Assembly (NCBI GenBank): GCA_001898145.1
Contig: MKSR01000020.1
Coordinates: 96,895 to 160,894, forward strand
Direction: 5' to 3'
DNA: 64,000 nt
Source: Dyadobacter sp. 50-39
GTDB lineage: Bacteria > Bacteroidota > Bacteroidia > Cytophagales > Spirosomataceae
The notes below the pieces were generated by a model. The model was not told the origin of the DNA, searched no databases, and saw only the letters and a program-made list of their open reading frames with translations. The stretch's first letter is position 1, and each line of letters begins with the position of its first letter. The position numbers were made by a program, and so were the translations under genes. Below, piece by piece: positions 1-64,000 of this stretch.

Positions 1-1
1 A

Positions 2-418
2 CGCGAGCTGATCGGTACTTATGTATCGTCCCGAAACGATTGTTTCTTTTGCCAGACGATCCACGGCGCCATTGCCAGCGCTTACCTGGAAGACGAAGAC
101 TGGTCTTTTGTAAAGAGCGTCAAGGACAATTTTGAAGAAACTGAATTGTCCGACAAAATGAAGGCGCTGCTATCCATCGCAGGAAGTGTTCAGCGAGGGG
201 GCAAGCACGTTACCGCTGAGCAAATCGCGCGGGCCCGGGAACACGGTGCCGACGATCGCCAGATCCACGATACCGTCCTCATCGCCGCCGCATTCTGTAT
301 GTTTAACCGGTACGTCGATGGCCTCGCCACCACCGCACCCACCGACCCGGACGTATACCGGGCCCGCGCCGTGAATGTGATTGCGAATGGGTATTCGGCG
401 GTGAAGGGGTATGACTGA
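2..418 (+). CDS. AhpD/carboxymuconolactone decarboxylase-like peroxidase-related protein, 5' truncated
   Basis: The reading frame is open from the window edge, so the start lies upstream. The visible 138 residues hold the AhpD/CMD signature near residues 13-22 (NDCFFCQTIHG), a CxxC pair followed by His at the usual spacing. In AhpD this pair is the redox-active thiol centre that reduces peroxiredoxin or removes peroxides. The rest is helical, as the family is. A strong shared terminator follows 25 bases after the stop. The family call is fairly firm; the substrate is not known. An internal TTG at 146 would remove the CxxC motif and is not a credible start. Confidence 0.8.
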   Translation, partial: RELIGTYVSSRNDCFFCQTIHGAIASAYLEDEDWSFVKSVKDNFEETELSDKMKALLSIAGSVQRGGKHVTAEQIARAREHGADDRQIHDTVLIAAAFCMFNRYVDGLATTAPTDPDVYRARAVNVIANGYSAVKGYD

Positions 419-442
419 AAGTGAGCAGATCGAATGCGCTTA

Positions 443-482
443 AACAAAAATGAGTTGCCCATCTGGGCAACTCATTTTTGTT
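443..482. terminator. Bidirectional intrinsic terminator
   Basis: A perfect inverted repeat has the arm AAAAATGAGTTGCCC, the loop ATCT and the matching arm, with A-runs on the left and T-runs on the right. It sits between two convergent genes and can end both transcripts. Confidence 0.9.
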
Positions 483-496
483 ATCTGGCTTATAAA

Positions 497-1249
497 TTAA
501 GGAACCTCCACTATTGCCTTCTCGCCTACGAATACATGCATGTAAGCAATGTATTTGTCGTGAGAGGAAACGAACTGCGGGTCTAAATTAAGATAATTGA
601 AAATGTAAATTGATTGCTCCGTATCCTGAGCCACAAAGGTGATTGTCTTCGTTACCCACTCGGCTTGTTTCCCTCTCAGATCAAAAACGGTTACACCACT
701 TCCGGCATTTTGACTAATCGTACCAGGAATTTGCACGCGGGCGCCCGGTGCATAGTCCGTTGGTTCTCCGTTTCGGAGATGCACACTGCTTGCCAGAGAA
801 AGCGTTACATCATATTTTTTGCCCGGTTTAAGATGCTTCAATTTGACGGATGCGCGAGAGTCGGTATAATCAGGGCTCAGTACTTTGTATTGGGCAAGAA
901 ACGTTACAAAATTGTTTGCATCGTTGTTATTCGCGCCCGGCGCATTCACAAGCGGCTTGGTCCAGGGGAAGCTCGGGTTACCCCACAGATAACTTTTTGT
1001 GGAAGTGCCTCCTTCGGCAATGCCATTGGGCTGCAAAATAGTCCAATCGGGACGAGTGATGTAGATGCCGGGCGTGCCATCCGTTTTCGAGATGGTCGGC
1101 AAACCTTCTAAGCCGCCTCCGCGTTCATTATTAAATCCGTTTTCTACTTTCTCGTGCTGCGCCACCTGCACATCCTCCTGCGAGCAACTGCTCATCATCA
1201 TGCAAGCCGCCAGCACTAAACCGACTGGTAATTTTTGAATTAAAGTCAT
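497..1249 (-). CDS. Secreted lipoprotein of unknown function
   Basis: This 250-residue protein has a lipoprotein signal peptide ending in MMSSC (lipobox Cys at about residue 22), so it is probably anchored in an outer or inner membrane. The mature part is rich in Gly, Asn, Thr and Tyr. Its C-terminal half (about 120-245) alternates short hydrophobic strands and turns, suggesting a beta-sandwich like those of carbohydrate-binding modules, but I recognise no specific family. It shares a terminator with the upstream convergent gene and stands alone on its strand. Start ATG at 1249 fits the signal peptide. Confidence 0.75.
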   Translation of the reverse strand: MTLIQKLPVGLVLAACMMMSSCSQEDVQVAQHEKVENGFNNERGGGLEGLPTISKTDGTPGIYITRPDWTILQPNGIAEGGTSTKSYLWGNPSFPWTKPLVNAPGANNNDANNFVTFLAQYKVLSPDYTDSRASVKLKHLKPGKKYDVTLSLASSVHLRNGEPTDYAPGARVQIPGTISQNAGSGVTVFDLRGKQAEWVTKTITFVAQDTEQSIYIFNYLNLDPQFVSSHDKYIAYMHVFVGEKAIVEVP

Positions 1250-1379
1250 TGTTTGATAAATGATTTACGTGAATTGTAATTTGAACTGGCTGCAAACCAA
1301 GGCGTTTTAGAAGAGAAAAAAACTTTGAATGAGTGAATGGCAGTCTGCGGTTATTGATGGGGTAGGAAGGGAGTTTTTG

Positions 1380-1387
1380 TAACTTTG
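1380..1387 (+). promoter_or_regulatory. Candidate Bacteroidota -7 element (TAACTTTG)
   Basis: TAACTTTG matches TAnnTTTG and lies 40 bases before the ATG at 1428. An upstream TTG occurs only at a slightly long spacing (ATTG at 1353-1356, 23-base spacer), so this is a moderate match. Confidence 0.45.
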
Positions 1388-1427
1388 ATGGTTATTAAAA
1401 TTAACCTCAACCCCTAAATCCAAACTT

Positions 1428-1895
1428 ATGAAACTGAATTTTCCCTGCATTTTCCTGACAGGCATTGTGATGGTTGCGTGCGGCGGTTCGGGTATAGAAC
1501 ACCAAGCCACAGCGGAAACGACGCCACTCCAAGGTACCTGGAAACTGCTCAGCGGGACGCTGATCGAGAAGGGTGACACTTCGGTGACCGATTACACGAA
1601 CAAAGTTTCCTTCATTAAAATCATCAATGGCAGCCACTTCGCATTTCTGCAGCATGATTTGAACAAAGGCAAAGATTCAACGGCCCGATTTTCCGCCGGC
1701 GGCGGGACTTACACTTTGAAAGACAGTGCCTACACCGAGAACCTGGAATATTATACCGCCCGCGAATGGGAAGGGAACGCGTTCCATTTTACCATTTCCA
1801 TTCAAAATGATACGCTCGTGCAGCGGGGTGTGGAGAAAGTGGAGGCGGCGGGTGTGGAGCGTTTGAATATCGAGAAGTATGTGCGTGTGAAATGA
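1428..1895 (+). CDS. Small lipocalin-like lipoprotein
   Basis: The product has 155 residues. The first 18 form a lipoprotein signal ending in MVAC, so the mature protein would be lipid-anchored. After a short linker comes LQGTWKLLSGT, the N-terminal strand signature of Bacteroidota lipocalin-like domains, followed by alternating strands to the C terminus. Ligand unknown. It is a single gene between its own promoter-like element and a strong terminator. It shares the xGTWK motif with the convergent gene at 1967-2338, so the two may be distant relatives. Confidence 0.7.
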   Translation: MKLNFPCIFLTGIVMVACGGSGIEHQATAETTPLQGTWKLLSGTLIEKGDTSVTDYTNKVSFIKIINGSHFAFLQHDLNKGKDSTARFSAGGGTYTLKDSAYTENLEYYTAREWEGNAFHFTISIQNDTLVQRGVEKVEAAGVERLNIEKYVRVK

Positions 1896-1907
1896 TTTGA
1901 AATGATT

Positions 1908-1953
1908 TTAAAAAGAACAAGCCGGAGGTGATACCCCCGGCTTGTTCTTTTTA
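1908..1953. terminator. Bidirectional intrinsic terminator
   Basis: The arm AAAAAGAACAAGCCGG and its complement CCGGCTTGTTCTTTTT flank a short loop, with A- and T-runs outside. It lies between the stops of two convergent genes. Confidence 0.9.
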
Positions 1954-1966
1954 AGTCGCCCGCTTC

Positions 1967-2338
1967 CTATTTCGCAGCCTCTTTGGTTGCGGTGATCGGA
2001 AATTCGCCGTCTTGTGAAACGATCGTTCCCGTGAGCTTCTCGCCATCCTGCGTCATGGTAACGGTAAGAATGCCGCCCTGGAAGTCCAGTTTAAAAGTCA
2101 CTTTTCCCTGGTCGATGGTCAGTTCCTTCATCTCCATACGTTCCTGCTGGCCGAGATAGCCGGTGGTTTTGTCGTCCTTCCGCTCGAAGGTCATGAAACC
2201 GGTTTCGTACTCGGGCGGTACATTGGAAACCGTGTATTTCCAGGTTCCGATCAGGTCGTTGGCTGTTTTAACGTTTTTGGCGGTTACGGCGAAGATCGTA
2301 AACGCCAGGATCATGGTCAGCAAATGCTTTACTTTCAT
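1967..2338 (-). CDS. Small secreted lipocalin-like protein
   Basis: The 123-residue protein starts with a Sec signal peptide (about residues 1-20, ending AVTAKN; no lipobox Cys). The mature part begins DLIGTWKYTV, resembling small periplasmic proteins built as a beta barrel (lipocalin-like), and ends in a Lys/Glu/Ala tail. Molecular function unknown. Its terminator is shared with the gene at 1428. Confidence 0.7.
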   Translation of the reverse strand: MKVKHLLTMILAFTIFAVTAKNVKTANDLIGTWKYTVSNVPPEYETGFMTFERKDDKTTGYLGQQERMEMKELTIDQGKVTFKLDFQGGILTVTMTQDGEKLTGTIVSQDGEFPITATKEAAK

Positions 2339-2531
2339 TGTGTTAATGGTTTTTGCTTGAACGATTGGTTATTGGCAGGCATAAGACCCACAATTTAGAA
2401 AAAAGCGGATACGTTGCGATCCGGCCGGTATTATATTTTCAATAATGAATTGCAGGCGAGGGTGCCATATAGACTATTCAATGGGTTGATTTGGACACGG
2501 CGGATCGTTAAATTTGTCTAAAAAGCCGGTC

Positions 2532-3527
2532 ATGAAACATCTAACCATCATCGTTCCAGAAGCACAGGGTAACCTCAGCAGCATCGTCGGGGCTTACAAA
2601 ATCTTCTCACGCGCCAACCAATACCATGCAAGCCGGTGGAAAGGGGAAGTTTTTCAGATACAGCTCGCAGGTATGAAGAAGGAGTTCGAGTTGTACGACG
2701 GGCTGTTTGCGATACGGCCGCATACCACCGTGCCGCGGATCGCCCGTACCGATCTGATCATCATCCCCTCTTTGCAGCACGATGTGGTAAAGCCTCTGGA
2801 ACGGAACGCGGAGATCATCGATTGGATCGCGGGGCAATACCGGCAGGGTGCTGAGGTCGCGAGTATTTGCACCGGTGCTTTCCTGCTGGCCGCTACGGGG
2901 CTGCTCGACGGGAAAAACTGCTCGACGCATTGGAATGCCGCCGCACAGTTCAAGTCGCGTTTTCCGCAGGTGAACCTCGTGACCGACCAGGTGATCACCG
3001 ACGAGCAGGGCATTTACACCAACGGCGGGGCATTTTCATTCCTCAACCTGCTGTTGTACCTCGTCGAGAAGTACTATGACCGCGAAACGGCCATTTATTG
3101 CTCCAAGGTGTTCCAGATCGACATCGACCGGAACAGCCAGAGCCCGTTCATCATGTTTACCGGTCAGAAAAGCCATGGCGACGATATGGTGAGGCAAGCG
3201 CAGGAGTACATCGAGCGGCATATAGACGGGAAGTTTTCGTTTGAAGACCTGGCGGCCAATTTCATGATCAACCGCCGAAGTTTCGACCGCCGCTTCATCC
3301 GCGCGACGGGCAACACGCCCGCTACCTACCAGCAGCGCGTACGCGTGGAGGTCGCCAAAAAAGCTTTCGAAACGACGCGAAAGCCTGTTCAGGAAGTGAT
3401 GTTCGAATCGGGTTACACGGATGTGAAGGCATTCAGGGAGATATTCAGGAAACTGACGGGCCTGTCGCCACTCGAATACCGCAACCGTTATAACAAGGAG
3501 CCCGGCTGGGCCATGGAGGCGTATTGA
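2532..3527 (+). CDS. GlxA-family AraC-type transcriptional regulator
   Basis: About 331 residues. Residues 1-190 form a DJ-1/PfpI-like domain with the nucleophile-elbow motif SICTGAFLLAATGLL (Cys near residue 113) and THW after it. Residues 220-325 form an AraC HTH pair (FSFEDLAANFMINRRSFDRR, then the second helix-turn-helix and GLSPLEYR). GlxA-type proteins are usually transcriptional activators whose amidase-like domain is only a sensor. I prefer ATG at 2532 (MKHLTIIVPE) because family members start this way; an upstream in-frame TTG at 2514 is possible. Its stop abuts the stop of the convergent TetR gene with no gap. Confidence 0.9.
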   Translation: MKHLTIIVPEAQGNLSSIVGAYKIFSRANQYHASRWKGEVFQIQLAGMKKEFELYDGLFAIRPHTTVPRIARTDLIIIPSLQHDVVKPLERNAEIIDWIAGQYRQGAEVASICTGAFLLAATGLLDGKNCSTHWNAAAQFKSRFPQVNLVTDQVITDEQGIYTNGGAFSFLNLLLYLVEKYYDRETAIYCSKVFQIDIDRNSQSPFIMFTGQKSHGDDMVRQAQEYIERHIDGKFSFEDLAANFMINRRSFDRRFIRATGNTPATYQQRVRVEVAKKAFETTRKPVQEVMFESGYTDVKAFREIFRKLTGLSPLEYRNRYNKEPGWAMEAY

Positions 3528-4130
3528 TCAGGCTTTCATGCCTTTTACCAGGAGTTGTACCGTCGCCAGCACGCGGTCCATATGGGTATAATCGTTGGTA
3601 ACTTTCGAGAACATAACCCCGCCCTCGATCAATGCAATGATGGAAACGGCCATTTCTTCAGCTTGGATACCCTGACGAAACTCGCCGGCTTCGGTGCCCT
3701 TTTCGATGAGGTTAACCAGGTTCTTTTTCCAATTCAGCAGCGCTTTCGCCGCGCTCAGTTGAAGCGGCACATTGGTATCGTCGGCTTCCACCGCAGTGTT
3801 CAGGATCGGGCAACCTCCGCGGTTGCCGATGCTCGCTATCACATCTTTGTACACGCGGCCATATACCATCATTTTTTCAAAATAGGTCGGTGCCTTGTTC
3901 AGCTGCGCCTGCACAGTATTGAATACCAGCGACCGGTTATATTCAAACACCGCCAGCGCTACCTCCTCTTTGTTCTCGAAATTTCCGTAGATACTGCCCT
4001 TTGTAAGGCCCGTAGCTTCCGTAATATCCGACATGGAAGTGCCTGCATACCCTTTCCGGTTGAAAATCTCGGCGGTTTTCTCAATGATAAAATTCCGGGT
4101 GCGCTCGGCTTTCGTCGTTCCTGTGTTCAT
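3528..4130 (-). CDS. TetR/AcrR-family transcriptional repressor
   Basis: The protein has 200 residues. The N-terminal HTH spans about residues 8-55 (IFNRKGYAGTSMSDITEATG then SIYGNFENKEE), the standard TetR DNA-binding module. The C-terminal helical part includes RGGCPILNTAVEADD, typical of the TetR subgroup that controls small oxidoreductase or efflux genes. A palindrome (4140-4153) sits just ahead of its start codon, so autorepression is likely. No divergent target gene lies next to it; the next genes upstream, the tyrosine operon, run in the same direction. Inducer unknown. Confidence 0.92.
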   Translation of the reverse strand: MNTGTTKAERTRNFIIEKTAEIFNRKGYAGTSMSDITEATGLTKGSIYGNFENKEEVALAVFEYNRSLVFNTVQAQLNKAPTYFEKMMVYGRVYKDVIASIGNRGGCPILNTAVEADDTNVPLQLSAAKALLNWKKNLVNLIEKGTEAGEFRQGIQAEEMAVSIIALIEGGVMFSKVTNDYTHMDRVLATVQLLVKGMKA

Positions 4131-4139
4131 ATTACAAAT

Positions 4140-4153
4140 ATACCAATCGGTAT
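4140..4153. promoter_or_regulatory. Palindromic operator, ATACC-N4-GGTAT
   Basis: The perfect half-sites ATACC and GGTAT separated by AATC start 9 bases upstream of the tetR start codon. Size and position fit an autoregulatory TetR-dimer operator; binding is inferred. Confidence 0.6.
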
Positions 4154-4209
4154 TTATTTTTCCAAGATTGAAAACCGGATTTTAACTTGAAAGTCATTCG
4201 TAATGAACC

Positions 4210-5445
4210 CTAATGTAAGGCCGGAAGCACTTTTCCCCGCAATTCTCCGAAACCGACCCGGATGCGCCCTCTTTGCCCGAATCCGCGCATGATCACTTCG
4301 TCGTGATCTTCCAGGAAGCGTCTTTCCTCTCCGCCGCCCATTTTTAAAGGCTCGGTACCATTCCGCGTTGCTTCGAGCAGGCAGCCCTTTTGGGAAATGT
4401 CGCTGCCGCTGATGGTCCCGGTCGCAAGCAGGTCGCCCGTTTGCAGGTTACAGCCGGTAACGGTATGGTGGGCGATTTGCTGCGCGGCGGTCCAGTAAAT
4501 GTTGCGCGCATTGGTTTGGCCGACTACAAATTCCTCCCCGCTGCCGGGCCTGATGCTTACGGAAAGGGAGAGATCGAAATTCTGATGGGCGCCATCGGCC
4601 AGGTAGGGGAGCGGCGCAGGTTGCTGGTCGGGGGCGGGCACACGAAAGCGTTGCAACGCCTCCCACGTCACGACCCAAGGTGAAACGCCCGAAGCGAAAT
4701 TTTTACTCGTAAATGGCCCTAGCGGCTGGTATTCCCAACGCTGAATGTCCCGCGCCGACCAGTCGTTGAACAGCAATAAACCAAAAATATAGTCCTCCGC
4801 TTCCGCAACAGGAACCGGCTGTCCGAGCGTGGAATCCTTGCCGATCACGAATGCAAGTTCCAGTTCATAATCCAATGCATGAGTGGGTTTGAATGCCGGG
4901 ATGCCGCTTTTCTGGCCGATTTGACCGCAGGGCCTCGTTACCGGTGTCCCCGATACGACCACAGACGATGCCCTGCCGTGGTAGGCGACCGGCAGATGTT
5001 TCCAGTTTGGGAAGAGCGGGTTTTCGGGCCGGAAAAGCTGCCCCACGCTGAATGCGTGCTCCTCGCTCGAATAGAAATCGGTGTAGTTGCCGACTTTGAT
5101 TGGCATATGCATTTGCACCTTATCTTGCGGGACCAGCAGGTGATCGGAAAATTGCCGTAAAACCGAATCCCGGTCGCATAGGGCATCGCGGATGATCTTA
5201 CGCACGTATTCGGAAAAACCGCGGCCAAGCCCGATGAGCTCATTCAGCACGGGTTTCCTGAATGCGCTCCCGGCTTCGGGATGGTGCGGAAACATATTCA
5301 ATGCGTACGCGGCCGCCAGATCCAGCACCCAGTTGCCTACCGCCAGACCGGCGCGAGCGGGACGCTCGTCGCTGAATATGCCGAAAGGCAGGTTATGGAT
5401 TGAAAAATCGGAATCGACGGGAATCGGAAGCCAGGGTTTAAGCAT
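4210..5445 (-). CDS. fahA: Fumarylacetoacetase
   Basis: This 411-residue enzyme hydrolyses fumarylacetoacetate to fumarate and acetoacetate, the last step of tyrosine degradation. The N-terminal domain is followed by the catalytic FAH fold. Recognisable residues are the metal-binding Asp in YTDFYSSEEHA (about 123) with the catalytic His nearby (130), the acidic pair in LDYELELAFVIG (about 194-196) and FNDWSARDIQRWEY (Asp 228). Length fits the family (about 415-430). It is last in the leftward hmgA-hppD-phhA-fahA operon, 15 bases after phhA. Confidence 0.97.
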   Translation of the reverse strand: MLKPWLPIPVDSDFSIHNLPFGIFSDERPARAGLAVGNWVLDLAAAYALNMFPHHPEAGSAFRKPVLNELIGLGRGFSEYVRKIIRDALCDRDSVLRQFSDHLLVPQDKVQMHMPIKVGNYTDFYSSEEHAFSVGQLFRPENPLFPNWKHLPVAYHGRASSVVVSGTPVTRPCGQIGQKSGIPAFKPTHALDYELELAFVIGKDSTLGQPVPVAEAEDYIFGLLLFNDWSARDIQRWEYQPLGPFTSKNFASGVSPWVVTWEALQRFRVPAPDQQPAPLPYLADGAHQNFDLSLSVSIRPGSGEEFVVGQTNARNIYWTAAQQIAHHTVTGCNLQTGDLLATGTISGSDISQKGCLLEATRNGTEPLKMGGGEERRFLEDHDEVIMRGFGQRGRIRVGFGELRGKVLPALH

Positions 5446-5460
5446 AGCATCGGGAGGTTT

Positions 5461-6189
5461 TCAGACCTGCTGGGCCAGATAAGCTTCCAGCAGCGGTTCA
5501 ATGCCGGTTACCGACTCGTAAAGCTGATCGTAAGATTGAATTACAAAGTAGTGGTCCTGGTAACGATCGATATGGTAGGGTGTATCGAGCACGAGCGCAA
5601 GGTCGAAATCGATTTTGGCGACATTGCTGCCCAAGCAGTAGCGGCTCTCGCCCGAGGAGGAAATGATGCCGCCGCCGTAAATTTTCAGTGAACCATTTTC
5701 CCGGATCAGGCCGAATTCGACGGTGTACCAGTACAACCGCGAAATGCGCTGCAGGATTTCCTCCTGATCAATATGTTTTAGTGCTACCTCGCTCAAATGC
5801 GCCATGAAATCGCAGAATGCCTGGCTGCTGAGTAACGGCACATGCCCGAATGTGTCGTGGAACATGTCGGGTTCTTCGAGGTAGTCGATCTGCTCCGGCT
5901 TACGCAGCCAGCTCGACGCCGGGAACTGCCGGTTGTATAAATGCGTGTAAAACTCGCGGTGGGGAATCAGGCCCGGTACCACGTACACTTCCCAGCCCGT
6001 GAGGGAACGGAGCGCGGGATTGGTTTCGCTTTCAAAATGCGGGATATGGTCGGCCACGAACTTCACTTTTTCAATGCCATCCAGATATGCCTGGCTGGCA
6101 ATTTGCGGCAGCTGCTTCATTTGCCGTTCGAAAAGCTGCTTCCACATCCGGTGGTCAGCTTCGGTGTATTGTTCATAATCCTGGTTCAT
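5461..6189 (-). CDS. phhA: Phenylalanine 4-hydroxylase (aromatic amino acid hydroxylase)
   Basis: The 242-residue monodomain enzyme converts phenylalanine to tyrosine using O2 and a tetrahydropterin. The iron ligands are visible as His 111 and His 116 in DMFHDTFGHVPLL and Glu 158 in YWYTVEFGL, with normal spacing. Length matches bacterial PhhA without the regulatory domain of animal enzymes. It lies 12 bases after hppD and 15 before fahA, so the operon can take in phenylalanine as well as tyrosine. No pterin carbinolamine dehydratase (phhB) is adjacent. Confidence 0.96.
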   Translation of the reverse strand: MNQDYEQYTEADHRMWKQLFERQMKQLPQIASQAYLDGIEKVKFVADHIPHFESETNPALRSLTGWEVYVVPGLIPHREFYTHLYNRQFPASSWLRKPEQIDYLEEPDMFHDTFGHVPLLSSQAFCDFMAHLSEVALKHIDQEEILQRISRLYWYTVEFGLIRENGSLKIYGGGIISSSGESRYCLGSNVAKIDFDLALVLDTPYHIDRYQDHYFVIQSYDQLYESVTGIEPLLEAYLAQQV

Positions 6190-6201
6190 GGTGGATGTGC
6201 G

Positions 6202-7329
6202 TTAAAGAGTACCCCGCAGCATCTGCTCGCGCTCGATCGCTTCGAACAACGCCTTGAAATTGCCTTTTCCAAATGATTGAGCACCTTTTCTTTGAATGAT
6301 TTCAAAAAACAGGGTAGGGCGCGGCATCACGGGCTTCGTGAAAATCTGCAACAGGTAACCCTCATCATCCCGATCGACGAGAATGCCGAGTTCGCGGAGG
6401 CTTGCAATATCTTCGTCAATAGGGCCGACCCGGCCGAGCAACTCGTCATAATAGGCAGTGGGAACGCGCAAAAATTCCACGCCGCGATCACGCAGGGCGC
6501 GGACGGTGTCAACGATGTGATCGGTAGCGACGGCAATGTGCTGTACGCCCGGTCCGCCGTAAAAGTCGAGGTACTCTTCCACCTGCGATTTCTTTTTTCC
6601 CTCGGCCGGCTCGTTGATCGGAAACTTGATCCGCCCGTTGCCATTGCTCATCACCTTGCTCATCAGTGCCGAGTACTCGGTGGAAATGTCCTTATCGTCG
6701 AAAGACACCATCATTTTAAAACCCATTACTTCCTCGTAAAACTTCACCCAGCGATTCATTTCGTTCCAGCCCACATTGCCCACCATGTGATCGATGTACC
6801 GCAGTCCGACCGGGTCCGGCGAATGCTCGGGCTGCCAGGCTACGAAGCCGGGCAGGAAGATGCCTTCATAATGCTTTCGCTCAACGAACACATGCACGGT
6901 ATCACCATAGGTACATATACCCGAGCGAATGGTCTGGCCGTGGTGATCTTTCTCGGTAACTGGTTCCAAAAAAGGCCTTGCACCCCGGCTGACAGTCTCC
7001 CTGTACGCCTTTTTGGCATCGTCGACCCACAATGCAATGGCCTTCACACCGTCGCCGTGGCGGTCGATGTGGGCTCCGATGGCCGTGCCGCCGTGCAGCG
7101 GCGAGGTGAAAACGAGCCGGATTTTGTCCTGCACCACCACATAGGATTCGCGGTCGGTCAGACCGGTTTCGAGCCCCGCCATCGCCAGCGGCTGAAAACC
7201 GAATGCATTCCGGAAATAATGCGCCGATTGCAACGCATTACCGACATAGAGTTCGACATAATCCGTGCCGTTAATGGGCAAGAAGTCGGTCGTGGCGGGT
7301 TGTGGCGGATGTGCTGTGAGTGTGGACAT
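6202..7329 (-). CDS. hppD: 4-hydroxyphenylpyruvate dioxygenase
   Basis: The 375-residue Fe(II) enzyme turns 4-hydroxyphenylpyruvate into homogentisate. It has two vicinal-oxygen-chelate halves. The iron ligands are His 181 (RYIDHMVGNV), His 264 (GVQHIAVAT) and Glu 343 (FFEIIQRKG), all intact. The length is that of animal-type and Bacteroidota HPPD. It is the second gene of the operon and is separated from hmgA by 239 bases filled with inverted octanucleotide arrays, so it may have its own regulation. ATG at 7329 gives the expected N terminus. Confidence 0.97.
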   Translation of the reverse strand: MSTLTAHPPQPATTDFLPINGTDYVELYVGNALQSAHYFRNAFGFQPLAMAGLETGLTDRESYVVVQDKIRLVFTSPLHGGTAIGAHIDRHGDGVKAIALWVDDAKKAYRETVSRGARPFLEPVTEKDHHGQTIRSGICTYGDTVHVFVERKHYEGIFLPGFVAWQPEHSPDPVGLRYIDHMVGNVGWNEMNRWVKFYEEVMGFKMMVSFDDKDISTEYSALMSKVMSNGNGRIKFPINEPAEGKKKSQVEEYLDFYGGPGVQHIAVATDHIVDTVRALRDRGVEFLRVPTAYYDELLGRVGPIDEDIASLRELGILVDRDDEGYLLQIFTKPVMPRPTLFFEIIQRKGAQSFGKGNFKALFEAIEREQMLRGTL

Positions 7330-7340
7330 TTGTTGATGGA

Positions 7341-7437
7341 TTTTGAATGAGTGGATGATTGAATGATTGAATGATTGAATGAGTGAATGAGTGAATGATT
7401 GAATGATTGAATTTTGAATGACTGAATTTTGAATGAT
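7341..7437. repeat. Octanucleotide tandem array, GAATGATT type (left arm)
   Basis: Imperfect tandem copies of an 8-base unit (GAATGATT, GAATGAGT) with two TTTTGAATGA interruptions. It begins 12 bases from the hppD start codon. The complementary array lies at 7511-7576, so a transcript through the hmgA-hppD gap could fold into a long hairpin with a loop of about 73 bases. Confidence 0.9.
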
Positions 7438-7510
7438 CCGCAGGGAATTTAGAACGACCGAATATTTAATTATGAAGAAATTTTAGATCGTTGCATGATT
7501 GAGTGCCCGG

Positions 7511-7576
7511 AAAATATTCACTCATTCACTCATTCAAAATTTATTCAATCATTCAATCATTCAATCATTCAAAATT
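7511..7576. repeat. Octanucleotide tandem array, TCATTCAA/TCATTCAC type (right arm)
   Basis: Tandem TCATTCAC and TCATTCAA units, the reverse complement of the array at 7341-7437. The hmgA stop codon (7569-7571) is read from within this array, so the repeat reaches into the gene end. Confidence 0.9.
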
Positions 7577-8738
7577 CCCCCTCCCCTCCCCAGCTCGCGA
7601 AGTACCGCCCGTCATCAATGGCCATCGCCTGCTCGGTAAGCATCAGCGGGCGGAATGTGTCGACCATAACGGCCAGCTCTTGGGTCTCTTTTTTGCCGAT
7701 GCTCCGTTCGTACGCGCCCGGGTGCGGGCCATGCGGGATACCGCCCGGGTGGAGCGTAATGTGCCCCTGCGCGATGTCGTTGCGGCTCATGAAGTCGCCA
7801 TCGACGTAGTAGAGGACTTCGTCGGAATCGATATTGCTGTGGTTATAGGGAGCCGGAATGGCCAGCGGGTGGTAGTCGTAAAGCCGGGGACAGAACGAGC
7901 ATACCACAAATGCATCGGTTTGAAACGTCTGGTGCACCGGTGGCGGCTGGTGTATGCGCCCGGTAATCGGTTCGAAATTATGGATTGAAAAAGCCCACGG
8001 ATAATTATAGCCGTCCCAGCCAACGACATCGAAAGGGTGCGTCTCGTAGGTGACCGGGTGAATGTGGCTCTGTTTCTTGATTTTAATAGTGAAATCACCG
8101 CGCTCGTCATGCGTTTCAAGGTCGCGCGGGAGAATATAATCCCGCTCACAGTAAGGCGAGTGCTCGGTAAGCTGCCCGAAATGATTGCGGTAACGTTTGG
8201 GCGTGTACACCGGCGAATGCGATTCAAGGTAAAGCAGCCGGTTATCGGGCCCGTCGAATTCGATCTGGTAAATGGTGCCCCTCGGGATCACTACATAATC
8301 GCCATAGGTAAATGGCACCTGCCCGAACGGCGTCCGCAGCCTGCCCGAGCCGCGGTGTACAAAAAGCAGCTCGTCGGCATCGGCATTCTTGTAAAAATAG
8401 GTCATCGCACCGCCGGCAGGAGCGGCCAGGCCCAGAACAAGGTCGCGGTTCACGAGCAGTGGCGTGCGGCTTTCCAGATAGTCCGCGGCGGGCGGTACAT
8501 CGAAACCGATCAGCTTCCGCATCGTCATATTGTTCGTCACGGCAATGCGCGGCGACACGTCATAGGGCTCGCCCAGCGATTTCACCTGCGTGGGCCGCCA
8601 GGTGTGATAGAGGAGGGAAGACATGCCTTCGAAGCCGATCGTTCCGAAGAGTTCCTCGTAGTAAAGCCCACCATCGGTTTTACGAAACTGGGTGTGCCGC
8701 TTGGGCGGGATGGTTCCTAGTTGCTGGTAAATCGGCAT
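7569..8738 (-). CDS. hmgA: Homogentisate 1,2-dioxygenase
   Basis: The 389-residue cupin-fold enzyme opens the ring of homogentisate to give maleylacetoacetate. The Fe ligands appear as His 300 (PAPYNHSN), Glu 307 (SDEVLYYV) and His 336 (GGIPHGPH). This is the shorter bacterial form (human about 445). It is the first gene of the leftward operon. The maleylacetoacetate isomerase that must act between HmgA and FahA is absent from the window, as is the tyrosine aminotransferase. Confidence 0.95.
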   Translation of the reverse strand: MPIYQQLGTIPPKRHTQFRKTDGGLYYEELFGTIGFEGMSSLLYHTWRPTQVKSLGEPYDVSPRIAVTNNMTMRKLIGFDVPPAADYLESRTPLLVNRDLVLGLAAPAGGAMTYFYKNADADELLFVHRGSGRLRTPFGQVPFTYGDYVVIPRGTIYQIEFDGPDNRLLYLESHSPVYTPKRYRNHFGQLTEHSPYCERDYILPRDLETHDERGDFTIKIKKQSHIHPVTYETHPFDVVGWDGYNYPWAFSIHNFEPITGRIHQPPPVHQTFQTDAFVVCSFCPRLYDYHPLAIPAPYNHSNIDSDEVLYYVDGDFMSRNDIAQGHITLHPGGIPHGPHPGAYERSIGKKETQELAVMVDTFRPLMLTEQAMAIDDGRYFASWGGEGEF

Positions 8739-8746
8739 GTGCTTCT

Positions 8747-8754
8747 CAAAGGTA
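8747..8754 (-). promoter_or_regulatory. Possible -7 element for hmgA operon (TACCTTTG)
   Basis: On the minus strand TACCTTTG fits TAnnTTTG. It would give a very short leader before the hmgA ATG (8738). No good -33 TTTG is at the right distance, so this is tentative. Confidence 0.3.
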
Positions 8755-8871
8755 AGTTAGCCAATAGTTGTCTATGCAATTATAAGAAAAGCAAATCAAT
8801 ATTTAAATAAATTTTTGTATTATTTTATAATGAAGAACAGGTACTGTTAATAAATTCTACTTGAAAATCGT

Positions 8872-8902
8872 ATTTGTTTGTAGAATATTTATAATAAATT
8901 TG
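8872..8902 (+). promoter_or_regulatory. Bacteroidota housekeeping promoter TTTG-N19-TAAATTTG
   Basis: TTTG (8872-8875), a 19-base spacer and TAAATTTG (8895-8902) give a full match to the Bacteroidota sigma-A consensus. It lies 127 bases ahead of the GH9 gene in a 291-base AT-rich gap and predicts a leader of about 120 bases. Confidence 0.7.
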
Positions 8903-9029
8903 AATGCATTTTCTGCCTGATTTTTTGCAATCGGCTGAAATTGACTTCCATCCTCACTGAACAAGGCATTTTGCCGCTTCTGCTACCATCTCCGGTACAG
9001 AACATCTATTCCATCAAACATTTTTAGCC

Positions 9030-11438
9030 ATGAGGAAACATTACCTCTACCTTCCCTTGCAGGGCATTTTTGCGTGTTTACTGGTGCTGGTTTGGTCGGC
9101 GCGGGGAGTTGCGCAGCCCAGTCCGTTCATTCATGTAGACCAGTTTGGTTACGCGCCGTCCGCCGAAAAAGTGGCCGTGCTCAGTAACCCCATCGCGGGT
9201 TATAATGCGGCATTGAGCTACACGCCGCCGGCTACCCTGGAAGTACGCAACAGCATTACCCATGCAGTGGCGTTCACCGGTCCGGTTACCGTTTGGAATA
9301 ACGGAAATACCCAGGCGAATTCCGGTGACCAGGGCTGGTGGTTCGACTTTTCAGCGCTGACCGCCACAGGCAGTTATTATGTCTTCGATCCGGCAGGTAA
9401 CCAGCGTTCGGCGGTTTTTGACATCACGGCCAATCCCTACGGCAACGTGATGCTGGCGGCGGTGAAAATGTTCTATTACAACCGTTGTAATATGGCGAAA
9501 GCCGCGCCCTATGCACAGGGCAAATGGACCGACGGAAACAATTTCATGAACGCATTGCAGGATCAGCAATGCCGGTATGTGTACGACCAGGGCAATGCGG
9601 CATTGGAAAAGGACCTGACAGGCGGTTGGTTCGATGCCGGCGATTACAATAAGTATGTTTCCTTCACGCACAGTCCTTTGCATGACCTCCTCTATGCCTA
9701 CCAGGAAAATCCGGCCGTTTTTACGGATAATTTCAATATTCCGGAAAGCAAAAATGGCATCCCGGACCTGCTCGACGAGGTGAAATGGGAACTGGACTGG
9801 CTCTTCAGGATGACGAATGCTGATGGCAGCACCCACAACAAAATGGGCAGCCGGAATTACAGCGAAAACATTTCGTCACCCCCGAGCGCAAATGTGGACG
9901 GTCGCTACTACGGACCGGTCTGTACCTCGGCGTCGGCGACCATCGCATCGGTGTTCGCGCACGCTTCCCTTGCATATGCGGGTGTACCCTCGCTCAGTGC
10001 GTACGCGGCACAGCTGGAAGCAAAGGCGGTGAGCTGTTTCAATTATGTACTCCCGTTTTTCAATTCAAATACCTTGCAAACCGACTGCGACGACGGCAGT
10101 ATTGTTTCCGGTGACGCCGATGTGGCAGCCGGACCGCAGCGTAATATGATGGTCACTGCCGCTATCTATCTTTTTGAGCGGACGGGGAACGCGGTTTACA
10201 ACCAGTTTGTGGTCAATAACTATGCGGGTACCGACGTGATGAGCTCGGGCTACTGGGGTGTGGATGCCACCGAATTGCAGGATGCATTGCTCCGCTATGC
10301 CAAACTCCCGGGGGCCAATCCGACCGTCGCTTCTGCCATTTTAAACTCGGCCGGCACAGCTGTGAATGGCAATTGGAACGACTTCTTCGGCTGGACCACC
10401 GCCGACCTTTACCGGGCCTTTATGCCAGACTGGTCGTATCACTGGGGCAGCAATATGCCCAAGGCCGACTACGCCAATGTGAACCGCTCGATGCTCAAAG
10501 CGGGACTGGGCAATGCGGTCAGCCTCGCGCGTAAAGCGGCAGAGCAGGTTCATTATTTTCACGGGGTCAATCCGCAGGGAATGGTGTATTTGTCAAACAT
10601 GTACGCATTCGGCGGCGATCGCTGCGCCAATGAAATTTACCATACCTGGTTCAACGATGGGACCATTTATGACAATGCGCTGACGTCGCCGAACGGCCCG
10701 GCGCCGGGGTACGTGGTTGGCGGTCCCAATGCAGACTATACGATCGGTAGCCAGTCGCCGCCGTTCGGTCAGCCGCGACAGAAAAGCTACCTCGATTTCA
10801 ATACGGGCTGGCCGACCAACAGCTGGGAAATCACAGAGCCGGCCATTTACTACCAGGCGGCCTACATCCGTTTGCTTGCGCATTCGACGCTGCCCATCGA
10901 GGATCCGCTGCCGGTGGAACTCGCGGATTTCTATTTGAAAGAGGATAATGGGCAGGCGCAGCTCCATTGGAAGACAGTTTCAGAGACGGATAACGATCGG
11001 TTTGAGATCGAGCGCTCTACCAATGGTACCGATTTTCGTATGATAGGAGAGTTGAAGGGGCAACATACAACCGCTGCGGCGCATTACTATACATTCACTG
11101 ATACAGAAGCGCCGGGTGTCACCAGTTACTACCGGCTGAAACAGGTTGATGTCGACGGGCAGTTTGAGTATTCCAAAATCATCGCCTTATACCGCAACGG
11201 GGACGCCGCGTTCCGTGTCGGGCCCAATCCGTTAAGTGAATACCTGGAAATTAAAATGCCTCCCAATACGGGTATAGCCACGGTTAAAGTCGTCAACATG
11301 GCCGGCATGGAAGTGCTGCGGCACGAGATGGACGGGAGTGGAAGGGTGCCGATGCAGAACGTGGCCAGCGGACTTTACCTGCTGCGGGTAGAGCGTGGAG
11401 CTGAAAGCCTGTTTACGCAAAGGATTTTCAAGAATTGA
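9030..11438 (+). CDS. Secreted GH9 endoglucanase with T9SS sorting domain
   Basis: The 802-residue protein starts with a Sec signal (residues 1-28). Residues 30-135 form the Ig-like CelD N-terminal domain (FIHVDQFGY start). The GH9 (alpha/alpha)6 barrel follows, with the catalytic-base Asp pair in GGWFDAGDYNKYV (D202, D205), the motif YFHGVNPQGMVYLSN, and the proton-donor Glu in NSWEITEPAIYY (E603). Residues about 630-725 form a beta module that recurs in the CotH-like protein at 56406. The last 75 residues are a type A T9SS sorting domain (RVGPNPLSEYLEI...GLYLLRVE). It likely cleaves beta-1,4-glucans outside the cell. Single-gene unit with its own promoter and terminator. Confidence 0.95.
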   Translation: MRKHYLYLPLQGIFACLLVLVWSARGVAQPSPFIHVDQFGYAPSAEKVAVLSNPIAGYNAALSYTPPATLEVRNSITHAVAFTGPVTVWNNGNTQANSGDQGWWFDFSALTATGSYYVFDPAGNQRSAVFDITANPYGNVMLAAVKMFYYNRCNMAKAAPYAQGKWTDGNNFMNALQDQQCRYVYDQGNAALEKDLTGGWFDAGDYNKYVSFTHSPLHDLLYAYQENPAVFTDNFNIPESKNGIPDLLDEVKWELDWLFRMTNADGSTHNKMGSRNYSENISSPPSANVDGRYYGPVCTSASATIASVFAHASLAYAGVPSLSAYAAQLEAKAVSCFNYVLPFFNSNTLQTDCDDGSIVSGDADVAAGPQRNMMVTAAIYLFERTGNAVYNQFVVNNYAGTDVMSSGYWGVDATELQDALLRYAKLPGANPTVASAILNSAGTAVNGNWNDFFGWTTADLYRAFMPDWSYHWGSNMPKADYANVNRSMLKAGLGNAVSLARKAAEQVHYFHGVNPQGMVYLSNMYAFGGDRCANEIYHTWFNDGTIYDNALTSPNGPAPGYVVGGPNADYTIGSQSPPFGQPRQKSYLDFNTGWPTNSWEITEPAIYYQAAYIRLLAHSTLPIEDPLPVELADFYLKEDNGQAQLHWKTVSETDNDRFEIERSTNGTDFRMIGELKGQHTTAAAHYYTFTDTEAPGVTSYYRLKQVDVDGQFEYSKIIALYRNGDAAFRVGPNPLSEYLEIKMPPNTGIATVKVVNMAGMEVLRHEMDGSGRVPMQNVASGLYLLRVERGAESLFTQRIFKN

Positions 11439-11442
11439 TAGC

Positions 11443-11483
11443 TAACGGGCAGCTACAAACGAAAGCGTGGCTGCCCGTTATTT
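11443..11483. terminator. Intrinsic terminator between convergent genes
   Basis: The arms TAACGGGCAGC and GCTGCCCGTTA are separated by a 16-base loop and followed by TTT. It follows the GH9 gene and sits at the end of the convergent haem-binding gene. Confidence 0.75.
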
Positions 11484-11489
11484 CCAGGC

Positions 11490-12002
11490 TTATTGTTGGC
11501 CGGGCGCCGGATTTCTTTTCGGCATCACCAGGCTGTCGGCAGGGTACTGCGCTTTGAGCGTATCCATTTGCGCCTTGGCCCATTGGATGAGACGTTCCCG
11601 CTGGGCGGTAGTCAGCCGGGCTTCCGGATGCATCCCCAGTGCCGTGTACGATTTAAGCGGCATGGCGTCGTCCTCAACCATTTCCACGGTTTCTTCCAGT
11701 TTATGGTTCTGCCGCGCGATCGACAGCCCCGTGAAGGTAGAAAAGTTCAGGTGCCGCTTGCCATCCTCTACATGTTCGTTCATCCACCATGCCACAGGCT
11801 GAATGTTGTAGTACCATGGATAAACGGTTTTGTTGCTGTGACAATCGTTACAGGCCACTTCGAGGATATTCTTCACATCGGCCGGGACGTCGTATTTCGT
11901 CGCGATGTTCATCGATTGATCGTCGGAAAGGTTTTGTTCGGGGCGGATGAACTGCATCACAATAAAAACCGCCAGAAGGGCTAGCAGAATCTTTTTGAAC
12001 AT
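11490..12002 (-). CDS. Haem-binding-domain membrane-anchored protein
   Basis: 170 residues with an uncleaved or cleaved hydrophobic N terminus (about 3-19). It carries CNDCHS near residue 50, a c-type CxxCH haem site, followed by YPWYYNIQPVAWWMNEHV, which marks the Haem_bd (PF14376-like) family of Bacteroidota. The protein is probably periplasmic and may transfer electrons; its partner is unknown. It stands alone and is followed upstream by the AraC remnant. Confidence 0.88.
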   Translation of the reverse strand: MFKKILLALLAVFIVMQFIRPEQNLSDDQSMNIATKYDVPADVKNILEVACNDCHSNKTVYPWYYNIQPVAWWMNEHVEDGKRHLNFSTFTGLSIARQNHKLEETVEMVEDDAMPLKSYTALGMHPEARLTTAQRERLIQWAKAQMDTLKAQYPADSLVMPKRNPAPGQQ

Positions 12003-12059
12003 GTCTGATGGTGATTAGATTAGGTCTTGCTGTGCATATAATTCCGGGAGCATCACTTT

Positions 12060-12208
12060 TTACTGCCGTTCTATGCCGTTATTTTTTCGGTAATGCGCCG
12101 GCGATAGGCCCATTTGTTGTTTGAACAGCCTCGAAAAATAGAACGGATCATCGATTCCGATCGCAGAAGCCACTTCGTTGATCCGCCATGTCCTGAAATG
12201 CAGCAGCG
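12060..12208 (-). pseudogene. C-terminal remnant of an AraC-family regulator
   Basis: On the minus strand the last roughly 50 codons read LLHFRTWRINEVASAIG, then DPFYFSRLFKQQMGLSPAHYR, which is unmistakably the second HTH of an AraC protein with a natural stop. Upstream of RITLLHF the similarity ends abruptly near 12208, where the opposite strand begins to encode a transporter tail. The rest of the regulator is missing. Confidence 0.8.
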
Positions 12209-12211
12209 TAA

Positions 12212-12430
12212 TGCGGCAATGCGATGGCGGTAGCCACACTCGCATTGTGGATCGCGAACTTCTGCACAACAGCCCTGTTCCCGGTGATGAACCAGTATTT
12301 CGGCGTGCCGGTCACCTTTTTGACCCATGCGGCGATATGCCTGGTTTACTACTTCTTTATCCGGACCAGCGTACCCGAAACCAAAGGCAAATCTTTGGAA
12401 GAAATTGAAAAACTGTTACAAAAGAGCTGA
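12212..12430 (+). pseudogene. C-terminal remnant of an MFS sugar porter
   Basis: The frame reads AMAVATLALWIANF, transmembrane stretches, then SVPETKGKSLEEIEKLL, the classic end of sugar-porter (SP) family transporters (last two helices and PETKG motif). An in-frame stop lies just upstream (12209-12211), so no full transporter is encoded. It ends 11 bases before the downstream isomerase-like gene, suggesting the two once formed an operon. Confidence 0.8.
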
Positions 12431-12441
12431 TCGTCCATAGC

Positions 12442-13254
12442 ATGACCATTCAATTTTACGCGCCGGAATGGGGTAATACCCTTCCGTTCGATACGTTTTG
12501 CAAAAATGTGAAAGCCGTCGGCTACGATGGTGTCGAAATGGCGCTGCCTTTCGAACCGGCTGAGAAACAAACGGTTTTGGATACGCTGGCGGCCAATGAT
12601 CTCCGGCTGATCGGCCAGTACTGGCAGTCGTTTGAGAAAAATATCGATGAGCACGCTGCCAACTACGAAAAATACCTGCGGAACCTGATTGAGGCAAAGC
12701 CGGTACTGATCAATTGTCAGACCGGCAAGGACTATTTCACTACCGCACAGAACCAAAGACTTTTTACGCTTGCGGCCAGACTTTCCGCAGATTCCGGCAT
12801 TCGCATTATCCATGAAACGCACCGGGGGAAAAGCCTCTTCGCCGCGCATATTACCAGGGGCTACCTCGAAGCCGACCCGGCGCTTCGCATTGCGCTTGAC
12901 ATTTCACACTGGTGCAGCGTTCACGAGTCGCTTCTGGCCGACCTTCCCGACGAGGTAAGCCTCGCCATTTCCCGTACCGATCACATCCATAGCCGCGTAG
13001 GCCATCCGGAAGGCCCGCAGGTGAACGACCCGCGCGCTCCCGAATGGGAAGAAGTACTCCATGCGCACCTGGGCTGGTGGGATCGGATTGCAGCCCTGCA
13101 CGCCCAAAACGGGTCGACGCTCACCATCACTACCGAATTCGGGCCCGCACCTTATATGCCCGCTATGCCATACACCCAGATGCCGCTCGTGAATCAATGG
13201 GATGTAAATGTGCATATGATGAACCTGCTCAGGGAACGTTACCGGCGGATGTAG
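12442..13254 (+). CDS. Sugar phosphate isomerase/epimerase-like TIM-barrel protein
   Basis: 270 residues resembling the AP-endonuclease-2/xylose-isomerase-like TIM barrel. Visible signatures are GYDGVEMALPF (strand 1), IIHETHRG (metal Glu and His), LRIALDISHW (metal Asp and His), DHIHSRVGHPEGPQV (His pair) and ITTEFGPAPYMP (last Glu). These metal ligands suggest an active divalent-metal isomerase or epimerase. Substrate unknown. Its natural operon partner upstream is only a fragment and I see no promoter in the scar, so its expression is uncertain. Confidence 0.85.
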   Translation: MTIQFYAPEWGNTLPFDTFCKNVKAVGYDGVEMALPFEPAEKQTVLDTLAANDLRLIGQYWQSFEKNIDEHAANYEKYLRNLIEAKPVLINCQTGKDYFTTAQNQRLFTLAARLSADSGIRIIHETHRGKSLFAAHITRGYLEADPALRIALDISHWCSVHESLLADLPDEVSLAISRTDHIHSRVGHPEGPQVNDPRAPEWEEVLHAHLGWWDRIAALHAQNGSTLTITTEFGPAPYMPAMPYTQMPLVNQWDVNVHMMNLLRERYRRM

Positions 13255-13314
13255 AAGGTTTACCTAAATATTTTTTAAGATTTTCATTAAAATAATTTTT
13301 ACCGTTAAATAAAA

Positions 13315-13341
13315 TCATTGTCACTAAAATACTGACAATGA
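13315..13341. promoter_or_regulatory. 9-bp dyad TCATTGTCA...TGACAATGA
   Basis: A perfect inverted repeat with a 9-base centre in the AT-rich gap after the isomerase gene. It lacks a clear T-tract on the plus side. It could be an operator for the downstream receiver gene or a weak terminator. Confidence 0.4.
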
Positions 13342-13424
13342 GTTGGTTTTTACTACACTCCCGTGAATAGGTGATACCTTTGGGAATTCCGTAAGTCTTT
13401 CGGTTGTTTGCAGTTACCTTGGAT

Positions 13425-13458
13425 TTTGTCCGCGGTAATGAGTTAATCCCTAAATTTG
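13425..13458 (+). promoter_or_regulatory. Candidate promoter TTTG-N22-TAAATTTG
   Basis: TAAATTTG at 13451-13458 is a perfect -7 match; TTTG at 13425-13428 gives a slightly long 22-base spacer. It lies 33 bases before the receiver gene start. A second -7-like TACCTTTG occurs at 13375-13382. Confidence 0.5.
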
Positions 13459-13491
13459 CTTTGCAATAACCCTCCGATCGAACCAATCACT

Positions 13492-13845
13492 ATGAGCATC
13501 CTGTATGTTGACCATGAAATTAATAATCTGAATTCCTTTAAGGCGACGTTTCGGAGAGATGCCCAGATTTACCTGGCCAAATCAACGGAAGAAGGGTTGA
13601 AAATTCTCGACGAGCACAAAATCGACGTCATTTTCGCTGACCATCAGATGCCCGACATGACTGGGCTGGAATTTCTCAAACTGGCTTCCGACCAATATCC
13701 TTCGAGCATGCGTGTGCTGCTGACAGGTAACGCGTACACGGAAGAATTTCGCTGGGCAGCGGGCAAAGGATATTTTCACAGCTATGTCAACAAGCCCTGG
13801 GATGAACAGCAATTACGTACGTTGATGATCTCACGCTTACATTAA
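13492..13845 (+). CDS. Stand-alone response-regulator receiver domain
   Basis: 117 residues making one CheY-like domain with no output domain. The phosphoacceptor is Asp 50 (VIFADHQMPDMTG), with Thr 78 (VLLTGN) and Lys 101 (YVNKPWDEQQL). The acidic pocket reads VDHE instead of the usual VDDE, so one Mg-binding acidic residue is His 8. The NKPWDEQQL ending resembles receivers that belong to RpfG/HD-GYP-type regulators. No kinase is adjacent. ATG at 13492 is preferred over the TTG at 13456, which would add residues unlike the family and lie too close to the promoter. Confidence 0.88.
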   Translation: MSILYVDHEINNLNSFKATFRRDAQIYLAKSTEEGLKILDEHKIDVIFADHQMPDMTGLEFLKLASDQYPSSMRVLLTGNAYTEEFRWAAGKGYFHSYVNKPWDEQQLRTLMISRLH

Positions 13846-13895
13846 AATAGGATTATCCGGCGGCGGTAGTCGGATAACCACGTCCCGTCACATTG

Positions 13896-13940
13896 AATAG
13901 CGCCCGAAAGCCATACGGCTTCCGGGCGCTATTGTTTTTG
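13896..13940 (+). terminator. Intrinsic terminator
   Basis: A 17-base stem (AATAGCGCCCGAAAGCC with one G/A difference in its partner), ATAC loop, then GTTTTTG. It closes the receiver-gene transcript and insulates the tldD cluster. Confidence 0.85.
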
Positions 13941-14058
13941 ACCATTTCCAGTTACAAAAAAATTGCCACACGAATATTTGTTGAGGATATATTGATTACA
14001 TTGGAGATTCAATATCCGACTATCCTTCATCCATTGCCGAAAGGCAAAACCTTAACCA

Positions 14059-15702
14059 ATGAAAAGAAGACACTTCATGCAAATGTCGGGCCTTGGATTG
14101 GGCGCTGTGATGCTTCCCCAGGTCCCGATTATGGGTAACCCCGTGGCCGAAGGGCAGCTGCTCGATCCGTGGTTCGATGCCGCAACCAAGAAAAAGCTAG
14201 CCGAAACCGCATTGAATGCAGCCCGTGACAAGGGAGCCACTTATACCGACGTCCGGATCGGCCGCTATTTGCAGCAATACCTTTTTACCCGTGAAAGGCA
14301 GGTTCAGAACATCATCAATGCCGAATCTTACGGTATCGGCATCCGGGTGATCGCCAACGGTACCTGGGGCTTTTCGGCCACCAGTGACGTCACGCCCGAC
14401 GGTATCGCCAAATGTGCCGCGACCGCTGTTGCGATTGCCAAAGCAAACTCGAAATTCCAGAAAGAGCCCGTGGTACTTGCGGAGCAAAAAGGTGTGGGCG
14501 ATAAGACCTGGAAAACACCGCTTACCAAAAATGCCTTCGAAATCCCGGTGAGGGAGAAGATCGATCTGCTGATGAAAGTCAACGGGGCAGCTATGGACAA
14601 TGGCGCCAACTTTGTGACTTCGAACCTGTTTTTTGTCAATGAGCAAAAGTACTTCGCGTCGACAGACGGTTCTTTCATCGATCAGGATGTGCACAGGATC
14701 TGGCCTACATTCACTGTTACCGTGACCGATAAAGCTTCCGGCAAGTTCAAAACCCGCGATGCGATCAGCTCGCCGATGGGCATGGGCTACGAGTACCTCG
14801 ACGGCCTCGCCACCGAAAAAATCGCGGGCCCTAACGGCATGGTGGGTTACCGCAACTCGTATGATATGGTCGAGGATGCGATCATGGCCGCGAAGCAGGC
14901 GAGGGAGAAAGTGACTGCCAAGTCGGTAGAGCCGGGTAAGTATGACCTTGTTTTGGATCCTAACCATTTGGGCCTCACCATTCATGAGTCGGTGGGGCAC
15001 CCGACGGAGCTCGACCGCGTGCTGGGATATGAAGCCAATTATGCGGGCACCAGTTTCGCGACATTGGATAAATGGAAAACCAAAAACTTCAACTACGGCA
15101 GCAAGCTTGTCAACATTGTTGCCGATAAAACCCAGCCGCATACACTGGGTGCCGTGGGGTATGACGACGAGGGAGTTCCCTGCAAGGAATGGGACATTAT
15201 TAAGGACGGGATCCTGGTCAACTACCAGGCGATCCGCGACCAGGTACAGATACTGGGAGAAAAAGAGTCCCACGGGTGCTGCTATGCCGACGATTGGAGC
15301 TCGGTGCAGTTTCAGCGAATGCCGAACATCAGCCTTAAACCCGGCACTGAAAAGCGCAGCGTGCTTGACATGATTAAAGGGGTTGAAAAGGGTATTTATA
15401 TTGTTGGCAGAGGGTCGTACTCGATTGATCAGCAGCGCTATAACTTTCAGTTTGGTGGTCAGGTCTTTTATGAGATCAAAAACGGTGAAATCGCCGGTAT
15501 GCTCGAAGACGTGGCGTACCAGTCGAACACCCAGGAATTCTGGAACTCGTGCGTGCAGCTTTGCGACAAAGACGATTACCGCACATTCGGATCGTTTTTC
15601 GACGGCAAAGGTCAGCCCGCGCAGATCAGCGCCGTTTCCCACGGGAGCTCGACGACGAGGTTTAATGGGGTGAATGTTATTAATACCGGAAGGAAGATCT
15701 AA
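14059..15702 (+). CDS. tldD: TldD-family metallopeptidase, copy 1, with Tat-like signal
   Basis: 547 residues. The N terminus MKRRHFMQMSGLGLGAVMLP has a twin-arginine pattern (RRxFM plus hydrophobic stretch), predicting folded export. The metal site HESVGH begins at residue 309, followed by PTELDR; Cys residues in EFWNSCVQLC near the C terminus may give the third ligand seen in TldD. E. coli TldD with PmbA/TldE degrades unfolded peptides, matures microcin B17 and removes CcdA. Here it leads a cluster that repeats the tldD-pmbA unit. The N-terminal leader makes it longer than E. coli TldD (481). Confidence 0.93.
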   Translation: MKRRHFMQMSGLGLGAVMLPQVPIMGNPVAEGQLLDPWFDAATKKKLAETALNAARDKGATYTDVRIGRYLQQYLFTRERQVQNIINAESYGIGIRVIANGTWGFSATSDVTPDGIAKCAATAVAIAKANSKFQKEPVVLAEQKGVGDKTWKTPLTKNAFEIPVREKIDLLMKVNGAAMDNGANFVTSNLFFVNEQKYFASTDGSFIDQDVHRIWPTFTVTVTDKASGKFKTRDAISSPMGMGYEYLDGLATEKIAGPNGMVGYRNSYDMVEDAIMAAKQAREKVTAKSVEPGKYDLVLDPNHLGLTIHESVGHPTELDRVLGYEANYAGTSFATLDKWKTKNFNYGSKLVNIVADKTQPHTLGAVGYDDEGVPCKEWDIIKDGILVNYQAIRDQVQILGEKESHGCCYADDWSSVQFQRMPNISLKPGTEKRSVLDMIKGVEKGIYIVGRGSYSIDQQRYNFQFGGQVFYEIKNGEIAGMLEDVAYQSNTQEFWNSCVQLCDKDDYRTFGSFFDGKGQPAQISAVSHGSSTTRFNGVNVINTGRKI

Positions 15703-15777
15703 TGATTGAATGAGTCAATGAGTGAGTATTTTTTAACTAATCTATTCACTCATTCACTCATTCTCTCATTCAAAATT
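15701..15777. repeat. Inverted pair of octanucleotide arrays between tldD1 and pmbA1
   Basis: A left arm of GAATGAGT-type units (15701-15728) and a right arm of CATTCACT-type units (15744-15777) surround about 15 AT-rich bases. They can form a hairpin of roughly 20 bp. The array starts within the tldD stop codon and ends 35 bases before the pmbA start. Confidence 0.9.
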
Positions 15778-15812
15778 AGATTTCATCACGAACACAAAAC
15801 TGCATCAAGCAA

Positions 15813-17129
15813 ATGGCTATCCTGACCAAAGAAGAAGCTAAAAAAATTATAGATAAAGTCCTGGCATTTTCGAAGGCTGACGAGATCAGTGCGTCGCTTT
15901 CCGGAAACAGGACCGGTAATATCCGGTACGCCCGTAACTCGGTGTCGACCAGCGGCGAAACTTACGATTTGTCGCTTTCCGTCACGGCGGTTTATGGTAA
16001 AAAATCGGGGACTGCTACAATTAACGAGTTCGACGATGCCTCGCTTGAAAAGACCGTTCGCCGTGCGGAGGAAATTGCGAAACTCGCACCCGACAATCCC
16101 GAATATGTACCGATGCTCGGTGCGCAGCAATATGTGAATACCAACGCATTCGCGCAAAGTACCGCGGGGATCGATCCGGAGTACCGTGCGAAAGCCGCAT
16201 TCGGAAGTATAGAGCCCTGCTCCAAAAAGAACCTGACAGCCGCCGGTTATATGGAAGACAGGAGTGGATTTACGGCATTGGGTAACAACAAAGGGCTTTT
16301 TGCATATAACAAATCTACCTCCGTGGACTTTTCCGTGACGGTAAGGACGGCGGATGGCACAGGTTCGGGCTTCGTGCAGCGCGATTATAACGATGCTTCC
16401 AAATTAAATACCAATACAGCTACGGAAATAGCCATGCAAAAGGCATTGGCTTCGGTGAATGCGAAAGCATTGGAGCCGGGTAAGTATACAGTGATCCTGG
16501 AACCCACCGCCGCGCACGACCTCATCCTCAATATGATGCGGAATATGGACGGTCGCAGCGCCGACGAAGGCCGCAGTTTTCTGGGTAAGAAAGGAGGACA
16601 GACCCGGCTGGGCGAAAAGCTGCTGGACGAACGCGTCACCATCTATTCCGATCCCGCCAATCCGGAAGTGCCGGGCTCGCCGTTCGCAAACGACGGCAGG
16701 CCGCAGGAGAAAGTAACCTGGTTTGAAAAAGGTGTGGTGAAAAACATGTATTTCTCGCGCTTCTGGGCGGAGAAAAAGGGCGTAAAAGCAATTCCCTCCC
16801 CGGACGGTATCGTGTTTCAGGGGGGCAGCGAGTCGCTGGCGGATCTTATCAAGAGCACGGAAAAGGGCATTCTCGTCACACGTTTCTGGTATATCCGCAC
16901 CGTGGACCCGCAAACTTTGCTCTACACAGGCCTCACGCGCGACGGCACTTTTTACATTGAAAATGGCCAGATCAAATACCCTGTCAAGAATTTCCGGTTC
17001 AACGAGAGCCCGGTGATCATGCTCAACAATGTGGAGGCGATCGGTAAACCCGTGCGCACCAACGGCAGCCTGATACCGCCGCTGAAAATACGCGATTTTA
17101 CGTTTACAAGCCTTTCAGACGCTGTGTAG
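15813..17129 (+). CDS. pmbA: PmbA/TldE-family protein, copy 1
   Basis: 438 residues, the usual PmbA length, with no signal peptide. It shows GNIRYARNSVSTSGE near the N terminus, RSADEGRSFLGKKGG and LTRDGTFYIENGQIKYPVKN, which mark the TldD/PmbA fold. It lacks HExxxH, as expected for the TldE partner that shapes the active heterodimer. It is downstream of tldD1 across the repeat hairpin. Its partner carries an apparent Tat signal while this protein does not, so either it is carried out with TldD or the two act in different compartments. Confidence 0.92.
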   Translation: MAILTKEEAKKIIDKVLAFSKADEISASLSGNRTGNIRYARNSVSTSGETYDLSLSVTAVYGKKSGTATINEFDDASLEKTVRRAEEIAKLAPDNPEYVPMLGAQQYVNTNAFAQSTAGIDPEYRAKAAFGSIEPCSKKNLTAAGYMEDRSGFTALGNNKGLFAYNKSTSVDFSVTVRTADGTGSGFVQRDYNDASKLNTNTATEIAMQKALASVNAKALEPGKYTVILEPTAAHDLILNMMRNMDGRSADEGRSFLGKKGGQTRLGEKLLDERVTIYSDPANPEVPGSPFANDGRPQEKVTWFEKGVVKNMYFSRFWAEKKGVKAIPSPDGIVFQGGSESLADLIKSTEKGILVTRFWYIRTVDPQTLLYTGLTRDGTFYIENGQIKYPVKNFRFNESPVIMLNNVEAIGKPVRTNGSLIPPLKIRDFTFTSLSDAV

Positions 17130-17174
17130 CGGCAAGCGTAATCCATTTAAACTGCTATCCTGCCATCCATAACA

Positions 17175-17235
17175 GGTGAGTTGAAACAAGTGCAGCCATT
17201 CATTAACTTATGAATTGCACTTTTTTCAACTCACC
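17175..17235. promoter_or_regulatory. Long imperfect hairpin between pmbA1 and tldD2
   Basis: GGTGAGTTGAAACAAGTGCA pairs with the sequence ending TTTCAACTCACC, continuing through ATTCAT/ATGAAT, to give an arm of about 25 bases with a few mismatches and a short loop. It is unlike the octamer arrays in sequence but fills the same kind of position. It may end transcription of the first pair or protect mRNA ends. Confidence 0.65.
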
Positions 17236-17266
17236 CAATCAATTCTATTAGCTAAACATTTACACT

Positions 17267-18904
17267 TTGAAACGACGAGATTTTATTCAAATGGCCGGCC
17301 TCGGAACGGGAGCGTTCATGTTGCCGGGCTTTGCAACGGGCCGACCGGTGTCGCCTGAGGCATTTCTGATGCCGGGCGACGATGTGGCCATGAAAAAGCG
17401 CCTGGCCGACGCTGCCTTGAATGCGGCCAAATCCAAAGGTGCGTCATATGCCGACGTTCGCATTGGCCGCTACCTCAACCAGTACGTTACAACCCGCGAA
17501 GACAAGGTCGAGAATATCGTCAATACCGAATCTTACGGGGTAGGCGTACGGGTCATTGCCAATGGCTGCTGGGGTTTCGCCGCGGTAGTGGATGCCAAAA
17601 ACGAAGCGCAACTGGCGAAAGCGGCAGAAGAGGCCGTGGCAATTGCCAAAGCGAACGCGAAGCTCATGAAAGAGCCGGTACAACTGGCCCCGCAAAAAGG
17701 TTTTGGCGAGGTAAGCTGGAAGGCGCCGATCAAAAAAAACGCATTTGAAGTGCCGATTAAGGAAAAGGTGGATCTGCTGCTTTCGGTGAACGATGCGGCG
17801 ATGAAGAATGGTGCCAACTACGTGAATTCCATTCTCTTTCAGGTCAATGAGCAGAAATATTTTGCCTCTACCGACGGTTCCTATATCGATCAGGACATTC
17901 ACCGCATCTGGCCGCTTTTTAATGTGACGGCCATTGACCCCCAAACAGGCAAGTTTGAAACCCGGCGGTCGCTGAGCGCTCCGATGGGAATGGGATATGA
18001 CTATCTGCAATCGAATCCGGCGGACAAGCTTACCGGCGTGACGACCCGGTATAACAAAGGCTACGACATGCTCGAAGACGCCACGGCCGCGTCCCAGCAG
18101 GCCAAGGAAAAATTGACGGCCAAATCGGTAGAGGCCGGGAAGTATGACCTGATCCTCGATCCATCGCATTTGTGGCTCACGATCCACGAGTCGGTAGGGC
18201 ACCCCCTGGAACTCGACCGCGTGCTGGGTTATGAGGCCAATTTCGCCGGGACGTCGTTCGCTACCCTGGATAAATGGCAGTCCAAAAACTTCCAGTACGG
18301 CAGCAAGCAGGTGAATCTGATTGCGGATAAAACGCAGGTAGGGTCGCTCGGCGCCGTCGGCTGGGATGATGAAGGGGTTAATACCAAGCAATGGGACCTG
18401 GTGAAGGATGGCATACTGGTCAATTACCAGGCGATCCGCGACCAGGCACACATTATCGGGGCAAAAGAGTCGCACGGATGCTGCTATGCCGACAGTTGGA
18501 GCTCGGTACAATTCCAGCGGATGCCGAATGTGTCGCTGGCGGCAGGCAAAACACCTTTGTCCGTGGAAGAGATGATCAAGGATGTCAAAAAAGGCATTTA
18601 CATTATCGGCGACGGTTCTTTCTCGATCGACCAGCAACGTTATAACTTCCAGTTCGGAGGCCAGCTTTATTACGAAATCAAAGACGGCAAGATCGCCGGC
18701 ATGCTGAAAGATGTCGCCTACCAGTCGAATACCCAGGAATTCTGGAACTCATGCGTGCAAGTGTGCGATGAGCGCGACTACCGCCTAGGAGGCTCGTTCT
18801 TCGACGGCAAGGGCCAGCCCATGCAATCCAGCGCCGTCTCGCACGGAAGTTCGACGGCAAGATTTAACGGGGTGAATGTGATTAATACAGCTAGGAAGAT
18901 ATAA
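17267..18904 (+). CDS. tldD: TldD-family metallopeptidase, copy 2, with Tat-like signal, TTG start
   Basis: 545 residues, closely similar to copy 1 along its length. The N terminus KRRDFIQMAGLGTGAFMLPG aligns with the Tat-like leader of copy 1, which fixes the start at TTG 17267; no ATG is available upstream. The HESVGH site begins at residue 307, followed by PLELDR, and the Cys-rich EFWNSCVQVC segment is kept, so the enzyme should be active. It is paired with the second pmbA. Retention of two complete pairs suggests different substrates or obligate mixed complexes. Confidence 0.92.
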   Translation: MKRRDFIQMAGLGTGAFMLPGFATGRPVSPEAFLMPGDDVAMKKRLADAALNAAKSKGASYADVRIGRYLNQYVTTREDKVENIVNTESYGVGVRVIANGCWGFAAVVDAKNEAQLAKAAEEAVAIAKANAKLMKEPVQLAPQKGFGEVSWKAPIKKNAFEVPIKEKVDLLLSVNDAAMKNGANYVNSILFQVNEQKYFASTDGSYIDQDIHRIWPLFNVTAIDPQTGKFETRRSLSAPMGMGYDYLQSNPADKLTGVTTRYNKGYDMLEDATAASQQAKEKLTAKSVEAGKYDLILDPSHLWLTIHESVGHPLELDRVLGYEANFAGTSFATLDKWQSKNFQYGSKQVNLIADKTQVGSLGAVGWDDEGVNTKQWDLVKDGILVNYQAIRDQAHIIGAKESHGCCYADSWSSVQFQRMPNVSLAAGKTPLSVEEMIKDVKKGIYIIGDGSFSIDQQRYNFQFGGQLYYEIKDGKIAGMLKDVAYQSNTQEFWNSCVQVCDERDYRLGGSFFDGKGQPMQSSAVSHGSSTARFNGVNVINTARKI

Positions 18905-18975
18905 TGGGTGAATGTGTGAATTTTGAATGACTGAATGATTGAATGATTGAATAATTAAATTTTGAATGAGTGAGT
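18905..18975. repeat. Octanucleotide array, GAATGATT type, after tldD2
   Basis: Degenerate tandem GAATGACT/GAATGATT units begin directly after the tldD2 stop. They are complementary to the longer array at 19053-19228. Confidence 0.9.
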
Positions 18976-19052
18976 AACGGTCAAGTCTGGTCAAGTGAGA
19001 TCAGGTGTTGTTTTCTTGACAATTTCATGACCGCTTCTGACTCAATGACAAT

Positions 19053-19228
19053 TTATTCGATCATTCGGTCACTCAAAATTCACTCATTCACTCATTCACT
19101 CATTCACTCATTCACTCATTCACTCATTCACTCATTCACTCATTCACTCATTCACTCATTCAATCATTCAATCATTCAGTCATTCAATCATTCAATCATT
19201 CAGTCATTCAATCATTCGGTCATTCAAA
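19053..19228. repeat. Long octanucleotide array ending at the pmbA2 start codon
   Basis: From 19082 to 19225 there are 18 uninterrupted 8-base units: ten identical ACTCATTC followed by AATCATTC, AGTCATTC and GGTCATTC variants. Degenerate copies precede it. The array ends only 4 bases before the ATG of pmbA2, where a ribosome-binding region would normally be. In one plus-strand frame it is open and encodes a His/Ser/Phe/Ile-rich repeat, but I do not consider that a gene. Confidence 0.95.
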
Positions 19229-19232
19229 TAAC

Positions 19233-20570
19233 ATGGCGATCATACTAACAGAAGCAGAAGCGAAGGCGCTTTGTCAGAAAGTGCTGAGCTATTCCAAAGC
19301 AGATGAATGCGAGGTGAATATATTGGGCGAGGAGCGGGGTAACCTGCGCTATGCCCGCAACGAAGTGTCGACCAGCGGTGCACTGATCAACCAGAATTTA
19401 CAGGTCCAGTCCGCATTCGGTAAGAAAGTGGGCGTGGCGACGATCGATGAATTCAGTGACGAATCGTTTGAAAAAGTCGTACGGAGATCGGAAGAACTGG
19501 CGCGGCTGGCGCCGGAAAACCCGGAATATGTGGGCGTCCTCGAACCGCAGACCTATTTGAAATCCAATGGTTTTTTCAATTCCACAGCCGGCATCAACCC
19601 CGGACAGCGCGCCGATGCCGTGGCCAAAAGCCTCGACCTCACGCGCGCGCAGAACATGACTGCCGCAGGATTCCTGGAAGACCAGAAAGGCTACTCGGCG
19701 ATGATGAACTCGAAGGGCCTTTTTGCCTACTATCCCAGCACAAGCGTGAACTTCTCGCTTACCGTACGCACGCCGGACGGGAAAGGCTCGGGTTACGTGG
19801 CCAAGGGGTATAGCGACGTGACGAAACTCGACACCGCCGCCGCCACGAAAATCGCCATTCAAAAATCCAAAGGGTCGGTCGATGCCAGGGCTTTGGAGCC
19901 GGGTAAATACACGGTCATCCTCGAACCGACCGCCGCAGCGGTGCTTTTGGAGAACATTTTCTTCAATTTCGATGCGAGAAGCGCCGACGAAGGGCGCTCT
20001 TTTCTCAGCAAGGCGGGCGGCAAAAGCAAGTTGAACGAAAAGATCGTCGACGAGCGGGTCCATATTTATTCGGATCCCACGCATCCAGACCTGCCGGCAT
20101 CGCCCTGGGCCGGGGATGGTCAGGCGGCCAACAAGATCAGCTGGATTGAGAAAGGTGTAGTTAAAAATCTTGTTTATTCACGCTACTGGGCACAAAAGAA
20201 TAATGTGAAACCGGTACCGTTTCCGACCAATGTGATCATGGCCGGCGGCAATGCGAGTATGGAGGAATTGATCAAATCCACGCAGCGCGGTATTTTAGTA
20301 ACCAAACTCTGGTACATCCGCGAGGTCGATCCGCAAACACTCTTGCTCACGGGCCTCACACGCGACGGTACTTTTTATATTGAAAACGGCGTGATCAAAC
20401 ATCCGATCAAAAACTTCCGTTTCAATGAAAGCCCGGTAATCATGCTCAATAACCTCGAAACGCTCGGCAAACCCGAACGCGTGGTGAGTACCGAAACCAA
20501 CAGCAACTACCTGATCCCGCCGATGAAAATCCGGGAGTTCACATTCTCATCGTTATCTGACGCAGTTTAG
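19233..20570 (+). CDS. pmbA: PmbA/TldE-family protein, copy 2
   Basis: 445 residues, similar to copy 1 throughout: GNLRYARNEVSTSGA, RSADEGRSFLSKAGG, LTRDGTFYIENGVIKHPIKN and the same SSLSDAV end. No signal peptide and no HExxxH, as expected for the TldE half. The start codon directly abuts the 18-unit octamer array, so translation initiation must cope with a repeat-derived leader. The DUF4159 gene follows after 2 bases. Confidence 0.92.
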   Translation: MAIILTEAEAKALCQKVLSYSKADECEVNILGEERGNLRYARNEVSTSGALINQNLQVQSAFGKKVGVATIDEFSDESFEKVVRRSEELARLAPENPEYVGVLEPQTYLKSNGFFNSTAGINPGQRADAVAKSLDLTRAQNMTAAGFLEDQKGYSAMMNSKGLFAYYPSTSVNFSLTVRTPDGKGSGYVAKGYSDVTKLDTAAATKIAIQKSKGSVDARALEPGKYTVILEPTAAAVLLENIFFNFDARSADEGRSFLSKAGGKSKLNEKIVDERVHIYSDPTHPDLPASPWAGDGQAANKISWIEKGVVKNLVYSRYWAQKNNVKPVPFPTNVIMAGGNASMEELIKSTQRGILVTKLWYIREVDPQTLLLTGLTRDGTFYIENGVIKHPIKNFRFNESPVIMLNNLETLGKPERVVSTETNSNYLIPPMKIREFTFSSLSDAV

Positions 20571-20572
20571 TA

Positions 20573-21190
20573 TTGAAACCTTTTTTCTTCACCAGAATCC
20601 AATACACTTCCGGTAACTGGGATACCGACCAGCGAATGCCGTCCAATTTGCTGCATTCGCTGGTTGAGTACACCACAATACCGGTCGACGAGAAGGAAAA
20701 AGTAGTGCAGCTCAGCAGTAATGAAATATTCAAAAGCCCGTTCTGCTACCTGAGCGGGCACAAATTGGTGGAATTTTCGGCCCAGGAGCGCGACCATTTC
20801 AAAAGGTATGTGCAAAACGGTGGTTTCGTGTTTGTCGACGACTGCAACCACGACATCGACGGCCTCTTCGCCAAGTCGTTCGAGCAGGAAATGGCCCGGA
20901 CCTTCGGCCCGAAAGCCTTGCAGAAAATTCCCAACAACCATCCTATCTACCACAGTTTTTTCAAATTCGACGACGGCCCGCCGACCACCTCTTTCGAGCT
21001 GAACGGCTGGGGCGACGACCTCGTGCACGACTATCTTAAAGCAATCACGGTCAATGGCAGGATCGGCGTCCTGTACAGCAACAAGGATTACGGCTGTGAA
21101 TGGGACTATGATTTCCGGAACAAGCGGTTCCTGGCCGTTGATAATACGCGTTTCGGGGTTAACATTGTGGTATATGCGCTGACGGGATGA
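20573..21190 (+). CDS. DUF4159-domain protein, TTG start
   Basis: 205 residues covering a single DUF4159 domain. It begins FFFTRIQYTSGNWDTD, the usual domain start, which makes TTG 20573 (2 bases after the pmbA2 stop) the only sensible start. GGFVFVDDC and the strand/helix order recall a class I glutamine-amidotransferase-like fold without its catalytic triad. No signal peptide here, although DUF4159 is often fused to membrane parts. DUF4159 genes commonly travel with MoxR, DUF58 and BatA genes, as here. Biochemical role unknown. Confidence 0.85.
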   Translation: MKPFFFTRIQYTSGNWDTDQRMPSNLLHSLVEYTTIPVDEKEKVVQLSSNEIFKSPFCYLSGHKLVEFSAQERDHFKRYVQNGGFVFVDDCNHDIDGLFAKSFEQEMARTFGPKALQKIPNNHPIYHSFFKFDDGPPTTSFELNGWGDDLVHDYLKAITVNGRIGVLYSNKDYGCEWDYDFRNKRFLAVDNTRFGVNIVVYALTG

Positions 21191-21255
21191 GCAGAAATAT
21201 AGGGGGAACGAGGAGGTGTTTTTGTTAGGTAAGAAAACTCATTAAGGATCAAATT

Positions 21256-22239
21256 TTGGAAAATTCGACGACATCGTCCCATTACCGGGCATTAGTAGCA
21301 AAACTCCCATTACTAAAAGCCGAAATCGCGAAAGTGATCGTCGGCCAGCAGGATGCGATCGAAGAAATTTTGATTGCATTGCTCGCATCGGGCCATTGCC
21401 TGCTCGAAGGCGTACCCGGGCTTGCCAAAACATTGATGGTCAAGACAATGTCCGAGGCGCTGCACATGAGCTTCCGGCGGATCCAGTTCACACCCGATCT
21501 GATGCCCGGCGATATTGTGGGCACGGAGATATTGGAGGAGGACCATGAAACCGGCAGGAAGTTCTTCAAATTCAACCGGGGACCTTTGTTTGCGAATGTG
21601 GTACTGGCCGACGAAATCAACCGGACGCCGCCCAAGACCCAGGCCGCATTGCTCGAAGCGATGCAGGAAAAAAGCGTCACCTACGGCGGCGAGAACTATG
21701 CATTACCCGATCCGTTCCTGATCATCGCCACTCAAAACCCGATCGAGCAGGCCGGCACCTACCCGCTCCCGGAAGCGCAGCTTGACCGGTTTTTGCTGTA
21801 TATCAAACTCAGTTATCCCAGCGAGCAGGAGGAACTGGAAGTCCTGCGGACTACCACCGGTACGGCAAAGTCGGAAATCGGTCGGGTGTTGTCGGATGTG
21901 GAAATGGCCGATCTGCAAAAATTGACGCGCCAGGTTTACATTGCGGACGAGCTGCTGGTTAAAATTAATGCGTTGGTGCGTTCCACAAGGCCTGAAAGCA
22001 CGAACTCCGAATACATCAAGGAATGGTGCGACTGGGGCGCTGGCCCGCGTGCGGGACAAGCGCTCGTATTATGCGCCAAGGCGCGCGCGGTGCTGCACGA
22101 GCGCTTCTCGGTGGTGCCCGAAGACATCCGTTTGCTGGCATTTCCGATACTGCGGCACCGTATCGCCATGAATTTCCGTGCCGAAGCGGAAGGAATCACG
22201 AGCGACCACGCCATTCAGGAATTGCTGAACGGGCTGTAA
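21256..22239 (+). CDS. MoxR-family AAA+ ATPase, TTG start
   Basis: 327 residues. Walker A is GVPGLAKT (about 52-59), Walker B VVLADEINR, with sensor 1 in IIATQNPIEQAGTYPLPEAQLDRF. MoxR ATPases act as chaperones that help assemble or activate metal-containing or membrane complexes together with VWA-type partners. The start is TTG 21256 (ENSTTSSHYR); there is no better ATG upstream of the conserved helix. The gene is followed by its usual partner, a DUF58 protein, after about 160 bases. Confidence 0.95.
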   Translation: MENSTTSSHYRALVAKLPLLKAEIAKVIVGQQDAIEEILIALLASGHCLLEGVPGLAKTLMVKTMSEALHMSFRRIQFTPDLMPGDIVGTEILEEDHETGRKFFKFNRGPLFANVVLADEINRTPPKTQAALLEAMQEKSVTYGGENYALPDPFLIIATQNPIEQAGTYPLPEAQLDRFLLYIKLSYPSEQEELEVLRTTTGTAKSEIGRVLSDVEMADLQKLTRQVYIADELLVKINALVRSTRPESTNSEYIKEWCDWGAGPRAGQALVLCAKARAVLHERFSVVPEDIRLLAFPILRHRIAMNFRAEAEGITSDHAIQELLNGL

Positions 22240-22400
22240 CGCGGGGACGATCGAACAGCAGATTTGTTGTTACGTCCTGACGGGGTTTTGGGAGCTGTTT
22301 TGCGATTGCATTTTGCTACCCATACTACACCGGTAACGCGATTTGTTCAGCAAGCCACGGCGTGGCTACCAATCCAAAATCTATATTCATTCACAAACCA

Positions 22401-23300
22401 ATGCAAAAGACAACCGGACTGCTGGCGTCCAGCCTGATCAAGCTCAAAAACCTGCAACTGACCGCAAAACTGGTCAGCGAAGAGCTGATGCTGGGCATCC
22501 ATTCCAGTAAACGGTCGGGGATAGGCATTGAATTTGAACAATACCGGCACTACGAGCCCGGCGATGATCCCAAACGCATCGACTGGAAGCTGTTTGCGAG
22601 GACGGATAAGCACCTCGTCCGGGAGTCGTCGACGGAAAGCGACCGGCAGGTCCGGTTTGTACTGGATTTGTCGGGGTCGATGAATTATGCCGAGCATAGC
22701 GTGAGCCGGCTGCAATATGCGCAAATCCTGCTAGCTTCCCTGGCTTACCTGTGTTACATTCAGAACGACCAGATGAGCCTGTATGGGTTGACCGGAGGCA
22801 GGGTGGAAACAATCAGCGGAACGGGCTCGGCCTCGTCCGCCCGGCAGGCTTTCCAGAAGATATTGGTCGGGCTGGAAAAGGCCACCGCGGCAGGGCCATG
22901 GATAACCGCTGCGGCCGGTTCCCGACAGCTGGAATTTCAGTCGAAGAAGCGGGAGCAGCTCATTTTCGTGAGCGATCTGCTGCAAGTCGGTGATGAGTGG
23001 CTGTCGTGGATACGCTCTCTGGCGGGACCAAATCGCGAAATCGTGGTTTTCCAGATTCTCGGTGACCAGGAGAGGGAATTTGACCTGAAAGGATTTTACA
23101 GATTCAAAGACCTTGAAAGCGGCCGGGAAATGGAGCTGGACGCGGAAGCCGTGGGCACACAATTCAGGACATCGATGCAGGCATACCTGGCCGGTGTGAA
23201 GGCGGCATTGCAAATCCCGCATGTGCGCCTGGTGCAGGCGCGTATGAGCGAACCTGTGGGAATGGTATTGAAAGCATTTTTAACGAGAAGAAAAGGCTGA
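22401..23300 (+). CDS. DUF58-domain protein (VWA-like MoxR partner)
   Basis: About 299 residues. The DUF58 signature YRHYEPGDDPKRIDWKLFAR is followed by a VWA-like region with the MIDAS-type motif VLDLSGSMNY. DUF58 proteins are the standard partners of MoxR ATPases. ATG 22401 (MQKTTGLLAS) is preferred over GTG 22362, since the 13 extra residues are unlike the family. The stop overlaps the ATG of the next gene by one base. Confidence 0.93.
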   Translation: MQKTTGLLASSLIKLKNLQLTAKLVSEELMLGIHSSKRSGIGIEFEQYRHYEPGDDPKRIDWKLFARTDKHLVRESSTESDRQVRFVLDLSGSMNYAEHSVSRLQYAQILLASLAYLCYIQNDQMSLYGLTGGRVETISGTGSASSARQAFQKILVGLEKATAAGPWITAAAGSRQLEFQSKKREQLIFVSDLLQVGDEWLSWIRSLAGPNREIVVFQILGDQEREFDLKGFYRFKDLESGREMELDAEAVGTQFRTSMQAYLAGVKAALQIPHVRLVQARMSEPVGMVLKAFLTRRKG

Positions 23301-24424
23301 TGGCGTTTTTGCAACCATACATGCTTTGGGGAATGCTGGCCGCGGCGGTGCCGGTGGCCATTCATTTCTGGTACCAAAAACGGGGCAAAACCATTGAATG
23401 GGCGGCTATGCGCTGGCTTGGCGAGCAAACTACGCTGCAACATCGCGGTATCCGCCTGAACGAGGTTTGGCTCATGCTCCTGCGCTGCCTGCTGGTGGCG
23501 CTTGCCGCATTGATTTTGAGTAAGCCGGTAATGGAGGCATTTCGGGATCGGGCCGGAGCGGCGACCATTCATCTCGTGGAGCCGGACCGGCTGGTAACGG
23601 ATACCTACCGGTTCGAACTGGAAAAGGCGTTGCGCGAGGGGGAGAAGGTGTATTGGCTGGGAAATATGCCTGCACAGGTGACCAGCCTCTCCGAAATGCC
23701 CGCAAATCGTACCGGTTTTGCGGATATGCAACAGAATATCAATGCATTGTCCGGTGATCAACCGCAAACTTTCAAGCTCTATTTTGGCGGCTACATTGCA
23801 CCGGATGCGCTTCGAAAGGTCTACATTCCCGGTGCATACCAATTGTTTCCCGCCACGGATTCTTCCCGGGGCCAACCTGTTTCATTGTGGAAAAAAAAGC
23901 CGGTGTACGGGAAGCCGTTACGCATTTTACTGGAAAACGGAGATAACTCCGAACGGCAAACTATTCGGGCTGCATTGGGCGCATTGAGCGAGGTTTATGG
24001 TTTTGTATTTAAAATAGATAGCAAAAAAGAAGCTGGGAAGCATGCTGACTGGGTTTTTACGAACGAACCGGTACATCATGCCGAAGCCGGCACAAAATAC
24101 ATCGTTTCGGGTGTTTCGCCGGAATGGAATGCCCGGGCCCAGGTGAAGTACCTGCCTGATTCGTTGAAGCTGTCGAGCTCCGGATTGGTCGAAAGCGGCC
24201 GGTTCCCCGAGTGGCTCGGGAACCTGATCGTGAAAGACCTCGGGTTGCAACCGACGGCAAGTTGGCTCAGTCGCGCGCAGCTTACCGCACTGTTTGAGCG
24301 GGTGGAAATGGCCCGTGGGCAACGTGAAGCGGCGTTACGGCCGTGGCTGTTGTTGACTTTTGTAATATTGCTCACCGCGGAACGCTGGCTGGCGTTGCGC
24401 AAAACAAGGGGAAGCAATGGCTGA
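23300..24424 (+). CDS. BatA-like membrane protein
   Basis: 374 residues. The N terminus (FLQPYMLWGMLAAAVPVAIH then WAAMRWL) is the BatA/aerotolerance N-terminal module with two membrane helices (about 7-20 and 55-75). A soluble region follows, and a last hydrophobic helix near 350-365 (RPWLLLTFVILLTAERWLAL). It lacks an evident VWA domain. In Bacteroides the Bat proteins relate to oxygen tolerance; here the gene is fused by overlap to DUF58 and to the next gene, so they are surely co-translated. Confidence 0.85.
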   Translation: MAFLQPYMLWGMLAAAVPVAIHFWYQKRGKTIEWAAMRWLGEQTTLQHRGIRLNEVWLMLLRCLLVALAALILSKPVMEAFRDRAGAATIHLVEPDRLVTDTYRFELEKALREGEKVYWLGNMPAQVTSLSEMPANRTGFADMQQNINALSGDQPQTFKLYFGGYIAPDALRKVYIPGAYQLFPATDSSRGQPVSLWKKKPVYGKPLRILLENGDNSERQTIRAALGALSEVYGFVFKIDSKKEAGKHADWVFTNEPVHHAEAGTKYIVSGVSPEWNARAQVKYLPDSLKLSSSGLVESGRFPEWLGNLIVKDLGLQPTASWLSRAQLTALFERVEMARGQREAALRPWLLLTFVILLTAERWLALRKTRGSNG

Positions 24425-26621
24425 TTTGCAGAAATTGATCCGATCGGTGAATACGCAAATCCAGTGGGTAGCGATTGCCAAATGCTTCCTGCTCGGACTG
24501 GCTTTCCGGTTGGTGGCAGGAGCACTTCCGGGCGAGCATTTGTTTCTGGAATCGATGATCGGCTCGGTTGGCTCGCTAATCGGTATTTTCCGTACCAAGG
24601 CATTTACCGACCGCAGGCACAACACGATCGCGCTGCTGCATAGCCACAATCCGGAGCTGGAATACAGCCTGGATTTATTGGATAAGCCCAACCTGAACCC
24701 GGTGGAGCAAATGCAGCTCGAACGGATCACCGGCAGGAGGGCATTAGTCCCCAGGCGAGCGGTATACAGCGGCCTGTGGGCTTACTTCGGGATTTTTCTG
24801 CTCGGTTGGGGCATTAATCATGGCGCTTACCTATTGTCCGTCCGAAAGGAAAAATCCGCCAAGGCCGAGGCTCGCAGATCGGTTTCAGCTCCCCATGCAA
24901 CGACCCGGGTGCCGCGCTATCTGGCGGCAAGCGTGAAGGTGACGCCGCCAGCCTACTCGGGATTGCCTTCCCAGTCGTCCCCGGACCTGAATATCAGTGC
25001 ATTGGTGGGATCTGCCGTGGAATGGTCGGTTGGGTTTGATGGCACGGAGGGCCTCACCGTTCGCTTGGCCAATAGCCGGGGAGAGGAAGTGGCATTCAAA
25101 GAAACTGGGGGGAAGTTTGCGCTTCGCGACCGCATTGCGGGTTCCGGACTGTATTCGATCAAAGGGTATTGGAAGGACTCGCTGGTGTACCAGTCTGATT
25201 TTTACAAACTGGAAGCCTTGCCCGACCTTGCGCCTCGCATCGAGCCGGCCTCGAAGGAGTTGTACCGCTACCATTTCCTCAAAGACCCTAAAAACATCAT
25301 CGTCTCCGCCCGGATATCGGACGATTTCCGCGTGAAGCAGGCATTCATTGTGGCGACAGTGGCCCGCGGCTCCGGTGAAAATGTCAAGTTTCGGGAGATT
25401 CGGATGCCGCTCGGCCCCGCCGATTTTAAGGAAGCAAATATCCGGAAAACCATCGACCTGAATGCCCTGAATTTTACACCGGGCGACGAGCTCTACTACT
25501 ACTGGGCCGCGATCGACAACCGCCAGCCGGAGGGGAATTTCACCAAGTCGGATACCTATTTTATTGTATATAAGGATACTGCCCAAATCGAGGAGGCGCA
25601 GCTTGCTACCATGGCCGTGAACGTTATGCCCGAATATTTCCGTAGCCAGCGGCAGATCATCATCGATACCGAAAAGCTGATTGCCAAACGCAAAAGTCTC
25701 AAAACCAAAGACTTCAATGCCGCTTCGAATGAGATTGGTTTCGACCAGAAGGTGCTCCGGCTTCGGTACGGGCAATATTTGGGGGAAGAATTTGAAACTA
25801 CCATCGGCGGCGGCGATGCAGGTGCCGGAGAGGGCATTGTGATCGACGCCTTCACACACCATTCGGATGGCCATGGCGAAGGTGCCGATGCCCGTGGAAG
25901 CGAGCCCGTGCACGATCATGCGCACGAACACAAACAGGAGCCCGCAGGCGAAAAGGACCCGCTGGCAGCGCTCATGGAGCAATATACCCATGCGCACGAC
26001 GATGCGGAAACGAATACATTTTATGAACAATCCGCGCGTAGCCTGCTGAAAATGGCTTTGGAACAAATGTGGCAATCGGAACTTCATTTGCGCACTTTCG
26101 AACCCGAAAAGGCGCTGCCATATGAACATAAGGCATTGGAATACCTCAAAACCGCTCAGCAAAAAGCGCGGACTTACGTGAAAAAAAGCGGTTACGACCC
26201 GCCGCCGATCAAGGAGCAGGAAAAGCGGCTGACCGGCGAACTGAAAGACCTGAGCACCCGGTGGAAGCAGGAAAAGGAGTTCAGTCAAAAACAAATGGCC
26301 AGACTGGCAGCTGCATTGCTCGGGTACCTGGAAAATGATAATCCGGCTAGAAATGAGCAGGCGACCAGGGCCGCATTAAGTTCGGAAATAGCCCGGCGGC
26401 TTACGGAAAGCGGGCCATTCAATGGCGGATTGCAGAACTGGACTATGCTGGCCGCATTGCAAAAGCTGGCTGGCGGGCAGGCATTGAGCAATGCGGAAAT
26501 GGTGGGTCTGAAACGGGACTTGTACCAGCGGACAAATGCCGCATTGCAGAGCCGCCCCGGATGGTCGGGCGAGAAAAAGTTGGAGGCTGCATTCCGGAAG
26601 GCATTGCGCCGGCCCCTTTGA
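24417..26621 (+). CDS. DUF4175-like membrane protein with His-rich segment
   Basis: 734 residues, overlapping batA by 8 bases. Two membrane segments lie near residues 18-36 and 118-140, then a beta-rich middle (about 160-400) and a long helical, Gln/Glu/Lys-rich C-terminal half. Between about 470 and 535 is a striking His-rich stretch (THHSDGHGEG, VHDHAHEHK, THAHDDAE) that looks able to bind metal ions. Large membrane-plus-coiled-coil proteins occur in MoxR/DUF58 clusters of Bacteroidota; the DUF4175 link is tentative. Possibly it supplies metal to, or scaffolds, the peptidase or MoxR complex (inference). Confidence 0.75.
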   Translation: MADLQKLIRSVNTQIQWVAIAKCFLLGLAFRLVAGALPGEHLFLESMIGSVGSLIGIFRTKAFTDRRHNTIALLHSHNPELEYSLDLLDKPNLNPVEQMQLERITGRRALVPRRAVYSGLWAYFGIFLLGWGINHGAYLLSVRKEKSAKAEARRSVSAPHATTRVPRYLAASVKVTPPAYSGLPSQSSPDLNISALVGSAVEWSVGFDGTEGLTVRLANSRGEEVAFKETGGKFALRDRIAGSGLYSIKGYWKDSLVYQSDFYKLEALPDLAPRIEPASKELYRYHFLKDPKNIIVSARISDDFRVKQAFIVATVARGSGENVKFREIRMPLGPADFKEANIRKTIDLNALNFTPGDELYYYWAAIDNRQPEGNFTKSDTYFIVYKDTAQIEEAQLATMAVNVMPEYFRSQRQIIIDTEKLIAKRKSLKTKDFNAASNEIGFDQKVLRLRYGQYLGEEFETTIGGGDAGAGEGIVIDAFTHHSDGHGEGADARGSEPVHDHAHEHKQEPAGEKDPLAALMEQYTHAHDDAETNTFYEQSARSLLKMALEQMWQSELHLRTFEPEKALPYEHKALEYLKTAQQKARTYVKKSGYDPPPIKEQEKRLTGELKDLSTRWKQEKEFSQKQMARLAAALLGYLENDNPARNEQATRAALSSEIARRLTESGPFNGGLQNWTMLAALQKLAGGQALSNAEMVGLKRDLYQRTNAALQSRPGWSGEKKLEAAFRKALRRPL

Positions 26622-26645
26622 GATTTTAGCAAGAATTGAAACTGA

Positions 26646-28304
26646 ATGATCCATACCGATTTTAACTGGACCGAACCCGCGAACGCACTTTTGCTGCTGG
26701 CAGCAGCTGCATTGCTGATAATCCAATGCCGGATGCTATGCATGCAGCGTCGAGAGTATGGTGGCCGGCAGTCCGGTGGTGGGCAATCCAAAAGGTGGAA
26801 TATCCGGTTAGCTTTGAATGTGCTGCTTTGGGCGAGTGTGTTAGCCTGGATAGCAGACCCTTACTTTAAATCCGGAGCTTCGCCGAAAACGGGATTACTG
26901 GTCGCTGGCAACGTCCCTTCCGAAGTAGCCGCACACTTTCGCGATAGCCTGGCGGGGGCAGAGGTGATTAGCGTAGCTGAAATTGCGTCGAAGCCCGTGG
27001 ATAGATTGGTGATTGTAGGACAGGAGTTTGATGAAAATGCTATTGCCTCCATCAGTCAGCTGAAAAATATGCCTTCCCTGCAATGGTTACCGTATTTCAA
27101 GCCCGACGAGTTCCGTCATTTGCATTGGAGAGGTGTGGTAAGAAAAGGTGAAATGCAGCGGGTAGAAGGCACCATTCAATTGTCCGCTCAAAAGACTTTG
27201 CAAGTGCGCTACGCCGGGCTGACGCTCGATAGCATCACGCTCGACGCAGGTGTGAGGCATTTCACCCTGTCATTCCCCGCATTCTCCGAGGGCCGCACTA
27301 CTACCACGCTTGCATTGGACGGGCAGACGGTCGACACGCTCCGCTTTTTTACCCGGCCGGAGGGCAAACTGACGGTGACATTCCTGCTCGATAACCCCGA
27401 CTTTGAGACACGCAACCTGGCAACATGGCTCGGAAAACAAGGCCACGCCGTATTGTATGGGGCCACATTATCGAGAAATATTCGCAGTGAGCTGAATATC
27501 AACCGCGCCGCCGACCCGGACCTGATCATAACAAGCGCCTCCAATGCCGCGGCTATGGCTGTGCGCAAGGCGGTGAACGGGGGTAAAAGCGTGCTTTTCC
27601 TTTCCCTGAACGACCCGGCGACAGACCTCCGTTCGATCAATAGGGCATTGGGAACGGGTTTTCAACCGGTGAAAATCTCCAATGATGAATCCGTGCCGGT
27701 ATCGCCCGGTTTGACCGCCCGGCCTTTCCGTTTTGCGCGGAGCGATTTTCAGATGCAAGCGCCGCATTACCCGGTGCAGATGGAGAAAACAAGCGGCAAA
27801 ATCGCCGTGAGCCTACTGAATGAGACGTTTCCGATGCAGTTGGCGGGGGACAGCGTTGCCTACGGGAGGGTATGGGACGAAATCCTAGCCTATGTGCGCC
27901 CGGCGCAGGTGCCTGTGCTTGCATGGGATGCGCCGGTTTTCGAAAATGTGCCGCTGGACATTCACATGAACACCTTGCAGCCGGTTCCCCGGTTTTTGAC
28001 GTTGAGGCAGGATACCGTTTCCGCCGTAGTTTCCGCATTGAACGGCCGCTCCGCTACCGCAACGCTTTTGCCGCATAAAAATGGCTGGCTGGCTTTGCAT
28101 GATTCTTTGCAAACCGAGCTTTATGTGCAGGATTACTCCGCGTTGCGGTATGCCTCCCGCATGCAGCACTTCATTCATTATCCAAAAGAAACGAATGCGT
28201 CGACCGGCGAACGGGACCTGCCGGCCCGAAAGTTGCCCGGCTGGGCCTGGTTTACCTGGCTCGTGCTTTGCCTGGCCGCGCTCTGGATCGAGCCGAAACT
28301 GTGA
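26646..28304 (+). CDS. Membrane protein of the MoxR/Bat cluster, GATase-like
   Basis: 552 residues. Helices at about 11-30 and 52-68 and a C-terminal helix (WAWFTWLVLCLAALWIEP) bracket a large periplasmic or cytosolic part. The middle contains VTFLLDNPDFETRNLATWL and LIITSASNAAAMAVRKAV, reminiscent of amidotransferase-like domains in Bat-cluster proteins. It starts 24 bases after the previous gene and is the last of the rightward cluster; a convergent gene follows. I cannot name a family with confidence. Confidence 0.7.
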   Translation: MIHTDFNWTEPANALLLLAAAALLIIQCRMLCMQRREYGGRQSGGGQSKRWNIRLALNVLLWASVLAWIADPYFKSGASPKTGLLVAGNVPSEVAAHFRDSLAGAEVISVAEIASKPVDRLVIVGQEFDENAIASISQLKNMPSLQWLPYFKPDEFRHLHWRGVVRKGEMQRVEGTIQLSAQKTLQVRYAGLTLDSITLDAGVRHFTLSFPAFSEGRTTTTLALDGQTVDTLRFFTRPEGKLTVTFLLDNPDFETRNLATWLGKQGHAVLYGATLSRNIRSELNINRAADPDLIITSASNAAAMAVRKAVNGGKSVLFLSLNDPATDLRSINRALGTGFQPVKISNDESVPVSPGLTARPFRFARSDFQMQAPHYPVQMEKTSGKIAVSLLNETFPMQLAGDSVAYGRVWDEILAYVRPAQVPVLAWDAPVFENVPLDIHMNTLQPVPRFLTLRQDTVSAVVSALNGRSATATLLPHKNGWLALHDSLQTELYVQDYSALRYASRMQHFIHYPKETNASTGERDLPARKLPGWAWFTWLVLCLAALWIEPKL

Positions 28305-28367
28305 CGGCCGGCATTGAGCAATGTCTTTCGAATTTCTAACAATCTAATGTTCAGCGAACTGCCAGCA

Positions 28368-31001
28368 TTATTCCGACCTCAGGCTGCGGATCGGGTTCCT
28401 AGTCGCAGCTTTGATGGCCTGGAAGCTTACCGTCAGCAGGGTGATCAGCAGCGTGCCGAGGCCCGTCAGGGCGAATATCCACCACGAAATGTTGGTGTGG
28501 TAATCGTATTTCTGCAACCAACCATTCAGAAAATAGTAGGCACCCGGCGTTGCGATGACGAATGCAATGCAAACCAGAACGACAAAATCCCGCGATAGCA
28601 AGCCCCAGACGCTGATAATCGTGGCGCCCAGCACCTTCCTTACACCGATTTCCTTCGTCCGTTGCTCGGCAATGAACGATGCCACCCCAAAAAGCCCGAG
28701 GCAGCTGATCAGCACGGCGAGTAGTGAAAAGAAAGTCGTGAGCTTGCCGACGCGCACCTCGTCGGAGAATTTGTTGGCGTAGGCTTCATCCACAAACTGA
28801 TACTCGAACGGTGAACCCGGGTCATATTTTTCAAATACTTCTTTAATCTTTTCAATGGATGCCGCGGGTCCGGCTGCGGGGTTGAGGCGGATGTTGATCA
28901 CATTGCCCTGGCCATTCGAAAGGCAAAAGAATTGCGGCCTCGCAGGCGCGTAAGGAGAGTTAACGACAATATCTTTGATCACACCGATGATTTTGTAAGG
29001 CTTTTTGAACCACGTAAGCGGCTCGTCTACCGGATTTTGCAAACCCATGAATTTCACTGCCGTTTCATTCACGACCAATGCCACCGAATCCGTCGCAAAC
29101 TCCCGCGAGAAATCGCGTCCCTTTATAAATTGCCACCCGACGGTTTTACCATAATCATAGGAAATTTCATCAAACGAGAAATCAACCGACTGCTCGGGGT
29201 CCTTGCCTTTCCATTCAAAACCGCTCGTCGACGACCATGTTTCGGTTGTAGGACTGCCCGACTCCGCCATTTCGATGATGGCGCCATTGCTTTTCAGGTC
29301 CCCGCGGACTGCTTCAAAATGTTTGTGAATATCCTCGGTCGAGGTGAAAATCGAAATGAGTCCGTCGCGGCTGTAACCTACCGGGCGGTTTTGGGCAAAC
29401 CGGATTTGCCGGAACACGACGGCCGTTCCGATAATGAGGATGATCGACACCGCGAACTGCACCACCACCAGCACTTTCCGCGGCACGGCCGCGAAACGGC
29501 CAGCCCGGAATGTGCCTCTCAATACCTTCACCGGCTGAAAAGACGACAGGTACAATGCCGGGTAACTGCCTGCGATAATGGCTGTGATAACGCTGAAACC
29601 GATGCCCGCCAGCCAGAACTCCGGCCGTAGCCACGGCATTGTGATCTTCTTGTCGGCCACCTCGTTGAAAAGCGGCAGGCACAGCACCACCAGCACGATT
29701 GAAAGCGTAAATGCAAAACCTACCACCAGGAACGACTCCGAAAAAAACTGTATCACAAGTTGGTTGCGTACCGACCCCACGGCCTTGCGAATGCCCACTT
29801 CCTTCGCGCGTTTCTCGGATCGGGCGGTGCTGAGGTTCATGAAGTTGATGCAGGCCAGCAGCAATACGAACACCCCGATGGTGCCGAAAAGGCACACGAA
29901 CTCGATGCGCCCACCCACCCGGTGGCCACCCTTGAACTCCGAATAGAGGTGCCAGTCGCTCATCGGGTTCAGGAACACGTCGGGCTTATATTTCAACTGC
30001 TCCTTATTGATATTTTTTTTCTTGATATCCCTGATGCGCGCCGTCGCCTGGTCGATGTCCGCATGGTCGATCAATTGCACGTAGGTCATGTAGGCATTGG
30101 GGCGCCAGGGATCTTCCATGGTTTTGAGCCACGGGTTGGCGGTGACCATCAGCTGCCAGGGCATCAGGAACGACACGTCGCGGAAGCTGGTGTTATTCGG
30201 GAAATCTTCGTACACGCCGGTGACCTTTACATTCAGGTTATTGTCGATCTTCATCGTTTTGTCGAGAGGGTCGGCGTCGCCGAAGTAGGCTTTTGCCACC
30301 GACTCCGAAAGCATGACGGAGTAGGGGTCCTTCAATCCTGCCCGCGTGCCGTGGATCATGCGCAGGCTGAGCATTTCGGGTGCATCGGCCTCGATGTAAG
30401 TGCCGTTTTTATTGAATTTCCGGTCGCCTGCGGCCAGGATATGCTTGCTGTTCCACGATGCCATGATCACATATTTGAAATCGGCCCCGTAGTTACGCCG
30501 GATCTCGTCGCCGATCGGAAACGGCAGTGAGGTCTGGGTACCTATCTCGCCATTGAATGTCTGGTGCTGCCATACCTGGGCAATGCGGTCGTGATTTTCG
30601 AAATTCCGGTCGAAGGATAGCTCGTCGTAAATCCAAAGGCCGATCAGCATCGCCACAGCCATACCCATGGCCAGCCCGGTGATGTTGATGAAGCTGTAAG
30701 CCTTGTTTTTGCCCAGCGTGCGGAGCGAGATTTTGAGATAGTTTTTGATCATGGCAGGACTGAGAATGTAGGTGGGGGAGTAGTTGCGTGGTTTTCGTTT
30801 CATGAAGTACGGGCGTACGTAGCGCGCGGAGGCGAGCAGGTAACGCAGGCGCGCGGCGCAGATGCTACCCTGGCGGGCTTGCTGTGCATACACCTCGTGC
30901 AGGTCGCCCAGAATGTCTTCCAGGAAATGCGGCGCGATAAGGACCGTCAGCAGCCGGTCGATCCAGCGGGGCGGGCGATGGGGTTGCGGGATCTTTTCCA
31001 T
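28368..31001 (-). CDS. FtsX/MacB-type ABC transporter permease with PadR-linked prefix domain
   Basis: 877 residues. Residues 1-75 form a soluble prefix (PPRWIDRLLTVLIAPHFLEDILGDLHEVY) found on permeases encoded next to PadR regulators. Then come two MacB_PCD/FtsX units: helices near 100-125, 365-385, 415-440 and 465-485, and again near 755-780, 805-825 and 840-865. Such permeases usually export lipids, peptides or antibiotics or work as mechanotransmitters with a separate ATPase, which is not encoded here. The start at 31001 follows the padR stop after one base; the longer frame upstream is only overlap with padR. Confidence 0.92.
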   Translation of the reverse strand: MEKIPQPHRPPRWIDRLLTVLIAPHFLEDILGDLHEVYAQQARQGSICAARLRYLLASARYVRPYFMKRKPRNYSPTYILSPAMIKNYLKISLRTLGKNKAYSFINITGLAMGMAVAMLIGLWIYDELSFDRNFENHDRIAQVWQHQTFNGEIGTQTSLPFPIGDEIRRNYGADFKYVIMASWNSKHILAAGDRKFNKNGTYIEADAPEMLSLRMIHGTRAGLKDPYSVMLSESVAKAYFGDADPLDKTMKIDNNLNVKVTGVYEDFPNNTSFRDVSFLMPWQLMVTANPWLKTMEDPWRPNAYMTYVQLIDHADIDQATARIRDIKKKNINKEQLKYKPDVFLNPMSDWHLYSEFKGGHRVGGRIEFVCLFGTIGVFVLLLACINFMNLSTARSEKRAKEVGIRKAVGSVRNQLVIQFFSESFLVVGFAFTLSIVLVVLCLPLFNEVADKKITMPWLRPEFWLAGIGFSVITAIIAGSYPALYLSSFQPVKVLRGTFRAGRFAAVPRKVLVVVQFAVSIILIIGTAVVFRQIRFAQNRPVGYSRDGLISIFTSTEDIHKHFEAVRGDLKSNGAIIEMAESGSPTTETWSSTSGFEWKGKDPEQSVDFSFDEISYDYGKTVGWQFIKGRDFSREFATDSVALVVNETAVKFMGLQNPVDEPLTWFKKPYKIIGVIKDIVVNSPYAPARPQFFCLSNGQGNVINIRLNPAAGPAASIEKIKEVFEKYDPGSPFEYQFVDEAYANKFSDEVRVGKLTTFFSLLAVLISCLGLFGVASFIAEQRTKEIGVRKVLGATIISVWGLLSRDFVVLVCIAFVIATPGAYYFLNGWLQKYDYHTNISWWIFALTGLGTLLITLLTVSFQAIKAATRNPIRSLRSE

Positions 31002-31002
31002 A

Positions 31003-31347
31003 TCATGAAAAGCTGAGCCGTGGTTGGAGCTTTTCGGCTGGAATGGCCTGCCATAGTTGCTGGCGGATCTCGTTGATCTCCTGCAATGAGCGGTTACCGT
31101 AGTTGGTAATGCTGAAAAAACGCTTCCGCCGTCCGCCGCGCTCGGCGGTGGCGCCGCCCATTTCGGAGGTAAGGAACCCCTTTTCTTCCAGCCGGTACAA
31201 AGTAGCATGTACCGCGCTCAGTGAAACCGACCGCCCGGTGTATTCCTGCACCCGCTCCCAGATGGTAACACCGTAGGCCTCTTCGGTGCAGCCGGCGACG
31301 ACCAGCAGGACGATTTCCTCAAATTCCCCCAGAAAAGTTCTTTTCAT
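31003..31347 (-). CDS. PadR-family transcriptional regulator
   Basis: 114 residues. A winged-helix domain shows EFEEIVLLVVAG, SVSLSAVHATLYRLEEKGFL and RRKRFFSITNYGNRSLQE, the PadR signature with its recognition helix and wing. It probably represses the downstream permease gene, with which it is almost overlapping, and responds to an unknown small molecule. Confidence 0.95.
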   Translation of the reverse strand: MKRTFLGEFEEIVLLVVAGCTEEAYGVTIWERVQEYTGRSVSLSAVHATLYRLEEKGFLTSEMGGATAERGGRRKRFFSITNYGNRSLQEINEIRQQLWQAIPAEKLQPRLSFS

Positions 31348-31511
31348 ATCCCTAAGGCTTATTAGTTATAATAATGCAGAACAAATAGTTTGCCAAGGCG
31401 GAAAAACACTGTTCAGGTCGATTGAAGGCACTTTTTAGGATATTCACTTGTCCGAAAGCGAACAGTTTTGTTCGCGGCTGGACGTTGGAAGAAAAAAAAA
31501 TCGTAAATCCC

Positions 31512-31539
31512 TGTAACGTTAGCCGCAGCCGCTCGTCTA
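31512..31539 (+). promoter_or_regulatory. ECF-type promoter TGTAAC-N16-CGTCTA
   Basis: TGTAAC (31512-31517) and CGTCTA (31534-31539) are spaced as in ECF sigma promoters (-35 AAC core, -10 CGTC). Lying directly before an ECF sigma gene it suggests autoregulation. A housekeeping TAnnTTTG promoter is absent here. Confidence 0.5.
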
Positions 31540-31550
31540 TGCCATTGAAT

Positions 31551-32069
31551 ATGGATTTAAAAGCCTTCAACCAACGCATTCTGCCCGTACAGGGGCGCCT
31601 GTTCCGACTGGCGCAAATGTTTCTTCGCAACCGCGAAGAGGCAGAGGATGCCATTCAGGATGTGTTCCTGAGGCTTTGGACCAACCGGCAGCAGCTGGAA
31701 AGTTACCAGAGTGTGGAGGCGCTGGCGGTGCAGATGACGAAAAACCTTTGTTTGGACAGGCTGAAATCCCATCACAAACAGAAAACGAGCCGCGAAACGG
31801 ATATGGCGGTCATGCAGGCAGCGGACGTTTCACCTTACCGGCAGGTCGAGAACAGCGACAGTGCGGGCCTGATGCACCGGCTCATCGGCGAACTGCCCGA
31901 ACAGCAGCGGCTGGTACTGCACCTGCGGGACGTCGAGGAGTATACCCTTGAAGAGATCGAGCAGATAACCGGGTTGAGCAATGCGAATATCCGGACGATC
32001 CTTTCGCGGGCCAGGCAGAAGCTGCGCGAGAATTATTTAAAAGCAGAGAACTATGGAACAGGATATTGA
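31551..32069 (+). CDS. ECF RNA polymerase sigma factor
   Basis: 172 residues from ATG 31551 (MDLKAFNQRIL); ATG 31539 is an alternative. Region 2 reads LFRLAQMFLRNREEAEDAIQDVFLRLW, region 4 LPEQQRLVLHLRDVEEYTLEEIEQITGLSNANIRTILSRARQ in shorter pieces, the ECF layout with no region 3. It overlaps the next gene by 17 bases, so the downstream membrane protein is probably its regulator. The likely regulon includes its own operon through the CGTC-type promoter upstream. Trigger unknown; envelope stress is a reasonable guess because the operon ends in exported DUF4097 proteins. Confidence 0.93.
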   Translation: MDLKAFNQRILPVQGRLFRLAQMFLRNREEAEDAIQDVFLRLWTNRQQLESYQSVEALAVQMTKNLCLDRLKSHHKQKTSRETDMAVMQAADVSPYRQVENSDSAGLMHRLIGELPEQQRLVLHLRDVEEYTLEEIEQITGLSNANIRTILSRARQKLRENYLKAENYGTGY

Positions 32070-32829
32070 AAAGCTTTTGGAAAAGTATTACGAAGGAGAA
32101 ACGTCGCTGGAAGAGGAGCGTGCATTAAAGCAGTTTTTCCAGAACGGTGACCTGCCGGAGCATTTGCAGAGCCACGCCGCTCAATTCGGCTACTTTGCCC
32201 ATGCCCGGAAAGAGCAGCCTTCGGTGGGTTTCAATCATGAGCTGGCCCTCACGCTCGATCCGCCAGCGCAGGGGCCGGTGCGCAGGCTGGGTAGCTGGCT
32301 GCTGCGCATTGCAGCCGGGCTCGCATTGCTGGTCATCGGGTTCGGTGCGGGATGGTGGTTCCAGTCGGGATCGGGCGATGGTACCAGGCTGGCTGCGCTG
32401 GAAGGCAAGGAGGCCGGGCAGGTTGCGGAGATGAAAAAGGTGCTGGCATTTGAGCAGATGAACAATACTTCCGCGAGCGAGCGCATTCAGGCTGTGAACC
32501 ACAGCTATGACATCCCGGATGTGGACCGCGACATTACACAGCTGCTGATCAATACCCTCAATTTCGATCCGAATGTGAATGTACGGCTCGCCGCATGCCA
32601 GGCATTAACCCACTTTGCCGGTGAAGACGAAGTGAAAGAGGCGCTGATCCAGTCGCTGGCGATCCAGACAGACCCGAACATACAGATTTCGCTCATCGAA
32701 TCATTGGTAGCCATCAAAGAAAAGCGGGCGGTAGATCAGTTTCAGCAGCTCGCCCGCAACCAGGAGGTACTCGATGTGGTGCGGCTGAAAGCAACCGAAG
32801 GGATGAACAGGCTCAAAGCCGACGTTTAA
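32053..32829 (+). CDS. Membrane anti-sigma-like protein with HEAT repeats
   Basis: 258 residues. The first 75 are cytoplasmic and acidic (IEKLLEKYYEGETSLEEERALKQFF), typical of anti-sigma N termini. One membrane helix lies at about 83-106 (LLRIAAGLALLVIGFGAGWWF). Outside it are HEAT-like repeats (NVNVRLAACQAL, NIQISLIESLVAI, VRLKATEGMNRL). Position and topology suggest it holds the ECF sigma at the membrane and senses a periplasmic protein partner. No ZAS zinc motif is visible. Confidence 0.8.
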   Translation: MEQDIEKLLEKYYEGETSLEEERALKQFFQNGDLPEHLQSHAAQFGYFAHARKEQPSVGFNHELALTLDPPAQGPVRRLGSWLLRIAAGLALLVIGFGAGWWFQSGSGDGTRLAALEGKEAGQVAEMKKVLAFEQMNNTSASERIQAVNHSYDIPDVDRDITQLLINTLNFDPNVNVRLAACQALTHFAGEDEVKEALIQSLAIQTDPNIQISLIESLVAIKEKRAVDQFQQLARNQEVLDVVRLKATEGMNRLKADV

Positions 32830-32873
32830 CCCCGCATTCAATGCATTTTCTTTTATCTAATTATATCAAAACC

Positions 32874-33662
32874 ATGAAAAAAGTACTGTTCATCAGTGCG
32901 GGCGTCCTTTGGAGCCTGAGCATTGCATGTGCCCAAACCCCCGAATACAAAACGAAGCTGGCCAATTCGAAAGATAAAAAAGTAGTATTCGAGCTATCTG
33001 CCAGCACGGTGAAAATCGAAGGGTACAACGGCGATGAGGTTATTATCCAGGCGTCTTCCGGCTTTGAGGCACCGCCGGAACGGGCGAAGGGCCTGAAACC
33101 ATTGTACTATACGGCCGTCGACAATTCGGGCATCGGGCTGTCGGTTACGCCGGACGCATCCGGGCTGAAAATCGAAAAGGCTACCCGGAAATCCGTCAAA
33201 TACACGGTGAAGCTGCCGCGGCAGGTAGCGGTGAAATTCGTGGAAACCAACTGGCAGGGAGGCTCCGGACTATCGATTTCGAACATGGACGGTGACCTGG
33301 AAATCAAAACCAACAACACGAACATCGTCCTCAACAACATCACCGGACCTGTGGTGGCCAATACCACCAGCGGCGAGGTAACCGCCACTTTCTCGAACCT
33401 CGCGCAGGGCAAGCCGACGGCCATTTCGTCGATCAGTGGGGATGTGGACATTACCCTGCCCGCCACGGCCAAGTCGAACCTGAAACTGCGGTCCATCAAC
33501 GGCGAAATGTACACCGATTTCGACCTGGGCGTGAAAAACAGCAAAGAAGGGCTGTCCAAAGTGGGCGGTATGGCCAATGTCGACGGATCGATCAACGGCG
33601 GGGGCGTCGAAATGACGCTTAATACCATCAGCAGCAACATTTACATCCGCAAGCAGAAATAA
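32874..33662 (+). CDS. Exported DUF4097 adhesin-like beta protein, copy 1
   Basis: 262 residues from ATG 32874 (MKKVLFISAG), with a Sec signal ending CAQ. The mature part is a right-handed beta-helix-like DUF4097 repeat (VKIEGYNGDEVIIQAS, LEIKTNNTNIVLNNITG, VTATFSN, DVDITLPATAKSNLKLRSINGEMYTD in pieces). DUF4097 proteins are common in Bacteroidota ECF operons; function unknown. Preceded by an alternative upstream ATG that would spoil the signal peptide. Confidence 0.88.
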   Translation: MKKVLFISAGVLWSLSIACAQTPEYKTKLANSKDKKVVFELSASTVKIEGYNGDEVIIQASSGFEAPPERAKGLKPLYYTAVDNSGIGLSVTPDASGLKIEKATRKSVKYTVKLPRQVAVKFVETNWQGGSGLSISNMDGDLEIKTNNTNIVLNNITGPVVANTTSGEVTATFSNLAQGKPTAISSISGDVDITLPATAKSNLKLRSINGEMYTDFDLGVKNSKEGLSKVGGMANVDGSINGGGVEMTLNTISSNIYIRKQK

Positions 33663-33685
33663 CACCTAAACCTGCATCTGTTACC

Positions 33686-34384
33686 ATGAAAAAGATATTG
33701 ATAGCGGCCGTCCTGGGCGCCGCCTGTGTGCCCGCCCTGGCCCAGAAGATTATTGACAAAAAGCTGCCTTATGAATCAGGCAAAACCGTGAACCTTAACC
33801 TGCGCTTCGGCGACAGCATTCAGGTACGGTATTGGGACAAGCCGGAAGTGTCGGTGCATATGTCCGTCAAAATCAATCAGAACAAGCTGAATGATGCCTT
33901 TGTGGTGACCAGCAGCAGCACAGCCGACGAAGTCATTCTAAAAACCGACTTCGATAAGGAGAAAATCAAGGAGGGGAAAGGCGAGGACTGCCCGGGAGAA
34001 AAAAGCTCATGGAGCAGCGACGACGGCAACAACCGCTATTATGTGTGCAGTGAAATCAACTACCAGGTGACCCTGCCCCGGAACGCCAGGCTGCAACTCG
34101 AAACCATCAATGGTAATATCGATATTCAGGGCGCTACCGCCGCGGTGGCCGCTAAAACGATCAGCGGGTTTGTGGATATGACCTGGCCAAAGTCCAGGGG
34201 CGCCAATGTAGCCATGAAAACCATCACCGGAGAGGTGTATTCCGACCTGGATATCGATTTCAGCAATAAAAAAGACAAGAACCCGATCGTGGGTTACCTG
34301 CTGGAAGGGAAGTTTAACGGCGGAGGGCCGGACGTGAAGCTTGAATCGATCAGCAATAACGTGTACCTGCGCAAGAAGGACTAG
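33686..34384 (+). CDS. Exported DUF4097 adhesin-like beta protein, copy 2
   Basis: 232 residues with a Sec signal (1-20, ending ALAQ). The same repeat logic as its neighbour, ending GGGPDVKLESISNNVYLRKKD, almost the same C terminus as copy 1 (NTISSNIYIRKQK). A Cys pair (EDCPGE, YVCSE) may form a disulfide, which copy 1 lacks. It ends the ECF operon and is followed by a terminator. Confidence 0.85.
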   Translation: MKKILIAAVLGAACVPALAQKIIDKKLPYESGKTVNLNLRFGDSIQVRYWDKPEVSVHMSVKINQNKLNDAFVVTSSSTADEVILKTDFDKEKIKEGKGEDCPGEKSSWSSDDGNNRYYVCSEINYQVTLPRNARLQLETINGNIDIQGATAAVAAKTISGFVDMTWPKSRGANVAMKTITGEVYSDLDIDFSNKKDKNPIVGYLLEGKFNGGGPDVKLESISNNVYLRKKD

Positions 34385-34407
34385 GCAAAAAACCGGGATG
34401 TTGTAGT

Positions 34408-34447
34408 AAGGGGTGTGGCCGGATTCCGGCTGCACCCCTTTGTTTTG
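34408..34447 (+). terminator. Intrinsic terminator after DUF4097 operon
   Basis: AAGGGGTG pairs with CACCCCTT around an inner GGCCGG/CCGGCT stem, followed by TGTTTTG. Confidence 0.75.
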
Positions 34448-34574
34448 CCCGGGACTCTGTTTTTAATGAGTGGAGTGTGTTAAGAATATTATTTCAACTT
34501 TTTTATAAAAATCATAATTATACTAATCAATTTAAGGAAATAGCAAAATTAATGCTGTATCTAAATTCGAAACA

Positions 34575-34606
34575 TTGAAATTTTAGGGAATATGTGGCTA
34601 AATTAG
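34575..34606 (+). promoter_or_regulatory. Weak housekeeping-type promoter for the FecI-like sigma gene
   Basis: TTG (34575-34577), a 21-base spacer and TAAATTAG (34599-34606), one base off TAnnTTTG, lie 38 bases before the sigma ATG in an AT-rich gap. Confidence 0.35.
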
Positions 34607-34644
34607 GGAAACGATATTTGGCGGTATTAAAGGTAACCTCAACG

Positions 34645-35235
34645 ATGGACGCGCTCGATGAAACTGATTTGCTGAAAGAACTCGCTTTGGGAGACAGCAA
34701 GGCGTTCGACGAGGTGTACCAGCATTACCATGGGGAAATCAGCCGGTACATTTTCAAATTCGTTAAATCGGCCGAGCATACCGAAGATCTCTGCCAGGAG
34801 ATATTCCTGAAAGTGTGGGAGAAACGGGAAACTCTGCCCAATCTGCAATCGTTCCGGGCCTATCTTTTTACGGTTTCCAAAAACCGCGTGCTGGATTTCC
34901 TGCGCCATGCGGCTACGGAGCGGTCGGCACGGGAGGAGATCATACGCGCGTCGCTGCAGCATGCCAGCCACGTGGAGGAAGCCCTCCAATCCGAAGAGTA
35001 TCAGCATTATCTTCAAAAAGTATTGCGGGAGCTTTCCCCGCGCGACCAGGAGGTTTTCCGCCTGTGCCGCGAAATGGAGCATACCTACGACGAAGCCGCC
35101 GAAGTGCTGGGCATTTCCCGCAATGCCATTAAAAAGCACATGGTCAAGGCAGTCAAATTCATCAAATATGCTGCAAACAAGAATTTTGGATTGTCGTTCA
35201 ACTCGCTGGTTCTGTGCGGGATGATGGTTTGGTGA
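34645..35235 (+). CDS. FecI-type RNA polymerase sigma-70 factor
   Basis: 196 residues from ATG 34645 (MDALDETDLLKELALGD); an upstream GTG at 34594 would add an unusual leader. Region 2 is FDEVYQHYHGEISRYIFKFV and ICxx-type EDLCQEIFLKVWEKRE; region 4 is LSPRDQEVFRLCREMEHTYD then HTH SRNAIKKHMVKAVKFIK. It belongs to the Bacteroidota sigma family that works with FecR and STN-containing SusC receptors, and the three genes follow in order. It should drive the fecR-susCD operon when the receptor is loaded. Confidence 0.94.
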   Translation: MDALDETDLLKELALGDSKAFDEVYQHYHGEISRYIFKFVKSAEHTEDLCQEIFLKVWEKRETLPNLQSFRAYLFTVSKNRVLDFLRHAATERSAREEIIRASLQHASHVEEALQSEEYQHYLQKVLRELSPRDQEVFRLCREMEHTYDEAAEVLGISRNAIKKHMVKAVKFIKYAANKNFGLSFNSLVLCGMMVW

Positions 35236-35274
35236 TCATACACCTGACCACAGATGACAATTTTTTTTCGCCCA

Positions 35275-35305
35275 GGGGTACCCTCAAAGCCACCTGATAC
35301 GTCTT
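35275..35305 (+). promoter_or_regulatory. ECF-type promoter GGGGTA-N19-CGTCTT before fecR
   Basis: After a T-run, GGGGTA (35275-35280) and CGTCTT (35300-35305) stand in the sigma-fecR gap. The -10 CGTCTT resembles the CGTCTA of the other ECF promoter at 31534. It is the likely target of the sigma factor encoded just upstream. Confidence 0.5.
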
Positions 35306-35324
35306 CATCATAAATAGCCGGAAA

Positions 35325-36281
35325 ATGGAGGACAAGAGATTCCAGGAAGAACTCGTCAGACGTTACGTTGCCAATGCGTTGAGCAGGGAGGAGCTGGATA
35401 TTTTCTTCCGTTTGCTGGCCGAAGGCAAACTCGATGAATCGCTTGCCAGGCAGCTCGACGAGGAAGCTCTGCCGGAAACCGGGCGCGTGAAACCATTGCG
35501 GCAAAAACCGTGGACGGCCGTTTCACGTACATTCCGCATAGCTGCTTCGGTAGTGCTGGCGATAGGCATCGGGTTCTGCATCTGGAAATACCGGGCCTCT
35601 CCAATCTTTGGAAATACCGTTGCCGTCGCCACGGGTAAGGGCGAAAGAAAGGAAATAAAGCTGCCCGACGGTTCCACCGTTTGGCTCAATGAATCGAGCA
35701 GAATGGAATACCCACGGCATTTTGCCGCGCATCAGCGCAAAGTGGTGCTGCTCGACGGGGAGGCTTATTTTGATATCCGGCACGACAAATCGAAGCCGTT
35801 CTTCGTAGCGGCGTCGGGCACTACCACCCGGGTACTGGGAACGGCATTTAATATCCGCTCCTACCATTTTTTGAAAAGTATATTGGTTACCGTTACTCGT
35901 GGCAAGGTGGAAGTGGAACGGGCAGGTGATGTTGCGGGGCCGGAGCGGAAGATATTGTTACCCAATGAGCAGGTGTCCTACGATGTCAGGACGCGTGAAA
36001 TCCGGAAAGTGAATGTCAACAGCGCCAATGCCGTGGCCTGGAAGGAAGGCCGGATGCTGTTCGACAATGAGAGCTTTGCCAATGTGATTGCCATTCTGGA
36101 AAATAAATTCGATGTAAAGATCCTGGCAGAGGAATCGATACGGGAATACCACATGACTGCCGAATTTGCCTCAACCGACTCCCTCCCTCGCATACTCGAT
36201 CTGCTATCCATGGCCAATAACCTGGATTACCGCCTTGAAAACAATCAGATAACGCTTACTAAAAAGAGAAAATCCATTTGA
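35325..36281 (+). CDS. FecR-type anti-sigma/sigma-regulator membrane protein
   Basis: 318 residues. Cytoplasmic part about 1-68, one helix at 69-88 (RIAASVVLAIGIGFCIW), then the periplasmic FecR domain (RKEIKLPDGSTVWLNESSRMEYP, LLDGEAYFDIRHDKSKPFFV, GTAFNIRSY) and a C-terminal DUF4974-like domain (DNESFANVIAILENKFDVKI). It passes the signal from the STN domain of the SusC receptor to the sigma factor. Normal length and intact motifs. Confidence 0.95.
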   Translation: MEDKRFQEELVRRYVANALSREELDIFFRLLAEGKLDESLARQLDEEALPETGRVKPLRQKPWTAVSRTFRIAASVVLAIGIGFCIWKYRASPIFGNTVAVATGKGERKEIKLPDGSTVWLNESSRMEYPRHFAAHQRKVVLLDGEAYFDIRHDKSKPFFVAASGTTTRVLGTAFNIRSYHFLKSILVTVTRGKVEVERAGDVAGPERKILLPNEQVSYDVRTREIRKVNVNSANAVAWKEGRMLFDNESFANVIAILENKFDVKILAEESIREYHMTAEFASTDSLPRILDLLSMANNLDYRLENNQITLTKKRKSI

Positions 36282-36453
36282 ACACGGTGCCTATGTAGTG
36301 AATGACCGCCCTTCAACGCAAAAAATCCGGCAGGACGAAGCCCGCCGGACCGAGTGATAGTGAAAATCAGAACGTAACGCCAATCACTGACTGATCTTGC
36401 TATCCGGAAGCTGGAATGAATGTTTCACGATTAACCCCAACTCATTCAAAGGT

Positions 36454-39400
36454 ATGAAAAATTGTACCAGAAGTTTACTGTCCATACACAAATGGACACG
36501 CCTGAGCGCGCTATTCCTGCTTTTTGCGCTGCTGGTGACAGTGCCCCCCGCCCGTGCGGAAAGTGATGCCAAACAGAGCCTTCAGGAAGTGACGATCGAC
36601 CTTACCCTCCGCGACCGGAGCCTGAAAGAGGCATTTAGCCTGATCAAGAAGAAGACGGGCTTCAAATTCGTGTACAATGAAGAGCTCGTGGCGCCTTACC
36701 GGGTCACGATCGCCGCCAGTCGCAAATCGGTGGAAGCGGTACTCGACGAGCTGCTGGCCCCGACACGCCTCGACTACCGCGAGCAGAAAGGCACGGTAGT
36801 GATCGTGGAGAAGGAGGCCCGTACCACCGGCCAGATCCAGAAGACGGAAATACTGCTGGCATCGCTCGTGCGCCCGGCCGACCGTGAAATAGGAGGCGTG
36901 GTAACCGACAATGAGAATGGCGAGGCATTGCCGGGTGTAGCGGTACTGGTGAAAGGCACTTCCACCGGCACCATCACTGATATGAACGGCAAGTACATCA
37001 TCAAGGTGTCGGACTCCGGCGCACCGGTACTCGTGTTCTCGTACGTAGGCTATGTGGCGCAGGAAGTGGCGGTAGGAGGTCAATCGGCGATCAATATCAA
37101 GCTGGCCAGCAGCACCAAGCAGTTGAATGAGCTGATGGTGGTAGGGTACGGCACGCAGTCGAAAGAGGAGTTTACAGGCTCGGCGGCGCGGGTTTCCGGG
37201 GATAAATTGAAGGATATGCCGGTGCAGAGCTTTGATCAGGGCCTGGCAGGCCGCGCCACGGGCGTGAGCATCGGCCAGCCGAATGGCGTGCTTAACAACC
37301 CGCCGGTAATCCGCATCCGCGGTATCAACTCGATCTCGCTCAGCTCGTTTCCGCTGGTGGTCGTGGATGGTATTCCCATTAATACAGGCGACATTTCCGC
37401 GAACTCCACCGTGGCCAATAACCCGCTGGGCGATATCAATCCGGCCGATATCGAATCGATCGACGTGCTGAAAGATGCCGCCTCGACTTCCATTTACGGC
37501 TCGCGCGCGGCTGCCGGGGTGCTGCTGATCACGACCAAAAGCGGTAAAACCGGTAAGGCCAAAGTGACCTATGAAGGCTGGACAGGTATGACCAAAGCTA
37601 CCCGGTTGCCCACGATGCTGAACGCGCAGCAGTTTATGGATATTAAAAATGAAGGCGTGATGAATGCCAAGATCCTCGGTGGCAATGCCAATAACGATGC
37701 CGTTGCGTCGGCGCTGTTTTTTCCGATTATCCAGGAAGACGGCTCCATTGTGAATACCAACTGGTACGACAAGGTGTACCAGACCGGCGTTTCCCAAAAC
37801 CACAGCATAAGCGTTTCCGGCGGTTCTGAATCTACGAAATACTATTTTTCAACCAATTACAGCAACCAGAAAGGGATCCTCAAAACCAACCAGTTTACCC
37901 GGAAAGCAGCCCGATTCAATATCGATCACAAGCTCAATTCATGGCTGTCGTTTGCAGGAAATATCAACTACAATACCAGCCTGAACGCTTCGCCCAACAC
38001 CGGTTCGCTGAGCGGTAATGCCTTCGGTTTGGTGGGCTCGGCACGGCTTGCGTGGCTCTCGGCCCCGAACGTGTACGCGGTGAACCCCGATGGCTCCTAC
38101 AATGTGAGCTCGTCGAACACGCTGGGCATGGGCAACAACAAGGTAGCGAGTAATTTCTATAACCCCGTGCCGCTGCTGGACCTGAACAAATACACGTCCG
38201 AGAACGACCGCATTATTGCCAACTTCGGTACTACGGTGAAGATTTTCAAAGGTTTGCAATACAAGATGAGCTATGCGATGGACCGCCTCAAGGTCGAGAA
38301 TGTGGCCTTCAACAGCCCTGTGCACGGCCCGGGAAATTCGTCCAACGGCAGCGCTACCAACAGCAGCAGGCTGATCAGCAACTGGAACTGGACCAACACA
38401 TTGAACTACCAGACCACCATCGCCACCAACCACAACCTGTCCATTCTGGCGGGTTACGATGTGCAAAAATTCGAAACGTCCAGCTGGGGTGCCACCCGTA
38501 CGCAGCTTTCGGACCCGTTCTTCGACGAGTTCCAGGGAAGTTACGGCCAAATTTCGCCCACCGCCAACGTGATGACCGAGAGCGCATTGGCCTCCGTATT
38601 CTCCCGTTTTACGTATGATTTTGGTAAAAAATACTTTTTCACCCTCAACTATCGCCGCGATGGCAACTCGGCGCTGGGCAGCGGCAAGAAGTACGGAAAC
38701 TTTGGCGGTGTTTCGGGCGGATGGAGCGTTTCGGAAGAGGATTTTTACAAGCATTCCAAACTGGCCGACATCATGAGCAGCGTGAAGCTCCGCGCAAGCT
38801 GGGGACGCGTCGGTAACTCGGGCGTGAGCGCCTACGGCTCGCTCGCATTGTACGAGTCGGGCCTGTATGCGGCGGTGCCTACGTGGAATTTCAGCCAGGG
38901 CGGCAACCCCGACCTCGGCTGGGAAACGAGTAACCAGACCAATGTGGGGGCGGACGTCAGTTTCCTCAACGACCGCATTACCCTCGAAGCAACCTATTAT
39001 GCCAACAGCGTCAACGGTCTGATCCTGAATGTGCCGCAATCGCCTTCCAAAGGTATCCCGGGCGATGCGATCTTTATGAACATCGGCGCCATGTACAACC
39101 ACGGAATAGAGCTTGGTGTAAATGCCAATATCATCCGGAAAGGTAAGCTGAGCTGGAATGCAAGTCTCAATTTCACCCATAATAAAAACAAGGTTACCGA
39201 GCTGTACGGGCAGGGTACCGAGCTGGTGGGCACCACTTCCACGGCGGCGGAGGCAACCAACATTACACGCGTGGGCTATTCGGTAGGCAGCTTGTACGGC
39301 GCCAAGACCGACGGGGTGAACCCCGAAAACGGCCAGCGCGTCTTCATCAACAAGGCGGGCGAGCGTGTGCAGTACAGCCACGTGGTACCTGCGGGAGGGA

Positions 39401-39981
39401 GCCGCTGGACGTATCTGGACGGCTCGCCCGCACCGGCCATTGCAGTGGATGATTACTACCTGCTCGGCAATGCATTGCCGACCTATTACGGTGGTTTTAT
39501 CAACAATGTGAAATACGGGCAATGGGACCTGGGCGTGAATTTCACCTACTCGGGCGGCAACCTGGTGATGAACGGAACCAAAGGCACCTGGCGCGACCAG
39601 CGTTTCTGGAACAACACCACCGAAGTGCTCGACCGCTGGACTACGCCCGGACAGGTGACCAGTATCCCGCGTGTGGTGTACGGCGACTTGCTTTCCAACG
39701 GCTCGTCCTGGCCGATCTCCGAGAACGCCGAGAAGGGCGATTTCCTGCGCCTGCAGTCGGTTTCGCTGGGTTACCGTGTGCCCGGGCCGGTACTGAGCAA
39801 GCTGGGGCTGAGTTCGGTGCGGTTGTATGCACAGGTTTTCAATGCATTTATCCTCACCAAGTACACCGGTACCGATCCTGAGATTTCGGTCAATGGTAAT
39901 TCCAATACGACGCCTGGCGTGGAGAAGAACTCCATTCCCCAGGGCCGCACATTCACATTTGGTTTAAACCTCGGTTTCTGA
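36454..39981 (+). CDS. SusC/RagA-family TonB-dependent receptor with STN signalling domain
   Basis: 1175 residues from ATG 36454. A signal peptide (1-35) is followed by an STN domain (about 48-118, LTLRDRSLKEAFSLIKKKTG), then a CarboxypepD_reg beta domain (146-232), the TonB-linked plug (VVGYGTQSKEEFTGS, VDGIPINTGD, IESIDVLKDAASTSIYGSRA) and the outer-membrane barrel ending in aromatic GLNLGF. The STN domain means it can signal to the FecR encoded upstream. Substrate unknown, but the next genes are SusD and two M20 amidohydrolases, so an acylated amino acid, peptide or similar amide is more likely than a glycan. Confidence 0.97.
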   Translation: MKNCTRSLLSIHKWTRLSALFLLFALLVTVPPARAESDAKQSLQEVTIDLTLRDRSLKEAFSLIKKKTGFKFVYNEELVAPYRVTIAASRKSVEAVLDELLAPTRLDYREQKGTVVIVEKEARTTGQIQKTEILLASLVRPADREIGGVVTDNENGEALPGVAVLVKGTSTGTITDMNGKYIIKVSDSGAPVLVFSYVGYVAQEVAVGGQSAINIKLASSTKQLNELMVVGYGTQSKEEFTGSAARVSGDKLKDMPVQSFDQGLAGRATGVSIGQPNGVLNNPPVIRIRGINSISLSSFPLVVVDGIPINTGDISANSTVANNPLGDINPADIESIDVLKDAASTSIYGSRAAAGVLLITTKSGKTGKAKVTYEGWTGMTKATRLPTMLNAQQFMDIKNEGVMNAKILGGNANNDAVASALFFPIIQEDGSIVNTNWYDKVYQTGVSQNHSISVSGGSESTKYYFSTNYSNQKGILKTNQFTRKAARFNIDHKLNSWLSFAGNINYNTSLNASPNTGSLSGNAFGLVGSARLAWLSAPNVYAVNPDGSYNVSSSNTLGMGNNKVASNFYNPVPLLDLNKYTSENDRIIANFGTTVKIFKGLQYKMSYAMDRLKVENVAFNSPVHGPGNSSNGSATNSSRLISNWNWTNTLNYQTTIATNHNLSILAGYDVQKFETSSWGATRTQLSDPFFDEFQGSYGQISPTANVMTESALASVFSRFTYDFGKKYFFTLNYRRDGNSALGSGKKYGNFGGVSGGWSVSEEDFYKHSKLADIMSSVKLRASWGRVGNSGVSAYGSLALYESGLYAAVPTWNFSQGGNPDLGWETSNQTNVGADVSFLNDRITLEATYYANSVNGLILNVPQSPSKGIPGDAIFMNIGAMYNHGIELGVNANIIRKGKLSWNASLNFTHNKNKVTELYGQGTELVGTTSTAAEATNITRVGYSVGSLYGAKTDGVNPENGQRVFINKAGERVQYSHVVPAGGSRWTYLDGSPAPAIAVDDYYLLGNALPTYYGGFINNVKYGQWDLGVNFTYSGGNLVMNGTKGTWRDQRFWNNTTEVLDRWTTPGQVTSIPRVVYGDLLSNGSSWPISENAEKGDFLRLQSVSLGYRVPGPVLSKLGLSSVRLYAQVFNAFILTKYTGTDPEISVNGNSNTTPGVEKNSIPQGRTFTFGLNLGF

Positions 39982-40010
39982 TCATGACAAATATCCTCAA
40001 AAACACTCCT

Positions 40011-41453
40011 ATGAAGTCGCTGCTGGTGCGGCTGGCCTGCGTGGCATGGCCTATGGCTGCGCTGATGACCTCCTGCAATGAAAAGGAACTGCTGAACCCG
40101 GTTCCGAACATCGCTTTACAGGATGCCTATATTTTTGATACGCCGGCCCGGGTGCTGGGCCAGGTGAACGGGTTGTACGGCGCCATGAAAAACGGCTCCC
40201 TGTACGGCGGGCGTTACCTGATGCTGGCCGACATCCGCGGCGAAGAATTCATCAACCGCACCCAGAATGTGTTTACGGGTTATGATGCATGGAGCCACAC
40301 CGTCACTTCCGGCTCCAACGACGCTTCTTCTGCCTGGGGTACCTCGTATACAGCTATTAATTCGGCCAACCTGCTGATCGACGGCCTGCCGAAGCATCCC
40401 GATGTAGTGGATGCCGCGCTTGCCGGACAATACATCGCCGAAGCAAAATTTGTGCGTGCTTTCTGCTACTTCGGGCTCATTACCCGCTATGCACAGCCCT
40501 ATGCAAAGGATAAAGGCGCTTCGCCGGGCATTCCGTTGCGGTTGCAGGGCGAAAGTACCCCCGCCAATAACGACCTCGCGCGCAGCACGGTGGCCGAAGT
40601 GTATGCACAAATCCTGAAAGACCTCGATGAGGCGGAAGCAGGTCTGCCCGCCACGTATCCGACGGCCGTGCTGAATACCACCCGGGCGCATAAAAACTCA
40701 GCCGTGGCCCTGAAAACGCGGGTTTACCTGACCATGGGCGACTACGCCAAAACGATCACCGAAGCGGCAAAGATCGTGTCGGATGCCGCGCCATTCAGCG
40801 CACCGGCGGGCGTCAGGCACCAGTTGCAGCCCAACATTACCACGGTTTTTTTTACGGATTACACCACCACCGAGTCGATTTTCTCGATGCCGATGACGGC
40901 CCTGAACCTGGTAAGCGGACAGAATTCGCTGGCTTACGAGTACAATCTGAATCTGGAATACAACCTCAATCCGACGGGTATTCTGGGAGAACCTTCCTGG
41001 CCGGCCACCGATGTACGCAAATCCGCTTTTACCAGGGTGGCCGGCGGGCTGACGTATCTGAAAAAATACAACCAGACCAACCCGACCACGGACTACGTGC
41101 CCTTGCTCCGCTATTCGGAAGTGCTGCTGAACTACGCCGAGGCCCTCGCCCGGACCGGCGACCTGGCCAAATCGGTGGAGTTGCTGAAAGCGGTGCGCCT
41201 GCGCTCCGACGCGACCTATGCATTCCCCGCCGCCGACCTTGCGACAGCCGAAGCATTGGTGAAAACGATCTGGACCGAGCGGCGCATCGAGTTCCTGGGA
41301 GAAGGCCTGCGGTCGAACGACCTCCTGCGTAACCTGCTCACGATCCCGGCCAAAGGCAGCGGCGGGCTTTCCGCGCCGTCCATCTCGCCCACGCAGCCCG
41401 AGTATATTTTCCCGATTCCGAATGCAGAGTTGTCAACCAATAAACTGATCTGA
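40011..41453 (+). CDS. SusD/RagB-family outer-membrane lipoprotein
   Basis: About 480 residues. From ATG 40011 the protein begins with a lipoprotein signal (MKSLLVRLACVAW, lipobox LMTSC); ATG 39984, 2 bases after susC, adds 9 residues that do not look like a signal. TPR-type helices carry the family marks FVRAFCYFGLITRYA, YVPLLRYSEVLLNYAEALAR and IWTERRIEFLGEGLR, and it ends YIFPIPNAELSTN. It covers the SusC barrel and binds the imported substrate. Confidence 0.95.
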   Translation: MKSLLVRLACVAWPMAALMTSCNEKELLNPVPNIALQDAYIFDTPARVLGQVNGLYGAMKNGSLYGGRYLMLADIRGEEFINRTQNVFTGYDAWSHTVTSGSNDASSAWGTSYTAINSANLLIDGLPKHPDVVDAALAGQYIAEAKFVRAFCYFGLITRYAQPYAKDKGASPGIPLRLQGESTPANNDLARSTVAEVYAQILKDLDEAEAGLPATYPTAVLNTTRAHKNSAVALKTRVYLTMGDYAKTITEAAKIVSDAAPFSAPAGVRHQLQPNITTVFFTDYTTTESIFSMPMTALNLVSGQNSLAYEYNLNLEYNLNPTGILGEPSWPATDVRKSAFTRVAGGLTYLKKYNQTNPTTDYVPLLRYSEVLLNYAEALARTGDLAKSVELLKAVRLRSDATYAFPAADLATAEALVKTIWTERRIEFLGEGLRSNDLLRNLLTIPAKGSGGLSAPSISPTQPEYIFPIPNAELSTNKLI

Positions 41454-41455
41454 CG

Positions 41456-43096
41456 ATGAAAAAACATAGATTCAAATGGCTGGCAGTGCTGGTAATACTG
41501 CCTGCCCTCGCAAGCGCCCAAACCAAACTAACCCCGGCCAAAATCGACGCGCTTAAAACCGAACTGGCGAAGGATATCGATGGCCGGAAAAAGTTTACCC
41601 AGGAAATGGTGGATATGATATTCAGCTTCGGAGAGTTGGGTTTCCAGGAAGTCGAAACATCGAAATACCTGACGGATATTCTTCAAAAGAACGGATTTAA
41701 GATCGAGCAGGGCATTTCGGGCATTCCTACCGCCTGGACGGCGAAGTGGGGCTCGGGTAAACCGGTCATTGCCGTGGGCAGTGATATCGATTGTATTCCC
41801 AAAGCGTCCCAGAAGCCCGGCGTTGCCTATCACGACCCGATCATAGAAGGCGCTCCCGGCCACGGCGAAGGCCATAACTCGGGCCAGCCGCTGAATGTGA
41901 CGGCGGTCCTCGCATTGAAAAAAATCATGGAGCGGGAGAAAATCCCCGGTACCATCATGCTCTGGCCGGGTGTAGCGGAAGAGCAGCTGGCAACCAAGGC
42001 CTACTTTGTGCGCGACGGCTATTTCAAAGATGTCGACGCATGCATTTTTACGCACGTCAGCAGCAACCTCGGAACCTCGTACGGCGACGGCGGAGGGAAT
42101 GGAATGATTTCGGTCCGCTTCGATTTCGAAGGCCAGGCCTCGCACGCAGGCGGAGCGCCGTGGCGGGGCAAAAGCGCATTGGATGCCGTGGAACTGATGA
42201 ATATCGGCTGGAATTACCACCGCGAACACATGGAAACCACCCAGCGCTCGCATTATGTGATCACCGATGGCGGCGATCAGCCCAATGTGGTGCCTTCCAA
42301 AGCGTCGGTATGGTACTATTTCCGGGAGCGCAGCTACCCTAAAATCACGCAGATGTACAAAGACGGCATCCGTATTGCCGAGGCGGCGGCGAAAATGACC
42401 GAAACCAAAATGTCCTACGAAGTGCTCGGCAGCGCATGGCCGGGGCATATGAACCAGCCCATTGCCGAAGCGATGTATGAAAACATCAAGAGTGTGGGCC
42501 TGCCGCAATGGAGCGAGGCGGACCAGAAGCTGGCCCGGGCATTGCAGAAAGAGGTACAAAGCCCGGCAACGGGTTTCGGCGGTGAGCGCGCGAACGACGG
42601 GCTGAGCACGTCGCTGAGCCAGCTCAGGAAACCGATGGCCACGGCGTCGTCGGGTGGGGGTGGTTCAGATGATATTGCTGATATTTCCTGGAATCTGCCG
42701 ACCATTGTCCTGGGCTATCCGGCCAATATTCCCGGCTTGCCCGGCCACCACTGGGCCAACGCCATTGCCATGGCGACGCCCATTGCGCACAAGGGCGTGA
42801 CGGCCGGCGCCAAGGCGGAGGCCATGACTTTGCTCGACCTGTTTGTCAAACCCGAAATCCTGACGAGTGCGTGGAAGTATTTCAATGAAGTACAGACCAA
42901 GGATACGAAGTACACGGCCCTAATCTCCAAAACCGATAAACCGGCGGTTCACCTTAACAAAAGGATCATGGAGGAATTCAGGCCGGAGATGAAGAAATAT
43001 TATTACGACCCGGCCAAATATGCGTCGTATCTAGAACAGTTGGGTATTCAGTACCCGACTATCCGGGAGGAGAAGAGTTCAGGCACAGGGAAATAG
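41456..43096 (+). CDS. Exported M20-family amidohydrolase (AbgB-like), copy 1
   Basis: 546 residues with a Sec signal (1-21, ending ASAQ). M20D-type features are GSDIDCIPKAS, GAPGHGEGHNSGQP (metal His), LWPGVAEEQ (catalytic and metal Glu), the dimerisation insert SVRFDFEGQASHAGGAPW, and GGGGSDDIADISWNLP. Similar enzymes cleave p-aminobenzoyl-glutamate or N-acyl amino acids. It sits 2 bases after susD, so it belongs to the receptor operon and probably acts on the substrate in the periplasm. A paralogue follows directly. Confidence 0.92.
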   Translation: MKKHRFKWLAVLVILPALASAQTKLTPAKIDALKTELAKDIDGRKKFTQEMVDMIFSFGELGFQEVETSKYLTDILQKNGFKIEQGISGIPTAWTAKWGSGKPVIAVGSDIDCIPKASQKPGVAYHDPIIEGAPGHGEGHNSGQPLNVTAVLALKKIMEREKIPGTIMLWPGVAEEQLATKAYFVRDGYFKDVDACIFTHVSSNLGTSYGDGGGNGMISVRFDFEGQASHAGGAPWRGKSALDAVELMNIGWNYHREHMETTQRSHYVITDGGDQPNVVPSKASVWYYFRERSYPKITQMYKDGIRIAEAAAKMTETKMSYEVLGSAWPGHMNQPIAEAMYENIKSVGLPQWSEADQKLARALQKEVQSPATGFGGERANDGLSTSLSQLRKPMATASSGGGGSDDIADISWNLPTIVLGYPANIPGLPGHHWANAIAMATPIAHKGVTAGAKAEAMTLLDLFVKPEILTSAWKYFNEVQTKDTKYTALISKTDKPAVHLNKRIMEEFRPEMKKYYYDPAKYASYLEQLGIQYPTIREEKSSGTGK

Positions 43097-43121
43097 GGTT
43101 ATACTAAAACGATTCCAAGCT

Positions 43122-44783
43122 ATGCTTTCAAAAACAGGTGTTTCGCTCCGGAAAATGCGGCATTGGGGAATGGGCTTGGCGGCAGGTGCGATAATGGCCC
43201 TGCCCGCGAAGACATGGGCGCAGGTAAAAATGAACCCTGCCAAAATCGATGCGCTGAAAACAGAAATGGCCAGGGAGATAGACGGCCAGCAGAAATTCAC
43301 GCAGGAGATGGTGGATATGGTATTCAGCTTCGGCGAACTGGGGTTTCAGGAGTTCGAGACCTCGAAGTACCTGACCGACATTTTAAAGAAAAACGGCTTC
43401 ACTATCGAACAGGGCATTGCCGGTATTCCTACCGCCTGGACGGCCAAATGGGGATCCGGAAAACCGGTGATCGCGGTAGGAAGCGACATTGATTGCATTC
43501 CAAAAGCGTCGCAGAAACCCGGCGTGGCCTACCACGACCCGATCATCGAGGGCGCACCGGGGCATGGCGAAGGACATAACTCGGGCCAGCCGCTGAACAT
43601 CACCGCCGTGCTGGCATTGAAAAAAATCATGGAACGCGAAAAGATCCCCGGTACCATCATGCTGTGGCCCGGCGTGGCGGAGGAGCAGCTCGGTACCAAG
43701 GCCTACTACGTCCGGGATGGTTTTTTCAAAGACGTCGACGCCTGCATTTTTACCCACGTGGCCAACAACCTTTCGGTGTCTTATGGCGATGGCGGGAACA
43801 ATGGGATGGTGTCGGTGCAGTTCAATTTCGAAGGACAGGCCTCGCACGCGGGGGCGGCACCCTGGCGCGGGAAGAGCGCGCTCGACGCCGTGGAGCTGAT
43901 GAATATCGGCTGGAACTTTCACCGCGAGCATATGGAAACCACGCAGCGGTCGCATTATGTGATCAAGGATGGCGGCGACCAGCCCAATGTAGTGCCTTCC
44001 AAGGCGTCGGTGTGGTATTACTTCCGCGAGCGCACTTACCCTAAAATCACGCAGATGTTCAAAGATGGCATCCGCATTGCCGAAGGCGCAGCGCAGATGA
44101 CCGAAACCAAAATGACCTATGAAGTCCTCGGCAGCGCCTGGCCAGGGCATTTCAACCAGGCCATCGCCGAAACGATGTATGAGAATATCAAGCGGGTGGG
44201 CTTGCCCAAATGGTCGGAAGACGACCAGGTGCTGGCCAAAGCGGCGCAGAAGGAAATGCAAAACCCGGAAGGCGGTGCGCTCGAAAACAATGGCCTTGCG
44301 ACCACACTGAGCCAGCTTTCGAAGCCGTCAGCCACGCCGAATACCGGCGGGGGAGGTTCCGACGACATTGCCGACATTTCCTGGAACCTTCCCACGGTGG
44401 TATTGCGCTACCCGGCCAATATCCCCGGGCTGCCGGGCCACCATTGGGCCAATGCAATTGCCATGGCGACGCCGATTGCCCATAAGGGCGTTACCGCCGG
44501 TGCGAAAGTGGAGGCTATGACGCTGCTCGATCTGCTGGTGAAGCCGGAAGTGCTCCGCTCTGCCTGGGATTATTTCAATAATATCCAGACCAAGGATGTC
44601 AAATACAAAGCCCTTATTTCCGGTACCGACAAGCCTGCGATCCATCTCAACGAGAAGATTATGCAGGAGTACCGGCCGGAAATGAAGAAATACTATTACG
44701 ACCCGGCCAAATATCCTACCTATCTGGAACAGTTGGGCATCAAGTATCCGACGGTTCGCGAAAACGCGGGGGCCGGGAAGTGA
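43122..44783 (+). CDS. Exported M20-family amidohydrolase (AbgB-like), copy 2
   Basis: 553 residues, similar to the preceding enzyme over its whole length, with the same metal and catalytic motifs and a signal ending KTWAQ. A second in-frame ATG at 43155 would give a shorter, more typical signal. AbgA/AbgB work as a heterodimer in E. coli, so two tandem paralogues may form a mixed complex here, or cover two substrates. It ends with a 3-base overlap to a GTG just before the ABC ATPase gene. Confidence 0.92.
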   Translation: MLSKTGVSLRKMRHWGMGLAAGAIMALPAKTWAQVKMNPAKIDALKTEMAREIDGQQKFTQEMVDMVFSFGELGFQEFETSKYLTDILKKNGFTIEQGIAGIPTAWTAKWGSGKPVIAVGSDIDCIPKASQKPGVAYHDPIIEGAPGHGEGHNSGQPLNITAVLALKKIMEREKIPGTIMLWPGVAEEQLGTKAYYVRDGFFKDVDACIFTHVANNLSVSYGDGGNNGMVSVQFNFEGQASHAGAAPWRGKSALDAVELMNIGWNFHREHMETTQRSHYVIKDGGDQPNVVPSKASVWYYFRERTYPKITQMFKDGIRIAEGAAQMTETKMTYEVLGSAWPGHFNQAIAETMYENIKRVGLPKWSEDDQVLAKAAQKEMQNPEGGALENNGLATTLSQLSKPSATPNTGGGGSDDIADISWNLPTVVLRYPANIPGLPGHHWANAIAMATPIAHKGVTAGAKVEAMTLLDLLVKPEVLRSAWDYFNNIQTKDVKYKALISGTDKPAIHLNEKIMQEYRPEMKKYYYDPAKYPTYLEQLGIKYPTVRENAGAGK

Positions 44784-44788
44784 CGGCC

Positions 44789-45457
44789 ATGCTTCAAACG
44801 ACCAGCCTCACCAAAGCCTTCGCAACCGGCACCACCCTGCATTTTCCTGACTGGAACGTCCGGGCGGGAGAACAATGGCTGCTGCTGGGCGAATCGGGCT
44901 GCGGGAAAACGACGCTGCTGCACATGCTGGCAGGTTTGCTGAAACCGGCGCGGGGTAATGTGGTGGTGAATGCGACCGATCTTTACGCACTTCCGCCGCG
45001 GGAGCTCGACCGGTTCCGTGGCCAGCATATCGGCATCGTTTTCCAACAGCCGCATTTGATCCGGAGCATGACGGTGGAGGAAAACCTGGTACTCGCCCAA
45101 AGTTTCACAGGAGCAGGAAAGGACGTATCGCGGATCCGGGAGGTGCTGGGTGCATTGGATATGGGCCATAAACGGCGCAGTTATCCGCACGAATTAAGCC
45201 AGGGGCAGGCCCAGCGCGTCGGCATTGCGCGGGCGATCGTCCACAAGCCGGCTGTGTTGCTCGCCGACGAGCCTACCAGCAGCCTCGACAACCGGAATGC
45301 CGATGCCGTGATCCGGTTGCTGTCGGAGCTTGCGGCGTCGACGGGTTCAACCCTCGTGATCTCCACCCACGACGATCGGGTGAAGGATGCTTTTTTTAAG
45401 GACTTTATGTTTGAACTCTCGCATGAACGCATTTCAGATCAGTTGGAAAAATCTTAA
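44789..45457 (+). CDS. LolD/MacB-like ABC transporter ATPase
   Basis: 222 residues from ATG 44789 (GTG 44780 is possible). Walker A GESGCGKTT, Q-loop FQQPHLI, signature LSQGQAQR (a variant of LSGGQ with Q in place of one G), Walker B VLLADEPTSSLD and H-loop ISTHDD are present. The nearest types are LolD/YbbA. It overlaps the permease gene by 35 bases. It is joined to the amidohydrolase operon by its spacing. Confidence 0.93.
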   Translation: MLQTTSLTKAFATGTTLHFPDWNVRAGEQWLLLGESGCGKTTLLHMLAGLLKPARGNVVVNATDLYALPPRELDRFRGQHIGIVFQQPHLIRSMTVEENLVLAQSFTGAGKDVSRIREVLGALDMGHKRRSYPHELSQGQAQRVGIARAIVHKPAVLLADEPTSSLDNRNADAVIRLLSELAASTGSTLVISTHDDRVKDAFFKDFMFELSHERISDQLEKS

Positions 45458-46586
45458 ATCCAACCCGCTGACGCTCGCCCTGAATCTCCTGCTGATCGCA
45501 TTCGGTACGGGTATGCTCGCCATGCTCCTGCTTGGAATGGACCAGATAGGCGGGCGGCTGCGCGAAAATGCAAGCGGAATCGACCTCGTAGCCGGGGCTA
45601 AGGGCAGCCCGCTCCAATTGGTATTGAGCAGCGTTTACTTCATTGATTTTCCCACCGGCAATATCACCGAAGCGGATGCCCGTTTATTGGCTGCCAATCC
45701 CATGGTCAAAAAGGCGGTGCCGCTGGCGCTGGGCGATAATTATGCCGGCTTCCGCATTGTGGGCGCCGACACCGGCTATGCCAGCCTGCACGGCCTGGAA
45801 CTGGCATCCGGCCGCTTCTGGATGCGCGACTTCGAAATCGTCATCGGCGCGGAAGTGGCCCGGGAGGAGAACCTGAAAACCGGCGACCGGATTTACGGCT
45901 CGCACGGGCTGTCGTCCGAGGAAGACCTGCATGCCGACCATCCTTACATCGTCACGGGTATTCTCAAAAAGCAAAAAAAGGTAGCCGACCACCTGGTGCT
46001 CACCAGTCTGGAAAGCATTTGGGCAATGCACGGGGCCATGGAGAAGCACGAAATCACTTCGATGCTTTTGCAGTACCGCACGAGAATGGCCATGGTGGCG
46101 CTGCCGGCGATGATCAACCGCTCTACCGCCATGCAGGCGGCGTCGCCGGCTAGGGAAAGCGCGCGGCTGTTTGCATTGCTTGGCGTGGGTGTGGAAACAG
46201 TCCGGTGGTTTGCGGTGGCTCTAATGCTGCTTTCCGGCGTGAGCGTGTTTGTAAGTCTGTACAATTCCCTGCGGGAGCGCGTGTACGACCTGGCGATCAT
46301 GCGCGTGATGGGCGCTTCGCGGGGGATCGTGTTGGCGATGATCCTGCTGGAAGGAGCGCTGCTGACGACGTTCGGTTCGCTGGCTGGCATCCTGCTCGGG
46401 CACGGTGCGCTGCAATGCATCGGCTACTGGCAGGGATCGCCGCAGGCGCGGCTGGATGGCCTCGCATTTATGCCCGAAGAGGGATGGCTGCTGCTTGCCG
46501 GCGTACTTATCGGGTTGGTAGCGGCCCTGCTGCCTGCTGTACAGGCCTACCGGATCGATATTTCTCAAACTATGTCGAAAAGCTGA
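45423..46586 (+). CDS. FtsX-like ABC transporter permease
   Basis: 387 residues from ATG 45423 (MNAFQISWKNLKSNPLTLAL). It has one N-terminal helix (about 14-35), a periplasmic MacB_PCD-like domain (35-250) and three C-terminal helices (about 262-285, 310-330, 350-375), the four-helix type VII layout. Together with the ATPase it would extract or move something across the inner membrane envelope rather than import in the usual way. Confidence 0.92.
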   Translation: MNAFQISWKNLKSNPLTLALNLLLIAFGTGMLAMLLLGMDQIGGRLRENASGIDLVAGAKGSPLQLVLSSVYFIDFPTGNITEADARLLAANPMVKKAVPLALGDNYAGFRIVGADTGYASLHGLELASGRFWMRDFEIVIGAEVAREENLKTGDRIYGSHGLSSEEDLHADHPYIVTGILKKQKKVADHLVLTSLESIWAMHGAMEKHEITSMLLQYRTRMAMVALPAMINRSTAMQAASPARESARLFALLGVGVETVRWFAVALMLLSGVSVFVSLYNSLRERVYDLAIMRVMGASRGIVLAMILLEGALLTTFGSLAGILLGHGALQCIGYWQGSPQARLDGLAFMPEEGWLLLAGVLIGLVAALLPAVQAYRIDISQTMSKS

Positions 46587-46587
46587 T

Positions 46588-47034
46588 ATGACATTGATTT
46601 CAAGATGTTTCCTGCTGGTGCTGTTGCTGTGTGCGTATGCCGGGAGCGCCCAGCCGCCTGCACACATCCCGCTGATGAACGACACGTGGAAGCTCATCGG
46701 GCAGCGCACTTACAAAAAGAATGCGGAATTCAAGATGGTACCCGCGTTCCCGGCCCGGCTGGAAGGGATGCAGAACAAAACGGTTGAACTGCCCGGCTAC
46801 ATGATCCCGATCAACGCCGACCTGAATCACAAGGAGTTTATGCTGGCCGTAGTACCGATGGACCAATGTCCCTATTGCGGACAGGGCGACATTCCCTCGA
46901 TGGTGGAAGTCAAAATGGTGAAGGAAGTCGGGTACACCGACAAACCGGTGAAGATCAGGGGCAAGCTCATGCTCAACAAATCCGGCGATTACCGGTCCGA
47001 AGTATTCCTGCTTCAAGCGGAGCAGGTGAAGTAG
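46588..47034 (+). CDS. DUF3299-like exported protein with CxxC
   Basis: 148 residues with a Sec signal (1-21, GSAQ). The core reads LPGYMIPINADLNHKEFMLA, then VVPMDQCPYCGQGDIPSMVEV and KIRGKLMLNKSGDYRSEVFLL, which fits DUF3299. The CPYCG pair could bind metal or form a disulfide. In some proteobacteria DUF3299 genes sit beside a similar ABC pair in zinc-regulated loci (from memory, unverified). It starts directly after the permease. Confidence 0.75.
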   Translation: MTLISRCFLLVLLLCAYAGSAQPPAHIPLMNDTWKLIGQRTYKKNAEFKMVPAFPARLEGMQNKTVELPGYMIPINADLNHKEFMLAVVPMDQCPYCGQGDIPSMVEVKMVKEVGYTDKPVKIRGKLMLNKSGDYRSEVFLLQAEQVK

Positions 47035-47067
47035 TATTTAAAATCATTCATCCATAACCCGAATCCT

Positions 47068-49620
47068 ATGAATTTGAGATTCTATGCATTAGCCGTCCTG
47101 TTGGCCTCCGGTACACTCAGTTATGCGCAAAATCCGGGAGGACAAGGCGGCCGGGCCCAGGGCTCCGCCACGCCGGCCGCCAGCATTGCCTCGGCCACGC
47201 AGGGCATGAAGAAGCACGAGGGCTTTTTTAATTTTTATTATGATGAAAAAACAGGGAAAGTGCTGCTCGAAGTGGACAAGCTCGACAAGGAGTTTCTTTA
47301 CTTCGCGTCGCTTTCCGAAGGTGTCGGAAACGGCGGCCCCGAACGCGGGCAGGCTTCTTCTGCGCTTGCCAAGTTCATCAAAGCCGGCCCGAAAGTGCTG
47401 CTCGTAGAGCCGGTGACCAATTATCGGGCCATTACACAGAATGCCGATGAGCAGCGGGCCGTGGAAAATGCATTTGCCAAATCGGTGATATGGGGCTTCT
47501 CGCCGGTGGCGATGGAAGGGGAAAAGCTGCTGATCGACCTGACGCCGTTCATTATCCGCGACAGCCAGAACATCGCCGCAAGGCTGGGCGTACGGCGCGT
47601 GAGCGGGCCCGTGAGCGTTGCGCAGCCCTCGGGCGGGGGAGGCAGCTACCGGCTTGACGAGTCGCGCTCCGTTGTTTACCTGGAAAATACGAGGAATTTT
47701 CCCAAAAACACAGAATTCGAGGCGATGATCACCTTCACCGGCGGCACGCCGAATGTAAACCGCTTTGGCGGCGGGGGCAGCAGCCTCGCGCCCGATCCCG
47801 CCGCGGTGACGATCAATATGCACCAGTCTTTTGTGGAATTACCTGACGGCAACTACAAGACCCGGCGTTTCGATCCCCGGTCGGCATTCGGGATGTTCAG
47901 TTATATGGATTTTTCCGCACCGATGACCGAGCCGATCGTCAAGCGGTTTATCCGCCGGCACCGTCTGGAGAAAAAGAATCCGGGCAATGCGCCGAGCGAG
48001 CCGGTGGAGCCGATCGTCTATTACGTTGACCGCGGTGCGCCGGAACCCGTGAAAACCGCATTGATCGAAGGTGGTGCCTACTGGAATGAGGCATTTGAAG
48101 CGGCGGGTTTTAAAAATGCTTTCCAGGTGAAGGAATTGCCGGCCGGTGCCGATCCGATGGACATCCGGTACAATGTGGTAAACTGGATCAACCGCACCGG
48201 CGCACCACGCGGTTTTTCTTCCGGAGCCTCGTATATCGATCCCCGGACTGGTGAGATTATCAAAGGCGTGGTGACGCTCGGTTCGGACCGCCACCGCCAG
48301 GATTATCTCATCGCGGAAGGCCTTTTGCAGCCATACGAGGATGGTAAGAAGACTACCAGCGCCATGCAGGAGCTCGCCCTGGCGCGGGTAAGGCAACTTT
48401 CGGCCCACGAAATAGGCCATACGCTGGGCTTTAATCACAATTTTGCGGCCAGTCCCAAGGACCGGGGCTCGGTAATGGACTACCCATTCCCCAGGTTCTC
48501 CCTCAAAGCGGATGGTAGCGTCGACATTTCGGATTCCTATGCCAAAGGCATCGGCGCCTGGGACAAGCGCGCCGTGATGTGGGGCTATACCGAATTTCCG
48601 AAAGGGGCCGACGAGGAAGCCGGGCTCGAAAAAATCATGCAGGAAACGCTCAAACAGGGCTTTTTGTATATCCCCGACATTGGCGGCAATGCACACCCGA
48701 CATCACACCAATGGGACGATGGCGCCAATGCGATAGACCAGATGACCAACATTATGAAGGTTCGCAGGAAAGTGCTCGACAATTTTTCTGAAAAGGCCAT
48801 TCAAAAAGGCGAGCCCATGGCTACGATCGAGGAAGTGCTCGTACCGATCTACCTGCTCCACCGTTACCAGGTGGAAGCGGTTGCAAAGTCGGTGGGCGGA
48901 TTGTATTTCACCCACGCCGTGAAGAACGACGGCCAGGTGACTACCCGGATGGTGGAGCCGAAGGAACAATGGCGTGCGCTGGAATCGCTGCTGGGCACCA
49001 TTACTCCCGAGGCGCTGGCATTGCCCGAGGCGTTGATCACCAAAATCCCGCCGCGTCCGAGCGGATACCCAGCCAGTCTGGAAACCTTCACCGGCCACAC
49101 CGGTCCGACGTTCGATCCCATTGCGGCTGCCGAAACCGCGGCCGGTACCACGCTGTCGTACCTGCTCAATCCCGAGCGTGCGGCACGCCTGATCGAGTAC
49201 AATGCGCGGGACGCGAAGCAGCCCGGACTGATGCCGGTTATCGACAAGATTTTGGAGAAAACATGGAAAGCATCGCCGCTGGATGGCTACAAGGGCGAAT
49301 TACAAACACTGGTCAATAATCTTTCACTGAAATACCTGCTTATGCTGGCCGCCGATCCCAAAGCGCCCGAAAACGTGCGGGGCGAGGCGTTACTGAAAGT
49401 AGGAGAGCTGAGCGAATGGATGAAGGGACAGCTGGCTGCCGCCGCGCCCAAGCAAAAGGCGAATATGCTGTTTGCATTATCCCGGATCGACGAGTTCGGC
49501 AAGAACCCCGTCAAATTCGAGCCGGGTTCGGTACTCGAAATGCCGCCCGGCGCGCCGATCATGGGGCATATGGACTTCATGGGTTGCTCGCAGACCCACT
49601 CCGGCGATACCGCCCAATAG
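47068..49620 (+). CDS. Large zinc-dependent metalloprotease (DUF5117/DUF4953 type)
   Basis: 850 residues with a Sec signal (1-20). The Bacteroidota DUF5118-DUF5117-peptidase arrangement is visible: GFFNFYYDEKTGKVLLEV and YFASLSEGVG at the start, the long beta region to about 300, then the zinc site HEIGHTLGFNH (His 447, Glu 448, His 451, His 457) followed by SVMDYPFPR, the Met-turn. This is a metzincin-like protease working in the periplasm or outside. It closes the receptor-peptidase-transporter series and is followed by a terminator. Physiological substrate unknown. Confidence 0.93.
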   Translation: MNLRFYALAVLLASGTLSYAQNPGGQGGRAQGSATPAASIASATQGMKKHEGFFNFYYDEKTGKVLLEVDKLDKEFLYFASLSEGVGNGGPERGQASSALAKFIKAGPKVLLVEPVTNYRAITQNADEQRAVENAFAKSVIWGFSPVAMEGEKLLIDLTPFIIRDSQNIAARLGVRRVSGPVSVAQPSGGGGSYRLDESRSVVYLENTRNFPKNTEFEAMITFTGGTPNVNRFGGGGSSLAPDPAAVTINMHQSFVELPDGNYKTRRFDPRSAFGMFSYMDFSAPMTEPIVKRFIRRHRLEKKNPGNAPSEPVEPIVYYVDRGAPEPVKTALIEGGAYWNEAFEAAGFKNAFQVKELPAGADPMDIRYNVVNWINRTGAPRGFSSGASYIDPRTGEIIKGVVTLGSDRHRQDYLIAEGLLQPYEDGKKTTSAMQELALARVRQLSAHEIGHTLGFNHNFAASPKDRGSVMDYPFPRFSLKADGSVDISDSYAKGIGAWDKRAVMWGYTEFPKGADEEAGLEKIMQETLKQGFLYIPDIGGNAHPTSHQWDDGANAIDQMTNIMKVRRKVLDNFSEKAIQKGEPMATIEEVLVPIYLLHRYQVEAVAKSVGGLYFTHAVKNDGQVTTRMVEPKEQWRALESLLGTITPEALALPEALITKIPPRPSGYPASLETFTGHTGPTFDPIAAAETAAGTTLSYLLNPERAARLIEYNARDAKQPGLMPVIDKILEKTWKASPLDGYKGELQTLVNNLSLKYLLMLAADPKAPENVRGEALLKVGELSEWMKGQLAAAAPKQKANMLFALSRIDEFGKNPVKFEPGSVLEMPPGAPIMGHMDFMGCSQTHSGDTAQ

Positions 49621-49627
49621 GATAGCC

Positions 49628-49660
49628 TGGGCGGGAAGCAGCCACTATGCTTCCCGCCCA
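49628..49660 (+). terminator. Intrinsic terminator hairpin
   Basis: A perfect 13-base stem (TGGGCGGGAAGCA) with a 7-base loop ends the operon 8 bases after the protease stop; the T-tract is weak. Confidence 0.7.
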
Positions 49661-50001
49661 ATCCTTGTTGCACCTCTCGCGGAAACCCTGTATCCGCCTT
49701 CTTCACCTGCTAGCAGCCAGTGCACCAGCAATGCTACAAACTGATTCGTATATGCTGCAAATGCCCGGTAGCGTGCTTTGTACAGTGTTTTGTAGTAAAA
49801 ATTTAGTGGCCACTGAAGGGATTTGATAGCCCGGATTCGTCCCCCCATCGAGGAGTTGTTACACCCTCAAATTCAGCACCCTCACCCCAAAACCGAGAAC
49901 GGATCATTCGGAAAGGATTATGTTTGCACAGTGATACGATAATCATGCACTTGATTGAGTATCAGAATAGTTTTTTCTTTGTAAAAACACAAAATCCTCT
50001 C
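49661..50001. other. Intergenic stretch without a recognised gene
   Basis: I see no credible gene here. Near the right end TTG (49951-49953), 20 bases and TTTCTTTG (49974-49981) resemble a promoter that would start the small gene at 50002 with a leader of about 14 bases. Confidence 0.4.
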
Positions 50002-50202
50002 ATGAAGACGCAAAGCAAATATTTGGAAGAGATCAACAGGCTTCTGGCTGACTATCTTCTCGAAATCGAAAAATCCGATTTGAAGCCGCTGTCAGCACAA
50101 GTTTACCAGGTACAATCAAAAAATTTCGTCAGGTGGATCAACGGCGAATTTACACCGGGCGAAGTGAAGAAGTCCAAGAAGCAGGACAAGCCGGGAAAGT
50201 AA
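50002..50202 (+). CDS. Small helical protein of unknown function
   Basis: 66 residues from ATG 50002 (MKTQSKYLEEINRLLADYLL). The first half is an amphipathic helix; then VQSKNFVRWINGEFTPG and a Lys-rich tail. An upstream ATG at 49924 would add 26 residues of unusual composition and lies ahead of the candidate promoter. The Arg/Lys-rich end suggests nucleic-acid or protein contact, but no family is recognised. Confidence 0.65.
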   Translation: MKTQSKYLEEINRLLADYLLEIEKSDLKPLSAQVYQVQSKNFVRWINGEFTPGEVKKSKKQDKPGK

Positions 50203-50297
50203 GCCGGGCACACACAATGCAATTCGTTATTTACCACGTTCCTCTTTCATCATCATTCAGGCCTGCGGCCAGCCCAGTCATTCTTCAACGCGTTTTC

Positions 50298-50330
50298 AAA
50301 AAAACACCTTCCCGGTAGTACCGGAAGGTG
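50298..50330 (-). terminator. Minus-strand intrinsic terminator without an evident gene
   Basis: CACCTTCCGGTA pairs with its partner across a small loop with one bulged base, then T7 on the minus strand. Confidence 0.65.
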
Positions 50331-50415
50331 TAAGATATACTCAACGTTTATCAACGTACTTCATACGTTCAGATTCAGGCTCCTGCGTCAGGCTCTCCGA
50401 TCATTCACCGGCAGG
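50298..50415 (-). ncRNA. Candidate small RNA with own terminator
   Basis: On the minus strand a TAAATTTG box (50429-50422) is followed by about 110 bases with several self-complementary pieces (CCTGACGCAGG, AACGTATGAAGTACGTT, AACGTT) and then a 12-base-stem hairpin (50330-50305) with seven T residues (50304-50298), an intrinsic terminator. No minus-strand gene exists for this terminator to serve. A -33 element at the right distance is missing, so this is a candidate only. Confidence 0.35.
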
Positions 50416-50511
50416 ATTTTACAAATTTAACATCGGCTCCAAAAAGGCATTGTAGTTTGCCATCGTTTTGCTTGTGGCAATTTCGCTACATTATCTGTTG
50501 CTTTTTTTAGG

Positions 50512-50519
50512 TAGATTTG
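50512..50519 (+). promoter_or_regulatory. -7 element TAGATTTG for the histidine kinase
   Basis: A TAnnTTTG match 57 bases before ATG 50577; it overlaps the TTG at 50517, arguing against that codon as the start. The -33 region is weak. Confidence 0.45.
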
Positions 50520-50576
50520 GGTTTTGTCGCATCGTCTGGCCCCGACAGCGAACAGCGATTTAGAGACCTGAATTAC

Positions 50577-51890
50577 ATGATTCGATCGATTCTGGAATGG
50601 CCCGTAAGAAAGCAATTGGAATGCGAAACGAGTATCCTCAACAGGGCCCGCATCAAAGTACTTTCCTACGCGCTTAACCTGAAAATTTGTACGACAACGC
50701 TCCTTCTGATCTTCTATCAGCTGGAAAACCACCAACTGCAGGTAACCAGGGCGGCCGTGCTGCTGGCCATTATAGTGGTCTACTACATTGCACTTTCGAT
50801 GGGGTTCCCCTGGCGGAAAGCGGCGCATGCGGCCATGCTGATCTTCATGCTCATCATCTGGAGCAATCTCTACATATTTCAGAAAGGGTTTGACCTGGTT
50901 ACGCTGCAGTACATTCTGGTCGTCAGCGCCGCGGCATTCTACGGGCTCGGCAACCGGTGGGGGGTGATCTACTCGACCCTGGCCGTTACACCGTTTCTGG
51001 CGGATGTGCTGATGGGCCTGCATATTACCGGCAACATAGCCTGGGGGCCCCAAGGTTCTGGACGGACCACCATCGTGATCCAGCTTTTGCAGAATTTCAT
51101 CCTGATGGTGCTGATCAACTACTTCTTTTTCAGCTCGTTTTACGAGACGATCGACGACCTCGATGCCCGTCGGGATGAACTGCGCGCCAGCCTGGAAAGC
51201 CTGGAAGATTCACAGCGAAAGCTCCAAACGGAATATGTCCATCAAAAACACCTGATCGCCAGCATTTCCCACGATATCAAAAGCCCGCTGCGTTTCCTGA
51301 TGACTACCACGGGACGCCTCGCCCGCATTCACCCGGACTTGTCTATGGTAAGGGCGATCAGCCAGTCGAGCTACCGGCTTTATCATTTTATGAAAAACCT
51401 GTTGGAATATACCGAGTTCCGGTATAAGAATTCCGCGGTGCAGTTCACCTACCTCGATCTGAACGAAATGGTGGAGCAGAAGTTCGCCATTTTTGTCCAG
51501 GACGCAGAAGTGAATGCGAATCGGTTCGTAAACGGCGTGGTACCGGGGGTGATCATTAAAAATAATCAGCAGCTGGTCGGCATTATCCTGCACAACCTGA
51601 TCGACAATGCGAACAAGGCTACCAACGGCGGCACAGTGAGTGTGACTTACGAAGATTTCAGGGAGGAGCTGCACCTGATTGTGAACGACACAGGCCCGGG
51701 AATGGAAAGCACCGTCAGGGACTGGATCAACAGCGCGTCCAAGCAGCTGCCCGAGGATGAAAGCACCTCTCAGAACTTTGGAATGGGGCTATTGATCGTA
51801 AAGGAAATCAGCACGCTCATCAGGGCACGCCTGCTTGCGAAGCCCAACCAGCCGGTGGGGACTTCGGTGCATATTATTTTTTCCAAATAA
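50577..51890 (+). CDS. Membrane sensor histidine kinase
   Basis: 437 residues. About six helices in residues 28-188 form an unusual-looking 7TM-like sensor without a large periplasmic loop, followed by a coiled coil (190-225). The kinase core has His 232 (SISHDIKSPLRF), N box HNLIDNANKA (340-348), G1 NDTGPGM (370-376) and G2 FGMGLLIVKE (401-410). The short F region is typical of this group. It lies 82 bases before a NarL-type regulator gene, its probable partner. Signal unknown. Confidence 0.93.
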   Translation: MIRSILEWPVRKQLECETSILNRARIKVLSYALNLKICTTTLLLIFYQLENHQLQVTRAAVLLAIIVVYYIALSMGFPWRKAAHAAMLIFMLIIWSNLYIFQKGFDLVTLQYILVVSAAAFYGLGNRWGVIYSTLAVTPFLADVLMGLHITGNIAWGPQGSGRTTIVIQLLQNFILMVLINYFFFSSFYETIDDLDARRDELRASLESLEDSQRKLQTEYVHQKHLIASISHDIKSPLRFLMTTTGRLARIHPDLSMVRAISQSSYRLYHFMKNLLEYTEFRYKNSAVQFTYLDLNEMVEQKFAIFVQDAEVNANRFVNGVVPGVIIKNNQQLVGIILHNLIDNANKATNGGTVSVTYEDFREELHLIVNDTGPGMESTVRDWINSASKQLPEDESTSQNFGMGLLIVKEISTLIRARLLAKPNQPVGTSVHIIFSK

Positions 51891-51972
51891 AATCAGTGTA
51901 GTCGATTTTCTACATCAAATTTCATTTATATTAAACTACTTTTAAAACTGACTTGAAGTAAAGTATCATTGA

Positions 51973-52623
51973 ATGAAAACAGTTTTGCTGGTAGAAGACC
52001 ATTCCATTGTGCGAATGGGCGTTAAATTGTTAATAGAAGATTTTTTACCCTCGGTAACGGTCATCGAGGCCGCTACTTTTAGTGAAACACTCAAACTGCT
52101 TCAATCACGATTCTTTGACCTGGTTATCCTGGATATCAAAATTCCGGGCGGTGAATCCTTCAATATGATCGGAAGGATCCGCGAGATTCAAAGCAAGGTC
52201 AAGATCCTGGTTTTCTCATCGCAGGACGAGGAAATGTATGCCATTCATTATGTGAAAGCCGGAGCGAACGGCTATTTGCCCAAGGACACTTCCAACGAGG
52301 AACTGGAAAAGGCCATCACCTCCGTGCTGGCGGGCGGTACCTACATCAGCAACGTGATCCAGGACCAGCTCGTGAACAACACGCTGCTCGAACGCGACAG
52401 CAAGGAAAGCCCGCTGGAAATCCTGTCTAACCGCGAACTCGAAATCATGGACATGCTGCTTACCGGCAAATGGACCAAGGACATTGCGCTCGACCTTCAT
52501 ATCAAGGAGAGCACGGTATCTACCTACAAGGCGAGGATCTTTGAAAAGCTGGAAGTGACGAACATTCTTGAATTGTTTAAAAAAGTCGAAATCTACAAGC
52601 GAAAGACGACCGGTGCGAACTGA
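51973..52623 (+). CDS. NarL/LuxR-type response regulator
   Basis: 216 residues. Receiver with acidic VEDH, phospho-Asp 54 (LVILDIKIPGGES) and Lys 104 (YLPKDTS), and a LuxR HTH at about 150-207 (LSNRELEIMDMLLTGKWTKD, then KESTVSTYKARIFEKLEV). It should act as a DNA-binding partner of the upstream kinase. Its regulon cannot be read from this window; the nearest downstream unit is the small ORF at 52810. Confidence 0.94.
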   Translation: MKTVLLVEDHSIVRMGVKLLIEDFLPSVTVIEAATFSETLKLLQSRFFDLVILDIKIPGGESFNMIGRIREIQSKVKILVFSSQDEEMYAIHYVKAGANGYLPKDTSNEELEKAITSVLAGGTYISNVIQDQLVNNTLLERDSKESPLEILSNRELEIMDMLLTGKWTKDIALDLHIKESTVSTYKARIFEKLEVTNILELFKKVEIYKRKTTGAN

Positions 52624-52737
52624 AACAAGTTCGGATTGAAATTGTACTATAAATTTGTAGAATTGCTACGAGGTCATATAGATATATTAGGAAACTACAA
52701 TTAAAGTTGGGCTACTTTATATTTCACTTCTAATTTT

Positions 52738-52745
52738 TACATTTG
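52738..52745 (+). promoter_or_regulatory. -7 element TACATTTG
   Basis: TAnnTTTG match 65 bases before the small ORF at 52810. Between them TGTGATGGCC and GGCCTCTATCACA can pair, so the leader would carry a hairpin (about 52756-52794). No good -33 element is seen. Another TAAATTTG lies at 52650-52657. Confidence 0.4.
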
Positions 52746-52809
52746 CGGATGGAACTGTGATGGCCTTGTGGTCGTCCTTGGGCCTCTATCACAAAAGAGT
52801 TAATTAGAA

Positions 52810-52935
52810 TGGAAAGATTGGTGAAACTTTCAAAAGCAGCAGAATTGCCGTTCTTCGGTGGCGTAATGATTACAATAGTCGCCGGTTCGGTGTTATGGAC
52901 CTCTCTAATTTATTGTATATTCCTTCTTTTATGAT
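52810..52935 (+). CDS. 41-residue single-helix membrane peptide (candidate)
   Basis: ATG 52810 to TGA 52935 encodes MERLVKLSKAAELPFFGG followed by a 23-residue hydrophobic helix with a short cytosolic basic start (positive-inside). It fills part of the 426-base gap between the response regulator and the DUF2723 gene and follows a promoter-like box. The ORF has a plausible membrane-peptide composition, but at this length chance cannot be excluded. Confidence 0.45.
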
Positions 52936-53049
52936 TTCTTTCCCAGGTTGCGTGCGCTCGGCAGCGGGTTTGTTAAATTAAGTTAAAGCCTCATTATCAG
53001 CGGTTTTTCTTAACTTTTTTTAAGACCTCCGTTTAGACGCCGCGGGATC

Positions 53050-56000
53050 ATGTTGAATAGTTTTGGTGCTTCATCCAAAACACCTTCAAGCATGATATCC
53101 TTTAAGAAATGGAACGACCTGGCGGGTTGGGCTGTACTGGCCGCAGCTCTGGTCACCTATGTGCTCACGATGGAGCGCACTGCGAGCTTCTGGGACTGCG
53201 GGGAATTCATCGCCTGCGCTTTCAAATTGCAGGTGCCGCACCCGCCGGGCGCGCCGCTTTTTCTCCTTATCGGGCGGTTGTTCGCCCTGCTGGCCTTCGG
53301 CGATCTGACGAAAGTAGCCTATTGGGTCAACATGGTGTCCGTGCTGAGCAGCGCATTTACGATCTTTTTCCTGTTTAAAACCATCAGCATGCTGGCCTGG
53401 AAGCTGATCGGGAAGCGGCCGGGCGAAGGCAATGCCACCGATGTGCTGCTGGTAACCGGCGCTGCCGTGGTGGGCGCGCTTGCGTACGCATGGTCCGACT
53501 CGTTGTGGTTTTCGGCGGTGGAGGCCGAAGTTTATGGGATGTCGTCGTTCTTCACTGCCATCGTGATCTGGGCTGTGTTTAAATGGGAGGCGATCGAAGA
53601 TCCCGCAGCGGCCAACCGCTGGCTGATCCTGACGGCCTACCTGGTAGGCCTTTCTATCGGTGTTCATTTGTTGAACCTCGTCACGATCCCCGCATTGGCA
53701 CTCGTGTATTATTTCAAAAAATACCCCCGCCCCGGCTTCCTGGGTGCTTCCATCGCATTTCTGACGGGCCTGCTGATCCTGGGTATCATCAATGCAGGCA
53801 TCATCCCCGGTCTGCCCGAACTCGCCGGAAAAGTAGAGATCTTCTTTGTGAACACGCTGGGTTTGCCTTACAATACCGGCATTGCATTCTTCACCGTGAT
53901 CTTTCTGAGCGGATTGGTGTGGAGTATCCGGTATTCGCACCGGACTGGCCGGGCCCTGCTCAACACCGGGTTGCTGTCGCTTGCGTTTATCCTGATAGGT
54001 TATGCCTCCTATGCGCTGGTGCTGGTGCGGTCGGGTTACAACACGCCGATCAATGAGAACAATCCCAGCGATGTACTGCGCTTCGTGTACTATCTCAAAA
54101 GGGGGCAATACGAAAGCCGTCCGCTGCTCTACGGGCCGTCCTTTGTATCCAGGCCGGTAAGCCAGAAACGCGGTGCACCGGTGTATGCCAAAAAAGACGG
54201 GAAGTACGTGCTGATCGACTACAAGGCCGTGTATGAATACGAGCCGGGGGCCAACATGCTGTTGCCCAGGATGTACAGCTCCATGCCGGGGCATCCCCAG
54301 CTGTACCGGCAAATGACCGGTTTGGCCGAAGGGCAGAAGCCAACTTTGCGGCATAATCTGTCGTACCTGTTTTCGCATCAGCTGGGGCATATGTACTGGC
54401 GCTATTTTCTGTGGAATTTTGTCGGGCGTGAGAGCGACCGCGAAGGGGCGGGCATTCTGATGCCCTGGCAAACCAGCGGGGCGTTTCCCGAAAGCATTAG
54501 CCGGAACCGCGGCCATAACAACTTCCTGATGCTGCCGTTCCTGCTCGGCATCGCGGGGATCGTTTATATGTATTACCACCGACGGAGAGACCTGCTGGTG
54601 CTGGGGTTCCTGTTTGCGCTGACGGGTGTGGCCCTGGTTGTTTACCTCAATTCGCCCCCCACCGAGCCGCGCGAGCGTGACTATATTTACGTGGGTTCGT
54701 TCTACATCTTCTGTGTCTGGATCGGTTTCGGCGTGATGGCGGTGGCCAGGTTGCTGGAAAAAATCATTCAGCGCCCCGCATTACAGGCAGCAATGGCCGG
54801 GCTGGCCTGCTTATCGGTGCCGGCGATCATGGTGGTAAAAGGTTGGGACAACCACGACCGGGCCGACCGGTACCATTCGGTAGATTTTGCCCGGAACATC
54901 CTGAACTCCTGTGCCCCGAATGCCATCCTTTTTACCGGCGGCGATAACGACACGTTCCCGCTGTGGTATGTGCAAGAGGTGGAAGGTTTCCGGACCGACG
55001 TGCGCGTTTGTGTGCAGACATTCCTCGGCGCCGACTGGTACATTCAGCAATTGAAGCGGAAAATCAACCAGTCGGATGCGCTGCCATTGTCACTGGATTC
55101 GGGTAACTATCAGTTGGGGAAAAACGAATACCTGCCGTTTTATGAAATCCCCTCCGTCAAGGGCGGCATTAACCTGAAAGAATACCTGGATCTGATCCGG
55201 CAGGACAACAAGGCGATCCAGGTACCGCTTACCAGCGGCGATATGACGGCCATTCTGCCGTCGTCGACGCTGTTCCTGCCGGTGGATACCCGGGCGGTGA
55301 AGAAAATGAATATTGTCCAACGCGATCTGGTCCCGTACCTGAGCGATTCGATGAGCTGGAAAATCGGCGAAACCGATTTGCTGAAAGGGGATCTGGTGAT
55401 GCTGGACATTATCGCGAGCAACAACTGGAAAAGGCCTGTATACTTCTCGTCGACCATGGGTTCGTCGCATAATCTGGGCTTGCAGGAGTATCTTCAACTG
55501 GAAGGGTATGCTTACCGGCTCCTGCCGGTGCGGGTACCGGGTGCCTCGGATGGCTACGTGAACTCCGACGTCATGTACGATAATATGATGAACAAGATGT
55601 ACTGGCGGGAAATGAATAACCCGAAGGTGTATTATGACGATACCTACGTCGGGTCGCCCGTGGTGACGGCGCGGCTTTCGTTCCTGCGCCTCGCACAGCA
55701 GCTCATTGCAGAAAACAGGATCGACAAAGCCCGGAAGGTGGTGGACAAAGCCATGGCCGTGATGCCCGACGATACCATTCCTTACGACCAGGTTTCGGCG
55801 GGGTTTATCGGGGCGTTGTTTGACGTGGGTGAAAAGGAAAGGGCGCTGGATTCGGCGCGTACCATGGCCATTCGTTCGGACGAGAACCTTTCGTGGATCA
55901 AAAGCAGGGACAGAGGCAGCCGTAATGTGAATACCGATCTGTTTATCCTGCAAAGCATCGTGCGCGAATGCCGCCGCGCCCGACAGGACAAGGAGGCCGA

Positions 56001-56058
56001 CCGGTTTGAAGCAATTTTCAAAAAACACCTGGTTGCATTCAATATGTACGGCGGGTAA
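53050..56058 (+). CDS. DUF2723-family membrane glycosyltransferase-like protein
   Basis: 1002 residues. The N-terminal signature ASFWDCGEFIACAFKLQVPHPPGAPLF is the DUF2723 hallmark, followed by about ten membrane helices up to residue 590 (a GT-C-like layout) and a large soluble C-terminal part. The family is related to TMEM260 (CAZy GT117), an O-mannosyltransferase, so this protein may glycosylate exported proteins. ATG 53050 is used; ATG 53092 is an alternative. Substrate in this organism is unknown. Confidence 0.9.
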   Translation: MLNSFGASSKTPSSMISFKKWNDLAGWAVLAAALVTYVLTMERTASFWDCGEFIACAFKLQVPHPPGAPLFLLIGRLFALLAFGDLTKVAYWVNMVSVLSSAFTIFFLFKTISMLAWKLIGKRPGEGNATDVLLVTGAAVVGALAYAWSDSLWFSAVEAEVYGMSSFFTAIVIWAVFKWEAIEDPAAANRWLILTAYLVGLSIGVHLLNLVTIPALALVYYFKKYPRPGFLGASIAFLTGLLILGIINAGIIPGLPELAGKVEIFFVNTLGLPYNTGIAFFTVIFLSGLVWSIRYSHRTGRALLNTGLLSLAFILIGYASYALVLVRSGYNTPINENNPSDVLRFVYYLKRGQYESRPLLYGPSFVSRPVSQKRGAPVYAKKDGKYVLIDYKAVYEYEPGANMLLPRMYSSMPGHPQLYRQMTGLAEGQKPTLRHNLSYLFSHQLGHMYWRYFLWNFVGRESDREGAGILMPWQTSGAFPESISRNRGHNNFLMLPFLLGIAGIVYMYYHRRRDLLVLGFLFALTGVALVVYLNSPPTEPRERDYIYVGSFYIFCVWIGFGVMAVARLLEKIIQRPALQAAMAGLACLSVPAIMVVKGWDNHDRADRYHSVDFARNILNSCAPNAILFTGGDNDTFPLWYVQEVEGFRTDVRVCVQTFLGADWYIQQLKRKINQSDALPLSLDSGNYQLGKNEYLPFYEIPSVKGGINLKEYLDLIRQDNKAIQVPLTSGDMTAILPSSTLFLPVDTRAVKKMNIVQRDLVPYLSDSMSWKIGETDLLKGDLVMLDIIASNNWKRPVYFSSTMGSSHNLGLQEYLQLEGYAYRLLPVRVPGASDGYVNSDVMYDNMMNKMYWREMNNPKVYYDDTYVGSPVVTARLSFLRLAQQLIAENRIDKARKVVDKAMAVMPDDTIPYDQVSAGFIGALFDVGEKERALDSARTMAIRSDENLSWIKSRDRGSRNVNTDLFILQSIVRECRRARQDKEADRFEAIFKKHLVAFNMYGG

Positions 56059-56113
56059 GGTTTGTCGGGCAAGGTTTTTTAATCCGGTTACCTTATTTAC
56101 TCAAAACAGGTTT

Positions 56114-56293
56114 ATGGAAGCAAAAGCTTTGCCCGAAAACGGTTCCCAGGTGCGGTTCATGCGGTACGATGACGATGAATGGCGCGACGGGGAGTACGAT
56201 GCCGAGAACAAAATGTTTATTGAAATTTATTCGACCGAACTGACGACCCATAACTGGACGGACGTCGGGAAATGGGAACTTCTGGAAGTTTGA
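56114..56293 (+). CDS. Small acidic protein of unknown function
   Basis: 59 residues (MEAKALPENGSQVRFMRYDD), very acidic with many Asp, Glu, Trp and Tyr, and SH3-like strand spacing (VRFMRYDDDEWRDGEYDAEN; MFIEIY; WELLEV). The frame extends upstream into the previous gene's end, but only ATG 56114 makes sense. No family recognised. Confidence 0.7.
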   Translation: MEAKALPENGSQVRFMRYDDDEWRDGEYDAENKMFIEIYSTELTTHNWTDVGKWELLEV

Positions 56294-56405
56294 GGCGGCG
56301 CGCCGGGCTACCACTTACTAGAAACGCATAGTGCCTGAATGTGAAGTTATTGCTAACTTTTTATATTTATACAATATTAAATTGTTAAGTTAATCACGTT
56401 CGTCT

Positions 56406-58382
56406 ATGGCTCTGAATTTACACTTCTTGCGGCGCAGCTGCGCCGGCAGCCTTATGCTGCTGCTTTCCAGTTTCGCCGCCTTCGCCCAAAGCTCCATTAC
56501 CTCCAACCTGCCGATTGTTGTCATCAACACGAACGGGGGAGTGATCGAGAACGACAACAAGATTGCCGCAACGTTCAAAATCACGGCACCGAACGGCAGC
56601 GGGATCCATTCTTTCGATATCAATTCGGGGTCCAATGTGTTTCAGTTTGAAAGTAATATCGGGATTGAGATCCGCGGAAACACGTCCATTTACTGGGATA
56701 AGAAATCTTACAGCGTCGAGATCAGGGATGTGGGAGGCAGCAGCGTGGATGCTTCGCTGCTGGGTATGCCGGCGGAATCGGACTGGGTGCTGAATGCGTG
56801 CTATGGCGACAAGTCGTTTATACGGGATGTATTTGCCCATGAAATGTATACCCGCACCGGCCGTTACTCTCCGCGGACGCGCTATGTGGAAGTGTTCAAG
56901 AACGAGATCGGCGGAATGTCTTACCACGGCGTATATATCCTGATGGAAAAAGTGAAACGTAACTCTAACCGTATCAATATCAAGAAGCTGGCAGAAACCG
57001 ACACCGACGCGGCCAAAATTACGGGCGGCTACCTGTTGCAGGTGGGCGAGGATGAAGACATGAAATGGACGTCGGGGTACGCGGGCAACAATGCGCCTTC
57101 CCAGCCGCATCCATTTTTCCACGTCGAATATCCCAAGTTGCACAACTACACCAATATTTCTGTCAGGGACCTACAATTCAATTACATCAAGGGCCGGATT
57201 GATAATTTCGAACAGGTACTGGCCGGGCCGGATTTTAAAAATGAGACCACCGGCTACCGGCCGCTGCTGGATGAAGATGCGATGATCGACTACCTGCTTT
57301 TACAGGAAATCACCAAAAACTCCGACAACTGGCGGGCCAGCACGTTCTTCTATAAACAGCGGGACGATGAGGGCGGCCAGATTGTGATGGGCGCTCCGTG
57401 GGATTTCGATAAATCCATGGGTAACCAGCAATGGTGCTACGAACTATCGGTACTCCCGACGGGCTCCTGGGCCTGGCAGTTCAACATCTATTGCACGGAC
57501 AGGCCGCCTATGACCGTTTTCTGGCCTGCCCGGCTGCTGACCGACTGCTATTTCAAAAACAGGCTGATCATGCGTTACCAGCAGCTCCGGCAAACACAAT
57601 GGAGCAATGCATCCGTATCGACGTTTATAGATCAGCGGCTGGCCGAACTGACGGCTCAGAATGCCATGCAGCGAAATTTTACCAAGTGGAACATCCTCGA
57701 AACGGCCGTCATGTTTAACGAACATTACACTTTGCCGGGCAATACCTATGCGAAAGAGGTGCAGTACCTGAAAACCTGGCTGCTCGACCATTTGGCCTGG
57801 ATGGATTCCAACATTTCTTCTATTTCTTCGGAGAATTGCGGCGTGCTCCCGGTAACATTCCGGGAGATCGAGTTGAGGGAAGTGGAGCAATCGGCGGTGC
57901 GTGTCAGCTGGTCTACTTCGGAGGAAGTGCGCAATGATTATTTCGAAGTGGAGCGCAGTGCGGATGCCCGCCATTTTCAACCGCTGGGAAAAGTTAAGGG
58001 AAAAGGGGACACATCTTCGGAACAGCATTATGATTTCCTGGACACCGCGCCGCTTCCGGGAACGGCCTACTACCGGATCCGGCAAGTGGATACCGATGGT
58101 ACCGTCAGCTTCTCAACGATGAAGCCGATCACGAGGGCAGGAAACGAGGCCGCCGTTTTGTTCCCTAATCCGGCCGGCGAGCAGGTAGTGCTCAAAAACG
58201 TCACGCCGGGTTCTGTCATAATGATCCGCGACAATGCGGGACGCGTCGTTCAAAGGACCACGTCGGCCGGCAAGCAGGCACAAGTGCCGACCGGAATGCT
58301 GCGGCCCGGCAGTTATGTGCTTACCGTAACCAATCCCGGCGGGAAGGTTGAAATACAAAAACACCTGACCGTGGACCGGTAG
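56406..58382 (+). CDS. Secreted CotH-kinase-like protein with T9SS sorting domain
   Basis: 658 residues with a Sec signal (1-27, AFAQ). The CotH region (about 35-475) shows IGIEIRGNTSIYWDKKSYSV, WVLNACYGDKSFIRDVFAHEM, YHGVYILMEKVKRN and GAPWDFDKSMGN, the latter with the metal-binding Asp of CotH kinases. Residues 480-575 are the beta module also seen in the GH9 protein (FEVERSADARHF, YYRIRQVDTDGTVSFS). A type A T9SS domain closes it (LFPNPAGEQVVLKN). CotH in spore formers phosphorylates coat proteins; here the target outside the cell is unknown. Confidence 0.92.
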   Translation: MALNLHFLRRSCAGSLMLLLSSFAAFAQSSITSNLPIVVINTNGGVIENDNKIAATFKITAPNGSGIHSFDINSGSNVFQFESNIGIEIRGNTSIYWDKKSYSVEIRDVGGSSVDASLLGMPAESDWVLNACYGDKSFIRDVFAHEMYTRTGRYSPRTRYVEVFKNEIGGMSYHGVYILMEKVKRNSNRINIKKLAETDTDAAKITGGYLLQVGEDEDMKWTSGYAGNNAPSQPHPFFHVEYPKLHNYTNISVRDLQFNYIKGRIDNFEQVLAGPDFKNETTGYRPLLDEDAMIDYLLLQEITKNSDNWRASTFFYKQRDDEGGQIVMGAPWDFDKSMGNQQWCYELSVLPTGSWAWQFNIYCTDRPPMTVFWPARLLTDCYFKNRLIMRYQQLRQTQWSNASVSTFIDQRLAELTAQNAMQRNFTKWNILETAVMFNEHYTLPGNTYAKEVQYLKTWLLDHLAWMDSNISSISSENCGVLPVTFREIELREVEQSAVRVSWSTSEEVRNDYFEVERSADARHFQPLGKVKGKGDTSSEQHYDFLDTAPLPGTAYYRIRQVDTDGTVSFSTMKPITRAGNEAAVLFPNPAGEQVVLKNVTPGSVIMIRDNAGRVVQRTTSAGKQAQVPTGMLRPGSYVLTVTNPGGKVEIQKHLTVDR

Positions 58383-58440
58383 GAACCGTGCCGGTTGGCA
58401 TTGCTTTTTTGATGGGGAGGGCAATATCAACCTGGGGAAT

Positions 58441-60069
58441 ATGCTGGAAGAACTTTGGTATAAGAATGCCGTCATTTATAGTCTCGACCTCGAAACTTTC
58501 ATGGACGGTAACAATGACGGTACGGGCGATTTCGAGGGCCTTTGCAACCGGCTGGACTATTTGCACGCATTAGGGTTGGACACGATCTGGCTGGCGCCTT
58601 TTCAGCCCACCCCTAATCGTGACAATGGCTATGACATCAGCGACTTCTATGGCGTGGACCCGCGCCATGGTTCCAGCGGCGATTTCGTGGATTTCATTCA
58701 CAAAGCCCGCAAGCTGGGCATTAAAGTGATCATCGACCTCGTCGTGAACCATACCTCCGATGCGCACCGGTGGTTTAGGGAATCGAGGAGTTCCAGGGAT
58801 AATCCGAAAAGAAACTGGTACGTCTGGTCGGACAAGCGGCCGAAGGGGTGGAACAAGGGGATGGTTTTCCCCGGTGTGCAAAAAGCCACCTGGACGCGCG
58901 ACAAGGAAACCGGCGCCTATTATTTCCATCGTTTCTATGATTTTCAGCCCGACCTGAATACAGACAATCCCGAGGTGCGGTCGGAGATCAACCGGATCAT
59001 GGGCTACTGGCTCGAATTGGGGATTGCGGGTTTTCGGGTGGATGCCGTGCCATTTATCCTCGAATCCCCTTCTTCCGACGGAAAGCCTGGCCCGCTTCAT
59101 TTTGAATACCTGAAGGAAATGCGGCGGTTCCTGCAATGGAGGCGCGGCGATGCCGTGCTGCTGGGGGAGGCCAATGTGCTGCCCGAAGAAAGCAAGAAGT
59201 ACTTTGGCGACGAGGGGGACGGCATTCACCTCATGTTTAATTTTTATGTAAACCAATACACATTCTACGCGCTTGCGACCGCCGATACGCGGCCGCTTGT
59301 GCAGGCGCTGGAAGCCACGCGCGAGAAAGCACCCGGAAGCCAATGGGCGTTTTTTCTCCGTAACCACGACGAGCTGGACCTTGGCAGGCTTACCCCCGAC
59401 GAGCGGCAGGCAGTTTTCGACCGCTTCGGGCCGGATAAGCATATGCAACTCTACGACCGCGGTATCCGCCGTCGGCTTTCACCCATGCTGGGTAATCGCC
59501 AGCAAACCGAACTTGCTTACAGCCTGATGTTTTCGTTTCCGGGAACGCCGGTGATCCGTTACGGTGATGAGATCGGGATGGGCGATAATCTCGAACTGAA
59601 AGAGCGTGATGCCGTGCGGACGCCCATGCAATGGACGGCGGAAATGCAGGGCGGTTTTTCGAAGGCGGAGAAGCTCATTAACCCCGTAATAGAGGAGGGG
59701 TATTATGCGTATGAGCATGTCAATGTCGAAAACCAGCGCCGCGACGCTGGTTCACTGCTCAATTGGATGACCACGCTCATTCGGCTGCGGAAGGAATGCC
59801 CGGAGATCGGGTATGGTGACTGGGGAATCATGGAGACCGGCTACCACGAAATACTCGGAATGCGGTACACCTGGAAGAACAGGGTGCTGCTGATATGGCA
59901 CAATTTCAGTGAAAAATCGCTGGAACTCGTCGTGCCCGAGCGCCAGGCAGGTACCGGGCGGCTTATCGACCTGATGAATAATATTGAAAGTGTGCTGGAT
60001 CATAAGGGAAGGCATACCATTACGCTCGAAGCATACGGCTATCGCTGGTTCAGGGCCCAGTTGGAATAG
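58441..60069 (+). CDS. GH13 trehalose-synthase-like alpha-glucosyl enzyme
   Basis: 542 residues, no signal peptide. GH13 regions: LVVNHTSDAHRWF, GFRVDAVPF (nucleophile Asp 201), LLGEANV (acid/base Glu 243) and FLRNHDELDL (Asp 310). The sequence order and ending (VIRYGDEIGMGDNLEL, VRTPMQWT) point to trehalose synthase (maltose-trehalose interconversion), although other GH13 specificities cannot be excluded. No maltokinase domain or gene is adjacent. Confidence 0.88.
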   Translation: MLEELWYKNAVIYSLDLETFMDGNNDGTGDFEGLCNRLDYLHALGLDTIWLAPFQPTPNRDNGYDISDFYGVDPRHGSSGDFVDFIHKARKLGIKVIIDLVVNHTSDAHRWFRESRSSRDNPKRNWYVWSDKRPKGWNKGMVFPGVQKATWTRDKETGAYYFHRFYDFQPDLNTDNPEVRSEINRIMGYWLELGIAGFRVDAVPFILESPSSDGKPGPLHFEYLKEMRRFLQWRRGDAVLLGEANVLPEESKKYFGDEGDGIHLMFNFYVNQYTFYALATADTRPLVQALEATREKAPGSQWAFFLRNHDELDLGRLTPDERQAVFDRFGPDKHMQLYDRGIRRRLSPMLGNRQQTELAYSLMFSFPGTPVIRYGDEIGMGDNLELKERDAVRTPMQWTAEMQGGFSKAEKLINPVIEEGYYAYEHVNVENQRRDAGSLLNWMTTLIRLRKECPEIGYGDWGIMETGYHEILGMRYTWKNRVLLIWHNFSEKSLELVVPERQAGTGRLIDLMNNIESVLDHKGRHTITLEAYGYRWFRAQLE

Positions 60070-60155
60070 GCAATATACGGTTACTAACCGGATTTTGTAT
60101 TTGATTAGAAAGCATACTTATTGTACTAAGTTTCAGACGCTACTACCACGAACCC

Positions 60156-61412
60156 ATGAACACGACCGATATTCTCCCGCTCACGACGGACCCGTCGCCA
60201 GCGTATTACGAAAAACAGGCTGCTGCGCTGGCAGATGCCTGCCGGTCTGTTCACAACGACTCCGTCAAACACATCCGGAAATACCATCCGGAGCCCGATA
60301 AATTTACCCAGCTCAACCGGCCTGACACCAACTTCGGTCTCGACGACGCCCAGCTCGTGGTGGCCAGGGAGCATGGTTTTGTGGACTGGCCTGCATTCGT
60401 GCAGCACATGGCCGACCTGAAAGAGCCCGGCTCGCCGGTAGCGAAATTCGAGCAGGCGGTAGAGGCCGTAGTGCATGGGGACTTGCCTGCATTGAAAGCT
60501 CTTTTGGAGGAAAATCCTGCCCTTGTGAACGAACGCTCCGCGCGCGGGCACCGGGCTACCTTGCTGCATTATATTGCCGCCAACGGAACCGAAAATTTCC
60601 GTCAGGTTACCCCTCCGAATGCGCTGGACATCGCCGAAACACTGCTTGCCGCGGGAGCCGGGCCAGACGCAGCCGCGGACACTTATGACAGCAAATGGGG
60701 TACCACGCTCGAACTCCTGGTGTCGAGCTCGACACCTTCGGAAGCCGGCCTGCAAACCAAGCTTGCAGAGAAACTGCTCGATTACGGCGCTGCGGTAAAC
60801 GGCATCCGCGATGATGGCGGGCCGCTGCTGACCGCCATTTATTTTCATTATCCCGAAAGTGCAGAGATGCTGGTCCGGAGGGGAGCCCGGGTCGACAATG
60901 TGGCGACCGCCGCAGCGATGGGGAGAACCGGGCAGCTGGAAGGGTACCTCGACGGCGACGGAAGGCTGAAACCCGACGCGCCCCGGGTGCATGTAGATTG
61001 GCTGAAAGTAGCCGATACGCCCGAAGCCAACCTCGCGCTGGCATTTGTATGGGCTGCGATGCTCAACCGGGCAGAAACCGTCCGGTTCCTGCTGGAAAAG
61101 GGTGTAAGCCCGGCTTCGAAAGACCACCGCAACTGGACCGCCTTGCATTGGGCCGGGTATTTTGGTTATCCCGAAATCGTAGACCTGCTGCTGGCGTCCA
61201 AAGCTCCGCTGGAAGCACGTAATGAATTCGGCGGCACCGTACTCGACCAGACGCTTTGGGCCACCGCTCACGGGGGCGCGTGTGAGCATCATCTGGAAGT
61301 CGTGCAAAAGCTGGTAGATGCCGGCGCGAAAATTCACCCCTGGTGGGTGCTGAGCGACCTTCACCCTCCGTTGCAGGAGCGTGTTGCCAAGATCTTGCAG
61401 GAAAAAGTGTGA
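60156..61412 (+). CDS. Cytoplasmic ankyrin-repeat protein
   Basis: 418 residues, no signal peptide. The N-terminal 95 residues resemble a short helical domain (VHNDSVKHIRKYHPEPDKF). Ankyrin repeats follow, for example ALKALLEENPALVNERSARG, AETLLAAGAGPDA, TVRFLLEKGVSPASKDHRNW and LDQTLWATAHGG. Some central repeats are degenerate. A protein-binding role is likely; the partner is unknown. Confidence 0.88.
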   Translation: MNTTDILPLTTDPSPAYYEKQAAALADACRSVHNDSVKHIRKYHPEPDKFTQLNRPDTNFGLDDAQLVVAREHGFVDWPAFVQHMADLKEPGSPVAKFEQAVEAVVHGDLPALKALLEENPALVNERSARGHRATLLHYIAANGTENFRQVTPPNALDIAETLLAAGAGPDAAADTYDSKWGTTLELLVSSSTPSEAGLQTKLAEKLLDYGAAVNGIRDDGGPLLTAIYFHYPESAEMLVRRGARVDNVATAAAMGRTGQLEGYLDGDGRLKPDAPRVHVDWLKVADTPEANLALAFVWAAMLNRAETVRFLLEKGVSPASKDHRNWTALHWAGYFGYPEIVDLLLASKAPLEARNEFGGTVLDQTLWATAHGGACEHHLEVVQKLVDAGAKIHPWWVLSDLHPPLQERVAKILQEKV

Positions 61413-61515
61413 GGAAAAGTTGATTCCGTCGCTTGGTAACCCATCCGGGTTGCTTGATCATTCCTGCCCATTCCCCAATTGATTTGTAAGAAATATCCAT
61501 TTAATTCGAAGAACC

Positions 61516-61547
61516 ATAGCCGGCGCTTTGCCGGCTATTTATTTACT
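61516..61547 (+). terminator. Intrinsic terminator
   Basis: ATAGCCGGC pairs with GCCGGCTAT over a short loop, followed by TTATTTACT. It lies in the 205-base gap after the ankyrin gene. Confidence 0.7.
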
Positions 61548-61617
61548 CCGTTCCTGCCGTGGTCACCCACGGGTCCGTATCGATCAGTTTTCTCACGAAC
61601 CCAAAACAGGAACGCTT

Positions 61618-63468
61618 ATGGATTTTTTTCGGAGCATCAATTGCCTATTATGCTGGATAATCCTCACATCCGCCCCACTGGCACCTGCCTGCTCTCAGGC
61701 GACGCCCAACGAACTTCTTTTGCCGGGAAAGCCGGATTATGAAAGCCTTTCCGAAAATGGAAAGCAAATGTTCGACGGCCTGACCAATTACCGGCGGTAT
61801 TCCGGTGAAACGATCATCGTGCAAATGCGGCCCATTGCCGACGTATTGTCGAACAATCGCCTGACGATTACCATTCCGCGCGCGTTGTCGGGCCGCGTTG
61901 AGCAATATGAGGTGCATGTCAAGACCATTGAGTATGCCGATCCGATGAATTACAAAATCTATGGGACGGTAGGTGAAAGCCTCCTGACGGTGCTGTTAAC
62001 GTCCCGCAACGGCATGAAAGGTGGTGTGATCCAGGGGCGGGAGAGATCCTACGAAATCTGCGACCTGGGCGACGACGGGCAGCTTTTGCTAGGCTATGGC
62101 AATGATGAAGGGAGGGAGAATTTCTGCGCATCCGGCATAGGTTCCGCCATGCAGGTCCAACCGGAGCATGAGCCCGACAAAAACGGGAGAAAGCCGGGCG
62201 ATAATGCGAAGATCGAGCCTTGTACAAGCAATATCCGGGTACTCTTTCTGTATGGGAATAATGTCAGCCCTGTTTCGGCTACCAATCACGCCTATAACAC
62301 GCTGGATGTGTTCAATCAGACGGTGACGAACAGCGGGGTGGCGGGTACTGCGTATGTGCAAATGGCAGGGGTGTTGCCGACGACATTTACTCTGAAGGAC
62401 GGTGATATCTACAAGGACGCTTTGGCTCTGAGCAATACGTCTTCAGTTCAAAATCTGTGCAATCAGAACAAAGCAGATTTGGTACTCTTGTTCACTTGGG
62501 AGAAACACAACGCCCTGGGAGGAGTGCCGGATCCAACGATCTACCATCACCCTAATAGTAGCCGAAGTTTTGCAATTGTTGATTTGTCAAGCCCCAACGT
62601 TCCTGTGGTTGGGGCGCACGAACTAAGTCATCTTTTTGGGTGTAACCATGAGAACGAAAACTTCGGATTACCCTATGCGCAGGGGTATGTATGTGCAGGG
62701 GTAAATACTCTGGTAGCAACCGGGACCGCGCCGGGGACTAAAATTCTATTTTACTCTAACCCCAATAAGTTTCTTGGGGCGGTGCCAATGGGTGATGCCA
62801 CACACAACAATGCCAAAGTTATGACCGACAAATCGCCGATCGTCAAGGCGTTTCGGCCTGAACCAAATGTGTTGAGTGGTTCGATTTACGGGCCAACCAG
62901 CGGATATGCTTATCAGGTTTATACTTATGAGGCCATCGCCAAATGTGGGAGTCCACCTTATTCATACCAATGGAAAGAGTCTTCGGATGGGATAAACTAT
63001 TCAGGGAACGGCACGGGCGAGTTTTACAACGTCGGGCTGTACCACAATGGCAGTCATCAGTTTTACCTGAAATTGAAAATCACATCGGCAGATGGGCAGG
63101 TGCTAGAGAACTGGTTGCAGATATGGGTGAACGATGAGCCTAATGGCGGTTATAGAAAGGGACACAAGCAGGATGACTCATTGCAAGCCAAAGGCAGCGA
63201 GGCGGTATTGCGGCCCAATCCGACATCTGGTCTGGTGGAAGTCGTTTTCAATGCTGAAAAGGCTACGGAAGTCGGAATTGGCCTGATAGATCTTAAAGGG
63301 CGGGTGCACATTCAAAGGCAGGTTTTTAAGTGTTCCGCCGGGCGAAACGTGATTGCGCTCGATTTGGCAGGAAAAGGACTGGCGCCGGGGATGTACATCT
63401 TAACCGCACGCTGTGGAAATCAAGTTATACGAAAAAAAGTCATTTACCAACCCGCATTAAAGCCATGA
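61618..63468 (+). CDS. Secreted metzincin-type zinc protease with T9SS sorting domain
   Basis: 616 residues from ATG 61618 (MDFFRSINCLLCWIIL signal). An N-terminal propeptide-like region (to about 190) precedes the catalytic domain with HELSHLFGCNH (His 334, Glu 335, His 338, His 344), the HExxHxxGxxH zinc site. An Ig/PKD-like domain (about 420-505) and a type A T9SS domain (LRPNPTSGLVEVVFN ... GMYILTARC) follow. It is likely an exoprotease. From about 62400 onward the composition is visibly more AT-rich than neighbouring genes. It overlaps the next start by 4 bases. Confidence 0.88.
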   Translation: MDFFRSINCLLCWIILTSAPLAPACSQATPNELLLPGKPDYESLSENGKQMFDGLTNYRRYSGETIIVQMRPIADVLSNNRLTITIPRALSGRVEQYEVHVKTIEYADPMNYKIYGTVGESLLTVLLTSRNGMKGGVIQGRERSYEICDLGDDGQLLLGYGNDEGRENFCASGIGSAMQVQPEHEPDKNGRKPGDNAKIEPCTSNIRVLFLYGNNVSPVSATNHAYNTLDVFNQTVTNSGVAGTAYVQMAGVLPTTFTLKDGDIYKDALALSNTSSVQNLCNQNKADLVLLFTWEKHNALGGVPDPTIYHHPNSSRSFAIVDLSSPNVPVVGAHELSHLFGCNHENENFGLPYAQGYVCAGVNTLVATGTAPGTKILFYSNPNKFLGAVPMGDATHNNAKVMTDKSPIVKAFRPEPNVLSGSIYGPTSGYAYQVYTYEAIAKCGSPPYSYQWKESSDGINYSGNGTGEFYNVGLYHNGSHQFYLKLKITSADGQVLENWLQIWVNDEPNGGYRKGHKQDDSLQAKGSEAVLRPNPTSGLVEVVFNAEKATEVGIGLIDLKGRVHIQRQVFKCSAGRNVIALDLAGKGLAPGMYILTARCGNQVIRKKVIYQPALKP

Positions 63469-63920
63469 AACGACACAGCCACATATTCATATTACTGCTC
63501 TCGGGCCTGATATCCTGCGATAAGCAGCCGCCCATGGATCCAGGAATGACAAACCAGCTTATCACTGGCGATATAAATGGCGTGCCTTTTAAGTCGGCCA
63601 TCACGGTAGAAATGGGGGCATATGTGAAAAAAGATCTTTGTGATAAAGATGTGGTAGCGTTGATGCTCACCAAAAAAAATGCGGAGGAGGAGTATCAAAT
63701 TTTGTATCTGGATTATTTACATGCCAGGCCGGAAGAATATGTATTAACCGACAGCAGCGTCAGGCATAAAATAGAATCAGTATGCTCCCTCGATTCAATC
63801 AACGCCAGTTTGTATTTCCAGTCCTATCCACGAGATGACGTAAGAACGGATAGATACCGGCTCCTCGAAGGTCCGTGGAACCACTTTAGAATGTGTTTGA
63901 GAATTATATTTTGTCTGTAG
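63465..63920 (+). CDS. Lipoprotein of unknown function, odd C terminus
   Basis: 151 residues from ATG 63465, in ATGA overlap with the protease stop. The signal ends GLISC, a lipobox. The mature domain (ITGDINGVPFKSAITVEMG) recalls the small beta lipoproteins found near secreted proteases in Bacteroidota. The last 20 residues (NHFRMCLRIIFCL) are Cys-rich and hydrophobic, unlike the rest, which may mark a frameshift or a missing end. Translational coupling suggests it helps or binds the protease (inference). Confidence 0.65.
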   Translation: MKRHSHIFILLLSGLISCDKQPPMDPGMTNQLITGDINGVPFKSAITVEMGAYVKKDLCDKDVVALMLTKKNAEEEYQILYLDYLHARPEEYVLTDSSVRHKIESVCSLDSINASLYFQSYPRDDVRTDRYRLLEGPWNHFRMCLRIIFCL

Positions 63921-64000
63921 GGAAAGTTCGCTGTAACATCAATTGAATGTTGGCAAGAATGATCCAAGCGACCGAAGAAGATACTGTATATTCGTAATCT

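Follow-up and report, generated by a model that had tools for sequence, protein, structure and literature searches.

Contig MKSR01000020.1 of Dyadobacter sp. 50-39 carries a one-strand run of ten genes, in which two TldD/PmbA pairs are followed by genes for DUF4159, MoxR, DUF58, BatA-like, P9 and P10 proteins (Table 1). This run had been claimed in a preliminary description of the window (the whole stretch of 64,000 nucleotides that was analysed), and all ten genes are indeed open reading frames at the positions and on the strand claimed.

Table 1 Features of the locus, in window positions
Feature	Position	Strand	Characteristics
TldD1, metallopeptidase subunit	14059..15702	+	Tat-type leader MKRRHFMQM; HESVGH; third-ligand motif DGKGQP with Asp
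PmbA1 (TldE-like)	15813..17129	+	No leader; no HExxxH
TldD2	17267..18904	+	TTG start; Tat-type leader KRRDFIQM; 70% identity to TldD1
TldD2-PmbA2 gap	18905..19232	unstranded	Arrays of an 8-bp repeat found genome-wide
PmbA2	19233..20570	+	No leader; no HExxxH; 61% identity to PmbA1
DUF4159	20573..21190	+	Starts near its own domain; no N-terminal hydrophobic segment
MoxR-type AAA+ ATPase	21256..22239	+	Walker A GVPGLAKT; Walker B VVLADE
DUF58 (VWA-like)	22362..23300	+	MIDAS-type DLSGS
BatA-like membrane protein	23300..24424	+	Three TM-like segments; its central region is probably periplasmic
P9, DUF4175-related membrane protein	24417..26621	+	N-terminal TM helices, beta-rich part, loop, helical end
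P10 membrane protein	26646..28304	+	TM-like segments at either end, flanking a large, probably periplasmic middle part

The Pfam matches on the ten genes were PmbA_TldD (four genes), DUF4159, AAA_3 (MoxR), DUF58 and BatA, and P9 (734 aa) and P10 (552 aa) had no Pfam match when the window proteins were searched singly. The Walker A, Walker B and MIDAS DxSxS motifs of the window MoxR and DUF58 are intact. Neither DUF58 nor DUF4159 has a hydrophobic N-terminus, and the single hydrophobic segment of MoxR lies inside its nucleotide-binding part; a second DUF4159 copy elsewhere in the genome, unlike the module copy, does have an N-terminal hydrophobic segment. The genome also carries two more strong AAA_3 (MoxR) genes, and a plasmid search with DUF4159 returned two weak records.

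The TldD/PmbA pair and its Tat-type leader

PmbA_TldD domains 1, 2 and 3, by which the M103 family is recognized, were found in the pair proteins, with domain 1 of PmbA2 scoring 19.6 against a cut-off of 20.9 in one search and 23.2 in another. The three domains, and HExxxH in the TldD half only, are shared with E. coli TldD/TldE (PmbA) of M103, as are the adjacent partner subunit and the clamp Lys and acidic residues described in PMC5810440. HE...H..E.D and DGKG[QE] occurred in 173/173 TldD sequences and HExxxH in 0/147 PmbA sequences. By motif alignment, the third metal ligand position is Asp, not Cys, in all 173 TldDs, whereas the third ligand of E. coli TldD is Cys454 (PMC5810440). This does not bar M103 membership, because the same source accepts Asp variants in the TldD family and notes Asp in Gemmatimonas. 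We rejected the idea that export caused the Asp-for-Cys swap, since E. coli-like TldDs with RR leaders (L053, L054, L056, L057, L142) keep Cys, as do four of the eight leader-bearing TldDs of a sister group (L154-L157). Asp at this position marks a lineage.

The two genes are also close neighbours: of 147 PmbA genes, 144 lie less than 600 bp behind a TldD. Their distance matrices correlated at 0.90 for cognate pairs from 40 loci, as against a mean of 0.33 and a maximum of 0.54 when pairs were swapped within genomes (2000 swaps), and by this comparison of sequences the pairs appear to be inherited as units. Plain duplication of linked genes leads one equally to expect such agreement.

Both TldDs were said to bear a Tat-type leader and both PmbAs to lack one, which proved correct, and the pattern is kept across Bacteroidota. 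TldD1 starts at ATG 14059, and TldD2 starts at TTG 17267 and reads as MKRRDFIQM; going back from its leader to the previous stop, the frame contains no ATG. The PmbA N-termini (MAILT and MAIILT) have no leader. Among fetched relatives, a leader regular expression matched 170/171 TldDs, 0/147 PmbAs and 23/623 other neighbouring frames. Neither the first Arg nor the Phe varies among the 163 distinct TldD leaders; the second twin-arginine position is occupied by Arg in 138 leaders and by Lys in the other 25, and charged residues are almost absent from positions +4 and +6 to +17. The invariant residues, the uncharged stretch and the difference between TldD and PmbA indicate that the leader is beyond chance. 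Tat prediction had been named as a check in the preliminary description; in the NCBIfam Tat model TIGR01409, TldD2 of the window scored 13.9 bits against a cut-off of 16.7. That model matched 29/60 TldD N-termini at E<=1 and, among the matches listed (25 of 31 families), none of 60 PmbA N-termini, and Pfam TAT_signal (PF10518) matched 6/23 TldDs at E<=1. TatC is encoded in 197/198 sampled genomes, the window's genome included, and was for that reason dropped as a discriminating marker. That TldD is a Tat substrate is a well-supported prediction from these sequence features.

Association with the MoxR module across Bacteroidota

The proposed linkage between Tat-tagged TldD and the MoxR/Bat genes is kept across the phylum, one or more module genes lying close to TldD at 66 of 79 named loci, and is broken in eight genomes whose leader-bearing TldD has no module gene in the nearby stretches read. 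DUF4159 was tried as a marker of co-occurrence and rejected as unspecific (146/198 genomes have one), because DUF4159 also comes in a second, common type whose start resembles a signal peptide, and P9 was therefore used. Among 392 Bacteroidota genomes, 32 had both P9 and the TldD clade, one had TldD only and none had P9 only; in the 198-genome sample, 18 had both. P9 follows the TldD clade also inside single genera and where the genes are far apart, namely on different contigs in G079, G133 and G137 and about 120 kb apart in G125. TldD lies near a contig end in G137.

The eight exceptions form a sister TldD group (8/41 TldD genomes, 50-54% identity) in which every TldD bears the leader. P9 is absent from all eight genomes and module genes were not found in the stretches read near TldD, so some leader-bearing TldDs manage without the module. 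Nor was such a module present in the stretches read around four TldDs of the E. coli-like kind, which bear RR leaders. Not every Tat-tagged TldD requires the module. A search of open-licence literature found no description of the module and nothing on DUF4159.

Ten of 22 P9 homologues matched DUF4175, the window P9 itself not being among them, and the protein has a low-confidence loop rich in His, Asp and Glu at about residues 458-535. At least six His within some stretch of 60 residues were found in 55/68 P9 proteins and fewer than four in any 60 residues in 4/68; the median count was 7 in P9 versus 3 in 287 neighbouring proteins, of which 11 reached at least 7, and the His-richest window of P9 is not always the loop. 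Ten longer P9-related proteins without the His-rich loop had 1-3 His by the same count. Foldseek searches with the models of P10 (pLDDT 90.8) and P9 (pLDDT 78.2) found, among the matches listed, partial matches only, with TM-scores to the query of at most 0.20, and we therefore read no function of either protein from structure. The His-rich subunit suggests a role for the machine in assembling the exported enzyme or loading it with metal.

Proposed mechanism and alternatives

MxaR and MxaS are MoxR and DUF58 proteins with a role in calcium insertion into methanol dehydrogenase. In Tat hitchhiker complexes such as hydrogenase-2 and PaoABC, a tagged and an untagged subunit are encoded by adjacent genes; the client of the module differs in being a peptidase and not a redox enzyme. 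A gene list in PMC6414531 has mxaR and mxaS, with mxaACKL, adjoining dehydrogenase genes, and PMC12482762 lists MxaL as a periplasmic protein that takes part in MDH maturation, whereas the present locus has, in place of the client of MxaR-S-A-C-K-L, a peptidase with a Tat-type leader, and in addition DUF4159 and a His-rich DUF4175-related protein. NorQ and NorD, a MoxR AAA+ protein and its VWA partner, drive metal insertion into nitric oxide reductase (PMC13036017); the present module has another target, another VWA partner and other membrane parts. The Bat (Bacteroides aerotolerance) operon, as outlined in PMC11834572, shares MoxR, DUF58 and a BatA-type membrane protein, and DUF4159, P9, P10 and TldD/PmbA stand here in place of its VWA and TPR parts. 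The module TldD itself is related to E. coli TldD at about 50 bits and adds the Tat-type leader and the linkage to MoxR genes.

We propose that TldD and PmbA would fold together in the cytoplasm and that the leader on TldD alone would carry the folded pair over the inner membrane via Tat; hitchhiking of PmbA is consistent with the arrangement of the pairs. MoxR as the ATPase, DUF58 as a VWA-like adaptor and a cytoplasmic DUF4159 would be coupled to BatA-like, P9 and P10, predicted membrane proteins with large periplasmic parts, in a dedicated assembly machine that would open the closed TldD/PmbA shell and supply metal, possibly with the His-rich loop of P9 as donor, and the product would be an extracytoplasmic TldD/PmbA peptidase. 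Gene content, leader, motifs, conservation, linkage, co-occurrence and the His-rich loop are what was seen. From them we infer export, co-export of PmbA, which side of the membrane the P9 loop occupies, ATP-driven remodelling, metal delivery and the nature of the substrate, and from the co-occurrence of P9 and TldD also the client of MoxR/DUF58, which may be remodelled or metallated by analogy with NorQD. A Tat-exported TldD with co-exported PmbA and a MoxR/DUF58/membrane-protein machine for assembly or metal loading is, in our judgement, evenly balanced between right and wrong. Tat is held to move proteins with the cofactor already loaded, and a periplasmic metal loader would therefore be unusual; the bolder form, in which a membrane-spanning ATP-powered machine zinc-loads the exported pair, P9 is a new periplasmic metallochaperone and the enzyme is extracytoplasmic in Bacteroidota, is conceivable, although we lean against it.

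Export might proceed as proposed while the MoxR/Bat part unfolds peptides or membrane proteins, or hands them, to a periplasmic TldD/PmbA shell. This would suit the narrow channel of TldD/E, which admits only unfolded peptides (PMC5810440), and the large outer parts of the three membrane proteins; the tight co-occurrence of P9 and TldD fits supply as well as assembly, and the module-less sister TldDs may have different substrates. However, with DUF58 and DUF4159 of the window lacking a hydrophobic N-terminus and MoxR having such a segment only within its nucleotide-binding part, force would need to pass through the membrane, and the His-rich loop of P9 is left unexplained. We consider substrate supply rather unlikely. 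TldD may instead be exported without PmbA, which would stay in the cytoplasm, and act as a homodimer or together with a different partner. The leader is absent from every PmbA, TldD genes outnumber PmbA genes in 27 of 100 loci holding either gene over threshold, and an active Sulfolobus TldD homodimer is cited in PMC5810440; yet nearly all PmbAs lie directly behind a TldD, the pairs diverged together, and E. coli TldD requires TldE, the enzyme of that species being active only as a heterodimer (PMC5810440). Export of TldD alone is unlikely in our view.

A dedicated maturation system for RiPPs or other peptide natural products, exporting its own protease, is improbable. RiPP leaders are removed by TldD/E (PMC10885120), and a RiPP role had been brought up in the preliminary description, but it found no support here: the small frames (15-91 aa) in gaps longer than 60 bp yielded no conserved precursor peptide in twelve relatives and matched only Dyadobacter among them, and no other family of frames of at least 110 aa turned up next to the module under more than 5 of 44 genus or bin labels, which were assigned from record titles. 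A leader that fails to act as a Tat signal, leaving the whole system cytoplasmic or membrane-anchored, would account for the weak single-model scores and for RK instead of RR in 25/163 leaders; the invariant R and F, the uncharged core, the absence of the leader from PmbA, and a second, E. coli-like branch of Bacteroidota TldDs that also has RR leaders make this very improbable.

Homologues of tldD/tldE occur in about 60% of bacterial genomes, and their general function is called elusive in PMC5810440. If the proposed mechanism is true, a peptidase known as cytoplasmic acts outside the cytoplasm in Bacteroidota, MoxR/VWA machines would be extended to a peptidase, and a client would be found for DUF4159, DUF4175-related and BatA-like proteins. 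An exported TldD/PmbA that is phylum-wide and co-inherited with an ATPase module would offer a genetic handle on its substrate, metal source and partner dependence.

Tat-type leaders and metal-ligand motifs of TldD

The preliminary description had assigned Tat-type (twin-arginine) N-terminal leaders to both TldD copies of the cluster and none to their PmbA partners, and this asymmetry held among relatives. The TldD1 leader reads MKRRHFMQMSGLG and that of TldD2, from a TTG start, MKRRDFIQMAGLG. Stop-to-stop frames were taken from 28 Bacteroidota stretches, 79 named loci and the window and were classed with profiles made from the 28-stretch set; the two sets partly overlap (the contigs of L047 and L107, loci of relatives, are both 226,284 bases long), and frames below the score thresholds or cut by locus ends (two TldD) were left out. 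In this sample, whose named loci are the best 79 of at least 590 candidates and are biased to close relatives, a leader pattern (R, R/K, any residue and F/L/M/V/I, then a spacer of one or two arbitrary residues and a stretch of 12 without charge) matched 170 of 171 TldD frames, the sole miss being a frame of locus L096 that opens within the domain, and 0 of 147 PmbA frames. It likewise matched none of the MoxR (72), DUF58 (73) or BatA-like (72) frames, 2 of 73 DUF4159, 6 of 69 P9 and 5 of 61 P10 frames, and 23 of the 623 remaining neighbouring frames.

Removing four TldDs that lacked the anchor, one that lacked the motif and three duplicates from the 171 left 163 distinct leaders. All of them have R at position 0 and F at +3; at +1, 138 have R and 25 have K, and their core carries no charge. 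The search itself required R followed by R/K but accepted F, L, V, I or M at the Phe position, so the invariant Phe was not forced. M (68 leaders), L (87) or V (8) occupies the position two before the first Arg, which makes it probable that TTG starts are common.

The motif HE...H..E.D is kept in all 173 TldDs, and the third-ligand motif is DGKGQ in 171 and DGKGE in two. E. coli TldD is described with His262, His267 and Cys454 together with Lys456, Glu270 and Asp272, and Gemmatimonas with Asp in place of Cys (PMC5810440). By motif alignment rather than structure, Asp513 of TldD2 would be the equivalent of Cys454. At alignment columns about 260-290, the TldDs of the window's clade carry some 20 residues before the HExxxH region, which are missing in loci L046 and L055 and in one L048 copy.

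Genomic linkage and co-occurrence with the module

The ten cluster genes stand on one strand with short gaps. In the same genome, the PF01523 matches at E<=0.001 are the four PmbA_TldD genes only, TatC has one match, a second DUF4159 gene exists besides the module copy, and AAA_3 (MoxR) has two more strong genes and one weak match. The top named TldD2 matches among those listed are in Dyadobacter jiangsuensis (97%) and Dyadobacter sp. MSC1_007 (96%). The 8-bp arrays of the window, frequently inverted pairs spaced about 70-300 bp apart, look like a dispersed repeat element, with 107 genomic matches of their 24-base pattern versus 0 for the reversed control.

Features and their coordinates
Feature	Location	Strand	Remark
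Ten-gene cluster	window 14059-28304	+	TldD1 to P10
8-bp tandem array	window 7343-7572		ATTCACTC/ATTCAATC
8-bp tandem array	window 15744-15772		ATTCACTC/ATTCAATC
8-bp tandem array	window 18923-19226		ATTCACTC/ATTCAATC
Plasmid TldD, Parabacteroides distasonis	L142 3989-5521		RR leader with LLGSC end

The proposed linkage of TldD to the module was borne out in the neighbourhoods: 66 of the best 79 of at least 590 loci contain at least one module gene in the fetched stretch (MoxR in 59, DUF4159 in 59, DUF58 in 60, P9 in 57; PmbA in all 79), and the 13 others comprise three short stretches (L081, L084, L088) and ten of about 21.6 kb. Gene order is variable, as several Pedobacter, Mucilaginibacter and Chitinophaga loci have the MoxR part before the TldD genes or reversed; DUF4159 is divergent in these loci.

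P9 is the best module marker. PF01523 was present in 27 of 198 genomes; in the search of 392, TldD (E<=1e-60) occurred in 41, namely 33 with the window's clade (57-100% identity; G268 as fragments only) and eight with a sister group, and P9 (E<=1e-15) in 32, every one among the 33, and in 0 of the 351 other genomes, all as raw counts that ignore kinship. The sole clade genome without P9 is G237; this draft assembly, in about 150 contigs, is 95% complete, and only TldD and PmbA were recognised in its TldD stretch (L159). TldD and P9 also differ together within genera (G049 vs G186; G076 and G194 vs G111; G343 vs G053; G214, G349 and G361 vs G099). Gene neighbourhood alone does not explain this pattern, since the two are on separate contigs in G079, G133 and G137 and some 120 kb apart in G125, all four being drafts and the G137 TldD lying near a contig end.

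Other TldD branches

In a FastTree phylogeny of 53 proteins, the window's TldD clade was monophyletic (44 tips, support 0.90), and L046 and L055 fell beside it, apart from Nonomuraea, with a support of only 0.37. A second, E. coli-like branch (L053, L054, L056, L057 and the plasmid locus L142) has an RR leader at the TldD start and a partner PmbA without leader, and thus a tag borne by TldD and not by its partner occurs in two branches. One of four tested E. coli-like TldDs (L054) matched the strict pattern; in the others, charged residues that follow the motif break it. The leader was absent from L058 at its likely start and from the Nonomuraea relative (42% identical). The plasmid TldD looks like a Tat lipoprotein from the LLGSC at the end of its leader; an anaerobic sulfatase-maturation gene lies upstream of it.

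Module proteins and possible roles

P9, the BatA-like protein and P10 are each suggested to have a large extracytoplasmic part by average hydropathy (52, 21 and 43 homologues, respectively) and flanking charges, a rule of thumb rather than a predictor; the sidedness of P9 is uncertain, because the window protein shows a first transmembrane helix that the homologue average lacks. AlphaFold models have a mean pLDDT of 91 for P10 and 78 for P9, with P9 residues 458-513 and 527-531 below 50. Residues 458-535 of P9, a low-confidence loop, contain 9 His, 8 Asp and 10 Glu. Across 68 P9s, the richest 60-residue window has a median of 7 His (at least 5 in 60, at least 6 in 55, at least 7 in 40, below 4 in 4), and among the rows listed it nearly always coincides with the loop, except in L119 and L090. 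The same measure in 287 neighbouring proteins gave a median of 3 and a 95th percentile of 6, with 7 or more in 11; ten longer P9-related proteins (1115-1192 aa), chosen as weak P9 matches within the same phylum, reach only 1 to 3. An HxHDxAE motif stands after the loop in 28 of the 68 P9s and occurs in none of the ten longer proteins. Ten of 22 homologues tie P9 to DUF4175.

The anchor was located in 71 of 73 module DUF4159 copies. Upstream of it, 48 of the 71 have no more than 25 residues of open frame, and a strongly hydrophobic 12-mer occurs within the preceding 30 residues in none of the 71, so the protein is probably cytoplasmic. Another DUF4159 type (L061, L146, L147, L148, L150, L152) has a hydrophobic start with a signal-peptide-like end in 6 of 6. 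A long P9-related gene directly follows it in 4 of 10 stretches (L147, L148, L150, L152), so both families travel together without TldD too. Among the matches listed, DUF4159 lies about 1.9-3.8 kb from tatC in 14 genomes (G003, G008, G013, G018, G030, G050, G058, G073, G081, G147, G155, G179, G183, G195), a possible second link between DUF4159 and Tat.

We consider export of TldD very likely and that of PmbA together with it probable, while the chances that the MoxR part is an assembly machine or metal loader are about even. The nearest models are NorQD and the mxa genes. Neither a precursor nor a further conserved partner gene was found beside the module in the loci examined. The sister group bears on the role of the module: its TldDs (50-54% identity; eight genomes, loci L046, L055 and L153-L158, all read) carry the leader and adjoin an untagged PmbA in 8 of 8, with Asp at the third ligand in four and Cys in four, and there were no module genes in any of the eight stretches of 14-20 kb and no P9 in any of the eight genomes by genome-wide search. 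Leader-bearing TldD/PmbA can therefore do without the module, and either the sister group draws on a different MoxR set or the module has a task peculiar to the window's clade.
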